In this document: positions 1-51,256 of the stretch, one piece after another
How the letters are laid out: every line of letters starts with the position of its first letter
How positions within the stretch are numbered: position 1 is the first letter of the stretch
NCBI GenBank assembly: GCA_028287065.1
Contig: JAQBQJ010000465.1
Location: forward strand, 1 to 51,256
From: Labilithrix sp.
GTDB lineage: Bacteria; Myxococcota_A; Polyangia; Polyangiales; Polyangiaceae
Reading direction: 5' to 3'
DNA: 51,256 bases
Program-made: the position numbers and the translations under genes
The notes under the pieces: generated by a model
Seen by the model: the letters and a program-made list of their open reading frames with translations, nothing else
Told to the model about the DNA's origin: nothing
Database searches by the model: none

Positions 1-1
1 G

Positions 2-949
2 CGCGTCGGCTTCAACCTCCCCCTCGGCGAGAAGCTCTCGTTCTACCCTCGCGCGACGATCGGCGTCGAGTCCGTGCACGTCGACCGCTTCGCGCCGCCG
101 GCCGACGGGACCGTCGAGTCCAGCGAACGCAGCGTCGTCGACGAGACGAGCGCCGGCAGCTTCTTCATCCTCTTCGCGCCGCTCCTGTTCCATCCGGCGC
201 CGCACTTCTTCGTGGGCGCAGGGCCCGGCGTCTTCCACGAATTCGCGAAGGAGGGGCTCGCGACGCTGGACGGAGAGCGAACGACGATCTTCGGCCGCGT
301 CGTCGTCGGCGGATGGTGGGGCGGACCGTCCGAGCCGGCGGCACCGGCGGCCGCGGCGGACGCGAGCGCGCAGGCCCCAAAGGCCCCGCGACACCTCGCG
401 CCGCGCTTCGGAGACGGCGGGACATGGGCGTTCAGCGGCGAGCTGAGCGCGGGAGTCGCCGACAGCACGTACACCGGCGTCCGGCGGCGTTCGTCGTCGA
501 GCTACAGCGTGACTCCGGCGTTCGACTACTTCTTCGCCGACCACGTCTCGTTCGGCTTCGCGGCGGGCGTCGGTCACGAGAGCGACTCGACGCGCGGGGT
601 GCTCGGCGCGAAGAGCGGGACCGAGACGACCTCGTTCGCCGGTGGGCTGCGCTTCGGCGTCGACGTACCGCTCTCCCCGTCCTTCTCCTTCTACCCGAAG
701 GTGTACGCGAACGTCCGTCACTCCGAGTCCACCGACGCTTCCCTCGACGGCCAGACCACGAAGTATGCGTCGAACGACCTCAGCGTCGCGCTCCATGCCC
801 CTTATCTCGTCCATTTCGCGTCCCACGCGTTCGCCGGTTTCGGGCCGTATATCGCTCAGAGCCTCGTCAATCACCGCGAGGGGAGCAGCGGCGACGACAA
901 CCTCGGCACCACCATCGGCGCCAGCCTCCTCGTCGGCGGGTGGCTCTAG
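2..949 (+). CDS. Outer-membrane beta-barrel protein, duplicated barrel (5' end missing)
   Basis: The reading frame is open from base 2, so the gene begins left of the window and only the last 315 or so codons are present. The protein alternates short hydrophobic and polar residues, as in transmembrane beta-strands, and ends with a hydrophobic strand (LLVGGWL), as outer-membrane barrels do. Two similar strand blocks can be seen: one at the left edge contains LPLGEKLSFYPR and a second, about 210 codons later, contains VPLSPSFSFYPK. This suggests two barrel repeats in tandem, joined by an Ala/Pro-rich linker (PSEPAAPAAAADASA, around bases 330-370). I do not recognise a named family; a surface porin-like or structural role is inference. 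It is followed 69 bases later by a phosphatase gene on the same strand. Confidence 0.7.
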   Translation, partial: RVGFNLPLGEKLSFYPRATIGVESVHVDRFAPPADGTVESSERSVVDETSAGSFFILFAPLLFHPAPHFFVGAGPGVFHEFAKEGLATLDGERTTIFGRVVVGGWWGGPSEPAAPAAAADASAQAPKAPRHLAPRFGDGGTWAFSGELSAGVADSTYTGVRRRSSSSYSVTPAFDYFFADHVSFGFAAGVGHESDSTRGVLGAKSGTETTSFAGGLRFGVDVPLSPSFSFYPKVYANVRHSESTDASLDGQTTKYASNDLSVALHAPYLVHFASHAFAGFGPYIAQSLVNHREGSSGDDNLGTTIGASLLVGGWL

Positions 950-1018
950 GCCGAGAACCTCACCGGAACGTCACAAACCCTCACCCGAATCGCCAAATGC
1001 GCCTGTGATCATGGAAGC

Positions 1019-1951
1019 GTGGCGAAGCGATACCTCGCAGCGATCGACGTCGGCTCCAATGCGATGCGGCTTCGCATCGTCCTGGTCGGCGAAAACGGCC
1101 GTCACGTCGAGGTCGCGTCCCGCCGGGCCGCGGTGCGCCTCGGCACCGAGGTCTTCGGCAGCGGGAAGATCTCGCGCGCCACGCTCGCATGCGCCGGCGA
1201 AGCCTTTGCGACGTTCCGCGATCTCATGGATGACGTGGGCGTCGACGCCCACCGCGCCGTCGCCACGAGCGCGACTCGCGAAGCCGAGAACGGAGCCGCT
1301 CTCGTGCGCGTCGCTCGTCACGCCGGCATCGAGCTCGACGTGATCGACGGCGAGGAAGAGGCACGGCTCGTCCGCGCTTCGCTCCGTCGCATCATTCCCC
1401 TCGAAGGACGCACCGTGACGGCCGACGTCGGCGGCGGCTCGACCGAGGTCGCCGTCTTCGACGACGAGCGCGTCGTGCGCTCGCGCTCGCTGCCGCTCGG
1501 CACGCTTCGCCTCTCTCGCGACGCGGCCCCGGGGCGTTCCAGCGTCCGCGGCATCGTCCAGAGGCGACATCTGCGCGCGCTCAGCGAGCACGTGGAACGC
1601 TCCCTCGCGAACGTCGCGCCCTTCATCTGCGCGGCCGATCGCTTCGTGGCGACCGGCGGCACGGCGCGCGCCCTCGGGAAGATCTGCGCGCGCGGCGGCG
1701 ACGAGGTGCTGGTTACCGACCTCGTCGGAGTGACCGAACGGCTGCGGCTCATGACCGACGAAGAGCGCATGCGCGCCTTCGACATGCGTGCCGATCGCGC
1801 CGACACGATCGTCCCCGGCGCGCTCGTCATCGCGCGCGTCGCAGCAGCGGCAGGCGCGCGCTCGATCCTGGTCCCCGCGGCCGGCGTTCGTGACGGCATC
1901 CTCGCCGAGCTCGACCGCGAGCGCGGCGCAGGCCGTCGCTCCGCCGCGTAA
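1019..1951 (+). CDS. Ppx/GppA-family phosphatase (exopolyphosphatase-like)
   Basis: This 310-residue protein carries the actin-like-fold signatures of the Ppx/GppA family: phosphate-1 motif DVGSN (residues 10-14), TSATREA (83-89), the EEEARL segment (about 112-117) with the Glu used as catalytic base in family members, and phosphate-2 motif DVGGGSTEV (126-134). Family members hydrolyse terminal phosphate from inorganic polyphosphate or from pppGpp; which substrate applies cannot be told from sequence. The length fits the core domain only, without the C-terminal HD-like extension of long exopolyphosphatases. The start is GTG at 1019; the upstream ATG at 1011 is in another frame, and GGAAG at 1013-1017 is unusually close for a ribosome site. 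It is cytoplasmic and appears monocistronic, with 84 bases before the next gene. Confidence 0.85.
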   Translation: MAKRYLAAIDVGSNAMRLRIVLVGENGRHVEVASRRAAVRLGTEVFGSGKISRATLACAGEAFATFRDLMDDVGVDAHRAVATSATREAENGAALVRVARHAGIELDVIDGEEEARLVRASLRRIIPLEGRTVTADVGGGSTEVAVFDDERVVRSRSLPLGTLRLSRDAAPGRSSVRGIVQRRHLRALSEHVERSLANVAPFICAADRFVATGGTARALGKICARGGDEVLVTDLVGVTERLRLMTDEERMRAFDMRADRADTIVPGALVIARVAAAAGARSILVPAAGVRDGILAELDRERGAGRRSAA

Positions 1952-2035
1952 AAGGCCCGAAAATCTAGGCTCTCGCGCCGTCCCGCCAGGCGGGGTAGGA
2001 ATCTTCGGCTCGTTCCCTCGTTGCCCGGAGACTCC

Positions 2036-4393
2036 ATGGCTCGTTTGTCGTTCGTCCTCTTCCTGGCGCTCGCATGGCTCGTCGCATGTGGAGGCGGACC
2101 CACCGCGCCGAAGGGGCCCGACAACCTCGTGGTCGGGGCCGACAAGAACGGCTCGCAGCCGATCGCGGCGTCGAACGAGCCGGTCTCGGAGGACGACGTC
2201 GCCGTTCCGGTCGGCGCCGACGATCCCGTCCGCGGCAGTCGGCTCGCGTACGTCACCATCGTCGTCTTCTCCGATTTCCAGTGCCCGTTCTGCGGCAAGC
2301 TCGCGACGACGTTCGAGCGCATCGCCGAGACCTACGGCGAGGACGTGCGGTTCGTCTTCAAGCACGATCCGCTCCCGTTCCACGAGCATGCTCGCCTCGC
2401 CGCCGACGTCGGCAGCGCCGTCTTCGCGCTGAAGGGCAGCGAGGCGTTCTGGCGCTATCACGACATGGCCTTCCGCCGGCAGCAGCTCATGAGCCCGGAC
2501 ACGATCCGCACGTGGGCCGTCGCGGCGGGCGTGGACTCACGCGAGATCGAGGAAGGCATCGCGAAGAAGAAGTTCTCGGACAAGGTCGAGCGCGATCTCG
2601 CGACGGCCAAGCGCCTCGGCGTCGGCGGCACGCCTGCGTCGTTCGTGAACGGCGTCTCGCTCAGCGGCGCGCAGCCGTTCGAGAAATTCAAGGACGTGAT
2701 CGACGCCGAGCTCGGGAAGGCCAAGGCCCTCGCGGCGCAGGGCGTCGCGCGCGATCGCATCTACGGCCGCATGGCCGCGGCGAACTACCAGGAGCCGAAG
2801 CTCGCGAAGCACGACGACGACGACGACGACGACGACAAGCCCGACACGCAGGTCTGGAAGGTGCCCGTCGGCACGTCGCCCGTGCGTGGCTCGAGCGCCG
2901 CGCTCGTCACCGTCGTCGAGTTCGGCGACTTCCAGTGCCCGTTCTGCAAGAGGGTGCAGCCCACGCTCGAGCGGCTCCGCACCGAGTACGGCGATCGCGT
3001 GCGCTGGGTATGGAAGGACCGGCCGCTCTCGTTCCACAAACGCGCGGAGCCCGCCGCCGAGCTCGCGCGCTCGGCGCGCGCGCAGAAGGGCGACGCCGCG
3101 TTCTGGACCGCGCACGACAAGCTCTTCGACTCGCAGGCGAAGCTCGAGGACGCCGACCTCGAAGCCGTCGCGCGCGCGATGGGCCTCGACGTCGCGAAGA
3201 CCTCCGCGGCGATCAAGGGCAACACGTTCGCGAAGGCGATCGAGGCGGATCAGTCGCTCGGTGACGACATCGAGGCTGCAGGCACGCCGCACTTCTTCAT
3301 CAACGGTCACAGGCTCGTCGGCGCGCAGCCGTACGAGAAGCTCAAGGCCGCGATCGACACCGAGCTCACGAAGGCCGAGGGCCTCGTCCGCTCTGGCGTC
3401 GCGAAGACCGCCGTCTACGAGGCGATCATCAAGGATGGCAAGTCCGCGCCCGAGCCCGATCGCAAGTCGGTCGCAGCGAGCGCCGTCACCGCGCCGTTCC
3501 GCGGCGCCGCGAACGCGAAGGTCGTCATCCAGGAGTTCTCGGACTTCCAGTGTCCGTTCTGCGGCCGCGCCGAGCCCACGATCGACGAGCTGCTCAAGGC
3601 GTATCCCGGCAAGGTGAAGGTCGTGTGGCGGAACATGCCGCTGCCGTTCCACACCGATGCGCCGCTCGCCGCCGAGGCCGCGCGCGAGGCCTTCGTGCAG
3701 AAGGGCAACGACGGCTTCTCGAAGATGCGCGAGCTCCTCTTCAAGGGGCAGAAGGCGCAGGACGGCCTGAAGCGCGACGCGCTCGACGGCTACGCGAAGA
3801 CGATCGGCCTCGATACGCAGAAGTTCGCGAAGGCCCTCGACGACCGCACGCATCAGGCCGCCGTCGAAGCCGACAAGAAGGCGGCGAACGACGCCGGCAT
3901 CAACGGCACGCCCGCGTTCACGATCGGGCCGTATTACCTGAGCGGCGCGCAGCCGCTTCCGAAGTTCAAGAAGCTCGTCGATCGCGTGCTCACCGAGCCC
4001 GCCCAGCCCGTGCCTCCGCCTTCCCAGGCAGTCGCGCCGGCCGCTGCGGGCGCCGCGGTCACGCTGCCGGGCGGTCTCGTCGTGAAGGACACGACCGTCG
4101 GCACCGGCGCCGCCGTGAAGTCCGGCGACACCGTGACGGTCCACTACGTCGGCACGCTCACCGACGGCACCGAGTTCGACAGCTCGCGCAAGAGCGGACA
4201 GCCATTCTCGTTCGGCGTCGGCAAGGGACAGGTCATCAAGGGCTGGGACCAGGGCCTCATCGGCATGAAGGTCGGCGGTCGACGCAAGCTCACGATCCCG
4301 TCCGATCTCGCGTACGGTGACCGCGGCATGGCGGGTGCCATTCCTCCGAAGTCGACGCTCTTCTTCGACATCGAGCTCCTCTCGATCAAGTAA
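2036..4393 (+). CDS. Lipoprotein with three DsbA-like thioredoxin domains and a C-terminal FKBP isomerase
   Basis: The start is ATG 2036, with GGAG at 2027-2030; the in-frame TTG at 2021 is less likely. The 785-residue product starts with a lipoprotein signal (LAWLVAC). Three DsbA-like domains follow, each with DFQCPFC or DFQCPFC-like active sites at Cys83/86, Cys301/304 and Cys506/509, and each with a GTP-type cis-proline loop (GGTPASF, AGTPHFF, NGTPAFT). Domains 1 and 2 are joined by a run of eight aspartates (260-267). A canonical FKBP-type peptidyl-prolyl isomerase domain occupies about 680-785 (VHYVGTLTDGTEFDSS, GQVIKGWDQGL). Single-domain DsbA and FkpA-type proteins are known periplasmic folding factors; four catalytic modules on one lipid anchor make an all-in-one folding enzyme, which is inference. 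The next gene starts 4 bases after the stop, suggesting co-transcription. Confidence 0.9.
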   Translation: MARLSFVLFLALAWLVACGGGPTAPKGPDNLVVGADKNGSQPIAASNEPVSEDDVAVPVGADDPVRGSRLAYVTIVVFSDFQCPFCGKLATTFERIAETYGEDVRFVFKHDPLPFHEHARLAADVGSAVFALKGSEAFWRYHDMAFRRQQLMSPDTIRTWAVAAGVDSREIEEGIAKKKFSDKVERDLATAKRLGVGGTPASFVNGVSLSGAQPFEKFKDVIDAELGKAKALAAQGVARDRIYGRMAAANYQEPKLAKHDDDDDDDDKPDTQVWKVPVGTSPVRGSSAALVTVVEFGDFQCPFCKRVQPTLERLRTEYGDRVRWVWKDRPLSFHKRAEPAAELARSARAQKGDAAFWTAHDKLFDSQAKLEDADLEAVARAMGLDVAKTSAAIKGNTFAKAIEADQSLGDDIEAAGTPHFFINGHRLVGAQPYEKLKAAIDTELTKAEGLVRSGVAKTAVYEAIIKDGKSAPEPDRKSVAASAVTAPFRGAANAKVVIQEFSDFQCPFCGRAEPTIDELLKAYPGKVKVVWRNMPLPFHTDAPLAAEAAREAFVQKGNDGFSKMRELLFKGQKAQDGLKRDALDGYAKTIGLDTQKFAKALDDRTHQAAVEADKKAANDAGINGTPAFTIGPYYLSGAQPLPKFKKLVDRVLTEPAQPVPPPSQAVAPAAAGAAVTLPGGLVVKDTTVGTGAAVKSGDTVTVHYVGTLTDGTEFDSSRKSGQPFSFGVGKGQVIKGWDQGLIGMKVGGRRKLTIPSDLAYGDRGMAGAIPPKSTLFFDIELLSIK
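2813..2836 (+). repeat. (GAC)8 trinucleotide tract coding for eight Asp
   Basis: Eight perfect GAC codons in a row encode the acidic linker between the first and second thioredoxin-like domains. Such a tract can change length by slippage in whole codons without breaking the frame. Confidence 0.9.
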
Positions 4394-4397
4394 GACG

Positions 4398-4958
4398 ATG
4401 CGCGTCCTCCTCGCTCCCGTTGCGCTCGTGGTGGCGCTCGCCGCGTCACCGCGCGAGGCGCAGGCGATCGAGCGACAACATCACCTCGGGCTCGATCCGT
4501 CGCTGTCGATGCTGAAGGTCGACGACAAGTCGTCGCTCAGCACCGGCGTGGGGCTAGGTGTACATTACACGTATGGGTTGAACGACCAGCTCAACTTCAT
4601 GGCCGAGCTGAACGCGTCGATCGTCGCCGCGAACCAGAAGCAGGACATGCCGGAGTCGCCGCACACGCGGCCCGCCGAGGTCGATCACGCGCTCGCCGGC
4701 ATCGGCTACGTGATCGATGTCCTCCGCTGGGTGCCGTACTTCGGGATCCTCGCGGGCGGCTATCGCCTGTCGGGCGGCACGCTCGACAAGGACCTCCTCA
4801 TCTTCGGCGGCGCGGTGCAGGTCGGGCTCGACTACCAGCTCTCGCGGCACTGGGCGATCGGCGGTGCGGCGCAGCAGCACTTCTTGCTCACGAAGATGAG
4901 CACCTATCCGTCCTACACGAACGTCATGCTGCGTCTCGAATACATGTGGGGCTTCTGA
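4398..4958 (+). CDS. Small secreted outer-membrane beta-barrel-like protein
   Basis: The start at ATG 4398 follows the stop of the DsbA/FKBP gene by 4 bases and gives a good Sec signal peptide (VALVVALAAS, cleavage after AQA near residue 24); the frame is open further upstream, but that would overlap the previous gene and lose the signal. The mature part of about 163 residues has alternating amphipathic strands (GVGLGVHYTYG, FMAELNASIV, AVQVGLDYQL) and ends in an aromatic residue (LEYMWGF), a typical C-terminal beta-signal for outer-membrane insertion. No named family is recognised. Tight spacing to the folding lipoprotein suggests an operon; the barrel might be a client of it, but that is speculation. 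Confidence 0.75.
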   Translation: MRVLLAPVALVVALAASPREAQAIERQHHLGLDPSLSMLKVDDKSSLSTGVGLGVHYTYGLNDQLNFMAELNASIVAANQKQDMPESPHTRPAEVDHALAGIGYVIDVLRWVPYFGILAGGYRLSGGTLDKDLLIFGGAVQVGLDYQLSRHWAIGGAAQQHFLLTKMSTYPSYTNVMLRLEYMWGF

Positions 4959-5064
4959 GATCCACCGAGACGTTCGAAGCCGCGTGTTTTCGAGCCGTAA
5001 TTCTCGGCAAACTGCGCGTCGTGCAGGCTCGGCGGACGGTACGCATGGTGCACGCGAGGACCTC

Positions 5065-6309
5065 GTGGTCGCGGAGACATACGGCGCCGTCGCGGTGACC
5101 CTCGGGCTGGTCGTGACGCGGCCTCGCATCGCGAAGGGCTTCCGCGTCACGCCCGCGATGGCTGCGCTCGCCGGCGTCGCCGTGCTCGCCGCGTTCGGGA
5201 GCGTGCGGTTCGGCGATCTCGCATGGGCCGCGCACACGATGTGGCGACCGCTCCTCGGCATCGTCGCGATCATGGTGATGACGGGTGTCGCGCGTCGCAC
5301 CGGCGTGCTCGAGGGCGCCGCCGATCTCGTCTTCCGTCGCGCGGGCGGCGATCCGAAGAAGCTCTTCGGCCTCGTCTTCGTGTTCGGCGCTCTCACGGCG
5401 GCGATCCTGAACAACGACTCCGCCGTGCTGCTGCTCACGCCGCTCGTGGTCGTCGCGGCGCGCAAGCGTCATCCGAAGCTCGTCGTGCCGCTCGCGTTCG
5501 CGGTGTTCCTGTCGGCGGGCGTCGCGCCGGTGATCGTGTCGAACCCGATGAACATGGTCGTCGCGACGTTTGCCGGCATCGGCTTCAACGAGTACGCGGC
5601 GCGCATGATCGTGCCGTCGGTCGCGGGCTCGCTGGTGACGTTCATCGCGCTCCGCCTCTTGTTCCGCAAGGACCTCGCATCTCCCCCCGTGCCCGTACCC
5701 GTGCCCGTGCCCGCGTCCGTTCTGCCCGTCGCGGCCGGTCGCCGCGTGGTCGTCGCCGCGCTCCTCGCCGTCGTCCTCGCGTACCCGCTCGTCTCCTGGC
5801 TCGGCGGCCCGGTGTGGATCGTCGCCGTCTGCGGAGCGCTGCTCCTCGTCGCGCTCGGCGCGCGCTCCGGCCATCGCCCGCTCACGGTGCTCCGCGAAGA
5901 AGTCCACGCCGACGTCCTCGTCTTTCTCGTCGCGGTCCTCGTGCTCTCGCTCGGCCTCCGCAACGTCGGCGTCGTCGATCACCTCTCACGCGCTTACGCC
6001 GGCGCATCGCCGATGCGCATCGGCGTCCTCTCCGCGATGGGCTCCGCGATCCTCAACAATCACCCGATGGCGAACCTGAACATGCTCGCCCTCGTTCCGG
6101 GCGGCTCGCCGGCGGATCCGCGATGTGTGCTCGCCGCGCTCGTCGGCGGAGACCTCGGTCCGCGCCTGTTTCCGATGGGATCGCTCGCGGGCCTCTTGTG
6201 GCTCGAGATGCTCCGCCGTGCAGGTGTCCAGGTGTCGGTCCGTCGGTTCGTGCTGGTCGGCGTCGTCGCCACGCTGCCTGCGCTCGGCGTGTGCCTCACG
6301 CTGCTTTGA
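5065..6309 (+). CDS. ArsB/NhaD-superfamily ion permease
   Basis: A 414-residue polytopic membrane protein with about ten hydrophobic segments. It has the two inverted-repeat signatures of the ion transporter superfamily that includes ArsB and NhaD: NNDSAVLLLTP at about 116-126 and ILNNHPMANLN at about 329-339, followed by GDLGPRLFPMGSLAGLLW, which resembles the ArsB C-terminal region. Family members move arsenite/antimonite or Na+/H+ across the inner membrane; the substrate is unknown here and no ars genes adjoin. I chose GTG 5065 because GCGAGGA (5054-5060) precedes it; an upstream GTG at 4984 would add 27 polar residues. A central loop holds a Pro-Val repeat. The length is close to the usual 420-430 residues of ArsB. 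Confidence 0.8.
   Translation: MVAETYGAVAVTLGLVVTRPRIAKGFRVTPAMAALAGVAVLAAFGSVRFGDLAWAAHTMWRPLLGIVAIMVMTGVARRTGVLEGAADLVFRRAGGDPKKLFGLVFVFGALTAAILNNDSAVLLLTPLVVVAARKRHPKLVVPLAFAVFLSAGVAPVIVSNPMNMVVATFAGIGFNEYAARMIVPSVAGSLVTFIALRLLFRKDLASPPVPVPVPVPASVLPVAAGRRVVVAALLAVVLAYPLVSWLGGPVWIVAVCGALLLVALGARSGHRPLTVLREEVHADVLVFLVAVLVLSLGLRNVGVVDHLSRAYAGASPMRIGVLSAMGSAILNNHPMANLNMLALVPGGSPADPRCVLAALVGGDLGPRLFPMGSLAGLLWLEMLRRAGVQVSVRRFVLVGVVATLPALGVCLTLL
5686..5715 (+). repeat. Hexanucleotide CCCGTG tandem repeat coding for (Pro-Val)n
   Basis: Five near-identical 6-base units encode PVPVPVPVPA in the predicted cytoplasmic loop between the two halves of the permease. Confidence 0.75.
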
Positions 6310-6406
6310 GTCGTCCGTCCGGGTGACAGCGTGCTGGGCTTCGGCTCGTAGCGCTGTGATAGCCTCGGAATGGCACTCTCTCCTTCACTTTCCAGGGGGC
6401 ATCACG

Positions 6407-8863
6407 ATGCGCGCATTCACGTACGGCGTCGGTCGCAACGCTGCGATCGTTCTCGTCGCTCTCGGCACCGTTGCCTGCACCGCGTTGCTCGGCGACTTCA
6501 GCGTCGGCGGTGGAGACGGCACGAGCGGCGGCCCGGGCGAGGGCGGCACGGAGGGCGGCTCCGATGCCGAAGGCGCGCTCACGATCACGCCCGCGGAGGT
6601 CAAGGTCGGCGTCCTGCGCGCGCAGACGTTCACGGTGAACCTCCCGGTCACGTGGTCGATCCAGGAAGGTGCGAGCGCGGGGATCATCGACGATGCCGGC
6701 AAGTTCCTCGCGCCGGACAAGCCGGGCGTCGTGCACGTCGTCGCGACGTCGAAGAGCGATCCGGCGGTCAAGGCCACGGCCACGGTGACCGTCGCGCCCG
6801 TCGGCATCAGCATCCTTGCCGGAGGCAACGGCGGCGAGGGCAACATCGACGGCCCGCCGCTCAAGGCCCACTTCAAGAACCCCGCAGGCATCGCCCATCT
6901 CTTCCCGCAAGGCGGCGGCAGCGGCGATCGCTACTTCATCTCGGACAGCGGCAATCACACGATCCGTCAGTACGACACGGCCACGCAGAAGGTCACCACC
7001 ATCGCGGGGACGCCGGGGACGCAGGGGCACAGCGACGGCAAGGGGGCCGCCGCATCCTTCCTTTCTCCGCGCGCCATGGTCGCGGATCGCAAGCGCAACG
7101 TCATCTACATCGTCGACAGCGACGGCACGTGCATCCGCGAGCTCGATCCCGCGACCGCGATGGTCACGACGATCTCGGGGACGTGCGGTACGACCGGGGC
7201 GAGCGACGGCGGTCCCAGCGCGCCGGCGACGTATTCGTTCATCCGCTCGTTCGACGTCAACGGCGGCAAGTTCTTCGGCGAAGACGTGACGGCGCTCTAC
7301 ATCTGCGACGGGGCCTCGCGCATCCGCAAGCTGTCCCTCGCCGGCATGAACAAGGGCACGACGACGACGCTGCTCAACACCAGCGGGTGCGATCTCGCGA
7401 CCGATCTGGTCAGCGGTAGCCCGAAGAGCATCTACTACATCGACAAGCAGGAGCTCCGGCGTATCCAGGACGTTCCGCCGTACACGCCGACGCCCCTCGG
7501 ACCCGCGCCGGAGTTCTATACGAACGGTATGGGCGTCGCGTCCGGGCAGGGACCGGCGGCCGCCGTTTTCGCGCTATCGGAGAGTCACAGCGTCGTGTAC
7601 CACGCCCAGCTCGGGCAGCCGTTCGACACGACGGCGATCGTCGGAGCGACGGATGACGCGAAGGTGCTCGACGGCCCATTCACGAGCGCGCGCCTCGGCC
7701 GCCCGAGCGCCATCGACGTCATCACCGAGCGTGGCAACGGCTCGTTCCTCTTCGCAGATTACGAGTCTGACGCCATCCGCATAGCCGACCTCGGCCAGAA
7801 GAAGGTCAGCACCCTCGTCGGCGCTGCCCGCATGCTCGATCGGGTCGACGGGCCGCGCAGTGCCGCGCGCCTCAGCGGTCCGTTTGCCGTCGCGAGCGAC
7901 ACGACGGGCGTCTACTTCACCGACGTCGCCTTCGACGGGCCTGTCCTCAACAACACGATTCGCAAGGTCGATCCCGCCGGCGTCGTCAGCTCGATCGCGG
8001 GCAAGCCCGGCAGGCCGAGCACGACGGTCGCTCCGCTCGACGGATCCAAGGACGAAGCGACGTTCGGGTTCCCGATCGACCTGATGATCCTGAAGGGGAA
8101 CATCTACGTCATCGATGCGTTCGGCCAGGCCGTCCGCAAGGTCACGCTGGCGGGCGACGTCACGACGCTCGCAGGCGAGCTCGGCGTTGCCGGCGATGCG
8201 ACCGACGCGGTGGGTGCGGCCGCGCATTTCAAGTTCGCCGACACCTCCTCGAGCGGCGGCGGCGGCTTCGGCGGCGGTATCGCGACGGACGGAACCGACA
8301 TCTTCGTGGCCGACACGTCGAACTTCGCCATTCGCAAGATCAACGCGACGACGGGTCAGGTCACGTTGCTTGCCGGCGGCAGCTCGGGCAGCGCGAACGG
8401 CATCGGCAAGGCCGCGCAGTTCGTGGCGCCGTTCGGGCTCGCGTACGACAGCGGATTCCTCTACATCGCAGACGCTGGCGACCACACGATCCGCCGTCTC
8501 GACCTGAAGACCAACGAGGTCACCGGCCTCATGGGGTTGTCCGGGCTCTTCGGCCAGATCGACGGCGACGCCGCCAAAGCGACGTTCCATTCGCCGGGAC
8601 GCATCGCGGCAGACGGCCTCGGCAACCTGTTCGTCGCCGAGATCCCGTTCAACGACAACTTCTTCCCCGGCGTGATCCGCCGCATCGCCATCAAGTCGCG
8701 CACCGTGTCGTCGTATGCAGGCACGAAGGGCGCCATGGGCCTCGCGACAGGCCCGCTCCCTTCGACGGTGAACTGCCCCGTGGCGTTCACCGTGACGCCG
8801 GCGGGCGACCTCGCGTTCGCGGACTTCTGCGAGGCGTCGATCGCGCTGCTCAAGCCGCTCTGA
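6407..8863 (+). CDS. NHL-repeat beta-propeller lipoprotein with Ig-like domain
   Basis: The start at ATG 6407 is set by AGGGGG at 6394-6399 and gives a lipoprotein signal with the lipidated Cys at residue 24 (LGTVAC). A Gly/Ser-rich linker leads into a bacterial Ig-like domain at about 60-130 (LTITPAEVKVGVL, then TATVTV), and then a long array of NHL-type blades to the end at residue 818. Recurrent blade elements are DSGNHTIRQYD, DSDGTCIREL, DTSNFAIRKIN and DAGDHTIRRLD, alternating with VTTIAGTPG/VTLLAGG strands. These arrays form propellers that bind proteins or carbohydrates. The enzyme-free composition and lipid anchor suggest a surface or periplasmic binding role, by inference. It stands alone: 97 bases after the permease and followed by a gene-poor gap. 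Confidence 0.85.
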   Translation: MRAFTYGVGRNAAIVLVALGTVACTALLGDFSVGGGDGTSGGPGEGGTEGGSDAEGALTITPAEVKVGVLRAQTFTVNLPVTWSIQEGASAGIIDDAGKFLAPDKPGVVHVVATSKSDPAVKATATVTVAPVGISILAGGNGGEGNIDGPPLKAHFKNPAGIAHLFPQGGGSGDRYFISDSGNHTIRQYDTATQKVTTIAGTPGTQGHSDGKGAAASFLSPRAMVADRKRNVIYIVDSDGTCIRELDPATAMVTTISGTCGTTGASDGGPSAPATYSFIRSFDVNGGKFFGEDVTALYICDGASRIRKLSLAGMNKGTTTTLLNTSGCDLATDLVSGSPKSIYYIDKQELRRIQDVPPYTPTPLGPAPEFYTNGMGVASGQGPAAAVFALSESHSVVYHAQLGQPFDTTAIVGATDDAKVLDGPFTSARLGRPSAIDVITERGNGSFLFADYESDAIRIADLGQKKVSTLVGAARMLDRVDGPRSAARLSGPFAVASDTTGVYFTDVAFDGPVLNNTIRKVDPAGVVSSIAGKPGRPSTTVAPLDGSKDEATFGFPIDLMILKGNIYVIDAFGQAVRKVTLAGDVTTLAGELGVAGDATDAVGAAAHFKFADTSSSGGGGFGGGIATDGTDIFVADTSNFAIRKINATTGQVTLLAGGSSGSANGIGKAAQFVAPFGLAYDSGFLYIADAGDHTIRRLDLKTNEVTGLMGLSGLFGQIDGDAAKATFHSPGRIAADGLGNLFVAEIPFNDNFFPGVIRRIAIKSRTVSSYAGTKGAMGLATGPLPSTVNCPVAFTVTPAGDLAFADFCEASIALLKPL

Positions 8864-9218
8864 GGTCTGAGCGGGCGCACCTACCTCTCGACGGCCTTCG
8901 CCAGAAGCGCTTTGCGGAGATCCGCCAGAGACCACCGGCCGCGACCTGGTTCACCGGGCGGAGGAAACAGTTGTCCGGCCGGTGATGTCCCTGCGTCCAC
9001 CCGGTTGCGGGTTGAGTTCAAGTCCGACGACGTCCTCTGCACCCCCCACGACCGCGCCGCTCTGTCCGCGTGCGTCGCCGCCGCCGCGTTCGCGGTAGAA
9101 GTCGAGCACCGTCTTGACGAATAGGCGCGTCAGCGCCGAGAGCAGCGGTCCGTCGTAGCGCGGCCGGCGCCGTGAGGGCGGCGCGCGCGTTGCAGGTCCC
9201 TCGGGCAGGAGGCCGACG
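8864..9218. other. Gene-poor gap with a possible coding relic on the minus strand
   Basis: No complete gene is seen here. On the minus strand, about 8951-9170, one frame reads with protein-like composition (RYDGPLLSALTRLFVKTVLD, then FYRERGGGDARGQSG) and stops at 8951, but I find no convincing start or ribosome site. It may be the 3' remnant of a lost gene. The right end holds the ribosome binding site AGGAGG (9207-9212) of the amidohydrolase gene. Confidence 0.4.
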
Positions 9219-10250
9219 ATGCGTGTCGTCGCGCTCGAGGAGCACTTCAATCTGCCGGAGCTCATTTCGCGTATCCCGTCGAGCGCAATTGCAGAGCACG
9301 GTTGGCCGACGGGCGACCGAATGCCCGCGACGATGTCGCGCCCCGACGAGCTGCGCGACCTCGCGGGCGGCCGCTTGAAAGCCATGGACGCGGCCGGGAT
9401 CACGATGCAGGTCCTCTCGCACTCGGGCCCCGGAGCGGATCTGCTCGACGGCCGCGAAGGGATCGCGTTTGCCCTCGAGGCGAACGACAGGCTGGCGCGC
9501 GCCGTTGCCGAGCATCCGACGCGCTTCGGGGGATTCGCCCATTTGCCGCTACGGACACCGGAAGCCGCCGCCGACGAGCTGGAGCGCGCCGTGACCGAGC
9601 TCGGCTTCGTCGGCGCGCTGCTCAACGGGACGACGCGCGGTCGCTTCCTCGACGATCCCTCGTACGAGCCGCTGCTCACTCGCGCCGAACGGCTCGACGT
9701 GCCGCTCTACCTGCACCCGGGCATTCCGCCGGAGCCGGTGCGTAAGGCGTATTACCAAGGGCTGCCTCCCAAGGTGGAGGTCATTTTCGGCGCGCCGGGC
9801 TGGGGCTGGCACGCCGAAACGGCGGTGCACGTCCTTCGCCTTGTCCTCACCGGCGCGTTCGATCGCCACCGCGGGCTCCGCGTGATCGTCGGTCACATGG
9901 GGGAGATGATGCCCGTGATGCTCGCACGCTTCGACGAGGTTTTTTCGAAGGACACCGGCTACCTCGAACGGAGCGTCAGCCAGACGATCCTCGATCACGT
10001 CGTCATCACGACGAGCGGCTTCTTCTCGACCGCACCGTTCGTGGCGGCGCTCATGACGTTCGGCGCCAGTCGCATCCTGTTCTCGGTCGATTACCCGTAC
10101 GCGCGAAACGATGTCGGGCGCGCGTTCCTCGACCGGCTGCCGGTGCCGCCGGACGACCTCGTGAAGATCGCCCATCGCAACGCGGATCGCATCCTCAAGC
10201 TCCCGCTCGACGCGGGGCTTTCGGCGCCGCTCCACCCGCCGGCGGAGTAG
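9219..10250 (+). CDS. Amidohydrolase-2 family metal-dependent hydrolase/decarboxylase
   Basis: A 343-residue cytoplasmic TIM-barrel enzyme of the Amidohydro_2 family. The N-terminal VALEEHF (residues 4-10) matches the metal-binding start of gamma-resorcylate and related aromatic-acid decarboxylases, where Glu and His (here E7 and H9) bind the metal. Other expected ligands are visible: His166 in LYLHPG, His226 in GHMGEMMP and Asp291 in FSVDYPY. Relatives decarboxylate 2,6-dihydroxybenzoate, 2-amino-3-carboxymuconate semialdehyde or similar acids; the substrate cannot be assigned. AGGAGG at 9207-9212, six bases before the ATG, fixes the start. The gene stands alone, with no neighbouring aromatic catabolism genes to refine the role. 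Confidence 0.85.
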   Translation: MRVVALEEHFNLPELISRIPSSAIAEHGWPTGDRMPATMSRPDELRDLAGGRLKAMDAAGITMQVLSHSGPGADLLDGREGIAFALEANDRLARAVAEHPTRFGGFAHLPLRTPEAAADELERAVTELGFVGALLNGTTRGRFLDDPSYEPLLTRAERLDVPLYLHPGIPPEPVRKAYYQGLPPKVEVIFGAPGWGWHAETAVHVLRLVLTGAFDRHRGLRVIVGHMGEMMPVMLARFDEVFSKDTGYLERSVSQTILDHVVITTSGFFSTAPFVAALMTFGASRILFSVDYPYARNDVGRAFLDRLPVPPDDLVKIAHRNADRILKLPLDAGLSAPLHPPAE

Positions 10251-10389
10251 CTTCGGCGGCGGGAGGGCGACGTCGATCTGGCCCTTCGCGCGAACGAGGA
10301 GCGAGACCGTTCGGTCGTAGAGGTAGGGACCGCCGTGGCTCGCGCCCTTGCCGATCACATGGCACGCGCACTGCACCCGGCAGGGCGAC

Positions 10390-13209
10390 ATGTACATCGT
10401 TGCGCTGGTGGCGCTTCTCGCGCTCGCTGCGACGACGATCGTGCACGGCTCGCGACGGAGGAGCCGGGGCATGCTCGCGGCGGGGATCGGTCTCGCCGGC
10501 GTGACGGTCCTCTTCTTCGGGGTGCTCAGCTTGTGGGGGGAGATGCTCTGGTTCGAGGAGGTCGGGTATCTCGGACGCTTCTGGACCGTCATCCTCGCGA
10601 CCGCCGGTATCACGCTGCTCGGCGCGGCCCTCGGCGCAGCGCTCGTCGCGGCGATCACCTTTCCGGCTCGACGGACGGCAGGTCGGGGTCGCTGGCTCGG
10701 CATCGCGCTCGGAGGAGTGATCGGCGCCATCTGGGGAGCCGCTAGCTGGAGCACCGTCCTCTCCTGGGTGATGGGCGTCTCGACCGGTGTGGCGGAGCCC
10801 ATCCTCGGACGCGACACGGGCTTCTACCTCTTCACCCTCCCGTTCTACGACGCGCTCTTCTGGCTCCTCCTGCTGGTCACCGTCGTCGGCACGATCGTGG
10901 CGGCATGGTCGACGCTCGCAACGCAGGCTCGCCCCGAGCTCGTGCTCGTGAAGCCGCTCGAAAAACACGACAACCCAAGGCCGCGCCTTGCGCCGAACCA
11001 GAATCGGCCGCTCTACGTCGCTGCGGGTGCGCTCGCGCTCGTGTTTGCATGGGAGCGCACGATCGCTCCGTATCACCTCCTCTACTCCAGCGTCGGCACC
11101 GTCCACGGCGCGGGATGGACGGACGTGCACATCCGATTCCCCGTCTACTACGTGCTCGCCGTCCTGCTCGCGATCGTGGGCTTCACGCTGCTCGTTCCGT
11201 CGACGTCACGTGCGCTCGAAGCTCGGGTTGCCCCGGGTCGGCGACCGGCGGTTGCCGTCCTCGCGCTGCCGGCGATCCTCGTCGCCGCGACCGCATTCGT
11301 GGGGCTCGGCGTCCTTCCGGCTCTCTCGCAATGGATGAAGGTCACTCCCAACGAGCTGGCGCTCGAGACGCCCTACATCGAAAACTCGATCGCCTTCACG
11401 CGCGCGGGCTTCGGGCTCGATCGCATCGAGGAGCGCGAGTTCGAGGTCAAGGACGCCGTGTCCCCGGAGCTCGTCGAATCGAAGCAGCAGTTGCTCTCGG
11501 AGGTGCGCCTCTGGGATCCGCGCGCGCTCGACGATGTGCTCGAGCAGTTCCAGGCGATCCGCCTCTACTACGAGCTCACGACGGTCGACATCGACCGCTA
11601 CACGGTCGACGGACGCTACCGGCAGATGATGGTGGCGCCGCGAGAGATGGAGACGGCGAACCTGCCGATCAACAGCCGCACGTTCGTCAATCGCTACTTC
11701 CAGTACACGCACGGCTACGGCCTCGCGATGGTGCCGGTGAGCGACTTCACGAAGGACGGACTTCCGGAGCTCGTCGTCCGCGACATGCCGCCGGTCTCGT
11801 CTTTTCCTTCACTCCAAATCACGCGACCGGAGATCTATTACGGCGAGCTCACGAACGACTTCGTCGTCGTGAACAGCCGCGCCCTCGAGTTCGATTATCC
11901 ATCCGGCGCGGAGAACGTCTACACGCGCTACCAGGGCAAGGGAGGTGTCGAGCTCAGCGGGCTCTTCCGCAAGCTCGTCTTCGGATGGAAGCTCGGTGGG
12001 ACGCAGCTGCTCCTGTCGTCCTATCCGAAGGACGACAGCCGCATCATGTTCGTCCGGAACATCCGCGAGCGCGTCGCGAAGATCGCGCCGTTCCTCGAGC
12101 TGGATCACGACCCTTATCTCGTCGTGGTCGACGGCCGGCTGAAGTGGATGATCGATGCGTACACGACCTCGGACTACTTCCCGTACAGCGAGACCCTCTC
12201 GGGAGCGATGGCCGATCGAGTCACCGAGCTCGGCGCCACGGAACCGGGCGCAGAGCCACCCCTCAGCGACATCAACTACGTCCGCAACTCGGTGAAAGCG
12301 GTCGTCGATGCGTACGACGGATCCGTCTCGCTCTACGTGTTCGACGACAAGGATCCGATCATTCGCGTGTGGCAGCGCATCTTCCCGAATCTGTTCCGGC
12401 CGTCGAGCGAGATGTCGGCGGGGATTCGCGCGCACGTGCGCTACCCGGAGGAGCTGCTCAACGCGCAGGGGCTCGTCTATTCCAAGTTCCACATGACCAA
12501 GCCCGACGTCTTCTACAACCAGGAGGACCTCTGGGTGCGCGCGAGCGAAAAGCGCCAGGGCAGGCTCGGCGTGGTCGAGCCCTATTACGTCATCTGGCAG
12601 GCACCGGGGTCGGATCGTCCCGAGTTCATCATGATGTCGCCCTATACGCCGAAGAACCGCCAGGTGCTCACCGGCTGGATCGCCGGAATGTGCGACGGCG
12701 AGAACTACGGGCGTCTCCTCGCCTACCGGTTCTCGAAGGACAAGTGGATCCTCGGCCCGCAGCAGGTCGACACGAAGATCGATCAGTCACCCGAGCTGTC
12801 GGCGCAGCTCACGCTATGGGACCAGCACGGCAAGCGGGTCATCCGCGGCAACGTCCTCGCGATCCCGATCGGGCAGACGATCCTCTACGTCGAGCCCATC
12901 TATCTCCAGGCGGAGGCAGCGGCATATCCCGAGCTCCGAATGGTCGTCACGATGAACGGTGACGCGATGAGCTACGCGCCGACCTTCAAGGAGGCCCTTG
13001 CCCGGCTCGTCTCGCCCGGCGCACCAACTCCTGGTCGCGCCCACCCCGAGGTCGCCACCGCGACGGCGCTCGAGCGCGCACGAAAGGCGTTCGACGAGTA
13101 CCGCCGGCTCACGTCCGAAGGGCGGTTCGAGGAGGCAGGCGCGCAGCTCCGGGCGGTCGGCGAAGCTCTCGCGCCGCTGCAGGAGCAGGGCGCGCTGCCG
13201 CCCCGCTGA
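10390..13209 (+). CDS. UPF0182-family large integral membrane protein
   Basis: This 939-residue protein has an N-terminal third with about seven transmembrane helices (first at residues 1-16, then about 24-45 and 60-90, the last near residue 310) and a large soluble C-terminal portion predicted outside the cytoplasm. WFEEVGYLGRFW (near residues 55-66), the ENSIAFTRAGFGLD segment, MMVAPREM and the ILGPQQVDTKIDQ segment are typical of UPF0182, a family widespread in actinobacteria, cyanobacteria and some proteobacteria whose biochemical role I do not know. ATG 10390 was preferred to an upstream TTG at 10348 because the first helix begins directly after it. It is monocistronic, with 33 bases to the convergent nucleotidyltransferase gene. 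Confidence 0.85.
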   Translation: MYIVALVALLALAATTIVHGSRRRSRGMLAAGIGLAGVTVLFFGVLSLWGEMLWFEEVGYLGRFWTVILATAGITLLGAALGAALVAAITFPARRTAGRGRWLGIALGGVIGAIWGAASWSTVLSWVMGVSTGVAEPILGRDTGFYLFTLPFYDALFWLLLLVTVVGTIVAAWSTLATQARPELVLVKPLEKHDNPRPRLAPNQNRPLYVAAGALALVFAWERTIAPYHLLYSSVGTVHGAGWTDVHIRFPVYYVLAVLLAIVGFTLLVPSTSRALEARVAPGRRPAVAVLALPAILVAATAFVGLGVLPALSQWMKVTPNELALETPYIENSIAFTRAGFGLDRIEEREFEVKDAVSPELVESKQQLLSEVRLWDPRALDDVLEQFQAIRLYYELTTVDIDRYTVDGRYRQMMVAPREMETANLPINSRTFVNRYFQYTHGYGLAMVPVSDFTKDGLPELVVRDMPPVSSFPSLQITRPEIYYGELTNDFVVVNSRALEFDYPSGAENVYTRYQGKGGVELSGLFRKLVFGWKLGGTQLLLSSYPKDDSRIMFVRNIRERVAKIAPFLELDHDPYLVVVDGRLKWMIDAYTTSDYFPYSETLSGAMADRVTELGATEPGAEPPLSDINYVRNSVKAVVDAYDGSVSLYVFDDKDPIIRVWQRIFPNLFRPSSEMSAGIRAHVRYPEELLNAQGLVYSKFHMTKPDVFYNQEDLWVRASEKRQGRLGVVEPYYVIWQAPGSDRPEFIMMSPYTPKNRQVLTGWIAGMCDGENYGRLLAYRFSKDKWILGPQQVDTKIDQSPELSAQLTLWDQHGKRVIRGNVLAIPIGQTILYVEPIYLQAEAAAYPELRMVVTMNGDAMSYAPTFKEALARLVSPGAPTPGRAHPEVATATALERARKAFDEYRRLTSEGRFEEAGAQLRAVGEALAPLQEQGALPPR

Positions 13210-13242
13210 ACGGAGGCTCACGCTCTGCCAAGTGGCTTGCCG

Positions 13243-13815
13243 CTACGTCCGAGGAGTGGCGAGCGCGAGAAGCTCAGTGAGGCGCGCCTCGATGCGCGGA
13301 TCGTCTTTCAGCTCGAGAAGGGGACGAAGCTCCTCCCAGATGAGGTGCTGATCGAGCTGGGCGCCCTGACGCACGATGATCCCGCGTACGTCCAGCCAGT
13401 CCTTCTCGCGCGCAGCGAACGACTTGTGGACGACGAGGTCCTCGGCCGAGCACGTGGTGAGGAAGACGCCGTCGCCGACATCGAAGGGGCTGCTTCGGAC
13501 AACCGCTCGTTCCTCGAAGGGCATCGCGCCGAGCGAAACGTCTATGGGCGTTCCGTTCGTCGCGAAGAGGAGCAACGTACGGTTGTCGAGCGCGAAGGTC
13601 CGCGTGTCGGGCAGGCGGCCCCGAAACACGGGCAAGAGGGCATCGACGAACGGCTCCTCACCGCCGAACCCGGTAATGAGCGTCAGGTCGACATCGACCG
13701 TCATCCGCGGCTCGCCCCAACGCTGGACGGCGAGACCTCCGATGAAGCAGAAGGAGAAGCCCTTTGCGCGGCACGCCTGCTCGACCTCGTGTGCGGCTTC
13801 GAAGATCGGGTTCAT
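13243..13815 (-). CDS. Nucleotidyltransferase, AbiEii/toxin-like
   Basis: A 190-residue protein with a minimal nucleotidyltransferase active site: FIGGLAVQRWG (24-34), where the Gly-Gly pair marks the NTP-binding turn, followed by TVDVDL (39-44) with the two metal-binding aspartates D41 and D43. The later segment EDLVVHKSFAAREKDWLDV fits the helical lobe of AbiEii-type and similar stand-alone nucleotidyltransferases. Such proteins may act as toxins that modify tRNA or a partner protein; here that is inferred from family and context. It is preceded by a small gene whose TGA shares one base with this ATG (TGATG at 13813-13817), so the two are probably translationally coupled. Confidence 0.75.
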   Translation of the reverse strand: MNPIFEAAHEVEQACRAKGFSFCFIGGLAVQRWGEPRMTVDVDLTLITGFGGEEPFVDALLPVFRGRLPDTRTFALDNRTLLLFATNGTPIDVSLGAMPFEERAVVRSSPFDVGDGVFLTTCSAEDLVVHKSFAAREKDWLDVRGIIVRQGAQLDQHLIWEELRPLLELKDDPRIEARLTELLALATPRT

Positions 13816-14057
13816 CAGCGCCGGGTTCGGGCGAAGAGCGCTTGCTGCTCGACGAGGCCGGAGGTCGTCCGGCGATACTCGGGGATCTCTCGCTGATTCG
13901 GTGTAGAGGCCGCGAGCGAGAGGAGTGCCTCGCTGCGCCGTAGTGCCTCCGCATCGGTCAGCGCGCGAAGCTCAGCATCCTCCACGGCGGACACGGCCGC
14001 GCTCGCAGCAACACGCTGCGCGTACCACGCGGCTGCGAATTTCGGGCGCGAGTCCAT
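13815..14057 (-). CDS. Small helical partner of the nucleotidyltransferase (putative antitoxin)
   Basis: An 80-residue, Ala- and Glu-rich, mostly helical protein with no signal peptide or membrane segment. I recognise no domain. The C-terminus (SGLVEQQALFARTRR) is amphipathic and basic. Its TGA overlaps the ATG of the following nucleotidyltransferase by one base, the arrangement expected for a two-gene toxin-antitoxin operon with the smaller gene first. No clear ribosome site precedes ATG 14057. The antitoxin role is inference from size, order and coupling; it could instead be an accessory subunit. Confidence 0.55.
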   Translation of the reverse strand: MDSRPKFAAAWYAQRVAASAAVSAVEDAELRALTDAEALRRSEALLSLAASTPNQREIPEYRRTTSGLVEQQALFARTRR

Positions 14058-14128
14058 GACAGAAAATTAGCACGTAACCGTCGTCCATCGCGTCGTGCGC
14101 GATGCGCAATCACAATCAAGTCGTGCTT

Positions 14129-14173
14129 GTCCGCGCGCGGTGATGAGCCCGCGGAGCTCGAAAGCGCGCGGAC
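14129..14173 (-). terminator. Terminator-like hairpin after the GH65 gene
   Basis: A perfect 10-base inverted repeat, GTCCGCGCGC at 14129-14138 and GCGCGCGGAC at 14164-14173, abuts the stop codon of the GH65 gene (14174-14176). The 25-base loop is long and no T-run follows on the minus strand, so it may act as a pausing or 3'-end-protecting stem rather than a classical intrinsic terminator. The promoter of the downstream toxin-like pair must lie between it and 14057. Confidence 0.45.
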
Positions 14174-16531
14174 TCACCCCGGCGATCGCCGCTGCGGCTC
14201 ACGCCCCGGAGGTTGCGTCGGCGGCTCGCGTTCGGGGGACGGCGGAATCGCACGTGCGATGGGTTCGGCGCCGGTCACCGTGAGCGGCGCTCCATGGTGC
14301 ATGAGTCGGAGGGCGCCTGTGCCGTGCAGCAGCGAGTACCTCGCTTCGGCGGCGGTCACGTCCACGCGAAGACACGAATCGCGATAGCGGATCGAGAACG
14401 ACAGCCGTGTGAGACCGTCGGGGAGCTGCGGCGAGAACTGCAACGTCTCGGCGAAGTCGCGCATTCCTCCGAGACCGGCGACGAGAGCGACCCACGTCCC
14501 TGCGAGCGCCGCCATGTGGAGACCGTCACGCGTGTTCCTTTCGTAGTCGTGAAGATCCAGGAGGGCAGCCTCGGCGACGTAGTCGAAGGCGAGCCGGAGA
14601 TGGCCCACCTCTGCCGCGAGCACGGCCTCCGTACACGCCGCGAGTGACGAGTCCCGGACGGTGATCCGCTCGTAGTAGTGGAAGTTTCGCAGCTTCTCTT
14701 CGGCCGTGAAGGCATCGCCGCACGTGTGCATCGCCAAGACGAGGTCCGGCTGCTTGACGACCTGCTTCCGATAGAGATCGAAGTAGTGAAAATGCAGGAG
14801 AAGCGGATATTCGTCCGGCTTCGTCGCCGCGAAGTTCCATTCTTCGTGCGTCGTGAAGCCTTCGGCTTGCGCGTGCACACCAAGCTTGTCGTCGAAGGCG
14901 ATGACCATGCGATCGGCGGCGGCGCGCCAGCCCGCCATCTCCTCCGTCGTGACTCCGAGCTCGCGCGCGTTGTCCTGATGCCGCTCGCACGCGGCGGCAG
15001 CGGCGACGAGGTTCCGCTTGGCCATCAGGTTCGTGTAGACGTTGTTGTCCGCGACGGCGCTGTACTCGTCGGGGCCCGTGACGCCGTCGATGCGGAATTC
15101 GCCCCGGAGATCGTAGTGCCCGACCGAGCGCCACAAGCGCGCGGTGTGCACGAGCACGTCGAGGCCGACCTCGCGCTCGAACCCGTAGTCCGTGGTCGCG
15201 TTCACGTAGCGAACCACGGCCCCGGCGATGTCGGCGTTGACGTGAAAAGCCGCGGTTCCGGCGGGCCAGTAGCCGGAACATTCCTCGCCGTGGATCGTAC
15301 GCCAGGGGAACGCGGCCCCCTTCAGACCGAGGTCGCTGGCGCGCCGCAACGCGGCGGGGAGCGTCGAGTGTCGCCAGCGAAGCGCGTCGGCAGCCGCCCC
15401 CGGGCACGTGTACGTGAGCACCGGCAGGATGAACGCTTCGCTGTCCCAGAAGGCATGACCGTCGTATCCGGTGCCCGTCAGGCCCTTGGCTGCAATCGCG
15501 CGGCCCTCGGCCCGCGCACCGGACGAGAGGACCTGGAAGAGCGCGTAGCGGACGGCTTGCTGGAGCTCGGAGTCACCCTCGACCTCCACGTCGGCATGCG
15601 CCCAGAACTCGTCGAGGTACGTTCGCTGGTCTGCGAGAAGCCCGTCCCAGCCGGTCGGCCGCATACCGGCCAGAGCGGCGAGGACCTGATCGCGCAACGC
15701 CGGCACCGTCCGATCGGCGGACCATCCATAGGCCACGAGCTTCACGATCCGGAGCCGCTGCCCCGGCTCGAGCACGTCGGTCACGACGACGCGCGCGGAG
15801 TCGTCGCCGGATTCGGACGTGATCTGGACGCGGGAGGTGCCGCTCACGGAGTGATCCATGGCGACGGCCACGCGCAAGCCGCTGCGCTTCGTCCTGTGGA
15901 CGAGCACGGCCGACGACCCGAAGCAGAGGTGGTCCTCCGACTCGAGCGGTGATGCCTCGAGCGCCGCGGCGACGCGCGGATCTTTGCCGAACGTGGGGAG
16001 CTGCTCGTTGGCGACGAGCTCGGACTGGACGACGACGTCCGCAGGCCCGTCGAGCGGCTCGATCTCGTAGGCGAAGCCTACGATCGCGCGGTGGGTGAAG
16101 GAGACGAGCCGGACAGACGTGATCCGCACGGTGCGCCGCGCGGGTGACCTCCACTCGGCAGTGCGTCGAAGCGTGCCGGCGCGAAAGTCGAGCACCCGAT
16201 CATGCGCGAGCAGGTCGCCGTAACGGATGTCGAACGGCTCGTCGTCCACGAGCAAGCGAAACAGCTTGCCGTTGGTCACGTTGACGAGCGTCTGACCCGA
16301 CTCGGGCGTGCCGTAGACGCTCTCGGCCTCGAGCAAAGCATGCAGCTCGTACACGCCGTTGAGGTAAGTGCCGGGCAACCCGTGCGGCTCACCCTCGTCG
16401 AGGTTGCCGCGCAGCCCGATGTGGCCGTTCGACAGCGCGAACAGCGACTCGGTCTGCGCGAGGATGTCCAGCTCGAGCGCGGTCTCGTGGAGCGCCCACG
16501 GCTCGACGCGAAACGACGGGTGCCGGATCAC
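14174..16531 (-). CDS. Glycoside hydrolase family 65 disaccharide phosphorylase (kojibiose/maltose/trehalose type)
   Basis: A 785-residue cytoplasmic enzyme with the GH65 layout: an N-terminal beta-sandwich (about 1-270), a linker, an (alpha/alpha)6 catalytic barrel (about 310-680) and a small C-terminal sheet domain. The catalytic acid is the Glu of GPDEY (E489), followed by DNNVYTNLMAKRN; GYDGHAFWDSE and AFPWRTIHGEE are further family motifs. Members phosphorolyse an alpha-linked glucose disaccharide to beta-glucose-1-phosphate plus glucose; which linkage is unresolved. GTG 16531 overlaps the TGA of the upstream HAD gene by four bases (GTGA), so the two are coupled; that gene probably converts beta-glucose-1-phosphate to glucose-6-phosphate. 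The last 23 residues are Pro/Arg-rich and look unstructured. Confidence 0.9.
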   Translation of the reverse strand: MIRHPSFRVEPWALHETALELDILAQTESLFALSNGHIGLRGNLDEGEPHGLPGTYLNGVYELHALLEAESVYGTPESGQTLVNVTNGKLFRLLVDDEPFDIRYGDLLAHDRVLDFRAGTLRRTAEWRSPARRTVRITSVRLVSFTHRAIVGFAYEIEPLDGPADVVVQSELVANEQLPTFGKDPRVAAALEASPLESEDHLCFGSSAVLVHRTKRSGLRVAVAMDHSVSGTSRVQITSESGDDSARVVVTDVLEPGQRLRIVKLVAYGWSADRTVPALRDQVLAALAGMRPTGWDGLLADQRTYLDEFWAHADVEVEGDSELQQAVRYALFQVLSSGARAEGRAIAAKGLTGTGYDGHAFWDSEAFILPVLTYTCPGAAADALRWRHSTLPAALRRASDLGLKGAAFPWRTIHGEECSGYWPAGTAAFHVNADIAGAVVRYVNATTDYGFEREVGLDVLVHTARLWRSVGHYDLRGEFRIDGVTGPDEYSAVADNNVYTNLMAKRNLVAAAAACERHQDNARELGVTTEEMAGWRAAADRMVIAFDDKLGVHAQAEGFTTHEEWNFAATKPDEYPLLLHFHYFDLYRKQVVKQPDLVLAMHTCGDAFTAEEKLRNFHYYERITVRDSSLAACTEAVLAAEVGHLRLAFDYVAEAALLDLHDYERNTRDGLHMAALAGTWVALVAGLGGMRDFAETLQFSPQLPDGLTRLSFSIRYRDSCLRVDVTAAEARYSLLHGTGALRLMHHGAPLTVTGAEPIARAIPPSPEREPPTQPPGREPQRRSPG

Positions 16532-17310
16532 GCGGCCTCCATCAACGCGGAGAGATCGGTCACGACGACGTCCGCGCCGTGGCGGCGAAGCTGCTCCGCG
16601 TGCCCCACGCGATCCACACCGACGACGTGGCCGAAGTGTCCCTCCCGACCTGCCTCGACCCCGGCGAGCGCATCTTCGAAGACCGCCGCTCGCGCGGGAG
16701 CGACGCCGAGGGCGCGAGCCGCCGCGAGATAGGTGTCCGGCGCCGGCTTGCCCGCCAGATGTTCTCTCGCGGCGACGTTGCCGTCGATCTCGGCGTCGAA
16801 CAGATCGGCGATCCCCGCGGAGACGAGCACCTCGCGGCAGTGCTTGCTCGACGACACGACCGCCGTTCGAAGGCCGGCCTGTCGCGCGGCGCGGACGTAG
16901 CGCACCGACCCGTCGAACGTCGCGACGGGCGTCCGTCGAAGGAGATCGACGAAGATCTCGTCTTTGCGCGAAGCAAGGCCGTATGCAGTGCCGGCTTCGG
17001 GTGGGTCGCCTTCTTCTCCTTCCGCGAGCTGGATGCCTCGAGAGGCGACGAAGGAACGCACGCCGTCCACCCGAAGCTTGCCGTCGACGTAGCTCTGGTA
17101 GTCGCGAACCGCGTCGAACTCGACGAAGGGCTCCCCCGTCGCTCGCGACCGCTTCTGCAGGTACGCGTCGAACATCTTCTTCCACGCCGCGGCATGGAGC
17201 TTGGCCGTCCGTGTGAGCACACCGTCGAGATCGAAGAGACAAGCGCCGATCGCGGGTGGAAGCCCGAGCGCTCTTTGCGGTGAATCGGACTTGGGGTCGC
17301 TCGCGGACAT
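16528..17310 (-). CDS. HAD-superfamily beta-phosphoglucomutase-like protein
   Basis: A 260-residue HAD enzyme with all four motifs: DLDGVL (nucleophile D27, acid D29), a Ser of motif II in VVSSSKH, the Lys of GKPAPDTYL and the acidic FEDALAGVEAG. The cap region and the Arg/Lys-rich first helix fit beta-phosphoglucomutases, which isomerise beta-glucose-1-phosphate to glucose-6-phosphate. Coupling to a GH65 phosphorylase through a GTGA overlap strongly supports that reaction, since GH65 enzymes release exactly this anomer. The start ATG 17310 lies 48 bases after the upstream phosphatase gene. Phosphatase activity on another sugar phosphate remains possible. Confidence 0.85.
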   Translation of the reverse strand: MSASDPKSDSPQRALGLPPAIGACLFDLDGVLTRTAKLHAAAWKKMFDAYLQKRSRATGEPFVEFDAVRDYQSYVDGKLRVDGVRSFVASRGIQLAEGEEGDPPEAGTAYGLASRKDEIFVDLLRRTPVATFDGSVRYVRAARQAGLRTAVVSSSKHCREVLVSAGIADLFDAEIDGNVAAREHLAGKPAPDTYLAAARALGVAPARAAVFEDALAGVEAGREGHFGHVVGVDRVGHAEQLRRHGADVVVTDLSALMEAA

Positions 17311-17358
17311 GTCCAGGCGAGTTCAGGATGTGTACCAACACCGCACGAGCTCGCCGCT

Positions 17359-17946
17359 TCACCGTTCCACGTGAGACGTGTCGTCCCAAAGACGAAGGAC
17401 CGGCTGGGAGAGGTCTGCCTCGTAACCCACCGCGCTCAGGCTCGCGGTGCTCGAGTAGAAGTACTTGCCCGCCAGCGGCGCAAGGCCGAGCCAGCGCGCC
17501 GCAAGGACCCGCAGGAAGTGGCCGCTCGAGAACAGCAAGACATCACCCCGAATCGCGCGGACCCGGCTCACGACGCGATCGGCTCTCCGTCCGACCTGCT
17601 CGGGCGTCTCTCCGCCGGGGCAGCCGTCCCGGAACAGATTCCAGTCTGGCCGCTCCGCGTGGATCTCGACGGTGGTTCGCCCTTCGTACGCGCCGTAGTT
17701 CCACTCGACCAGGTCACGATCGACCTCGGCGACGGAACCGAAGCCGGCGAGCTCGCACGTCCGTGACGCGCGGCGGAGCGGGCTCGTCAGCACCTTCGCG
17801 AAGGTGTGCTCTCGGAGCCGCGCACCGAGACGCTTCGCGTTGCGCTCGCCGCGTTCGGTGAGTCGCAAGTCGGTCGAGCCGGTGTGTTGACCCGATAGGC
17901 TCCACGCGGTCTCGCCGTGGCGCGCGAGATGGACGACCTCCAGCAT
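17359..17946 (-). CDS. Histidine phosphatase (phosphoglycerate mutase-like)
   Basis: A 195-residue member of the histidine phosphatase superfamily, branch 1. The catalytic motif LARHGET has His10 as the phospho-acceptor, SPLRRA (55-60) supplies a phosphate-binding Arg, Glu81 in EWNYG is the proton donor and SGHFLR holds the second His (143). It is shorter than the 230-250 residues of cofactor-dependent phosphoglycerate mutase and resembles broad sugar-phosphate or phosphoserine phosphatases. ATG 17944-17946 shares one base with the TGA of the upstream gene (TGATG), so the start is well supported and the pair is coupled. Its position inside a glucose-phosphate cluster suggests a sugar phosphate substrate, but this is inference. 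Confidence 0.85.
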   Translation of the reverse strand: MLEVVHLARHGETAWSLSGQHTGSTDLRLTERGERNAKRLGARLREHTFAKVLTSPLRRASRTCELAGFGSVAEVDRDLVEWNYGAYEGRTTVEIHAERPDWNLFRDGCPGGETPEQVGRRADRVVSRVRAIRGDVLLFSSGHFLRVLAARWLGLAPLAGKYFYSSTASLSAVGYEADLSQPVLRLWDDTSHVER

Positions 17947-18911
17947 CACGTCGACGACTCGGCGTGACGAGGAACGGGCGCCGCGGCCCACCGTGCGCAA
18001 GCCCGCTCGAAGACGTCGACGAACGCGCGGAAGCGGCTGGCGATCTCGGCGACCGCCGCGTCGCGCGTCTTCTTCTTCGCGCGGTATTCGACGAGCGGAT
18101 CCCAGAAGCTCGTTCGGCCGACGGCAAAGCCGATGAACCCCGGGACCCCCGCCGCCGTGGTCAACCATTGTTGGACCTTCTCGTCGCTCTCCCCGCGCCC
18201 GAGGACGATGCAGCCGACGTGCTCTCGGCTGCCACGGCGCGCCGCAGCGACCACCCTCTCGCAGTCCTCGCGGCGGTCGAGGCCCTCGACCTTCCAGACG
18301 TCGGGCTCGACGCCTCGCGCCTGGAGCTCTTCGATCGCACGAACCATGAGCCGTGGCCGCAGTGTCGCGTCGTAGGCGCCTCGATCGCCGCCGAGCCGTT
18401 CGAGCTGCGGGTTCTCGGGCGGCACAAGGAGCTCGAGCATGAACCCGGCGCTCTGGGTCTCGTCGTGCAGAAGGTCCGACAGCCATTTCAGTCGCGCCGC
18501 TTGGCGCGCGTTCAGCGCCGGATCGCCCTCGGGATTGTAGCGGAGCAACACCTTGCAGAACGTCGGGTGGAAGGAAGTGAGGTGCTCGGCGACGTGCTCG
18601 CCGTATTCGAAGTCGAGCTCGCTCTGTCCGCTCTTCTCGACGGGATAGGCAGTCGTGAAGCCGCGGGCCGTCGCGTCGCGCAGGATGCGGGCTCCGAACT
18701 GCTCGTCGACCAGGATGCCGGCTCTCTCCTTGGGCACGCCACCTTCGACCGCGGCCTTGAACCCGTCGTAGATGATCTCCTTCGCGGCGCTGATCTCGGC
18801 CGCCTGCGCCGCGGAGAGCGGCACGCCCCAGCCGAACATCTCGAGCTCGAGCGAGCTCCGGTGGTCGAAGGGAAGGATGTAGAGAGGTCTGTCGTAGCCG
18901 AGCGTTTTCAT
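17946..18911 (-). CDS. DUF2090-domain protein, IolC-type aldolase-like
   Basis: A 321-residue cytoplasmic protein resembling the DUF2090 domain fused to the kinase IolC in some bacteria, annotated there as 2-deoxy-5-keto-gluconate-6-phosphate aldolase-like. Supporting segments are the N-terminal ILPFDHRSS, the LVDEQFG stretch, AYPVEKSGQ, KVLLRYNPEGD, MLELLVPPE, VWKVEGLD and the glycine-rich GFAVGRTSFWDPL, which resembles a phosphate-binding end of a TIM barrel. No kinase domain is attached. ATG 18911 is preceded by GAGG in GAGGTGATGCG. It sits 61 bases after zwf and overlaps the next gene by one base, so it is probably part of the zwf operon. The reaction is not certain; a fructose-bisphosphate-type aldolase is another possibility. 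Confidence 0.75.
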   Translation of the reverse strand: MKTLGYDRPLYILPFDHRSSLELEMFGWGVPLSAAQAAEISAAKEIIYDGFKAAVEGGVPKERAGILVDEQFGARILRDATARGFTTAYPVEKSGQSELDFEYGEHVAEHLTSFHPTFCKVLLRYNPEGDPALNARQAARLKWLSDLLHDETQSAGFMLELLVPPENPQLERLGGDRGAYDATLRPRLMVRAIEELQARGVEPDVWKVEGLDRREDCERVVAAARRGSREHVGCIVLGRGESDEKVQQWLTTAAGVPGFIGFAVGRTSFWDPLVEYRAKKKTRDAAVAEIASRFRAFVDVFERACARWAAAPVPRHAESST

Positions 18912-18972
18912 CGCATCACCTCGACGCCGTCGCGGGCGAGATCGCGGCGCGACGCTTCTTCTCCAGCCTTCT

Positions 18973-20340
18973 TCAGCGTGGCTGGTGCCAGCCTCCGCAA
19001 GCGGCGGCGATGCGCGCCGCTTCTGCCGGGCCCCAGCAGCCCGGCTCGTAGACGTAGAGCGGCGTCTCGCCGCCGAGCACGGGATCGACCACTCTCCACT
19101 GCGCCTCGATCGAGTCCTCGCGCGCGAACAAGCTGACGTCGCCGACCATCGCGTCACCCAGCAGGCGTTCGTATGGAAGCAGCTCGTCACCACCGGGGGC
19201 CGAGACCGCCACGAGCTCGACGTCTCGACCGACCATCCCATGCCCGGGCCGCTTGACGTGCATGCCGATCGCGAGCGTCACCTCGGGGTCGAGGCGAAAG
19301 CGGAAGTAGTCGGCGCTGCGCCGTTCGCCGAACACCTCGTGCGGCGTCTGCTCGAGCGTCACCAGCACCTCGGTCGCAGTGACCGGCAGGCGCTTTCCGG
19401 CGCGGATGTAGAAGGGCACGCCCGCCCAGCGTTCCGACTCGACGCGCAGCTCCACCGCCGCGAAGGTCTCTACGTTCGAGTCTGGCGAGACGCCTGGCTC
19501 GTCCTTGTAGCCGCGAAACTGACCGCGCACGACGTGTGCCGGGTCGAGCGGCGCGATTGCCTGGAGCACCCGCGCCTTCTCCGTGCGGATCGCCTCGACG
19601 CTTTGCCCCACCGGTGCATCCATCGCGAGGATCGCCGCCACCTGGAGCATGTGGTTCTGGATGACGTCGCGGATCGCGCCGGCCTCTTCGTAGAACTTGC
19701 CGCGGCCTTCGACGCCGAAACGCTCGGCCATCGTGATCTGGACCGTGTGGACGTAGACGCGATTCCAGATCGGCTCGATGGAGGCGTTGGCGAATCGAAA
19801 GTAGACGAGGTTTTCGACCGGCTCCTTGCCGAGGAAGTGGTCGATGCGGAAGATCGACGACTCGGGGAAGACCTGGTGCAGCGTCCGATTGAGCGCGCGG
19901 GCGGAGGCGAGATCGCGCCCGAAGGGCTTTTCGGTCACGACCCTCGCCTGGTCCGCGAGCCCCGCGTGCGTGAGCCCGCCAATCACTTCGATGAAGGCGC
20001 TCGGCGGTATCGCGAGATAGTGGAGCGGCCGCTCTGCTCGTCCGAGCGCGCGGCGCAGCGCGACGAAGGTCGCGGCGTCGGCGTAGTCCCCGTCGACGTA
20101 GCGCAGCAGCGACACGAGCTTGTCGAACGCGCCAGGGTCGAGCCCGCCGTGATTCTCCAGGCTGCTCCGAACGCGCTCGCGCAGCTGCGCTACGGTCCAG
20201 CCCGACCTGGCGACGCCGATCACCGGCACGTCGAGGGCGCCGCGGCGGACGAGCGCCTGAAGCGCAGGGAAGATCTTCTTGTACGCAAGGTCACCCGTCG
20301 AGCCGAAGAAGACCAGCGCATCGGAAGGGAGCTGACTCAT
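18973..20340 (-). CDS. zwf: Glucose-6-phosphate 1-dehydrogenase
   Basis: A 455-residue enzyme with the nucleotide-binding turn [10 protein letters not shown] (13-22), the EKPFG motif (137-141) and the signature RIDHFLGKE (165-173), whose His168 and Lys172 bind and activate substrate in the family. It oxidises glucose-6-phosphate to 6-phosphogluconolactone with NADP+ (or NAD+), the first step of the oxidative pentose phosphate pathway. I chose ATG 20340 because the alternative ATG 20367 would place a near-perfect operator-like palindrome (20350-20370) inside the coding sequence; neither has a strong ribosome site. gnd lies divergently, so a shared promoter region is likely. No 6-phosphogluconolactonase gene is seen in the window; that step may be spontaneous or encoded elsewhere. 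Confidence 0.92.
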
Positions 20341-20349
20341 GAGACGTCG

Positions 20350-20370
20350 GGCATGTGCAGGACACATGCC
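20350..20370. promoter_or_regulatory. Perfect 8-bp palindrome between zwf and gnd (operator candidate)
   Basis: GGCATGTG (20350-20357) and CACATGCC (20363-20370) form a perfect inverted repeat around the 5-base spacer CAGGA, in the 107-base region between the divergent zwf and gnd starts. Size and symmetry fit a dimeric regulator site. No regulator gene is adjacent, so the binding protein is unknown. Confidence 0.6.
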
Positions 20371-20447
20371 GTGGTCGACGGCCTCGTCCGCGCACGCCGC
20401 GATGGCACGACATGCGCAGATCGAACGACGACCATGGGAGGCGAGCG

Positions 20448-21461
20448 ATGAGGATCGGAATGATCGGGATGGGTCGCATGGGCGCCAACATGACGACGCG
20501 GCTCCTCCGTGCGAGACACGAGGTGGTCGCTTTCGACCGACACCCGGAGAAGGTGCAAGCCGTGGTCGATGAGGGCGCCATCGGTACCGGCTCGGTCGAA
20601 GAGCTCGTGACGAAGCTCGAGCCGCCGCGGGCGGTCTGGCTCATGGTGGCCGCCGCCGGGGTGGACGCTGCCGTCGCCAAGCTCCAGCCGCTGCTCGCCC
20701 CCGGTGACGTGATCATCGACGGAGGCAACTCGTACTTCCGCGACGACATCCGGCGTGGTCAGGCGCTCGCCGCGCACGGGATCCACTACGTCGACGTCGG
20801 CGTCTCCGGCGGCGTGTGGGGCAAGGAGCGCGGCTACTGCGAGATGATCGGCGGCGACGCGAGCGCGGTTCGGTCGCTCGAGCCGATCTTCGCGGCGATC
20901 GCGCCTCCGGTCGAGGCCGCGCCACGAACGCCGGGACGCACCGGCGAGGCCACGCCCGCCGAGCATGGCTACCTGCACTGCGGACCAAGCGGCGCCGGAC
21001 ACTTCGTCAAGATGGTGCACAACGGGATCGAGTACGGCGTCATGGCCGCGTACGCGGAGGGGCTCAACATCCTCCGGCACGCCAACGTGGGCAAAGAGCG
21101 CCGCGCCGTCGACGCCGAGACCGCTCCGCTTCGCCATCCCGAGCTGTACCAGTACGACTTCGACCTTCGGGACATCGCCGAGGTGTGGCGCCGAGGAAGC
21201 GTGATCGCGTCTTGGCTGCTCGACCTCACCGCGGCGGCGCTGCAGAGGAGCCCGGAGCTCGACGACTTCACCGGCCGCGTCTCCGATTCCGGTGAGGGCC
21301 GATGGACGCTCGAGGCGGCCGTCGACGAGAGCGTCCCCGCGCCCATTCTCGCGACGGCCCTCGGCGGGCGCTTCGCGTCTCGCGGAGAGGCCGACTTCGC
21401 CGACCGCGTCCTGTCCGCGATGCGCTTCGAGTTCGGCGGCCACCAAGAAAGGAGTCGGTGA
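20448..21461 (+). CDS. gnd: 6-phosphogluconate dehydrogenase, decarboxylating (short type)
   Basis: A 337-residue enzyme with the Rossmann motif GMGRMG (7-12), [20 protein letters not shown] and the active-site segment [16 protein letters not shown], where the Lys and Asn are catalytic in the family. It converts 6-phosphogluconate to ribulose-5-phosphate plus CO2 with NAD(P)+. The length matches the short YqeC/GndA class rather than the 470-residue dimeric type; members of the short class often prefer NAD+. GGGAGGCGA (20436-20443) fixes ATG 20448. It is divergent from zwf and ends 3 bases before the flavoprotein gene, forming a probable two-gene operon. Confidence 0.92.
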
Positions 21462-21464
21462 GTC

Positions 21465-22877
21465 ATGGCCGATGAATTCGACGTGATCGTGATCGGAGCC
21501 GGTCCCGCAGGACAGAGCATCGCGCCTCGCGTGGTCCGTGGAGGATTGAGCGCGGCTGTCGTCGAGGAGGAGCTGGCCGGCGGGGATTGCGCGTATTATG
21601 CATGCATCCCGAGCAAGGCTCTGCTGCGACCGGTGGACCTCGCGGGGGACGTCCGCAGGGTGCCCGGCATGACGCTCGAGCCGCTCGAGGTCGCCGCCGT
21701 GCTCGCCCGGCGCGACGAGGCGGTGTCGTATCTGGACGACGCCAAGCAGGTGAAGGGGATCTGCAGCGTTCCGGCGGAGTTCGTACGTGGACATGGACGG
21801 TTGCGGGGTCCCAAGCAGGTCGAGGTGACGACCCGCGACGGTTCCATCCGCTTGCTGCGCGCGCGGCACGCCGTCGTGCTCGCGACCGGGAGCCGTCCGG
21901 TGATTCCGCCGATCCCAGGCCTCGCGGAGGCCTCGCCATGGGTGAGCCGCGACGCGACGAGCGTGAAGAACGTCCCCAAGCGGCTGGGCGTGCTGGGCGG
22001 GGGCGTGGTCGCGTGCGAGATGGCGCAAGCGCTGCACGGGCTCGGGGCGGAGCAGACGACGATGCTGGTGCGCGGTCACGTGCTGCTCGGCCGGATGGAG
22101 CCATTCGCCGGTGAGCTCGTGGCAGCCTCGCTCGCCGACGTCGGCGTCGAAGTGCGCATGGGCGTCACGGTCACGAAGGTGGAGCGGCCCGCTCCGAAAG
22201 GCACGGTCACGCTCCACCTCTCCAAAGGGTCACCGCTCGAAGTCGACGAGGTGCTGGTCGCCACCGGGCGCCGATCCGCGACCGGCGATCTCGGGCTCGA
22301 GACCGTCGGTCTGCCGGACACCGAGCCCGTGCGGGTCGATGACAGCATGCGCGCGACCAGCGTGAGCGGCGGCTGGCTCTACGCCGTGGGCGACGTCAAC
22401 GGCCGCAACCTGCTGACGCACATGGGCAAGTATCAGGCACGGATCTGCGGCGACGTGATCGCGGCGCGCGCCAAGGGCAAGCCTGACGATCTACCCGCGA
22501 TGCGCGACGTCGCGGACGGTCGCGGCGCGCCTCAAGTGGTCTTCACCGATCCGCAGGTCTGCGTCGTCGGCCTGACCGAGGCGGCGGCGAAGGCGCACGG
22601 CTTCGACGTGCGCGTGGTCGAATACGACATCGGCCAGGTATCGGGCGCCTACCTCCTCGGCGACAACTACCGAGGCCGGGCGAAGGCCGTCGTCGACGAA
22701 CGCCAGCGCGTCCTGCTGGGCGTGAGCTTCGTCGGGCCTGACGTGACCGAGCTGCTCCACTCCGCGACGATCGCGGTCAGCGCCAAGGTGCCGCTCGACC
22801 GGCTCTGGCACGCCGTGCCGACCTTCCCCACGGTGAGCGAGATCTGGCTGCGGCTCTTGGAGGAGTACGGGCTCTGA
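21465..22877 (+). CDS. FAD-dependent pyridine nucleotide-disulfide oxidoreductase (lipoamide dehydrogenase/mercuric reductase-like)
   Basis: A 470-residue flavoprotein with the FAD motif GAGPAG (11-16), redox-active Cys42 and Cys47 in GGDCAYYACIPSKALLRP, an NAD(P)H site with LGVLGGGVVACEMA, the second FAD motif ending in YAVGDVNG, and a C-terminal dimerisation domain. Dihydrolipoamide dehydrogenases end with a His-Pro-Thr-x-x-Glu active site from the partner subunit; here the sequence is FPTVSE, so the catalytic His is replaced by Phe. That, with the CAYYAC spacing, points to a little-characterised subfamily, not true lipoamide dehydrogenase. The start ATG 21465 has AAGGAG upstream, inside the end of gnd. 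Cotranscription with gnd suggests it uses NAD(P)H from the pentose phosphate pathway, perhaps against oxidants. Confidence 0.85.
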   Translation: MADEFDVIVIGAGPAGQSIAPRVVRGGLSAAVVEEELAGGDCAYYACIPSKALLRPVDLAGDVRRVPGMTLEPLEVAAVLARRDEAVSYLDDAKQVKGICSVPAEFVRGHGRLRGPKQVEVTTRDGSIRLLRARHAVVLATGSRPVIPPIPGLAEASPWVSRDATSVKNVPKRLGVLGGGVVACEMAQALHGLGAEQTTMLVRGHVLLGRMEPFAGELVAASLADVGVEVRMGVTVTKVERPAPKGTVTLHLSKGSPLEVDEVLVATGRRSATGDLGLETVGLPDTEPVRVDDSMRATSVSGGWLYAVGDVNGRNLLTHMGKYQARICGDVIAARAKGKPDDLPAMRDVADGRGAPQVVFTDPQVCVVGLTEAAAKAHGFDVRVVEYDIGQVSGAYLLGDNYRGRAKAVVDERQRVLLGVSFVGPDVTELLHSATIAVSAKVPLDRLWHAVPTFPTVSEIWLRLLEEYGL

Positions 22878-23303
22878 TGGGCTCTGCCCGAGCACGTGAT
22901 CGGCATACGATCGCCGACGGCCGCCTCTCGCGGCGCGGCGCTCGGCGCGCTCTCCGCCACACCGGCGCGATGCCCGTGTCATCTATCTCGTGATACGGCG
23001 TCTCGGTCGCTGGGGCGCCGCCCGCCTCTCGACATGCCGCCGCGTTCCCGAGCATGGCGTCGCGCCGCGTGCGTGAGGCTTTCGCATCGAATTCGCAGGC
23101 TGCGAACGGAGTGTGTGCGTGCGCGAGACGGGACGTATGTGGCGAACACGCAGACGCGTGGCGCTTCGACTCACGCGAGGAGCGATAAAGCACGATGAAG
23201 CGCGATGAAGCGCGAGTTCTTCGACTACCCCGCGCTGGTACGGCTGCTGCTTGGCGCGCGCGCCCGTGCTGACGTGTCGTCGGCTCGATCGAAGGAGAAC
23301 ACC
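22878..23303. other. 426-base intergenic region upstream of hsp20
   Basis: No convincing gene is present. GAAGGAG at 23291-23297 is the ribosome site of the hsp20 gene. The hsp20 frame stays open upstream to ATG 23205, and an 11-base repeat (GATGAAGCGCG) occurs twice at 23194-23215. I could not find a confident sigma-32-type promoter or CIRCE/ROSE element by eye. Confidence 0.5.
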
Positions 23304-24227
23304 ATGACCAACCTTCTTGCTTCAGGACACCAGTCCCTCAACATCATCCGCCGCGACCTCGAGGACTTGTTCGACGAGTTCACGCTGCCGCGGCGTATGC
23401 GACACGAAGTGGAGCGCGTTTTCGATCAGGCGCGATCGCCGATGTGGCTCTGGCGCGAGATGGATCAGCTTCTCGAGGCGTTCATGGCTCCGCCGGCGCT
23501 CCGCCGGGGCATCGAGCGCGTCTTCGAGCGCGTCGTGTCGCAGCGCGGCTTCGGCATGAACAACCAGAACAACTTCGGCTCGCAGTTCTTCGGCTCGCAG
23601 TTCCGGGGCAACGAGTTCGGCTCGCCGTTCTCCACCTCGCAGTTGCGAGGGAACGACTTCAACAACCACAGCACGTTCAACACCCCGTTCCACACCCAGT
23701 CACGTGCTGGGTTTGGCCACGAGAACTTCACGCCGCCCCTCGAGCTCGTCGAAACACAGGGCGAGTACGTGGTGCGCCTGGACCTGCCGGGCGTCCGCGA
23801 GACGGACGTGGAGACTCACATCACGCAGGACAACGTGCTCATCATCCGTGGCGAGCGTCGCGACTTCACCTCTACGACGCGCAACACGGGCTTTGGGCAG
23901 GGCTTCGGCCAGAGCTTCGGCCAGGGCTTCGGCCAGGGCTTCGGCCAGGGCCACGGCATGTCGATGCGCGGCAACACCGAGTACAGCGAGCAGAACTACG
24001 GCGTCTTCACCCGCACCATTCCGCTGCCCCACAACATCAGCCCGGCGCAGGTCCAGGCGTTCTTCCGCGACGGGGTGCTCGAGGTGCGGATCGCGAAGTT
24101 CGACAGCATCAACTCGTTCAACTCGTTCAACTCGTTCAACTCGTTCAACAACAACATCCGCAACCGCCGGGTTTCCTCGTTCGGGAACACCAGCTGGAAT
24201 GGAGAGCAGCGGCCCCACGTGAACTGA
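23304..24227 (+). CDS. Hsp20/alpha-crystallin chaperone with low-complexity Gly-Phe-Gln and Asn-Ser-Phe insertions
   Basis: A 307-residue small heat-shock protein, about twice the usual 140-160. The first 80 residues are helical (DLEDLFDEFTLPRRM, LLEAFMAPPALRR); residues 85-140 are a polar low-complexity stretch rich in Asn, Phe, Gly and Ser. The alpha-crystallin domain starts near 143 (PPLELVETQGEYVVRLDLPG), continues with NVLIIRGER and resumes at YGVFTRTIPLPHNI; the C-terminal strand is GVLEVRIAKF. In ordinary Hsp20 a short loop with strand beta-6 joins these parts; here it carries tandem Gly-Phe-Gly-Gln repeats (about 196-217). A tail with four Asn-Ser-Phe units (270-281) follows. The function is ATP-independent holding of unfolded proteins. 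GAAGGAG sets ATG 23304; 23205 is possible but lacks this site. Confidence 0.88.
   Translation: MTNLLASGHQSLNIIRRDLEDLFDEFTLPRRMRHEVERVFDQARSPMWLWREMDQLLEAFMAPPALRRGIERVFERVVSQRGFGMNNQNNFGSQFFGSQFRGNEFGSPFSTSQLRGNDFNNHSTFNTPFHTQSRAGFGHENFTPPLELVETQGEYVVRLDLPGVRETDVETHITQDNVLIIRGERRDFTSTTRNTGFGQGFGQSFGQGFGQGFGQGHGMSMRGNTEYSEQNYGVFTRTIPLPHNISPAQVQAFFRDGVLEVRIAKFDSINSFNSFNSFNSFNNNIRNRRVSSFGNTSWNGEQRPHVN
23889..23954 (+). repeat. 12-base tandem repeat coding for GFGQ units
   Basis: About five imperfect copies of GGCTTCGGCCAG (with variants GGCTTTGGGCAG and AGCTTCGGCCAG) lie inside the hsp20 crystallin domain. Copies are nearly identical at the DNA level, which suggests recent tandem expansion. 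Confidence 0.85.
24111..24146 (+). repeat. Four perfect 9-base AACTCGTTC repeats
   Basis: Four identical copies encode (Asn-Ser-Phe)4 just after the crystallin domain of the Hsp20 protein. Perfect identity points to slippage-prone DNA. Confidence 0.9.
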
Positions 24228-24245
24228 CGGCGGCCACGCGCGCGC

Positions 24246-24640
24246 GCGACTGGGCGGTTGCCTTCAAGGGGCCGTTCCGTCGCGCTGCCGCGTGTTTTGC
24301 ACCTCGTGCGTCGCACATCGCTCCGGAGCTGGCGCGAAGGCTCGGAGAGGTCCGTTTCACCGGTGACGTCTGGGCGATGCGCGAGGGGCGCGTCTTCTTC
24401 CCGGACGAGCCCGTGCTCGAGGCCGACGCGCCGAGCGTGGAGGCGCAGCTCGTCGAGACGAGCCTCCTCGATGCGATCCACTACCCGACGCTGGTCGCGA
24501 GCAAGGCCGTTCGATGCGTCGCCGCAGCACGCGGTCGTGACGTCGTCGAGCTCGGGCTCCGCGGCACGCCGAGGCCGCTCACGCTCCTCGTCGACACGCA
24601 CGACACGCTGAGAGGTGTCGAGGCGCGTGCTCCTCGAAGG
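24246..24640 (+). pseudogene. Nicotinate phosphoribosyltransferase remnant (internally deleted)
   Basis: The frame reads as the N-terminal part of nicotinate phosphoribosyltransferase: RFTGDVWAMREGRVFFPDEP, then APSVEAQLVETSLLDAIHYP, TLVASKAVR and GRDVVELGLR. It then jumps directly to LTLLVDTHDTLRGVE, a segment normally found about 80-100 residues further on. No start codon or N-terminal helix precedes it in its own space, as the frame runs into hsp20, and the C-terminal third is missing. The intact enzyme makes nicotinate mononucleotide from nicotinate and PRPP in NAD salvage. This copy lacks the part with the phosphorylated His and cannot be active. It suggests that hsp20 and pncB were once neighbours here. 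Confidence 0.8.
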
Positions 24641-24706
24641 ACGAGCCGGCTCCTGCCGCCGCCGGCGCAGAAGGCTCGGACGGCTGGAAGGTCGTCCCGG
24701 CGGTGA

Positions 24707-25183
24707 GCGGCTCCCGCCTCCGCGCACGGTTCGTCACGGCGGGAGATGCGCGCCAACTCGCGTAGCGGTTCGACCGTCTCGTTCTCGACGAAGGCGAGGA
24801 CGACGCCGAGGAGGCCGACGCGAGCGAGCGGTGGACGCGCGGAGCTGATTCGCTCGTTCTCCCGCTCGAAGCGCGTTGGGTAGCGACTTCGTAATTGCGT
24901 GATTGCTGACTTCGATTGTGGCCGAGCTCGCGATTGAACACGTCCGTCACGATGTGCCGAAAACACGTGATCGCGGCCAAAATCAGGGATGTTGCATTAG
25001 AGCGCCGGCCGGTTTCGAAGAATCGAAAGAACAAAACCGCTTGAGCTATTCGGTATTCGTATTGCGTTTGAAGAGCTGAAGGGGTTTGTTGCTGCGCGAA
25101 CTCGAACGTTCCGCGTGATCCCGCGCTTCGCACCGACGCAGAGCGGGAGGTATCGCGTGTGCTCTTTTCCTCACGGAGGAATC
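24707..25183. other. 477-base non-coding region with an AT-rich patch
   Basis: No gene is seen. The stretch around 24890-25090 drops to roughly half G+C, clearly below its surroundings, and contains tracts such as GAATCGAAAGAACAAAACC. This may be the promoter region of the repeat lipoprotein that follows, or a scar of an insertion/deletion that also removed the rest of the nicotinate phosphoribosyltransferase gene. GGAGGA at 25175-25180 is the ribosome site of the next gene. Confidence 0.5.
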
Positions 25184-25828
25184 ATGAATCACGCTCAGAC
25201 GAGGCGCGTTCTCGCTTCAGGGGTCTTGGTGCTCGCTCTCGCAGCTTGCGCAGGATCGCTCGGCCAGAACGATGACTTGCTGGCCGGCGGCACGAAGACC
25301 GACGAGAACCCGGCGGACCCAGGGTCGACGACCGCCGGAGCCACAGACGGGGATGCTCGCAGCGCCGACCCAGGAGTAGGGACGGACGGCGGTGACGAAG
25401 GGAATCCGGACGATCCTTCGGACTCGGACGATCCCGAAGATGACCCGGCGGACGGCGGATCGACGGGCGACGCCGGGACCCCGCCGAGCGGCGGTACGAC
25501 AGCCCCGCCTGCAGGTCATGACACGCCGACGGGCAACGGTGGACCGGTCATCATCATCATCGTCCCCGGCGACGGGAAGGGACCGCATGGTCATGGCGAC
25601 GACGGCCACGGACCGAAGGGCGGCGGACCGAAGGGCGACGGACCGAAAGGCGGCGGACCGACGGGCGACGGACCGAAGGGCGGCGGACCGACGGGCGACG
25701 GACCGAAGGGCGGACCGACGGGGGACGGAGCGAAGGACGGCGGACCGACGGGGGACGGACCGAAGGGCGGGGACGGCGGAGGGAAGAAGGACGGGGGCAA
25801 GAAGGGTGGCAAGAAGGGCAAACCCTGA
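25184..25828 (+). CDS. Gly/Pro pentapeptide-repeat lipoprotein
   Basis: A 214-residue predicted lipoprotein (lipobox ALAAC, Cys near 22) made almost entirely of low-complexity sequence. Residues 30-110 are acidic (DDPSDSDDPEDDPADGG). A short hydrophobic strand PVIIIIVPG sits at about 123-131. From about 140 to 195 there are tandem units of the form Gly-Pro-(Lys/Thr)-Gly-(Gly/Asp), and the C-terminus is Lys/Gly-rich (GGKKDGGKKGGKKGKP). The repeat is not the strict Gly-X-Y of collagen. The function is unknown; a surface spacer or polyanion-binding tail is possible. The start is set by GGAGGA at 25175-25180. Nearby genes also encode secreted proteins, but no operon is evident. Confidence 0.8.
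   Translation: MNHAQTRRVLASGVLVLALAACAGSLGQNDDLLAGGTKTDENPADPGSTTAGATDGDARSADPGVGTDGGDEGNPDDPSDSDDPEDDPADGGSTGDAGTPPSGGTTAPPAGHDTPTGNGGPVIIIIVPGDGKGPHGHGDDGHGPKGGGPKGDGPKGGGPTGDGPKGGGPTGDGPKGGPTGDGAKDGGPTGDGPKGGDGGGKKDGGKKGGKKGKP
25609..25770 (+). repeat. Degenerate 15-base repeats coding for GPKGG/GPTGD units
   Basis: About ten units of the type GGACCGAAGGGCGGC / GGACCGACGGGCGAC follow each other; their high DNA identity suggests recent tandem amplification. Confidence 0.8.
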
Positions 25829-25885
25829 GACGTGCGCTCATCGACGCCGCGCTTTCCCGTCGAGGATGGGCGCAGTCACGCCACA

Positions 25886-25969
25886 TCACGAGCGCAGCGA
25901 CGGGCGGCCTGCAGCGAGCGCGCAGGCAGCGACGACGGCGACGAGCGAGAGTCGGATGCGGTTGTTCAT
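25886..25969 (-). CDS. Short signal-peptide-like ORF (27 codons), possibly a truncated gene
   Basis: ATG 25969 is preceded by a strong ribosome site (GGAGG, seven bases upstream) and encodes 27 residues: MNNRIRLSLVAVVAACALAAG followed by a short basic end and TGA. It looks like a complete Sec or lipoprotein signal (VAAC) with no mature domain. It could be the 5' stub of a lipoprotein gene cut by a frameshift or deletion, or a small membrane peptide. Confidence 0.35.
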   Translation of the reverse strand: MNNRIRLSLVAVVAACALAAGRPSLRS

Positions 25970-26081
25970 GGTCGAGACCTCCGGGACCACACGGGTAGAC
26001 GCGCCCCGCCGTCGACGCACTCCACCGAAACGGCGTACGTCCGTGCACGATGCAGGTTTGTCCCCGTGGTAGTCTGGGACC

Positions 26082-26939
26082 ATGCGACGAGCGCGTGCGG
26101 CGCTGGCGATGCTGCTCATGTGGGGCTGTGGGTTCACGGGGACCGGCGCGGCATTGCCGGACGGCGGCGGTGACGCCGATGCGGGCGTCACGCCGGATGC
26201 AGGGACGACTGACACGATGGTCGCGCCGGCACCGATCCACGCCGGGACCGCGCTCGCCTTCAATGAGTCATCGCGTCAGTACATCGACTTCCCGAACATC
26301 CCGCTGCCGGCCGACTTCACCATCGAAGCGTGGATACGACCGGCGTCGAGCGGTCGCGAGGAGATGATCGTCGCCGAGGACAAGATCTTGAACCCGCCCG
26401 ATCAGTTCCGGCTCGCGCTCGTCGCTACGGGCGAGCTCTATTTCGCGATGTCCGACCAGAGCTCCAATTACTTCGGTCTCATGGACTACACGAAATCGGG
26501 TACGGCGCAGTTCGCGCTGCACTCGCCCTCGCCGCTGCCGACGGGGGCTTGGAGCCATGTCGCCGCGACGAAGAGCGGCGCCGACTTCGCGTTGCTCGTC
26601 GACGGGAAGATCATGTCGACCTTCAAGGCCGCGAGCGCGATGTTCGCCCGCGGGACGGAGCTCAGCTTCCGTATCGGCGCGCGCATGGGCAACGGCGGTC
26701 CGGACGGCTATTTCGATGGAACGATCGACGACGTACGTCTCTACACACGCGCGCGCTCGGCCGCCGAGATCGCGAGCGATATGAAAACCGCGCTCGTCGC
26801 GTCGAGCCCGGGCTTCGCCGACTTGTTGTCGTATTGGCGCTTCGACGAGGGCGCCGGCGCGACCGCACACGACGACAAGAAGGCCTTCGACGGAACGGTC
26901 AAGGGCGGCCCCACGTGGGTCCCGTCGGACGCGTTCTGA
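26082..26939 (+). CDS. LamG/concanavalin-like lipoprotein
   Basis: A 285-residue lipoprotein (lipobox LMWGC, Cys16) with an Asp/Gly/Ala linker and one LamG-type jelly-roll domain at about 50-235. Typical LamG strands are visible: YIDFPNIPLPADFTIEAWIRP, GAWSHVAATKSG, LLVDGKIMSTF and GYFDGTIDDVRLYTRARSAAEI. The last 40 residues add the YWRFDEGAGATAHD motif usually found at the start of LamG repeats. Such domains bind carbohydrate or protein on the cell surface. It ends 183 bases before a second, convergent LamG lipoprotein gene; the two are only distantly alike. ATG 26082 gives the signal directly. Confidence 0.85.
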   Translation: MRRARAALAMLLMWGCGFTGTGAALPDGGGDADAGVTPDAGTTDTMVAPAPIHAGTALAFNESSRQYIDFPNIPLPADFTIEAWIRPASSGREEMIVAEDKILNPPDQFRLALVATGELYFAMSDQSSNYFGLMDYTKSGTAQFALHSPSPLPTGAWSHVAATKSGADFALLVDGKIMSTFKAASAMFARGTELSFRIGARMGNGGPDGYFDGTIDDVRLYTRARSAAEIASDMKTALVASSPGFADLLSYWRFDEGAGATAHDDKKAFDGTVKGGPTWVPSDAF

Positions 26940-26949
26940 CGACGGCTCC

Positions 26950-27119
26950 TCACGGCGGCGAGACGACGACGTTACCGTCGTTCTGCGGGTAGACCCCACC
27001 GCAGCAATCCTTCGTGCCCTTCGCGACGAACGCGACGTCACGCACGAACGTCTTGCCATCCTTGAAGTCGATCGCAAAGCGACACGTGCCGGGCTCGCGT
27101 TTGCTTTCAGCGTCGCTGA
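26950..27119 (-). pseudogene. C-terminal remnant of an unrelated secreted protein
   Basis: After the LamG gene stop, a different minus-strand frame reads SDAESKREPGTCRFAIDF, then KDGKTFVRDVAFVAKGTKDC and CGGVYPQNDGNVVVSPP before TGA at 26950. The composition and codon use look genuinely coding, and the Cys-Cys-Gly ending resembles small secreted domains seen in myxobacteria, but there is no start codon and the frame upstream runs into the LamG gene. It is best read as the 3' end of a gene whose front was replaced when the LamG segment arrived. That segment's edge, at 27114, is where the similarity with 44846 also ends. Confidence 0.5.
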
Positions 27120-27269
27120 CGGTCACCGACCGGCAGCGTGGTAGTGCGCGAGGATCCGATCCGGTGTGAGCGCTTTCTCGTACACCGCAGCGTCGTCGAC
27201 ATCGCCGAAGAGCGTTCCGTACTTGGGTGAGAGCGCACCGATGCAGAAGCTGACGCCGCCCTTCGTCGC
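27114..27269 (-). repeat. 156-bp dispersed repeat, copy A (end of a LamG gene)
   Basis: This 156-base stretch is repeated at 44846-45001 in the same orientation, with only three mismatches and no gaps by eye. Copy A contains the last 49 codons of the LamG lipoprotein gene plus 9 bases beyond its stop. Confidence 0.92.
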
Positions 27270-28007
27270 GGCATTCCGGGTGTCGTTCAACGACCCGGCG
27301 ACGATTCCGTCTACCCAGACGAAGACGGTCGAGCCGTCGTATGTGACGACGAGGTGATGGTAGCTGCCGTCCTGCGCCAGCGGCGTCATGTAGACAGCCT
27401 GCGATGCTTCGTGGACATAACGCTCGAAATAGAAGCCGTCGGGCACCTGAAAGAAGAGGCCGTACTCCTCGCGACCCTTCGCATCCGTTGCGTCCTTGCC
27501 GAACAGAAAACGGTAGACACCGTCGGTCTTGGTCACCCGGTACCACGCCTCGAGAGTCATGGGCTTGCGACCCTCGAAATCGAAGCGAGGACCGGCGTCG
27601 ATACCGCCCGTGAGGCCGCTGAGCGAGATCGCCTTGCTGCCGGGGAACGCGCCCTGGGTCCCGAGCGCCACCTCCCCGAAGTAGGCGGCGTTCTGGACTC
27701 CGGTCGCGTCGAGGGCCACGGAGCCGCTCGTCTCGTCGAGACGGAGGTACAGCGCAGGGCCGTCCGCCAGCACCGCGGCCGCATACGTGTCGGCGACGCT
27801 CAGCGGAGCATCGGCGCGGCCGTCCGCATCGACGCGCGGCGCATCGGCGTCGGACACGTCGGCGTCGCGCGCCCCGGTCGACGGCGCCGCATCGGCGGCG
27901 CTCGGGCCGCCGGCGAGCCCCGACGTGCCGACAAGGAGGCTGCAGCCAAGCACCGCCGCCGCGGCCATCGCGGCTACGGCCATGACGATGCTCGATAGGC
28001 GCCCCAT
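27123..28007 (-). CDS. LamG/concanavalin-like lipoprotein
   Basis: A 294-residue lipoprotein: signal with lipobox AVLGC (Cys22), an Asp/Ala-rich linker with SDADAPRVDADG, and a LamG domain over about 75-290 (LYLRLDETSGSVALDATG, FEGRKPMTLEAWYRV, GSYHHLVVTYDGSTVFVWVDG, YGTLFGDVDDAAVYEKALTP). ATG 28007 is chosen over an upstream ATG at 28034 because it places the signal at the N-terminus. It is probably a cell-surface binding protein. Its last 147 bases lie in a 156-bp repeat that has a near-identical partial copy at 44846-45001, so this gene appears to be the source of that duplication. Confidence 0.85.
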   Translation of the reverse strand: MGRLSSIVMAVAAMAAAAVLGCSLLVGTSGLAGGPSAADAAPSTGARDADVSDADAPRVDADGRADAPLSVADTYAAAVLADGPALYLRLDETSGSVALDATGVQNAAYFGEVALGTQGAFPGSKAISLSGLTGGIDAGPRFDFEGRKPMTLEAWYRVTKTDGVYRFLFGKDATDAKGREEYGLFFQVPDGFYFERYVHEASQAVYMTPLAQDGSYHHLVVTYDGSTVFVWVDGIVAGSLNDTRNAATKGGVSFCIGALSPKYGTLFGDVDDAAVYEKALTPDRILAHYHAAGR

Positions 28008-28168
28008 CTCTCGACGGTAGCCGCCTTGCGCCAACAGGTCACGTCAACGCCGACTTCTCCTGGGCCAAGCGCTCCTTGGCCCACGCCGACGCTCTGCGAA
28101 GATGCGTTCGTCGAGCGTCGCGACGACCTCCTCGCGTTCGGACTGCCCGGCAGAGGCAAGACCCACGT

Positions 28169-29236
28169 CTACTTCGCAACGCGATAGGTAATTCGGATCT
28201 GGCCATTGGCGCCGTCACCGGGGCGACCGTCGCCGCCGCCGCCGCCGCCGCCGCCCGGAGCACCTCCGTTGCCACTCAGTACGCCGAAGAAGCCCGGTCC
28301 GCCGGAGGCGCAGCCGCAGCCACCGCCACCGCCACCGCCACCACCCTCGACGGATGCGCCGCCCGCGCCGCCGTTTCCACCGACCGTTGTGCCGCTGCCT
28401 CCACCACCGCCGCCCGCACCGTCGGTTCCGGCTGCACCACTCGGGGCGGGCGGAGCCGTCGCGGCCGCGCCACCGGCGCCGCCCTTCCCGCTGCTTCCGC
28501 TCGCGCCTCCCGGACCGCCTTGATTGACCGAATTGTCGCTGCCGTTGGCGCCGGCGTTGCCGCCACCGCCACCACCGCCGCCGAAGCCGCCGGTGATGTC
28601 GCGACCGCCGCTGCCGCCTTCGCCGAGCGGGCCGGCGGCGCCGCCGCCACCGCCGAACCCGTTGTCGGTTCCAAGGCTTTGACCTTTGCCGCCCGCGAAC
28701 GAGATCTCGCCCGCCCACGGACTGAGGTCACCGCCGCCAGGCGCGAGCACGGTGCCGGTGCTTCCGAACCAGGTCTGGCCCCCTGCTTGGCCAGCTCCGC
28801 CTTGACCGGTCCTCGTGACACCCGTCCCGCCGGCGCCGATCTGAATCGAAACGCTGCCGTTCGAGACGGGCACGTTGCGCGCCATCGAATACGAACCGCC
28901 TTGGCCGCCCTTGGACGTGACATCGTCGAAGCCCGCTTGACCGGCGCCCCAACATTCGACTTTGTCGAGCACGCTGACGTTGCTCGGCACGACCCAACCC
29001 TTCTGCGTCGGTTGCGTGAGGGTCACCGTGACCGAGGCCTTGCCGTCGGGCGTGCCCGAGGAGTCGGCCGTCGCATCGGAGGTAGGGGAGCCGTCTTGCA
29101 GGGAGCTCTCTGGCAGTGCGTCGGGCCTCGCGGCGTCACCGGCACCGCTCAAGCCATCCACGCTCGTAATCAGGGTGCAGCCAACGACGGCGGCGGGGAG
29201 GATCAGAATGAATGCTCGGACTACAGCAGAGGGCAT
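28169..29236 (-). CDS. Gly-rich (PGRS-like) lipoprotein
   Basis: A 355-residue lipoprotein (lipobox AVVGC, Cys20). A short Asp/Ser-rich linker is followed by VTVTLTQPTQKGWVVPSNVSV, a strand pair that often opens Gly-rich domains, and then by over 200 residues with runs of Gly (up to nine) broken by Ala, Ser and Asn, e.g. GGKGQSLGTDNGFGGGGGAA. The C-terminus GANGQIRITYRV is the usual closing strand of such Gly-rich domains, found in phage tail spikes and bacterial surface proteins. Poly-Gly helices packed side by side are a likely structure, by inference. No catalytic feature is seen. It is monocistronic by spacing (161 bases to the next LamG gene). Confidence 0.8.
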   Translation of the reverse strand: MPSAVVRAFILILPAAVVGCTLITSVDGLSGAGDAARPDALPESSLQDGSPTSDATADSSGTPDGKASVTVTLTQPTQKGWVVPSNVSVLDKVECWGAGQAGFDDVTSKGGQGGSYSMARNVPVSNGSVSIQIGAGGTGVTRTGQGGAGQAGGQTWFGSTGTVLAPGGGDLSPWAGEISFAGGKGQSLGTDNGFGGGGGAAGPLGEGGSGGRDITGGFGGGGGGGGNAGANGSDNSVNQGGPGGASGSSGKGGAGGAAATAPPAPSGAAGTDGAGGGGGGSGTTVGGNGGAGGASVEGGGGGGGGGCGCASGGPGFFGVLSGNGGAPGGGGGGGGDGRPGDGANGQIRITYRVAK

Positions 29237-29401
29237 ACGCTTCGAATCATCACCTCTTGGCGCGGTAAACGGAAGAACGAGCTATCGCCGGACGCGTTCT
29301 ACGTCACCTTCAGCTGGCTCCCGCCGCCGCTCGTGAGCGGCACCAATCACAGCCGTTGCGAGCGGCTCACGCTCGAAACCCTCGGCTCTGTCGGGGGATC
29401 G

Positions 29402-30253
29402 TCAGTCGCCGTCGGGCGACGCGGCGCCGTCGGAGGGCGGTGCGCCGCCGTCGGACGGAGCGCCGTCGCGCGACGCCGCATCGCCGGCGTCACCCGCAGG
29501 CGAAGGCGGCGGGGGCACGGGCTGCTGTGGCGGAGGGGCCGTCTTCGCGAGCTCGGTGGTCACCCAGCGGAACAGATCGCTCACGAGGACCGACGCCGAC
29601 GCGGCCTGATCTTGCTCCTGCTCGAGCACGATGTCGCTCGCGCCCGTCACGGTGATGCCGTTGAGCTGCGGCTTCGCCTCGAGCGTGAGGGTGAGGTTGC
29701 CCGGCTCGACGACCGTGACCGTGAAGAATGCCACCGAGGCCGAGAGCGCCGTCGCGTTCACGATCTTCAGCGTGTACGGCGACCCCGCCGCCTTGTGCTG
29801 CACGGTGTGGAGCTTCGTGAACGGCGAATGGTCCATCGCGAGCGTCACGTCGAAGTCCTGCGTGAGCGAGCCGCCGAGCGAGCCCTGGCGCGCCCCCGGC
29901 GTGAAGTGCTGGAACACCGGCGCGCCCTGCGCGTTCTTCACGGTGCCGAGGCGGCTCGTGTTGCCGAGGAGCGTCGTGAGCCGTGTGAGCACCGCGTCGC
30001 CCGTCTCGCCCTGCGCGCCGACGATGCAACCGGCGAGCGTCGTGTGAGCGCTGCCCGCGATCGTTCCGCCGCCCGGCGCGGCCTTCGGCGCCGTGTGCAC
30101 CGTCGGCGTCTTGCATTGCGCGACGGTCAGCGACGTGAGCGCGTCGGCGGCGGTGGTGTCCGAGTCGTCCTCGCTCGTGGCCGCGCAGGCGGCGATGAAG
30201 ACGAGCGTGGTCGAGACGGCGGCGAGGCAGGAGAGCTTGCGCATGCCTCCCAT
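29402..30253 (-). CDS. Lipoprotein of unknown function with Pro/Asp-rich tail
   Basis: A predicted lipoprotein of 283 residues (lipobox FIAAC, Cys23) that I do not recognise. The central 180 residues look beta-rich and soluble (FFTVTVVEPGNLTLTLEAKP, DFDVTLAMDHSPF). They are followed by a helical segment and a C-terminal low-complexity tail of Pro, Asp, Gly and Ala (QQPVPPPPSPAGDAGDAA). Two nearby in-frame ATGs (30253 and 30244) both give a signal; 30244 has GGGAGG only one base upstream, too close, so 30253 is shown. The upstream 330 bases hold no gene, so this is probably transcribed alone. Confidence 0.7.
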   Translation of the reverse strand: MGGMRKLSCLAAVSTTLVFIAACAATSEDDSDTTAADALTSLTVAQCKTPTVHTAPKAAPGGGTIAGSAHTTLAGCIVGAQGETGDAVLTRLTTLLGNTSRLGTVKNAQGAPVFQHFTPGARQGSLGGSLTQDFDVTLAMDHSPFTKLHTVQHKAAGSPYTLKIVNATALSASVAFFTVTVVEPGNLTLTLEAKPQLNGITVTGASDIVLEQEQDQAASASVLVSDLFRWVTTELAKTAPPPQQPVPPPPSPAGDAGDAASRDGAPSDGGAPPSDGAASPDGD

Positions 30254-30256
30254 CAA

Positions 30257-30588
30257 GCCAGAATGGTGCCAGTGTAGGAGAAGCGCCGCAACGCGTGTTT
30301 CATGGCAGAAACGACGTTCTTCGAGCGGTGATCGCGCCGATCATTGAGGAGCGACCATCTCAGCGCGCGGATCGCCGCGAGGGCCTACCCGTCCGGTGCG
30401 GCGAGCTTTTTACAGGTACGTGTCCGCAATCCTGCGTCCTCGAGCGCGACGAATGCGCCCCGCAATCTCTGTGCGGCCTCGACCGCTCCAAACATCCCCG
30501 ACCGCACGTCTCCCAGGCTCGACCCCGTCGACCAACGGCTCCGACAGCCAGCTTTCCAATCGCGCTTCTTCTTCCTACGCGCTGAGTG
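30257..30588. other. Intergenic region of 332 bases
   Basis: No supported gene. A minus-strand 36-codon frame (about 30395-30505, MFGAVEAAQRLRGAFVALED onward) is open, but it lacks a ribosome site and any recognisable domain; it may be chance or a relic. The region otherwise holds the promoter side of the lipoprotein ending at 29402 and the 3' side of the Cys-rich lipoprotein ending at 30589. Confidence 0.4.
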
Positions 30589-30879
30589 TCAATCGCAGCA
30601 CATGCACGTGCTCTTGCCGTTGACGACGAGGTAGCCGTTCGGACAACGCATGCACGAGCCGACGAGCGGGGGATCGCCACACGACGTGGCGTCGAGATCG
30701 GGGGTGGCGTCGATCGTCGGAAAGGGCGGGAAGGTTTCATCGGCCGAGGCGTCCGAGGCGGCGCCTGCGTCCTCGTCGAGGTCGGCGACCTCGACGCGTT
30801 CGCGCTCGCATGCGCCGAGCCCAAGGGCGAGTCCCGCGGACAGCGTGATGGCGAGCGCGATCGTGCCGAGCGTCTGCAT
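30589..30879 (-). CDS. Short Cys-rich lipoprotein
   Basis: A 96-residue predicted lipoprotein with signal LALGLGAC (Cys24), an acidic Asp/Ala linker (DLDEDAGAASDASADE) and a compact Cys-rich end: SCMRCPNGYLVVNGKSTCMC plus a final Cys-Asp. The end motif, C-x2-C-P-x-G, then T-C-x-C-C, is shared with the neighbouring upstream lipoprotein, though the rest differs. The Cys pattern could form disulfides or bind metal; I know no named family for it. ATG 30879 is preferred to an upstream start at 30906 that would overlap the previous stop region and lengthen the signal. It lies 7 bases after the upstream gene's end, so the two form an operon. Confidence 0.7.
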   Translation of the reverse strand: MQTLGTIALAITLSAGLALGLGACERERVEVADLDEDAGAASDASADETFPPFPTIDATPDLDATSCGDPPLVGSCMRCPNGYLVVNGKSTCMCCD

Positions 30880-30886
30880 GCTTCGT

Positions 30887-31387
30887 TCAGGGGGTCTTGC
30901 CGTCATTCGTCGTGGCGCAGCAGTCGCAGGTCGGCTGCCCGTCGTTCTGCTTGTAGCCGTTGATGCCGCCGGGGCACTGGGCGCAGAACGCGTTCATCGG
31001 CGGGCCACCGCAGACCTCGGTCGGCGCGGCCTCGCACACGGTGCCGACGCCGCCGAAGGCCGCGCACGTATCGCTCTGTCCGCCGCCGCGGCTCGCGTGC
31101 CAGCCGTTGTCGGAGCAGCAGGAGATGCCCTCGGGGTAGTAGCCGTCGGGCTTCGTGGCGAGATCGCAGCAGGTGCCGCCGGCGTCGGCGTCGGCGTCGG
31201 CGCTCGCGTCGGCATGGGCCGTCGGGTCGCTCGTGGCGGCGGCGCCATCTTCGCCCGTGGAGATGGCCTTGATGTCCTGATCGGTGGCGCCGCCGTTCGG
31301 CGCGGGCGTCGCGCTCGAGCACGCGAGGGTGGTGGCGACGAGCGTCGCCGAGAGAAAGAGAAGCGTGGCGCGGGAAAGCGTGGTCAT
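30887..31387 (-). CDS. Cys-rich lipoprotein with the same C-terminal motif as its neighbour
   Basis: A 166-residue lipoprotein: signal ending TTLAC (Cys23), an Ala/Asp linker with an (Ala-Asp)n run, then a region with 13 cysteines (GGTCCDLATKPDGYYPEGIS, CCSDNGWHASRGGGQSDTCA). The end, AFCAQCPGGINGYKQNDGQP then TCDCC, repeats the C-x2-C-P-x-G ... T-C-x-C-C pattern of the next gene. Function is unknown; a disulfide-stabilised surface domain is likely. The (Ala-Asp) run is encoded by GTCGGC-type hexamers (31180-31216). The start ATG 31387 follows GAGG. The next gene begins 7 bases downstream. Confidence 0.75.
   Translation of the reverse strand: MTTLSRATLLFLSATLVATTLACSSATPAPNGGATDQDIKAISTGEDGAAATSDPTAHADASADADADAGGTCCDLATKPDGYYPEGISCCSDNGWHASRGGGQSDTCAAFGGVGTVCEAAPTEVCGGPPMNAFCAQCPGGINGYKQNDGQPTCDCCATTNDGKTP
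31180..31216 (-). repeat. GTCGGC hexamer tract coding for Ala-Asp runs
   Basis: Four or more near-identical hexamers in the Cys-rich lipoprotein linker; a second, unrelated GGTCGG tract at 31945-31975 codes for Thr-Pro repeats in the putative anti-sigma factor. Confidence 0.7.
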
Positions 31388-31518
31388 GAGATGCCTCGAA
31401 GGGGGTGTGAATCACACCCCACGAGCTCCCGAAGGTCGCTCAGGGGTGGGTCGTCCTACTCGTTCGGTGAGTGGGAGCCCCTCGACGGTTTCATCACCCG
31501 GCACCGCTGATTTTCATG

Positions 31519-31541
31519 CGGGCCCATGATTTCAGGGCCCG
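31519..31541 (-). terminator. Hairpin overlapping the anti-sigma stop codon
   Basis: CGGGCCC (31519-31525) and GGGCCCG (31535-31541) form a perfect 7-base stem with a 9-base loop that includes the TGA of the upstream minus-strand gene. No T-run follows, so it may be a weak terminator or RNA-stabilising stem. Confidence 0.4.
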
Positions 31542-32323
31542 GCGAGCCCTCGGACACGCGCAGCGTGGACGCTCTGCGGTCGCTCGGCGAGGAAGCGCTG
31601 CGCGCGACGGCGTCCGAGATCGGCGGTGGTGCTCGAGGTCGAGCCGACCAGCGCCTCGATCGTGAGGACCTCGCGCTCTTCTTCGAGGGGACCGTTCGGG
31701 AAGAGGCGCGCGAGGCGATCGAGCTCGGTGAGCGCGGCGGCGGGGTTCTTGTCGCGCAGGAGCCGACGCGCGCGTTTGACGCCTTCGGTTTCTTCGCGGA
31801 GGCGATCGGCGGCGACGGTAGCCGGGACGATCGTGGGGCTCGCGGCCGATGCGGTGGGCTCCGGGGCGACGGGGGAAGTCGGGCGTTGCGGGAGCGAAGA
31901 TGTGGGCTTTGCGATCGCGATGGGGAGGGGCTGCGGGACGGGGAGCTCGGTCGGGGTCGGGGTCGGGGTCGCGGGCGTTGCGGTTGCCAGAGCCACGGGG
32001 GCGGCCGTTCGGGAAACGGGCGCGGGTGCTTCGGTGCGCGTGAGGATCCAGATCGAGAGCGCTCCGGCGCCGAGCGCTGCGGCCGCCATGAGCTTTGCGC
32101 CGGTGCTGATGGCGCCTGCGCCCGCTGTGCCGCCGCCGGCTGCGCCGCCGCTGCCGTTGTCTGGGCCTCCTGAGCCGGGGCCGGCCGGGAGAGTAGCGGC
32201 GACCTTCGCCCAGACGCTCGCGCGCATCGATGCCGTGGGCTCGGCCTTCGAGAGTGTCGTCACGAGCTGGCGCGCGTCTTCGCTTTCGTCGTCGGTCTCG
32301 GTCCAGCGTTTCGGATCGGTCAT
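31532..32323 (-). CDS. Single-pass membrane protein, putative anti-sigma factor
   Basis: A 263-residue protein whose ATG overlaps the TGA of the ECF sigma gene by four bases (ATGA). The first 45 residues are cytoplasmic and helical (EDARQLVTTLSKAEPTASMR), then comes a Gly/Ala linker, one transmembrane helix at about 77-94 (KLMAAAALGAGALSIWIL) and a periplasmic part with Thr-Pro repeats and a C-terminal helical pair (VKRARRLLRDKNPAAALTEL) resembling a TPR unit. No zinc-binding anti-sigma motif (H-x3-C-x2-C) is present. Anti-sigma function is inferred only from coupling to the sigma factor, membrane topology and family precedent in myxobacteria. Confidence 0.75.
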   Translation of the reverse strand: MTDPKRWTETDDESEDARQLVTTLSKAEPTASMRASVWAKVAATLPAGPGSGGPDNGSGGAAGGGTAGAGAISTGAKLMAAAALGAGALSIWILTRTEAPAPVSRTAAPVALATATPATPTPTPTELPVPQPLPIAIAKPTSSLPQRPTSPVAPEPTASAASPTIVPATVAADRLREETEGVKRARRLLRDKNPAAALTELDRLARLFPNGPLEEEREVLTIEALVGSTSSTTADLGRRRAQRFLAERPQSVHAARVRGLAGP

Positions 32324-32847
32324 GATGCGACCTCCGCGCGAGCGTTGTTTTCAGGGGCCGCGGCGAGCAAGCGTTTCACGCCCTCGCGTGCGAGCCGGAG
32401 CCGCGAATGCACGGTGGCGATGGGCACGTCGGTCGCCTCGGCGATCTCGGCGCCCGTCCACTCCTCGATCTCGAACAAGGCGAAGACGATGCGTTGCTCG
32501 TCGGGCAGGGCTCGCACGATGGCTTCGGCGCGTGCGAGTGCCTCGTTGCGCTCGCCCCACACGGCGAGGTCGCTCTTGCTGTCGGGCACGTCGCGCGTGG
32601 TTTCGTGCTCGTCGAGTACCTCGAGGCGTGAGGGCGCGCTGCGCCTCAGATCGCTCGCGATGCGGCGGGCGATCCCGAACAGCCAAGTGCGCATGGTGGA
32701 GCGGCCCTCGAAGCGATCGAGCGAGCGGAAGGCGACCGTGAAGACCTCCTGGACGGCGTCGGGCAGCATGCGCTCGGGCACGCCGAAGCGATTCAACGTC
32801 CGGAAGACGAAGCCGACGTGCTCGTCGTAGATCGCTCGAAAATCCAT
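32320..32847 (-). CDS. ECF-type RNA polymerase sigma factor
   Basis: A 175-residue ECF sigma factor. Region 2 covers about residues 5-70, with DAVQEVFTVAFRSLDRFEGR and TWLFGIARRIASD, which bind the -10 element and core polymerase. Region 4 covers about 112-165, with LPDEQRIVFALFEIEEWTGA and a helix-turn-helix ATDVPIATVHSRLRLAREGV for -35 recognition. No extra domains are seen. It lies 59 bases downstream of the barrel protein gene on the same strand and is coupled by ATGA to the putative anti-sigma gene, so the three may be co-regulated. The inducing signal is unknown. Confidence 0.93.
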   Translation of the reverse strand: MDFRAIYDEHVGFVFRTLNRFGVPERMLPDAVQEVFTVAFRSLDRFEGRSTMRTWLFGIARRIASDLRRSAPSRLEVLDEHETTRDVPDSKSDLAVWGERNEALARAEAIVRALPDEQRIVFALFEIEEWTGAEIAEATDVPIATVHSRLRLAREGVKRLLAAAPENNARAEVAS

Positions 32848-32906
32848 CGATCAGTGCCCGCAATGACCTAGTGGGGAGAGCCGGGCGTTCTCATCACTCT
32901 ACACGC

Positions 32907-33824
32907 TCAAAAATTCATCTCGACGCCCAGACCTGCCTTTGGCCCGACCGACGTGGTCGCAAACCCCGAGCTCGCACCGCGCACGGTGACATCGAGGCGG
33001 GTGAGCGGCACCCAGACCCCGCCGCGGAGAACGATGCCGATCCCCCCGGCGATCGGCAGTGCAGCGCGCACGTCGGCCTCGCCGCCGAAGAGCGCGCGAG
33101 TCTCGGAGTGAATGTTGGGAAAGCCGCGAGCGGAGAGGCTGTAGAAGCCACCGTGCGCGAGAACACACCCCTCGATGGTGATGCCGGTGCGGGCAATGGT
33201 CGGCCCGGCGCATGCCGCGAGCGCCAGCGTGGATGCGCCGAGGGTGACGTCACCGGCCGCGAGCGCTGAATCGCGCGACGGCCAGATCTCGGCCGCGAGC
33301 CCGAGCGATGCCCATCGAAGTGGCCGGAGCGCGACGCCGGCGCTGATCCCCGCGGCGTCGGGCGCGACGATGCCACTCGAGTAGACGAGGGCGCCCTCGG
33401 CGCGAAGGAGCGGCCGCGACCGAGCCGTCGGCGTCGGTGCAGCGTCGGGAGTCGTGGTCCGAGCGTTGGGAGGCGGCGCTGCCGTCGCGCGCTCGTCGAG
33501 CAACACGCTGAGCAGCGCGACGGCAGCGTCCGCGAGCGACGCGCAGTCGGCTCCGTCGTGAGTGATCCGTCGCGGCTCGGACGAGGGCATCTCGATGGTA
33601 GCGACGCGCTTCCCGTCCTCGACCGAGAAGTGCACGCGCACGTCGTCCTCGTTCCGGACGGTGACGCCTGCCGAGCGAAGCCGTTGCTCGAGAGCGGCCT
33701 GGTCGGGACAATCCGCAGAGCTGTTCGGGGCGACAGTGACGCTCGCGCGCGCACTGCTGCTCGCAAAGGTGAGACCCGCCAGCAAGAAGAAGCCCTTCAC
33801 CGCGACTTCCCGGACCGCTCGCAT
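32907..33824 (-). CDS. Secreted outer-membrane beta-barrel-like protein
   Basis: A 305-residue protein with a Sec signal (FFLLAGLTFASSSARA, cleavage near residue 28), an N-terminal soluble region of about 90 residues containing two Cys pairs (DCPDQAALEQRLRSAGVTVR, HDGADCASLADAAVAL), a Pro/Thr linker, and a C-terminal half of alternating strands ending in VEMNF, a typical outer-membrane beta-signal. ATG 33824 gives the signal; an upstream ATG at 33845 is possible. No named family is recognised. It precedes the ECF sigma gene on the same strand, so it may be a target or sensor of that sigma system, by inference. Confidence 0.75.
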   Translation of the reverse strand: MRAVREVAVKGFFLLAGLTFASSSARASVTVAPNSSADCPDQAALEQRLRSAGVTVRNEDDVRVHFSVEDGKRVATIEMPSSEPRRITHDGADCASLADAAVALLSVLLDERATAAPPPNARTTTPDAAPTPTARSRPLLRAEGALVYSSGIVAPDAAGISAGVALRPLRWASLGLAAEIWPSRDSALAAGDVTLGASTLALAACAGPTIARTGITIEGCVLAHGGFYSLSARGFPNIHSETRALFGGEADVRAALPIAGGIGIVLRGGVWVPLTRLDVTVRGASSGFATTSVGPKAGLGVEMNF

Positions 33825-33982
33825 GACGCGGAGCGACGCTAGCACCTCAGCGGGCGCGAGGGACTTCGCGCTGCCGGGGCGCGGCGACTACTCCGCTGCG
33901 CCAGGTGCGGTTCCCGGCGATCCTGATGCCGTGCGAACGACGATCCGACACCTCCGAGAAATGTCCGCGCCGACTCCAAATC

Positions 33983-34023
33983 GGGTGCGCTCAACCTTGA
34001 AGGGACAGGATCGAGACGCACCC
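33983..34023 (+). promoter_or_regulatory. Inverted repeat in the CotH 5' region
   Basis: GGGTGCG (33983-33989) and CGCACCC (34017-34023) form a perfect 7-base inverted repeat with a 27-base spacer, 24 bases before the CotH start. A smaller CTCAACCTTGA symmetry lies inside. It could be an operator or leader RNA stem; nothing further can be said. Confidence 0.35.
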
Positions 34024-34046
34024 TTGAGTGGAGTGAGGAGGATTCG

Positions 34047-35402
34047 ATGAACACTCCATTCCGTCCGTATCTCGGGAAGAAGTCGCTCCTCGTGGCGGCC
34101 TGGCTCGGTGTCGGCTACACGCTCGCCGCGTGCAGCTCGGACGCTCCCGCGACGAGCAGCGCGGCCGCAGCAGGTGCAGACCCCGAAGGCAGTGGAAAGG
34201 GCGGGAGCGCCGCGCCCGACGACCGGCCCGGCCCTTCTTCCGAAGGTCCCTCGTGGTCGGGGCGACCCGCGGCGGTCGATGCTACCAACGGTCCCGAGGC
34301 ACCGCCGGATCTCTACGACCCGGACACGATCCCAGCGTTCGAGCTGACGTTCGACGCTGCGGCGATGGCGATCCTCACGAGCCTGAACCCCACCGACCAG
34401 CAGACGTGGGTTCACGGCTCGTTCAAGATGGGGGCGATCACGTTCGCGGACATCGGCGTGAGGCGAAAGGGCGCGTCGACGTTCCGCGCGCTGCCGAAGA
34501 AGGCATCGCTCAAGTTGAAGCTCAACAAGTGGGTCAAGGGCCAGAAGCTCTATGGGCTCACGGACCTGACGCTCAACAACATGGTGAGCGATGCCACGTG
34601 CCTCGCTGAGCGCCTCACGTACCACGTCTTCCGATCGCTGGGCCTCCCCGCGCAGAGGGCCAACACGGCGCACGTGACCATCAACGGCGAGAACTATGGC
34701 CTCTACGCCAACATCGAGACGCCCGAAGAGAAGTTCCTCGCGCGGGTCTTCGGCACGAAGGCGAAGACCCTCTACGAGGTGAACTCGGGCAGCGACTGGC
34801 TTCCGGGAGGACAGCGTGGGTTCCAGATCGACGTCGCCGATCCGACCGCGCCGCCGGGTACGCGGCCGGATGTCGACCTGCTCTTCGGGGCGGTGCAGGC
34901 GGCGACCAACGACAACCTGCTCTCGGACCTCGCCCCGCACCTGCACACGACCCGGTGGCTCCGGTTTGCCGCGGCAGAGGCCGTCACAGGACACCGCGAC
35001 GGCTACGCCTACAGCCTCTACGGTTCGCACAACTACTTCATGGCGGGCGACGCGGACGGGAAGTTCTCCCTCATCCCCTGGTCCACCGACCTCACCCTTG
35101 TCGAGGACTCCGCCGCGGCGCTCAGCGCCGCGTCCCCGCTCCCCAACACCGTGCTGGGACGGTGTGCGCTGGGCGCGAGCTGCTGGAACGCCTACAAGGC
35201 GGAGGTGTCATCGGTCCTCGATGTCTACGCCACGCTCGACCTCGTGAACCTCGCGACGAAGTGGCATGCCCAGATCGACGCTCTCGCGACCGCTGATCCG
35301 AAGCGTGAGGCCACTGTCGGCCGCTACGTCCAGAAGACAGGCCTCCTCTACGGGTGGCTCGCGGCGCGACCGGGCGTGCTCAGGGCTCAGCTCGGCCTCT
35401 GA
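34047..35402 (+). CDS. CotH-family kinase lipoprotein
   Basis: A 451-residue lipoprotein (lipobox TLAAC, Cys29) with a Gly/Ser/Pro linker and a CotH kinase fold over about 95-450. Family landmarks are VRRKGASTF (128-136), basic LKLKLNKW, GLYANIE with Glu214, HRDGY with Asp308, HNYFM and the metal-binding IPWSTDL with Asp338 (family usually WD-x-D). CotH of Bacillus subtilis is an atypical secreted protein kinase; bacterial relatives occur near VTC and DUF4956 genes, as here. AGGAGGA (34036-34042) sets the start. Its 3' end overlaps the TolC-like gene on the other strand by 23 bases. It is expected on the periplasmic or outer face of the envelope. Confidence 0.88.
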   Translation: MNTPFRPYLGKKSLLVAAWLGVGYTLAACSSDAPATSSAAAAGADPEGSGKGGSAAPDDRPGPSSEGPSWSGRPAAVDATNGPEAPPDLYDPDTIPAFELTFDAAAMAILTSLNPTDQQTWVHGSFKMGAITFADIGVRRKGASTFRALPKKASLKLKLNKWVKGQKLYGLTDLTLNNMVSDATCLAERLTYHVFRSLGLPAQRANTAHVTINGENYGLYANIETPEEKFLARVFGTKAKTLYEVNSGSDWLPGGQRGFQIDVADPTAPPGTRPDVDLLFGAVQAATNDNLLSDLAPHLHTTRWLRFAAAEAVTGHRDGYAYSLYGSHNYFMAGDADGKFSLIPWSTDLTLVEDSAAALSAASPLPNTVLGRCALGASCWNAYKAEVSSVLDVYATLDLVNLATKWHAQIDALATADPKREATVGRYVQKTGLLYGWLAARPGVLRAQLGL

Positions 35403-36786
35403 TGCCCGACGGAGACGGAAGCGGACCGCCGATGGCTCGACGAAGCTCGCCAACGGCGGTCCGGTAGCGGCGCACGAGCTTGAACAGCTCGAGCTCGACG
35501 AGGTTCCTTCGCTCTTCGACGGTGAGCGCACGGATCGTGTCGATCGCGCCGGCCTCGAGGGCGCGCGCCGTCTCGGTCTGCGCGCGCTCGAGCACCGGTA
35601 GCGAGGCCGCCCTCAGCTCGGTCACGAGCGCCGCGGCCGCCTCCGCCTCGCGCAGGCGCAGGCGCACGTCACGGACGATTCCTTCGACCTCCGCCTCGAG
35701 CCCCTGCCTGGCAGCAGACCGTGACGCCTCCGCTTGGCGAACCGCGCCACCGTTCATGTGGAAGAGCGGCACCTCGATCCCGCCGCCGACGGTGAAGAGC
35801 GGTACGTTGTTGGTTGCCGGCTGAATCTCGTAGCCGACCTCGGCGAAGTTGAACCACGGCCACCGTCGGCCTTCCTCCAGGTGGAGTCGCGCGTTGGCAG
35901 CGTCGATGCGTGCCGCAGAGCCCACGATGCGGGGGCTCTGCTTCAGCGCCGCCGCGATCAAGACCTGCTCCGAAGGGAGCGGCGGAGGAGGCCACGCGCC
36001 GACCTCGCCTGCGAGCTCCAGCTTCGTGCCCGACCCACGACCGATGCGATCCAGCAGGGCCGCGATGAGGAGCGTGCGACGCGAACGAAGCTCGGCGACG
36101 CGTGCGCCCGCCTCGATCGCATAGAGGGTGGCGAGGTCCGCGTCGACGGCGGTCGACGTCGCACTCCGGAGCCCGTCTCCGGTCTGCGCGGCGAGCTTGT
36201 CTCGCGTCGCCGCGGCGCGCTCGGAGGCGGCGATCTCGGCGTCGAGCACGAGGGCGTCCTCGAATAGCCATCGGATCTCCCCTTCGATCGCGCTCTCCTC
36301 CGCGCGAGCCGCGGCCCGCGCCTCCCCCGCGACCGCACGGGCCTCCGCTTCACGGGCCGCGATCTCGCCGGGTCGCTCGGGATAGAAGCGCAACCGAGGA
36401 ATGACGAGTGGATCCTCTCGGCGATCGATCGCGCGACCGACCCGCACGTTGGTCGCCCTGAGCTCGGGGTTGTTGCGCTGCCCCGCAGCCAAGACCGCCG
36501 CCTCCGCCGCGGCGGCTCGCGCGTCGAGCTCCCCGAGCCGCGCGCTGTTCTTCTTCGCGAGGCCGATCGCGACCTCCACGGTGAGCGGCGCGTGGACGCC
36601 GCCTTCGGCGGTCCCCGGACCTCCAGCCCCCGCGCGGCCGCGGAACTGCGGCGCTCCATCGGTGCGGACGCTCCGCTGGTAGATCGCAAGCGCCTCGCTG
36701 GCGCCTCCCGTCTGTTGCGGCGAGTAGCAAGCCAGAGGGCCGACCAGCGTGGTCGCGACGAGGGCAATTCTCGCTACGGCGGCCAT
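35380..36786 (-). CDS. TolC-family outer-membrane lipoprotein
   Basis: A 468-residue protein with a lipoprotein signal (LVGPLAC, Cys near 20) and the long heptad-rich helices of outer-membrane efflux proteins: AARAEESAIEGEIRWLFEDA, LRSRRTLLIAALLDRI, AEVEGIVRDVRLRLREAEAA and LTVEERRNLVELELFKLVRR. It has the two internal repeats expected of TolC, each of two coiled helices plus short strands. Such proteins form the outer-membrane channel of tripartite exporters. Its start overlaps the end of the upstream adaptor gene by 13 bases, so they are coupled. No pump gene is in the cluster. Its 3' end overlaps CotH convergently. Confidence 0.85.
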   Translation of the reverse strand: MAAVARIALVATTLVGPLACYSPQQTGGASEALAIYQRSVRTDGAPQFRGRAGAGGPGTAEGGVHAPLTVEVAIGLAKKNSARLGELDARAAAAEAAVLAAGQRNNPELRATNVRVGRAIDRREDPLVIPRLRFYPERPGEIAAREAEARAVAGEARAAARAEESAIEGEIRWLFEDALVLDAEIAASERAAATRDKLAAQTGDGLRSATSTAVDADLATLYAIEAGARVAELRSRRTLLIAALLDRIGRGSGTKLELAGEVGAWPPPPLPSEQVLIAAALKQSPRIVGSAARIDAANARLHLEEGRRWPWFNFAEVGYEIQPATNNVPLFTVGGGIEVPLFHMNGGAVRQAEASRSAARQGLEAEVEGIVRDVRLRLREAEAAAALVTELRAASLPVLERAQTETARALEAGAIDTIRALTVEERRNLVELELFKLVRRYRTAVGELRRAIGGPLPSPSGIRGRAEP

Positions 36787-38852
36787 GGTGACTCGAAGAA
36801 TTCGGGGGTCGAGCTGCCCGCGTCGAAGACCACGATGACGTTGCCGCGGGTCAGCGAGAGCGCGAGCCCCTCGGGTTTCCGCCCGGGGAAACGCTGCACG
36901 AGCTGCGGAGAAAGTGCGCCGCCCGTCGGATGATCGACGCGCCATAGCGCGCCGGCGGCAGCGTCCGCCGTCGAAGGCGTGGACGTGAGGACGAGTGAGT
37001 CGTCGTCCACGAACAGGAGCTCGGAGATCCCGCCCGACACCGGCCTGCCGTCGACCTCGACGTCGACGCGAGCATGCGCCCACGGTGCGATCCCGGAGGC
37101 CTCGAGCGTCTTCGCGCCCCCGGCTGGGGCATCGAAGAGCGCCCTTGGATGGGTGACCTTCCAGATCATTGCATCACCACTTGCGTCGAGAGGCGCCTTC
37201 AAGCCGAGGTAGAGCGCCCCGCGATGGAACGTCATGCCTTCGATGTCCAGGCTCCGCGTGCCGCTCGTGAGGCCGAGCGCCGTTGCGCGCTCGGGCGCAA
37301 GATCGAGCAGCGCCGCGAGATGGACCTCACCATCCACCGTCAGGTGACCGCCGTGCGAGCGGAGGCGAAGCAGCGCCGAGCGAGCATGCCTTCGCCGGCC
37401 CCCCTTGCTGTAGCTCTGCGACGCCAGGACGTAGATCGCGCCGTCGTCGCCGGCAGTGATCGACTCGAGGTCGTCGATCGAGGTTACGCCCGCGATCGGG
37501 ACGGGCTCGGCGGCGACCGCCCCTCCCGCGTCCATCGAGAACAGCCATGGCCGTCCTTCGTCCGGACCGTCCTTGATGCCTGTGTCGTCGCTGACGACGA
37601 GATAGCGGCCTTCGTTCGGCCGGGCGAGGATGCCCGATGGCTCGAAGCGGGTACGGCGCGCGAGCGAGGGGGGAATCGTCATGAGGCGCGGCTCGGGACG
37701 CCAGGGCTTGGCGCTCGCGTTGACGCCTGACGAGGTCGAGCCTCTTGCCTTCGCGACCGGCGGACCTGCCGTCGGCGCCAGAGCCGGCGCCGCAGCCGAA
37801 TCGAGCACCACGACGAAGCTTTCGCCGGCGACCAGATCGACCGACGTGTCGATCGCCACGGTGACCTCACGTCCCCAGATCGGCAGCGTCGGTGTCGGCC
37901 AGCAGCGGGCCGGAAGCTCGGTCACGACCGGACCGACCGCAACAGTACGCCCTGCGAGCGGGCCGCTCGCGCGCTGACCTCGAACCGAGAGGCGGGCGGC
38001 ATCACCCACGCGCAGGCCGAGTGATCGGCGTTCGGGTACGCATACGACCACTCGATTCGCCGTGCTCACGAGCTTCACGATCGCCTCGCCCGCCTTGGCA
38101 GTCTCGCCCGGCTGCTTGTCGACCGAGCCCACCCGCGACTTGCGCGTAGCGCGGAGGCTGTACATCGCGCGGCGCGCCTCCAGCAGTTCGATCCGGCGCT
38201 GTACGACGAGCAGCTCCGCATCGAGCCTGGCGGCGGTGAAAACGTCGTCATCGACCTCGCGCCTTCGCAGACTGGCGGCGCCGAGCTGCCTGCTGAGGAC
38301 ACCGATGGTGCGTGGCTTCTCGATTTCGAGCGACGCGAGCTGCGCGCGGCGAAGCGTCAACGGCGCAAGGACGGATGCGACGACGTGATGCTCGGCGACG
38401 AGCTTCGTCACGCGCTCGATCTCGACGTCGAGCGCCTGGGCCTCGGCGCGCAGCCGGACTAGGTCCTCGTGCTCTCTCGTTGCCGCTCGCTCGATGGTCT
38501 CCCGGTCGACGTCGAGGCGGCGACTGAGACTCGTCTGCTCTGCGCGGACTACGGCCTCCAGGCGGCCCTTCTCGGCCTCAGCGACGGCGATCTCACGGTC
38601 CAGCGCAGATGCGTCGACCGTGGCGATGAGTTGGCCGGCTTCGACCTCGGCGCCCACGGTGACGTGAATATTGGTGACACGCGCTGACTCGAGTGCGGCA
38701 AGAGCCTCCGGGATGCCCTCCGCGAAGCCGACGAGCCCACCGGGAACGTCACTCCGCGCATAGAGGGCGCCAGCCATCCCGAACGTTCCGAGCAGCGTCA
38801 GTATGGGCATTGCGCTTGCCAGTCGCGGCCTCAGGTAGTTCAGGAACCGCAT
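36774..38852 (-). CDS. HlyD-like membrane fusion protein fused to a DUF3616-like propeller
   Basis: A 692-residue protein. The N-terminal half is a periplasmic adaptor: one membrane anchor at 12-31, a lipoyl-like half motif (GAEVEAGQLIATVDASALDR), long coiled coils at about 85-225, the second lipoyl half (SVDKQPGETAKAGEAIVKLV) and a beta-barrel part to about 345. After a linker near 365-390 comes a beta-propeller-like half to the end, with SIDDLESITAGDDGAIYVLA and SLDIEGMTFHRGALYLGLKA, resembling DUF3616/phytase-like propellers. Adaptors of this family normally end after the barrel, so the fusion is unusual. The next gene, TolC-like, overlaps by 13 bases; DUF4956 lies 9 bases upstream. Both halves should be periplasmic. 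Confidence 0.82.
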   Translation of the reverse strand: MRFLNYLRPRLASAMPILTLLGTFGMAGALYARSDVPGGLVGFAEGIPEALAALESARVTNIHVTVGAEVEAGQLIATVDASALDREIAVAEAEKGRLEAVVRAEQTSLSRRLDVDRETIERAATREHEDLVRLRAEAQALDVEIERVTKLVAEHHVVASVLAPLTLRRAQLASLEIEKPRTIGVLSRQLGAASLRRREVDDDVFTAARLDAELLVVQRRIELLEARRAMYSLRATRKSRVGSVDKQPGETAKAGEAIVKLVSTANRVVVCVPERRSLGLRVGDAARLSVRGQRASGPLAGRTVAVGPVVTELPARCWPTPTLPIWGREVTVAIDTSVDLVAGESFVVVLDSAAAPALAPTAGPPVAKARGSTSSGVNASAKPWRPEPRLMTIPPSLARRTRFEPSGILARPNEGRYLVVSDDTGIKDGPDEGRPWLFSMDAGGAVAAEPVPIAGVTSIDDLESITAGDDGAIYVLASQSYSKGGRRRHARSALLRLRSHGGHLTVDGEVHLAALLDLAPERATALGLTSGTRSLDIEGMTFHRGALYLGLKAPLDASGDAMIWKVTHPRALFDAPAGGAKTLEASGIAPWAHARVDVEVDGRPVSGGISELLFVDDDSLVLTSTPSTADAAAGALWRVDHPTGGALSPQLVQRFPGRKPEGLALSLTRGNVIVVFDAGSSTPEFFESPWPP

Positions 38853-38861
38853 GGTTTTGCC

Positions 38862-39545
38862 TCACACATCGAGGGTTGGCTCTTGGAGAAGCAAGGTGAC
38901 GTTCTTCACCCCAGGGACCCCCTGGAGACTGGCGACCATCAGCGAGCGCTCGTTCAGGGAGCGCGCTGAGACTTGATAGGCATGCTCCATCGCATTGCCC
39001 TGGGCGGCTTCGCGTAGCGTGACGAGAGAGAATGACCGGCAGTAGCTGGCGAGCACCTTGGCGATCGCCTCCTGGGTCGACTCGCCTTGAGGCGCGATGA
39101 AGCGGACGAGACCGTCGGGCTGGCTGCGCGCGCCATAACCCGTGCAGTGGAGAACGAGGCTGCCGACCACGAAGACTGCCGTTCCGCCGATCGCGCTTTG
39201 ATAGGCGAGCGTTCCGCATGCCATGCCGACCCCGAGCGCGGCAAAGACGAAGATGAGGTCGCGTGGATCTCGCAGCGTCGTCCGGAAGCGCACCGCGCTG
39301 AGACCTGCGGCGACGCCGACCCCCGCCGCGATACTGCTACCCACGGCGAGCATGAGCATGCACGTGATGACGCTGGAGAGCGCCATCGCATGCACCGTCG
39401 CACGCGAGTAGGAGAGGCCGCGGAACGTCGCCATGTACATGACGGCGATCACCTGCCCGAGACCGAAAGCGAGCAGGAGCGCGATCATCGGGCCGTCCCA
39501 CACGAGAGAGTCCGTCAGTGACGAAAGACCCGCCGGCTCCGTCAT
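38862..39545 (-). CDS. DUF4956 integral membrane protein
   Basis: A 227-residue protein with four or five hydrophobic helices (first about 15-40) and the family signature VRFRTTLRDPRDLIFVFAAL followed by a Gly-rich membrane helix (GVGMACG). The C-terminal 90 residues are cytoplasmic by prediction and mixed alpha/beta, resembling an ACT-like or ferredoxin-like fold (LVTLREAAQG, VKNVTLLLQEP). DUF4956 has no assigned reaction that I know; it commonly neighbours VTC-domain and CotH genes. ATG 39545 overlaps the TGA of the VTC gene by four bases (ATGA). With no ABC or RND pump in the operon, this is the only multi-pass membrane component next to the adaptor and TolC genes. Confidence 0.88.
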   Translation of the reverse strand: MTEPAGLSSLTDSLVWDGPMIALLLAFGLGQVIAVMYMATFRGLSYSRATVHAMALSSVITCMLMLAVGSSIAAGVGVAAGLSAVRFRTTLRDPRDLIFVFAALGVGMACGTLAYQSAIGGTAVFVVGSLVLHCTGYGARSQPDGLVRFIAPQGESTQEAIAKVLASYCRSFSLVTLREAAQGNAMEHAYQVSARSLNERSLMVASLQGVPGVKNVTLLLQEPTLDV

Positions 39546-40402
39546 GACGCCCCTCCTGCTCCCGCGAAGACCGCCGTCCGGTCGGTACTGGGGAGCTCGA
39601 GCTCGTTGAGAATGCCGTAGCAGTACTTGGAAAAGGTGTAGCGAACGAGCTCGAGACTCCTCACCATCGCGTGCATCCAAGCCGGGGGCCTACGCTCGAA
39701 CTTGAGCTCGAGGACGGCCAGGGCGCGGGAGCTCTGCGTCTGCCCGGCGTGGTCGACGGAGCGCCATCGCTTGGGGTCGGCCGTGAAATCGAGCTCGCTC
39801 ATCTGCTGCACGCAGATGTTTCGGTCCACCGTCAGCCGCGCGTAAGAATCCACCTCACTCACGTAAGCCTCGCGCTCGTACTGAACGAGGAGCACCGGCT
39901 CGAGATGATGAGTGTGCACCTTTGACGCAAAGGAGAGGACGGCGGCCCGACTCCGATCCGGAAGCGCATCGAGGGTGGCGCTGTCGCAGTCGAGTGCGTC
40001 ACGCCAGCGGTCGCAGGGGACCGCCGCGCGAGTCTTCACGATGACATCGATGACCCGCCGCTTCACTTCGAGGAAGCAGTCGCTCGTCGGTGCGTCGGGA
40101 TACACACGAGCGCGGACCTTGAAGCGATGTCCCTGCTCACGCTCATTCGCCGCATAGAGACCGAGTGAGGACGTGTCGAAATACAGCGACCGTATCGTGT
40201 ATGCACCGTCCGCCCGCGCGTTCTTGTCGATGGTGGACGTCGTTCGCGCGAATCTCCGGATCTCCGGAACGAGCCGCTCTTCGACCAGGAACTTGTGCTC
40301 GTACCGTTCGACGATGTCCATCGAGGACGAGCACGAGCAAACACCGCGCCGTTGCAACTTGTTCACGAGACCGTCACGCAATGCGATGCGCCCCGAAGTC
40401 AC
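39542..40402 (-). CDS. VTC-domain protein (polyphosphate polymerase-like)
   Basis: A 286-residue cytoplasmic protein with a VTC tunnel domain: RYEHKFLV (33-40), RSLYFDT (71-77), KVRARVY (95-101), FLEVKRR (110-116), LTVDRNI and VLELKFERRPPAWM. Alternating Lys/Arg and Glu residues line the phosphate tunnel in yeast Vtc4, which makes polyphosphate from ATP. The GTG start at 40402 overlaps the preceding TGA by four bases (GTGA); a shorter start at ATG 40321 begins right before the domain and is possible, as the extra 27 residues look non-conserved. It is coupled on both sides in the minus-strand operon. Activity in bacteria is inferred from the fold. Confidence 0.87.
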   Translation of the reverse strand: MTSGRIALRDGLVNKLQRRGVCSCSSSMDIVERYEHKFLVEERLVPEIRRFARTTSTIDKNARADGAYTIRSLYFDTSSLGLYAANEREQGHRFKVRARVYPDAPTSDCFLEVKRRVIDVIVKTRAAVPCDRWRDALDCDSATLDALPDRSRAAVLSFASKVHTHHLEPVLLVQYEREAYVSEVDSYARLTVDRNICVQQMSELDFTADPKRWRSVDHAGQTQSSRALAVLELKFERRPPAWMHAMVRSLELVRYTFSKYCYGILNELELPSTDRTAVFAGAGGAS

Positions 40403-41307
40403 TCGATCGCAAAAACGTGAATTGCCTCCGCCTTCGTGCAGCCGCCGCTGTTCTTCGAATGATCGGAGGCCAGCGCGAACGTGGCTTTGTCGAGGAACGT
40501 CACGCCCTCGAGCGAGCAGTACTGCGTCTTGCCGCCCGCCTTCGGGAATCCATACACGACGCCTGGGAGTCTGAGTGCCAGCGGCCGCGTGGTCAGCACG
40601 CCGAGCCAGAGTGCTGCGGCCTGCTGAGAGACCACCGCGACGTGGTAGCTGCCGTCGTCGTCGGCCAGGACGGCCAGGTCCGAGTAGTCGTCGAAGTCGG
40701 CGAGCGCCGGCAAGGCCAGCGTCGTCTCTGTCCGCCAGGAGCCAGCCTCCCGGCGCACCGACTTGATCAATCCATGACCTCGACTGCTGTCTCCCGCCCC
40801 ACAGGAGTTCGCCTCGCAGAGTACGAGCATCCGATCGATGTCATCGAGCCATGCGATGCCCTCGATGCCCTTGTTGCCAGCCGCGAACGCGAGATCGGTC
40901 GGCTCTGTAGAGAGGAGCCTGCCCTGCTCGTCGAGCGTGACGATGGCACTCTGACTCCCTGCTCCTTCCTTGACGACGTAGGTCTTCGCCTCGGACCGCG
41001 TTGCGATCGCGATCCCTTCGTATTGCGACGCGGACTCGCTGCCCGGCCCGAGCGCGGCGGTCGACAGCGCCAGATCGACCTGTGCGACCCGCGTGCTGTT
41101 GTCGAATACGACCCGTAGCGAGCCGTTCGCGAGCGCAATGCCGCTCGCCTCGTAGTGTTCGGCCGGAGGGAGCAGCTCGGCGAGGTTCCGCTCGCGCAGA
41201 AGCGTCAACGTTCCGCTCGTAGCTACCTCGTGCCCATTCTTCGCTTCACCGTCGCCGCACGATGTGGCGACAGCGAGCGCGGCGACGAGGAGAGCTTTCG
41301 GTTTCAT
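40399..41307 (-). CDS. SdiA-regulated/phytase-like beta-propeller lipoprotein
   Basis: A 302-residue lipoprotein (lipobox ATSC near residue 17) built of propeller-like strands with repeated acidic turns: EGIAIATRSEAKTYVV, IEGIAWLDDIDRMLVL, DDYSDLAVLADDDGSY and LEGVTFLDKATFAL. The LEGV/IEGI motifs match SdiA-regulated and phytase-esterase-like propellers, related in style to the C-terminal half of the adaptor fusion two genes downstream. No calcium or catalytic site can be defined with confidence. It is the first gene of the minus-strand operon and is coupled to VTC by GTGA. It lies divergent from the lamin-tail protein, with 56 bases between the starts, so a shared promoter region is likely. 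Confidence 0.75.
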   Translation of the reverse strand: MKPKALLVAALAVATSCGDGEAKNGHEVATSGTLTLLRERNLAELLPPAEHYEASGIALANGSLRVVFDNSTRVAQVDLALSTAALGPGSESASQYEGIAIATRSEAKTYVVKEGAGSQSAIVTLDEQGRLLSTEPTDLAFAAGNKGIEGIAWLDDIDRMLVLCEANSCGAGDSSRGHGLIKSVRREAGSWRTETTLALPALADFDDYSDLAVLADDDGSYHVAVVSQQAAALWLGVLTTRPLALRLPGVVYGFPKAGGKTQYCSLEGVTFLDKATFALASDHSKNSGGCTKAEAIHVFAIE

Positions 41308-41363
41308 GGTCTCGTGGAGAGAGAGCGATGGCGGCGGACGGGACGGATGAGAAGGATGCGAGC

Positions 41364-42008
41364 ATGTGCACGCGAACGCCGGTGTCCATCCTCTTTCTCA
41401 CGCTGTTCCTCGCATGCGCCAGTAAGGCCAGCGAATCGAGCACTGGCTCGGGCGAGCCTGCCGCGAATGGCGCAAGCGGAGGTGGGCCCGACGCCGCCGG
41501 GGGCGGCGCAACGGTCGATGCCATCGACATCGTCGTCAACGAGGTCGCCGCAGTCGGCGCGTCGGAGTGGATCGAGATCGGGAATCGCGGAGGAGCGGTG
41601 ATCGACGTCGGCGGCTACTCGATCGCCGGATCGGACAAGAAGACGAATGCGCCGAAGCGCTCCCAGGCCATGAAGTTCCCGGAGGGGACGAAGATGGCTG
41701 CAGGCGATCACATCGTCATCCTCACTTCGAAGAAGGGCGCGCTGGTCGGCCCTCATCCGAAGGCGGAGTGTCTGCCTGATGGTCCGGAGACATGCTTCTT
41801 CGCCACCTTCGGCGTGAGTGCCACGGCCGGTGAGGCGATCCATCTGCTGGCGCCGGACGGCTCCATCGTGAGCTCGACGTCGGTGCCGAAGTCGGCAGGC
41901 GCAGACGCGGGGGGATCGACGACCGAGAGCAAGTGCCGCCTCCCTGACTTCACGGGGGAGCTCACGAGCTGCGCCCTCACGCCGGGGCAGCCGAACCGCG
42001 CGCCGTGA
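41364..42008 (+). CDS. Lamin-tail-domain lipoprotein
   Basis: A 214-residue predicted lipoprotein (signal SILFLTLFLAC, Cys near 17) with a Gly/Ser-rich linker and one lamin-tail domain (LTD): DIVVNEVAAVGASEWIEIGN, GGAVIDVGGYSIAGSD, GDHIVILTSKKGA and EAIHLLAPDGSIVSSTSV. LTDs are Ig-like and often found with CotH kinases or nucleases on secreted proteins. GAAGGA at 41351-41356 favours ATG 41364 over an upstream ATG at 41328. It is convergent with the fibro-slime lipoprotein and divergent from the propeller lipoprotein. It may be a substrate or partner of the kinase; this is inference. Confidence 0.82.
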   Translation: MCTRTPVSILFLTLFLACASKASESSTGSGEPAANGASGGGPDAAGGGATVDAIDIVVNEVAAVGASEWIEIGNRGGAVIDVGGYSIAGSDKKTNAPKRSQAMKFPEGTKMAAGDHIVILTSKKGALVGPHPKAECLPDGPETCFFATFGVSATAGEAIHLLAPDGSIVSSTSVPKSAGADAGGSTTESKCRLPDFTGELTSCALTPGQPNRAP

Positions 42009-42079
42009 CGGCCGCCCGCCCACTCACGAGATGAACGGCGCTCGCTGCCGTAGCTCGACGTGTGAAGGTCAGGGACGCG

Positions 42080-44722
42080 TCACTTCGGGCCCTCTTTGAG
42101 GCACGCGGCCGAGCAGCCGTCGCCGTTCGTACGGTTGCCGTCGTCGCACTCCTCGGGTCCGTTCTTCACGCCGTCACCGCAGCGCGCGCCCAGCGTGCAC
42201 TCGGTGGAGCAAGCGTTGTACGCGCCGGAGCTCGTGTTTGCCGCGCCGTTGTCACACTGCTCGAACGGGAAATCGACGACCCCGTCGCCGCACGACCTCG
42301 GCTTCTTGCAGCTCGGTGCGCAGTCGGTCGCCGTCGGGTGCTTCACGTAGTCCGTGAGGTTGAAGCCGTTGTCACACAGCTCGCCCGACGCGGCCTGCAC
42401 GACGGCGTCACCGCAGCGCGGGCCGGGCTGGCACATCGAAGTGCACTTGCCGTACGCGCCGGTGTTCTGCGCCGTGCCGTTGTCGCACTTCTCGCCGAAC
42501 GATCCTTGCACGAGGCCGTCGCCGCAGTACGACGGTGCCTTGCAGAGCGGAGCGCATGCCGACGCGGAGAACGCCGGCGTCCACGACGTGAGGTTCGAGC
42601 CGTCATCGCAGTCCTCCGGCGGGTTCTTGACCGCCTTGTCACCGCAGTACGGACCGAGCTTGCAGTCGAGCCGGCAGGATCCGTACGCGCCCGAGTTGGT
42701 GTTTGCCGCGCCCTTGTCGCACTGCTCTTCCTTCGTCTTGATGCCGTCGCCACAGTTGTTCACGCAGACGGACTTCTTCTTCACGAAGCCACGGACCGTG
42801 AGCTCGAAGTTCGAGTCCTCGGTGTGCCGCTCGGCATGGAAGAGCGCGATCTCGTAGACGTGCCCGTCGACGAGACCGAGCGACGCCGCCTTCGCCGGGT
42901 TCAGCAAGAACGACTTGGCCTGGATGTCGTGCAGGCCGCCGAGGTCGAGCGCGAGCCTTCCGTTCACGAAGACCCAGACGTCGTCGTCGCCGCTGAAGGC
43001 GAGCTGCGGTGAGCTCCCCGCCGCGTAGGTGAACCAGAAACGCAGCTCGGTCGTGAACGCGAAGTTGTGGTCCTTGAGCTTCGAGTCCTTGCCCTCGTTG
43101 CCAAAGCCCTTGCCGTCGATCGGGAAGAAGCCGCCGAGCGAGCTGTACGGCGCGTCGGTCGCGCTGTTGAAGACGTAGGAGTAGTTGCCTGCCACGCCGG
43201 TCCGGGTGAGGCGGAGCTGCGTGCCGTCGACGCGCGACGACTTGGCGGTGTCCGTGTACCACTGCGCGAAATCGGCGGACGACGTGAGCTGCTGGCTCCG
43301 GTCCGGCGTTCCAGCCTTCGCGCCGCAGACGTTGTTCGGATCCGTACCGGTCACCGGATTCAACCCGGTACCGTTGTAGCGGTAGACCGGCACGCCCGAC
43401 GCCAGCGTGCCCTCCACGAGATCCTCCGTGACCTCGTTGCACATGTATTTCTCGAAGTCCGGATGGCCATTCACGGCCGACGCGAACCTGAAGTCGCGGA
43501 GCACAACGGGGACGTCGATCAACGTCGGGTCGGGCTCCACGACCGCGGAGCAGTCGTAGCCCGCCTCCTTCTTGCACGTGCTCGAGCACCCGTCGCCGTT
43601 GCGCGTGTTCCCGTCGTCGCATTCCTCGTCGATGGTTCCGTTACCGTCGGCGTCGAAGTCGAACAAAAGGCCGTCGCCGCAGCGCGACGCGCAGGTTCCG
43701 TTCGGGCACGAGGGCTCCCACTGGCAATCGGCCGAACAGCCGTCGAGCGGCTTGGTGTTGCCGTCGTCGCACTGCTCGGTGCCTTCGGGCGCGCCGCCGT
43801 TACCGCAGATCGTCTTCGTGCATGCAGCTCCGGGCGTCGTGCACTTCCAGTTGATGATCTTCGTACTGCCGGGCGTGGTGGACGTCGGCGCCACGACCGC
43901 AGTCGTCGTCTGGAGCTTGCAGGTCGAGCTGCAGCCGTCGTTGTTGGCGGTGTTGCCATCGTCGCACTCCTCGGCGCCGGCGATCTTGCCGTCACCGCAG
44001 GCCGCCGCGTTGCACGACACGCCCGGCACCGGACACGCCCAGCCGGGCTCGACCGTGCACGATGCTGAGCATCCGTCGCCGGGCGTCTTGTTCGTGTCGT
44101 CGCACTGCTCGGTGCCGGTGACGAAGCCGTCGCCGCAGACCATCGTCGTCACGCAGAGCGCACCCGGGGTTGGGCAGGCGAAGTTCGGTTCGATGATCTT
44201 GCAGTCGAGCGCGCATCCATCGCCGCCCGTCTTGTTGCCGTCGTCACAAGCCTCACCCGGATCGCTGAAGCCGTCGCCGCAGACCGCCACCTTCGGCGGC
44301 GGGGTGCATCCGGCGTCGCCGGCGAGCCCTGCGTCGGTCAGCGCATCGCAGTCGCGGACGTCGACGCATTTGCTGCCGAACGCGCACGCCCAGTAGGGCG
44401 CCTCGATCTGACAGGTGGAGGAGCATCCATCGCCGTTCGCGGTGTTCGTGTCGTCGCAGCTCTCGCCGAGCCCGGCCTTGCCGTCGCCGCAAACGGCCGG
44501 CGGAAGGCAGGCGCCTGGATTGGCGTCGCAGTCGATCCCGCCGTCGCCTGCACCGCTATCCGGTGGGTTCGCGTCAGGGTCGGCGAACGGCGGAGGCGGA
44601 GGCGGCTCGGTCCCCGCTTCGGGCGTCGTCGGCGGGAAGTCGGAAGTGACGCTCTGGTCACTACACGCCACAGCCACGACCACTGCAAGACCGAGAAGCC
44701 CACCGACCAACAACCTGCGCAT
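42080..44722 (-). CDS. Fibro-slime-domain lipoprotein with twelve Cys-rich CGDG repeats
   Basis: An 880-residue lipoprotein (lipobox VAVAC, Cys20). Six DUF4215-type Cys repeats (CGDG ... CDDGN ... DGCS ... C, about 36 residues each) cover about 60-395. A fibro-slime/PA14-like beta-sandwich follows at about 400-645 (VPVVLRDFRF, FWFTYAAGSSPQLAFSGDDD, VWVFVNGRLALDLGGLHD, GHVYEIALFHAERH). A second set of six Cys repeats runs to the end, the last with CDDGNRTNGDGCS. Such proteins are common in Myxococcota and are thought to bind matrix polysaccharide. Disulfide-rich repeats imply export and an oxidising environment. A poly-Pro stretch (EPPPPPPF) follows the signal. It is convergent with the LTD gene. 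Confidence 0.9.
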   Translation of the reverse strand: MRRLLVGGLLGLAVVVAVACSDQSVTSDFPPTTPEAGTEPPPPPPFADPDANPPDSGAGDGGIDCDANPGACLPPAVCGDGKAGLGESCDDTNTANGDGCSSTCQIEAPYWACAFGSKCVDVRDCDALTDAGLAGDAGCTPPPKVAVCGDGFSDPGEACDDGNKTGGDGCALDCKIIEPNFACPTPGALCVTTMVCGDGFVTGTEQCDDTNKTPGDGCSASCTVEPGWACPVPGVSCNAAACGDGKIAGAEECDDGNTANNDGCSSTCKLQTTTAVVAPTSTTPGSTKIINWKCTTPGAACTKTICGNGGAPEGTEQCDDGNTKPLDGCSADCQWEPSCPNGTCASRCGDGLLFDFDADGNGTIDEECDDGNTRNGDGCSSTCKKEAGYDCSAVVEPDPTLIDVPVVLRDFRFASAVNGHPDFEKYMCNEVTEDLVEGTLASGVPVYRYNGTGLNPVTGTDPNNVCGAKAGTPDRSQQLTSSADFAQWYTDTAKSSRVDGTQLRLTRTGVAGNYSYVFNSATDAPYSSLGGFFPIDGKGFGNEGKDSKLKDHNFAFTTELRFWFTYAAGSSPQLAFSGDDDVWVFVNGRLALDLGGLHDIQAKSFLLNPAKAASLGLVDGHVYEIALFHAERHTEDSNFELTVRGFVKKKSVCVNNCGDGIKTKEEQCDKGAANTNSGAYGSCRLDCKLGPYCGDKAVKNPPEDCDDGSNLTSWTPAFSASACAPLCKAPSYCGDGLVQGSFGEKCDNGTAQNTGAYGKCTSMCQPGPRCGDAVVQAASGELCDNGFNLTDYVKHPTATDCAPSCKKPRSCGDGVVDFPFEQCDNGAANTSSGAYNACSTECTLGARCGDGVKNGPEECDDGNRTNGDGCSAACLKEGPK

Positions 44723-45077
44723 TGGCCGCGCACCGTAGTCGAGCGCGCCGGCGACGCCAGGTCTCTTGCATGCAGAAAGACGCGGAAAGATCGCGCGGGC
44801 CGCCGCGCCTGCAAGTGCGCCGCGTTGACTAGTCCTTCGGCGGCGCGCTGACGGTCACCGACCGGCAGCGTGGTAGTGCGCGAGGATCCGATCCGGTGTG
44901 AGCGCTTTCTCGTACACCGCAGCGTCGTCGACATCGCCGAAGAGCGTTCCGTACGTGGGTGAGAGCGCACCGATGCAGAACCTGACGGCGCCCTTCGTCG
45001 CCTTGCGTTGATCCAGGCTGACCCTCCTCATCCCCACGCTGCTGCCGAAGTTCGCACGCCACGCGGCGTGCGCGACC
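44723..45077. other. Intergenic region holding duplicated LamG fragment
   Basis: Besides the 156-bp repeat copy B (44846-45001), the region holds only short flanks. No intact gene lies here; the minus-strand frame reading KGAVRFCIGALSPTYGTLFG is the truncated LamG piece. Confidence 0.7.
44846..45001 (-). pseudogene. 156-bp dispersed repeat, copy B: LamG gene fragment
   Basis: Almost identical (three mismatches in 156 bases) to 27114-27269. It encodes the last 49 residues of that LamG protein (FCIGALSPTYGTLFGDVDDA, then AVYEKALTPDRILAHYHAAG) without promoter, signal or most of the domain, so it is non-functional. High identity means the duplication is recent or maintained by recombination. 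Confidence 0.88.
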
Positions 45078-45554
45078 TCAGGCGGCGGACGCGGACATTG
45101 CCTTGCCGGTCTCGAGGAGTGTCTTCAGATCGCTGAGGATGAAGCTCCAGCCACCGCCGGCCTGCTTGATCTCGCCGGACGTGATCGCCGCGGTCCTCGG
45201 CGCATCGCCGACCTCGTGAGTCACGGTGAGTGACGTGATGCCGGAGAGACCTTCTTCGATCTCCCAGGTCAGTCGCGTGAATCCCTCGGCCTTCAGCTCG
45301 GGATCCCAGAGGACGCGCCATGTCTGTATGAGCTTGCGCGGCGGATCGGCCTCGAGCACTTCGCCGTCGATGATCACGTTAGGCCCGCCGTGCTGGGCCA
45401 TTTGCGCAGTCGCGAATGCTTGATACTTCCCGCCGGCGCGCAGGTCGTACTCCGCGCGCGCGTGATAGCCGTACTTCTCGATCCATCCTGGGTTCGTGAT
45501 CGCCTCCCAGACCGCCTGGGGCGTTGCCTGGATGTGGACTCGGTAGACGTTCAC
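45078..45554 (-). CDS. SRPBCC (AHSA1-like) domain protein
   Basis: A 158-residue cytoplasmic protein of the START/AHSA1 group: QATPQAVWEAITNPGWIEKY is the characteristic first strand-helix, with DLRAGGKYQ, IDGEVLEADPPRKLIQTWR and RLTWEIEE following and a long C-terminal helix (GGGWSFILSDLKTLLE). These helix-grip proteins bind hydrophobic ligands. The GTG start at 45554 lies 7 bases after the ArsR-type gene stop, so the pair is an operon; ArsR-SRPBCC pairs are common and usually self-regulated. The ligand is unknown. Confidence 0.88.
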   Translation of the reverse strand: MNVYRVHIQATPQAVWEAITNPGWIEKYGYHARAEYDLRAGGKYQAFATAQMAQHGGPNVIIDGEVLEADPPRKLIQTWRVLWDPELKAEGFTRLTWEIEEGLSGITSLTVTHEVGDAPRTAAITSGEIKQAGGGWSFILSDLKTLLETGKAMSASAA

Positions 45555-45561
45555 CGGCTTG

Positions 45562-45894
45562 TCATTTTTCGTCGTCGTGCTTTTTCTCCAGGTGCTTTTT
45601 GAGATTCGCGAGCGCCGAGACTCGGCCCTCGGTGTACTTGTCGATCCAGCGGTCGTGGATGAGGCGAATCGGGACGGGGTTGAGATAGTGAAGCTTCTCC
45701 CGGCCTGACCGGACGGCGACGACGAGCCCTGCAGCCTCGAGCACGCGCAGGTGCTTCATCACGCCGAAGCGCGTCATCGCGAGCTCGGACTCGAGCTCCG
45801 TGAGCGTGCGTCCATCGCGGACGAAGAGCAGGTCGAGAAGGAAACGCCGTGTTGAATCGGCGAGTGCCTTGAAGACGCGATCCTCGTCCGTCAC
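45562..45894 (-). CDS. ArsR-family transcriptional regulator
   Basis: A 110-residue winged-helix protein: DEDRVFKALADSTRRFLLDL opens the fold, the recognition helix lies in LAMTRFGVMKHLRVLEAAGL and the wing in VVAVRSGREKLHYLNPVPI. No Cys pair of metal-sensing ArsR members is present, so it probably responds to another signal. The GTG start at 45894 has GGGAG seven bases upstream; the frame is open further to 45960 but that extension is not family-like. It ends in a Lys-rich tail (KKHLEKKHDDEK). It probably represses its own operon with the SRPBCC gene. Confidence 0.87.
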   Translation of the reverse strand: MTDEDRVFKALADSTRRFLLDLLFVRDGRTLTELESELAMTRFGVMKHLRVLEAAGLVVAVRSGREKLHYLNPVPIRLIHDRWIDKYTEGRVSALANLKKHLEKKHDDEK

Positions 45895-45990
45895 GCGGGA
45901 CTCCCCGTCCTGAGCTCGTGTCCGACGGAGGCCGGAAGGCCCTGGATGCGGCGCGACCATCGCGGCACGCGATGCACGCCCGCTCGTACC

Positions 45991-48900
45991 TCAGTACTTG
46001 ATGGTCTGGAGTCCCCACTCGCCGAGCGAGCAGATCGCGCGGTCGTCGCCGAGCAGCACGTGCGAGCTGTATCCCCAGCCGCGCAGGTTCGCCTCGGAGG
46101 TCAGCGTCGGGGTCGGCGTGCTCGTGTCGTAGATGGCCATGCCGCCCTCGGTGTAGAGAGCCACCTTGTTGCCGTGCGCCGCGAGCGGCCACTGCGCGTC
46201 GCCCGCGAACTGGCTGACGATCGAGAGCTCGCCGCTGCGGATGCCACCGATGGCCCAGAGCCCGCCGTCCTCGAGGACCTTCGGCTCCTGGTACTGACCG
46301 TCGGCGGAGGGCTGGTAGCTCACGGAGTAGTCGTACCGCTTGTAGCGGGTGACGTAGACGCGATCGTCCGAGACCTGCACCCCGCCGATGTTCTGCGCCG
46401 GCGGCGTGAACGTCTGGCGAAGCGTGACCTTCGTGCCGGCGACGTCCGCGAGCTTGAATGAGCGCGTGATCGAGATGCACTCCTTCGAGTCGTAGTCGAA
46501 CCAGCTCGTCGCATTCGGGATGTTGGCGCAGCTGTTCCAGTCGCTGCCGGGCGTCCGCTTGGCCGCGTAGTCGGCGGTGACGAGGCGGTTCGAGACCGCG
46601 TCCGCGAGGATGAGCGAGCCCGGCGTGTTGACGGAGGCGAGCCTCACGGGAACGGCGCCGTTGATGTCGACGCGGTCCGCGAAGAAGCGAACCTTGTTCG
46701 CGTCGGTCGTGGAGCGAATCCACCGCGAGGTCATGACGACGCCGTTCTGGAGGTGCAGAGGCGCTGCGCCGTAGCTCGGGCCGAGGTCGATGCCAGGGTG
46801 GACGACGGGAGCGGTGGGCGCCGCGAGGTCGACGACGTGGAGCTTGCGCGTGGTCTTCGAGTCCCAGCGCTTCGTGCCGTTGCCGAGGTCGATCTCGAAG
46901 CCGGTCTGGTCGACCTCGAGGTATGCGAGCTTCGAGCCGAGCTGCACGATGCCTTCGCCCGAGCCGACGAGCGAGCCGCCGAAGCCGCCCCAGTACGAGT
47001 AGTACGCGTAGCCGTCGTAGAAGCCGCCGCCGTACCAGCCGCCGTAGTAGCTGCTGTTGTCATGCTCGGTGAGCGCGATCTCGGTCTTGCCGGCGAGCGT
47101 CGGTGCCGCGGGGTTCGAGATGTCGACGGCGGCGACGATGACCTTGCCGCTGCGCTTGTTCGCGGCGTACGAGTAGACGGGCACCGTGACGTAGACGGTG
47201 CTCCCGTTCGCGAAGATACGCGCCTCGTACCAGGAGGCCCACGCGCTGGAGCCGCTCGTGCAGTACGCGGCCTGCGTCGTGTCCGCGAGCGAGGCGAGCG
47301 AGATCTTGCCGGTGATGGCGGCGTCGTCGGCGTTCGCCTTCGGAGTGAGCGAGAGGAGAGCCTCGCCCGACCACCAGTCGCTCGTGATGCTCGCGATGTG
47401 AGTGCCGGTATCGGTGAGCCGGTAGGCGGGGTTCGAGAGGTCGAGCTCGCCCTTCTTCACCGGCGTGTCGTGCGAGGCGATGTCGAAGCTCGTGACGTTG
47501 CGGTCCGAGACGGCGAGCAGGCGGTTGTTGGCGACGAGCGCGCGGCGCGGCATCCCGTACTGCGGGGCGATTCCACGGAGCGTGAGGTCGTCGTGCGAGT
47601 AGTCGATGAGCTGGATGCCGCTCTGGGCCTTCGTGCAGCTGCCGTTGTTCCACGTGCCGTAGCTGGCGAAGGGAACGAGCACGAGGCCCTGGTCGTCGAG
47701 GACGCGGACCGACTTGTGGATGCGGTCCTGATCCTCGGCGAAGCTGCCCCAGCCGCTGCCGAACTCGACGCGCTTGATCATCGCGGGCTTGGCGAGGTCC
47801 GCGACGTCGAAGAGCGAGACGGCGAGGCCTCCGGACGCGGTGGCGCCTGCGTAGCCGAAGCCGACGAGGCGGTCGCCCCTGGGCTCCATGTAGAAGACCC
47901 AGCCGGGCATCACGAGCTGACCGGCCTGCTTCGGTAGCGCGGGGTTCGCGAGATCGATCGTGAAGAGCGGGTCGTGCTGCTCGGCGGTGATCGCGTAGCC
48001 GCGCACGCCGTCGAAGCGCACGCTGCGGAGCGACTCGGGCTTCGGGAGCACGAGCTCGGTCGAACCGAGCGGCGTGATGGTGCTCGAATTCGTGATGGTG
48101 AAGGTCTCGACCGCGGGGTTGGTCGAGTTGTTGGGTCCCCACCAGCCGTTGCCGTGCTGGCTGACGACGCGGAGCACGCCGTCGTACTCGTCCATCTGCC
48201 AGCGGCTGTTGATCTGTCCGGCGATGGTGACGTCCGCGCCCTTCACGAGCTTGCCGGTCGGGTCCTTGATGTCGACGACCTGGATGACCGAGCGCCCGTT
48301 CTGGGTGCCCGGCTGCCAGCTCCATTCGGGGCCGGCGATGTAGAGCCGCTCGTTCGTGGCGGAGACGCTGCGCTGCCAGCTCGCGTAGCTCTTGTCGGGT
48401 GCGGAGTAGGCGAGCTGGTCGACCTTGGCGATCGCCGTGCCGGCGACGTTGAAGGACGTGACGATCGTGGAAGGAAGCGTGTTGCAGTTCCAGCAGTAGC
48501 CGTTCTCGTACGTGACGAGGTAGAGCGCGTCGCCGACGATGCGCGAGTCGGCGATGCTGCCCGGCACGTCGAAGTGGGTGAGCTCGGAGATGGCGGCGGG
48601 GTTCGACACGTCGAGGGCGAGGATCTCGCTCGAGTCGACCCAGCGGCCGTAGGGACTGCCGTTCGACTTCACATAGTGGCCGAACTCGTTGAGCATCACG
48701 TACGCGCGTCCGTTGCGCACGTACATCTCGAAGGGGATGCCGTCGGTGCGCTTGCGACCGAGCAGCTTCAGGTGATCGGGGTCGGTGATGTCGACGACGG
48801 CGAGACCGCCGTAGCGCGAGAGGGCATAGAGGACGTTGCCCTCCTGCTTGATGATGTCGGCCTCCTCGACGGCGCGAGCGGCGTCACCGCTCGCACCATT

Positions 48901-49128
48901 GCTGTCGGTGCCGGCGGAGGGCGCTGCGCTGGCCGCACCGGCGTCGGCGCCGCCGCTTTCGCCGCGGCTGGCCGCGGAGCGACCGGAGGGGTCATCGGAC
49001 TCGAAGCCGTTGTCGATCCCCTCGCCGTCGTCGGACGACTCGCCGGCGCCGCAACCGACGGCAGCAGCGGAGGTGACGGTCGCGGAGAGGGCCAGGGTGA
49101 CGAGCCAAGCGAGGTTGGTGCGCGGCAT
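45991..49128 (-). CDS. Large beta-propeller lipoprotein (Beta_propel family)
   Basis: A 1045-residue lipoprotein (lipobox AAVGC, Cys26) with an acidic, Ser/Gly-rich linker (about 30-85) and then the Beta_propel family pattern, starting with VEEADIIKQEGNVLYALSRY and VVDITDPDHLKLLGRK. Many WD-like strands follow: ILALDVSNPAAISEL, VDIKDPTGKLVKGADVTIAG, LFTIDLANPALPKQAGQLVM and LHVVDLAAPTAPVVHPGIDL. The family has no known catalytic site; a surface scaffold is likely. Tyr/Gly-rich YYGGWYGGGFYDGYAYYSYW near residue 705 is an unusual aromatic insertion. No ribosome site is clear before ATG 49128. It is 207 bases downstream of lysC and probably separate from it. Confidence 0.85.
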   Translation of the reverse strand: MPRTNLAWLVTLALSATVTSAAAVGCGAGESSDDGEGIDNGFESDDPSGRSAASRGESGGADAGAASAAPSAGTDSNGASGDAARAVEEADIIKQEGNVLYALSRYGGLAVVDITDPDHLKLLGRKRTDGIPFEMYVRNGRAYVMLNEFGHYVKSNGSPYGRWVDSSEILALDVSNPAAISELTHFDVPGSIADSRIVGDALYLVTYENGYCWNCNTLPSTIVTSFNVAGTAIAKVDQLAYSAPDKSYASWQRSVSATNERLYIAGPEWSWQPGTQNGRSVIQVVDIKDPTGKLVKGADVTIAGQINSRWQMDEYDGVLRVVSQHGNGWWGPNNSTNPAVETFTITNSSTITPLGSTELVLPKPESLRSVRFDGVRGYAITAEQHDPLFTIDLANPALPKQAGQLVMPGWVFYMEPRGDRLVGFGYAGATASGGLAVSLFDVADLAKPAMIKRVEFGSGWGSFAEDQDRIHKSVRVLDDQGLVLVPFASYGTWNNGSCTKAQSGIQLIDYSHDDLTLRGIAPQYGMPRRALVANNRLLAVSDRNVTSFDIASHDTPVKKGELDLSNPAYRLTDTGTHIASITSDWWSGEALLSLTPKANADDAAITGKISLASLADTTQAAYCTSGSSAWASWYEARIFANGSTVYVTVPVYSYAANKRSGKVIVAAVDISNPAAPTLAGKTEIALTEHDNSSYYGGWYGGGFYDGYAYYSYWGGFGGSLVGSGEGIVQLGSKLAYLEVDQTGFEIDLGNGTKRWDSKTTRKLHVVDLAAPTAPVVHPGIDLGPSYGAAPLHLQNGVVMTSRWIRSTTDANKVRFFADRVDINGAVPVRLASVNTPGSLILADAVSNRLVTADYAAKRTPGSDWNSCANIPNATSWFDYDSKECISITRSFKLADVAGTKVTLRQTFTPPAQNIGGVQVSDDRVYVTRYKRYDYSVSYQPSADGQYQEPKVLEDGGLWAIGGIRSGELSIVSQFAGDAQWPLAAHGNKVALYTEGGMAIYDTSTPTPTLTSEANLRGWGYSSHVLLGDDRAICSLGEWGLQTIKY

Positions 49129-49335
49129 GATGCCGGGGCCCGTGCAGAGATGGTGCCGTCACGAAATGGCTTGTTAATCGGCATTGTAGGCCACGTGAGG
49201 GCGTGCCGACGTGTGCCACGGAGGACGTTGGGATCGGGCTCTCGAGAGAATGTACCGAGGGGTCGGAGCGGTGGCTCGTCGCGCCGTGAGCGGTGCGCGA
49301 GCGTCGTCGCCATGCGCGACGCCGCGGTCATGCCG

Positions 49336-50568
49336 CTATCTCTCTACGGCCTTCGCCAGCCCGAAGCCGTCGTGCAGCGCGCGCACGGCGAGCTCCGTGT
49401 ACTTCGCGTGGATGAGGCACGACACCTTGATCTCGCTCGTCGAGATCGCCTGGATGTTGATGCCTTCGGCCGCCATGATGCGGAACATCTTCGCCGCGAT
49501 GCCGGCGTGCGAGCGCATGCCGAGGCCGACGATGGACACCTTCACGATGTCCTCGTCGTAGCGGACCTCCTGGCTGCCGAGGCGCTTCGCCACCTCTTCG
49601 ATGAAGGGCTTCGCGCGGAGGAGGTCCGTCTTCGCGAGCGTGAACGTGACGTCGGCGCGGTCGTGCGACTCCTTCGACACGTTCTGGATGATCATGTCGA
49701 CGGAGATGTTCTTGTCGGCCATCGCGCCGAAGAGCTCCGCGACGACGCCGGGCTTGTCGTTCAAGCCGACGCAGTGAACGCGCGCCTCGTTCTTGTCGTA
49801 GGCGACGCCCGCGACGACGACGTCCTCGAGCGCCTTGTCCTCGCCGGTCACCCAGGTGCCTTCGACATCGGAGAACGAGCTCCTCACGTGGACCGGAACG
49901 CCGTACTTCATCGCAATCTCCACGCTGCGGATCTGCAGCACCTTCGCGCCGAGCGACGCGAGCTCGAGCATCTCTTCGTAGGAGATGCGCGGGATCTTCC
50001 GTGCCGAAGGGCAGATGTTGGGGTCGGTCGTGTAGACGCCGTCGACGTCCGTGTAGATCTCGCAGGCGTCGGCGCCGATCGCCGCGGCGATCGCGACCGC
50101 GGACGTGTCCGAGCCGCCGCGTCCGAGCGTCGTGATGTCGCCGTGCTCGTTCACGCCCTGGAAGCCGGCGACGACCGCGATCTGACCCTGCTCGAGCGTC
50201 GAGAAGATCTTCGAGCCCTCGATGGTCTTGATGCGCGCCTTGGTGAACGCGCCGTCGGTGAGGATCTTCACTTGATGACCGAGGAGCGAGCGCGCCTGAC
50301 CGCCCTCGTTCTGGATCGCCATGGCGGTGAGCGCGGCCGCGACCTGCTCGCCGGTGGCGGCGATCACGTCCATCTCGCGCGCGTCCGGCACGGCGACCAT
50401 CTGGTGCGCGAGCCCGAGGAGGCGGTTGGTCTCGCCGCTCATCGCGCTGACGATGACGACGATCTTGTCGCCCTTCTTCTGCGCTGCAATCGCGCGACGC
50501 GCGACGTTGCGCATCCGATCGATCGATCCGACCGACGTGCCGCCGAATTTCTGAACGACGAGTGCCAT
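49336..50568 (-). CDS. lysC: Aspartate kinase
   Basis: A 410-residue aspartokinase: N-terminal KFGGTS (7-12), the kinase domain with TLGRGGSDTSAVA and EIYTDVDGVYTTDP, and C-terminal tandem ACT domains (about 265-410) with VGLNDKPGVVAELFGAMADK and VSIVGLGMRSHAGIAAKMFR, which bind lysine and/or threonine as feedback inhibitors in relatives. It phosphorylates aspartate, the first step to lysine, threonine, methionine and diaminopimelate. The length and lack of a homoserine dehydrogenase domain fit a monofunctional enzyme. ATG 50568 is set by the conserved N-terminus; no strong ribosome site precedes it. No other genes of the pathway are in the window. Confidence 0.95.
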   Translation of the reverse strand: MALVVQKFGGTSVGSIDRMRNVARRAIAAQKKGDKIVVIVSAMSGETNRLLGLAHQMVAVPDAREMDVIAATGEQVAAALTAMAIQNEGGQARSLLGHQVKILTDGAFTKARIKTIEGSKIFSTLEQGQIAVVAGFQGVNEHGDITTLGRGGSDTSAVAIAAAIGADACEIYTDVDGVYTTDPNICPSARKIPRISYEEMLELASLGAKVLQIRSVEIAMKYGVPVHVRSSFSDVEGTWVTGEDKALEDVVVAGVAYDKNEARVHCVGLNDKPGVVAELFGAMADKNISVDMIIQNVSKESHDRADVTFTLAKTDLLRAKPFIEEVAKRLGSQEVRYDEDIVKVSIVGLGMRSHAGIAAKMFRIMAAEGINIQAISTSEIKVSCLIHAKYTELAVRALHDGFGLAKAVER

Positions 50569-50738
50569 GGACGAGAAGGACTTCGGTTTACGAATCTTTT
50601 CGCGGTGCGTCAACGCCCGCGCGGGGCGCTCGGCGAGGTATCTGTCACGGACAACGGTGGTGGCTCGCGTCCGACGTGCGGCTGTGCTCGGCATGCTCGC
50701 GGCCTTTGCCGGACGCGTTGGCGCTGCGGCTCACGGCT

Positions 50739-51256
50739 TCACGCCAAAAGGCCGTGCGGGTTCGCACCGAACGGCGCTCCCGGCGCCTTCGTCACCGCGG
50801 CGAGATACGCCCACATGCCTGCGACGCTCGGCGTTCCTGCCGCGAGACCGACCTTCGCATCCGTGCGTCCGGTCGTTCCCGGCTTGACGTATTTGCCAAT
50901 CACGGTCGCCGACATATTCGGTTGATGTCCTGAATTCGGCAGATCCCGCGAGAAGTCGCCGAAGAGACAGACCACGACGTTCCTGTTCGGCTGATTGTCC
51001 TGCACGCGCGTCAAGAACGTCCTCAGCGGACCGGCGATCGTGGTCCTCATCTTGTTTCGCACGTCGGCGCCGTCGTTGTCGCCGTGACTGTCCCATCGGT
51101 TGTCGAAGACCGTCACGACGCTCGTGCCGGACATGACCATCGCTGCGCGGGCCGTTGCGCGACCTGCGCACGCGGTCGCTCGCTCGAAGGCGGCCTGCGC
51201 AGGCGCGAGGTCCATGCGCTTTCGCCTCGATCCGTGGAATGGCCGCGAAGAATGGG
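50739..51256 (-). CDS. DUF1501-like protein, C-terminal part (5' end outside the window)
   Basis: The frame stays open to the window edge, so the gene starts beyond it; ATG 51215 is in frame but is unlikely to be the true start. The visible 172 codons contain NRWDSHGDND, GPLRTFLTRVQ and VVVCLFGDFSRDLPNSGHQP, which fit the metal-binding C-terminal half of DUF1501 sulfatase-like proteins (usually D-x-H ... EFGR ... DH). Here the second motif reads FGDFSR and the last His lies in SGHQP, so the match is divergent. DUF1501 proteins are often Tat-exported. Function is unknown; it ends 171 bases before lysC on the same strand. Confidence 0.6.
   Translation of the reverse strand, partial: HSSRPFHGSRRKRMDLAPAQAAFERATACAGRATARAAMVMSGTSVVTVFDNRWDSHGDNDGADVRNKMRTTIAGPLRTFLTRVQDNQPNRNVVVCLFGDFSRDLPNSGHQPNMSATVIGKYVKPGTTGRTDAKVGLAAGTPSVAGMWAYLAAVTKAPGAPFGANPHGLLA

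Follow-up and report, generated by a model that had tools for sequence, protein, structure and literature searches.

Several described systems share parts with the locus analysed here. In synthase-dependent secretion of exopolysaccharides, the synthase pushes the polymer across the inner membrane, and the polymer then leaves through an outer-membrane channel. Proteins of the HlyD (adaptor) and TolC (channel) families usually work with a pump, and the HlyD–TolC assemblies known to date are, to our knowledge, all exporters. The eukaryotic VTC complex combines the Vtc4 polymerase with a membrane channel formed by Vtc1/3/4, and a coupling of synthesis to translocation has been argued for it (PMC9911596). 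Beside Gram-positive pel operons, genes for CotH, a polyphosphate polymerase and DUF4956 stand side by side (PMC7112168).

The window, by which we mean the whole 51,256-nucleotide stretch of the Labilithrix sp. contig JAQBQJ010000465.1, holds VTC, DUF4956, HlyD, TolC and CotH genes in one cluster. We found no open-access paper that treats four of polyphosphate, HlyD, TolC, CotH and VTC together.

Results

The cluster consists of the following genes:

34047-35402, plus strand: CotH-like lipoprotein, convergent with the operon (Pfam CotH 2e-30)
35380-36786, minus strand: TolC/OEP-type outer-membrane channel with a lipoprotein signal, LACYS (Pfam OEP 3e-16)
36774-38852, minus strand: HlyD/MFP adaptor with a C-terminal beta-propeller (DevB-type MFP 9e-9)
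38862-39545, minus strand: DUF4956 inner-membrane protein (Pfam 6e-10)
39542-40402, minus strand: VTC-domain (triphosphate-tunnel) polyphosphate-polymerase-like protein (Pfam VTC 6e-42)
40399-41307, minus strand: beta-propeller lipoprotein, gene 1 of the operon (PF13449 1.5e-5, slightly below cut-off)
41364-42008, plus strand: lamin-tail-domain lipoprotein, divergent from the operon (Pfam LTD 1.5e-10)

An earlier note on this DNA had described these seven genes in this order, and all were found at the positions it gave. Four of its gene junctions were confirmed, namely a 23-base convergent overlap (CotH/TolC), a 13-base overlap (HlyD/TolC), a 9-base gap (DUF4956/HlyD) and an ATGA overlap (VTC/DUF4956). 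The fifth, a GTGA overlap of the propeller and VTC genes, hinges on a GTG start at 40402 for VTC. The VTC domain starts near the ATG at 40321, which may be the true start and would leave a 77-base gap after the propeller gene. No pump gene was seen within ~10 kb of the operon, using Pfam on the near neighbours and a scan for ABC motifs and transmembrane segments.

Within the host class, an HlyD adaptor gene directly followed DUF4956 at 33 of the 81 DUF4956 loci. Wherever a locus held both genes, they adjoined on the same strand (33/33 host-class loci, the window included, and 80/80 loci of the genome collection). This adjacency is far beyond chance. Seen from the adaptor side, in a single-protein search of 144 genomes, DUF4956 adjoined the adaptor in 19 of 22 adaptor-bearing genomes, the other three being contig edges or a fragment. 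DUF4956–HlyD loci occurred in Myxococcota, Fibrobacterota, Acidobacteriota, Bdellovibrionota, Thermodesulfobacteriota, Planctomycetota, Verrucomicrobiota and Fidelibacterota. The DUF4956 proteins of HlyD-type loci formed one clade (SH-aLRT 99), and the distance matrices of DUF4956, HlyD and VTC were correlated at 0.87-0.92. The combination that the earlier note had called unusual is rather a clade-wide trait, spread over eight phyla.

Of the 113 HlyD-type loci, 98 had a TolC-like gene no more than 4.5 kb away. The seven genes as a fixed block were rejected: CotH, lamin-tail and separate propeller genes shift in place and strand, and the core is therefore VTC-DUF4956-HlyD(-propeller)-TolC. The lamin-tail gene was equally divergent in two other loci (L032 and L033), and the propeller lipoprotein had homologues at 4 related loci.

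No conserved pump was found near the 33 host-class HlyD loci, and only three unrelated ABC-like ORFs lay within 7 kb in the 113 loci. These counts bear on the view that the adaptor and channel serve ordinary tripartite efflux, with the pump encoded elsewhere and the VTC/DUF4956 linkage incidental. The normal partnership of HlyD and TolC families with a pump would favour such an arrangement, as would the second HlyD/TolC pair located several kb downstream in Fibrobacter loci, but it is at odds with the scarcity of ABC-like ORFs and with the almost absolute adjacency of adaptor and DUF4956, whichever of the two is taken as the starting point. Because the gene next to the adaptor is nearly always DUF4956, we rejected a pump encoded elsewhere in the genome. 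Neighbourhood conservation largely refutes ordinary efflux, which we consider highly improbable. The earlier note's proposals that the HlyD and TolC genes belong with VTC and DUF4956, and that they have no pump partner, held in the relatives: the linkage recurs there, and no pump is conserved beside the core.

The AlphaFold model of the adaptor (pLDDT 88.5) showed a transmembrane helix, a lipoyl domain, a long alpha-hairpin and a beta-barrel in residues 1-360, followed by a linker and a C-terminal beta-propeller at about residues 385-690 (bases 36774-37700). Foldseek matched it to EmrA (4tko, 3.6e-15) and MacA (3fpp, 1.2e-13); as modelled, it is a canonical EmrA/MacA-type membrane-fusion protein. 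Two parts of a tripartite efflux system, the adaptor architecture and an OEP/TolC channel, were thus present, without an accompanying gene for an energised inner-membrane pump. At other loci the adaptor's propeller is a separate adjacent gene. The phytase-like PF13449 match in this propeller fell slightly below cut-off; we claim no phytase role for the propeller, which is without a relative among solved sequences.

Membership of the inner-membrane protein in DUF4956 was clear (PF16316, 39.6 bits against a curated cut-off of 30.6), and R86 and R88 were invariant among 92 homologues. Its AlphaFold model contained five transmembrane helices and a C-terminal ACT/ferredoxin-like domain (pLDDT 79, pTM 0.61); being a monomer model of that pTM, it cannot show a channel. 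Foldseek matches of the C-terminal domain included that of MgtC (2lqj, E 3.7e-3). Pfam assigned DUF4956 only, with no MgtC match, and a sequence search against solved structures found nothing. The domain arrangement is closer to MgtC than to VTC1, which counts against the export reading preferred below. DUF4956 as the inner-membrane part, suggested earlier, is supported, since it is the sole conserved multi-spanning inner-membrane protein of the system.

The VTC tunnel domain spans the full length of its protein (Pfam VTC 5.7e-42, profile positions 2-231 of 235), and a profile of the protein matched yeast VTC4 structures (E 1e-17). Equivalents of VTC4 K200, R264, R266, K281, K294, R361, R373, E426, S457 and K458 are kept and were invariant in 26 sequences; VTC4 K455 is not conserved. 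In VTC4, R264A/R266A/E426N is an inactivating set (PMC9911596). Neither an SPX domain nor a Vtc1-type membrane domain was recognised by Pfam in the 286-aa protein, which consists of the VTC domain only. From the VTC4 active-site residues, the window protein is predicted to synthesise polyphosphate from ATP; this activity is predicted rather than proved, because TTM-fold enzymes include triphosphatases.

VTC genes numbered one per genome or one per locus. PPK1 was located elsewhere in 10 of 11 genomes, and VTC is therefore not the housekeeping polymerase. Of 14 control genomes, the same 3 were positive for DUF4956 and for VTC. In some genomes VTC is missing from the local HlyD locus; in Sorangium it sits elsewhere. 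At one locus (L084) the genes flanking VTC-DUF4956 encode an alkaline phosphatase and an OMP-like protein.

The VTC protein could instead be a sensor or triphosphatase that gates the DUF4956-driven export, through HlyD–TolC, of another cargo, be it an ion, a small molecule, a protein or a glycan. ACT-like folds are frequent in regulation, and the ACT-like, MgtC-resembling domain of DUF4956 would suit such a gate. TTM-fold enzymes are also diverse in activity (PMC4641920). The invariance of the VTC4 polymerase residue set and the use of a phosphate-type porin in a sister lineage argue against a gate, and we regard it as unlikely.

That sister clade of the HlyD-type DUF4956 proteins is without HlyD and has a Porin_O_P porin instead (9/9 loci). 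Porin_O_P occurred in 16 of 32 DUF4956+VTC loci without HlyD versus none of the 33 that have HlyD (p 9e-7), even though the HlyD genomes checked carried 1-7 Porin_O_P matches elsewhere in the genome. Porin_O_P ('phosphate-selective') is a broad family and the matches here were weak, 8e-12 at best. Sixteen DUF4956+VTC loci had neither HlyD nor Porin_O_P. OprP and OprO take up phosphate and pyrophosphate (PMC9769906), and such uptake channels would suit an inward system in which phosphate or polyphosphate enters through the outer-membrane component and is trapped by VTC as polymer. Phosphatase and phytase-like domains encoded nearby are also consistent with uptake. Against this direction stand the known HlyD–TolC assemblies, which export, the consumption of cytoplasmic ATP by VTC enzymes and the lack of a Pst-type importer among recurrent neighbours; uptake thus appears improbable.

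The window CotH matched 5jd9 (2e-7), and the CotH fold covers the kinase region. Asp318 corresponds to Asp228 of Bacillus subtilis CotH, and Ser346 stands at the Asp251 position, D251 within PWDYD having been assigned by inference from a 23-residue spacing. Changes at either aspartate position are inactivating (PMC7821199). Surface phosphorylation by the window CotH is doubtful because one of the two catalytic aspartates is a serine.

A wider role in surface phosphorylation would have VTC/DUF4956 send a high-energy phosphate donor through HlyD–TolC, with CotH kinases phosphorylating surface proteins or glycans. It amounts to polymer export plus a specific use. CotH within 10 kb of 22/33 HlyD loci and 12/16 porin loci with VTC points this way, as do PPDK_N lipoproteins at about ten loci and the CotH/polymerase/DUF4956 trio beside pel operons (PMC7112168). 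Set against these are the serine in the window CotH, Ser or Gly at the same position in several close relatives, and one third of the loci without CotH near the core (a search out to 10 kb found none at 11 of the 33 HlyD loci). We judge it a rather unlikely use. Of the chain from polyphosphate to surface phosphorylation proposed earlier, the VTC4 active site and the porin sister clade favour the phosphate polymer; the final step did not fare as well.

Discussion

The core set recurs in eight bacterial phyla and is therefore probably an undescribed machine for making and exporting a phosphate polymer. The specific reading we prefer, one conserved system in which VTC makes the polymer and DUF4956 and HlyD–TolC export it without a pump, has in our estimate not quite an even chance. 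A cytoplasmic VTC4-like polymerase would be coupled to DUF4956 in the inner membrane and would convert ATP to a phosphate polymer, most likely polyphosphate. Chain growth itself would push the polymer through DUF4956, analogous to the coupling in the yeast VTC complex; the adaptor hairpin would dock TolC, and the chain would exit the cell with no ABC, RND or MFS pump involved. The Porin_O_P porin would replace adaptor and channel in the sister lineage. Extracellular lipoproteins (propellers, lamin-tail and CotH-like proteins; in relatives PPDK_N and alkaline phosphatase) may bind, anchor or use the polymer.

More tentatively still, at least eight diderm phyla may possess a dedicated envelope-spanning polyphosphate exporter with a VTC4-type motor, a DUF4956 conduit and a pump-less HlyD–TolC or phosphate-porin exit. 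If so, DUF4956 and bacterial VTC proteins would gain a role, and HlyD–TolC would be seen to work without a pump. With a set so compact and conserved (polymerase, one membrane protein, two-membrane route), the question can be tested one gene at a time.

Compared with EmrAB-TolC, MacAB-TolC and DevBCA, the locus has the same adaptor elements (transmembrane helix, lipoyl, alpha-hairpin, barrel) and an OEP-type channel, but DUF4956 takes the place of the ABC/MFS/RND pump as inner-membrane partner and the adaptor carries a beta-propeller. It shares CotH, polyphosphate polymerase and DUF4956 with the pel accessory genes, which are monoderm, lie next to Pel genes and have no HlyD or TolC reported (PMC7112168). 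DUF4956 resembles the MgtC family in its C-terminal domain and in having transmembrane helices before it; no sequence match to MgtC was found, and Pfam assigns the protein to DUF4956 only. With the eukaryotic VTC complex (PMC9911596) the locus has in common a tunnel-fold polymerase with equal active-site residues, a membrane partner and a polymer that, if made in the cytoplasm, has a membrane to cross; it differs in the lack of recognised SPX and Vtc1-type domains, in DUF4956 as the partner and in the added adaptor and outer-membrane channel. The proposed pump-less logic is that of cellulose, alginate and Pel secretion, with an inorganic-phosphate polymerase instead of a glycosyltransferase and HlyD–TolC or Porin_O_P instead of BcsC, AlgE or PelB. 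The proposed exporter, if real, would do for an inorganic polymer what synthase-dependent secretion does for polysaccharides, and would give the eukaryotic VTC complex a counterpart in bacteria.

Organization of the gene cluster

The seven-gene layout described in the earlier note was borne out by gene calls and domain matches in the window, whose source is a myxobacterial assembly of 7.1 Mb (577 contigs, 72% complete).

Genes of the cluster and its neighbours in the window
31532-32323, -, downstream gene overlapping the ECF sigma factor gene, probably the sigma factor's partner
32320-32847, -, ECF sigma factor, 1.2 kb from CotH
34047-35402, +, CotH, convergent with the operon end (23-base overlap)
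35380-36786, -, TolC-like lipoprotein
36774-38852, -, HlyD-propeller fusion
38862-39545, -, DUF4956
39542-40402, -, VTC, start at GTG 40402, or it may be ATG 40321
40399-41307, -, propeller lipoprotein
41364-42008, +, lamin-tail lipoprotein, divergent from the operon start; ATG 41364, yielding a lipoprotein signal, is most likely the start
42080-44722, -, fibro-slime domain and seven myxobacterial cysteine-rich repeats

The minus-strand genes run from propeller lipoprotein through VTC, DUF4956 and HlyD-propeller fusion to TolC-like lipoprotein, with overlapping or short-gapped junctions. Fibrobacter, the best-known source of fibro-slime proteins, is also the other main owner of the VTC/DUF4956/HlyD system.

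Linkage of DUF4956 to HlyD and TolC

Ninety of the class's 289 genomes had DUF4956, and 20-kb neighbourhoods of 80 of the matches were searched together with the window, using iterated profiles from the window's proteins. The HlyD adaptor adjoined DUF4956 in 33 of these 81 loci, one of them the window, and the first profiles placed VTC in 27 and TolC in 30 of the 33. A DUF4956-alignment search of the genome collection recovered 80 loci with HlyD directly downstream in 80/80, a figure that gives extent and not an unbiased frequency since the query was made from HlyD-linked DUF4956 proteins. These loci came mostly from Fibrobacter, with others in Acidobacteria, Bdellovibrionota, Neomarinimicrobiota/Fidelibacterota, Desulfobacterales, Planctomycetes and Akkermansiaceae, and on the Myxococcota side in Polyangium, Sorangium, Nannocystis, Labilithrix and an Anaeromyxobacter MAG. 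When the search started from the adaptor, it was found in 22 of 144 genomes and DUF4956 was adjacent in 19, the other three being contig-edge or fragment cases. A same-strand TolC-like gene lay within 4.5 kb in 98 of the 113 HlyD-type loci, many compared loci stopping at contig edges; the misses were mostly contig ends or cases in which the TolC slot is filled by a gene of 394-398 aa reached by no profile, and the Fibrobacter protein in that slot gave a weak OEP match. The neighbourhood check, with adjacency in 33 class and 80 collection loci, thus ties HlyD and TolC to VTC and DUF4956 outside the window, and the distance matrices of DUF4956, HlyD and VTC correlated at 0.87-0.92 (36 non-redundant loci). 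We found no description of the composite VTC/DUF4956/HlyD/TolC system in the open-access papers searched, which does not prove that none exists.

The adaptor model (pLDDT 88.5) resembles EmrA and MacA in its TM helix, lipoyl halves, long alpha-hairpin and beta-barrel, and continues through a disordered linker into a beta-propeller. Since the propeller is a separate next gene in other loci, propeller and adaptor probably act together. At locus L045:5996-9619 the HlyD segment is in one reading frame and the propeller segment in another, a frameshift that is either real or a sequencing error.

Search for a pump and the porin-type loci

That the cluster lacks a pump, as proposed earlier, held in relatives: a Pfam scan of class loci and a motif scan of the 33 and 113 loci gave no conserved pump partner. 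Among the 25 commonest of 56 families, the Pfam scan of 104 neighbouring genes of class loci revealed no recurrent transporter (MFS occurred once), and no ABC family was among those with at least two genes. By motif scan the 33 HlyD loci held no true ABC ATPase, the sole hits being spurious and within the adaptor, and all 113 loci together had three unrelated ABC-like ORFs nearby. A further HlyD/TolC pair, apparently a separate system, occurs several kb off in the Fibrobacter loci.

A porin was detected in 16 of 32 DUF4956+VTC loci without HlyD, versus none of the 33 HlyD loci (Fisher p 9e-7), the chance expectation being ~0.011 porins per 20 kb. Porin_O_P was matched by 18 of the 20 porins scanned, weakly and in a broad Pfam family, and every HlyD genome checked had 1-7 such matches elsewhere. 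Because locus counts are not independent, we built a tree, in which HlyD-type DUF4956 fell into a single clade (47/48 rows, SH-aLRT 99); the loci of the sister group (SH-aLRT 99) were porin-type in 9/9 cases. Pseudomonas OprP and OprO conduct phosphate and pyrophosphate (PMC9769906). In a further lineage (L084) an alkaline phosphatase is next to VTC, and DUF4956 is followed by an OMP-like DUF2490 protein and a PPDK_N protein. The stretch from phosphatase to DUF2490 gene, with VTC and DUF4956 between them (L084:9033-13401), may represent a third way across the outer membrane.

About 10 loci have large proteins with lipoprotein-like signals beside the CotH/DUF4956/VTC genes. Those scanned have PPDK_N, an ATP-binding phosphotransfer domain that would be odd outside the cytoplasm.

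Large lipoprotein-like proteins in numbered DUF4956 loci of the class
L035:12139-14199
L036:5807-7855
L037:5884-7932
L040:12205-14253
L041:11153-13240
L042:3370-5466
L045:10383-12500
L051:7588-9702
L052:7523-9643
L084:6937-9021

DUF4956, VTC and CotH

In the DUF4956 model (pLDDT 79) a C-terminal ACT/ferredoxin-like domain comes after five TM helices, and the Foldseek matches include ACT domains and the C-terminal domain of MgtC. Because arginine-rich loops follow helices 1, 3 and 5, the positive-inside rule would make the ACT/ferredoxin-like domain cytoplasmic. R86 and R88 were invariant in the 92 homologues compared. They are also kept by a separate DUF4956 group (L034, L038, L048, L059, L067, L069, L078, L083, L095, L106-L108) whose neighbourhoods lack VTC, HlyD and porin genes.

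The VTC profile matched yeast VTC4 structures (E 1e-17). When the structure-profile alignment was read against a 26-sequence family alignment, VTC4 K200, R264, R266, K281, K294, R361, R373, E426, S457 and K458 corresponded to K37, R97, R99, K114, K123, R177, R189, E232, S258 and K259 of the window protein, all invariant in the 26 sequences; K455 was not conserved. The R264A/R266A/E426N set has been used to inactivate Vtc4 (PMC9911596). Exactly one VTC gene was present in 12 of 13 genomes, and the thirteenth has two, each within its own DUF4956-HlyD-TolC locus. The VTC gene is unlinked in Sorangium; in two Sorangium-type genomes (G268, G245) it lies apart from the locus with HlyD, TolC and CotH, and G245 has it next to another DUF4956 gene that lacks HlyD. 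PPK1 is encoded elsewhere in 10 of 11 genomes, the window's included, and the VTC cluster is therefore not the housekeeping polyphosphate pathway. Genome G017 has VTC and no PPK1 match, and there VTC may be the only polyphosphate polymerase.

Surface phosphorylation, suggested in the earlier note, was not supported for the window CotH. Asp228 and Asp251 are reported inactivating sites of B. subtilis CotH (PMC7821199); the window protein keeps Asp228 and has Ser at the Asp251 position, where related CotH proteins in DUF4956 loci often have Ser or Gly. Surface phosphorylation is possible in some relatives.

Proposed mechanism

The simplest account is synthesis-driven polymer export, with cargo, direction and motor as we infer them: cytoplasmic VTC would lengthen the chain, DUF4956 would be the chain's passage through the inner membrane, and HlyD-TolC, or the porin, would take it outside. 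The monoderm CotH/polymerase/DUF4956 trio has been described without HlyD, TolC or porin (PMC7112168), as expected since monoderms have no outer membrane. At the inner membrane the proposed system would resemble the yeast VTC complex, and it would share a pump-less logic with synthase-dependent polysaccharide export.
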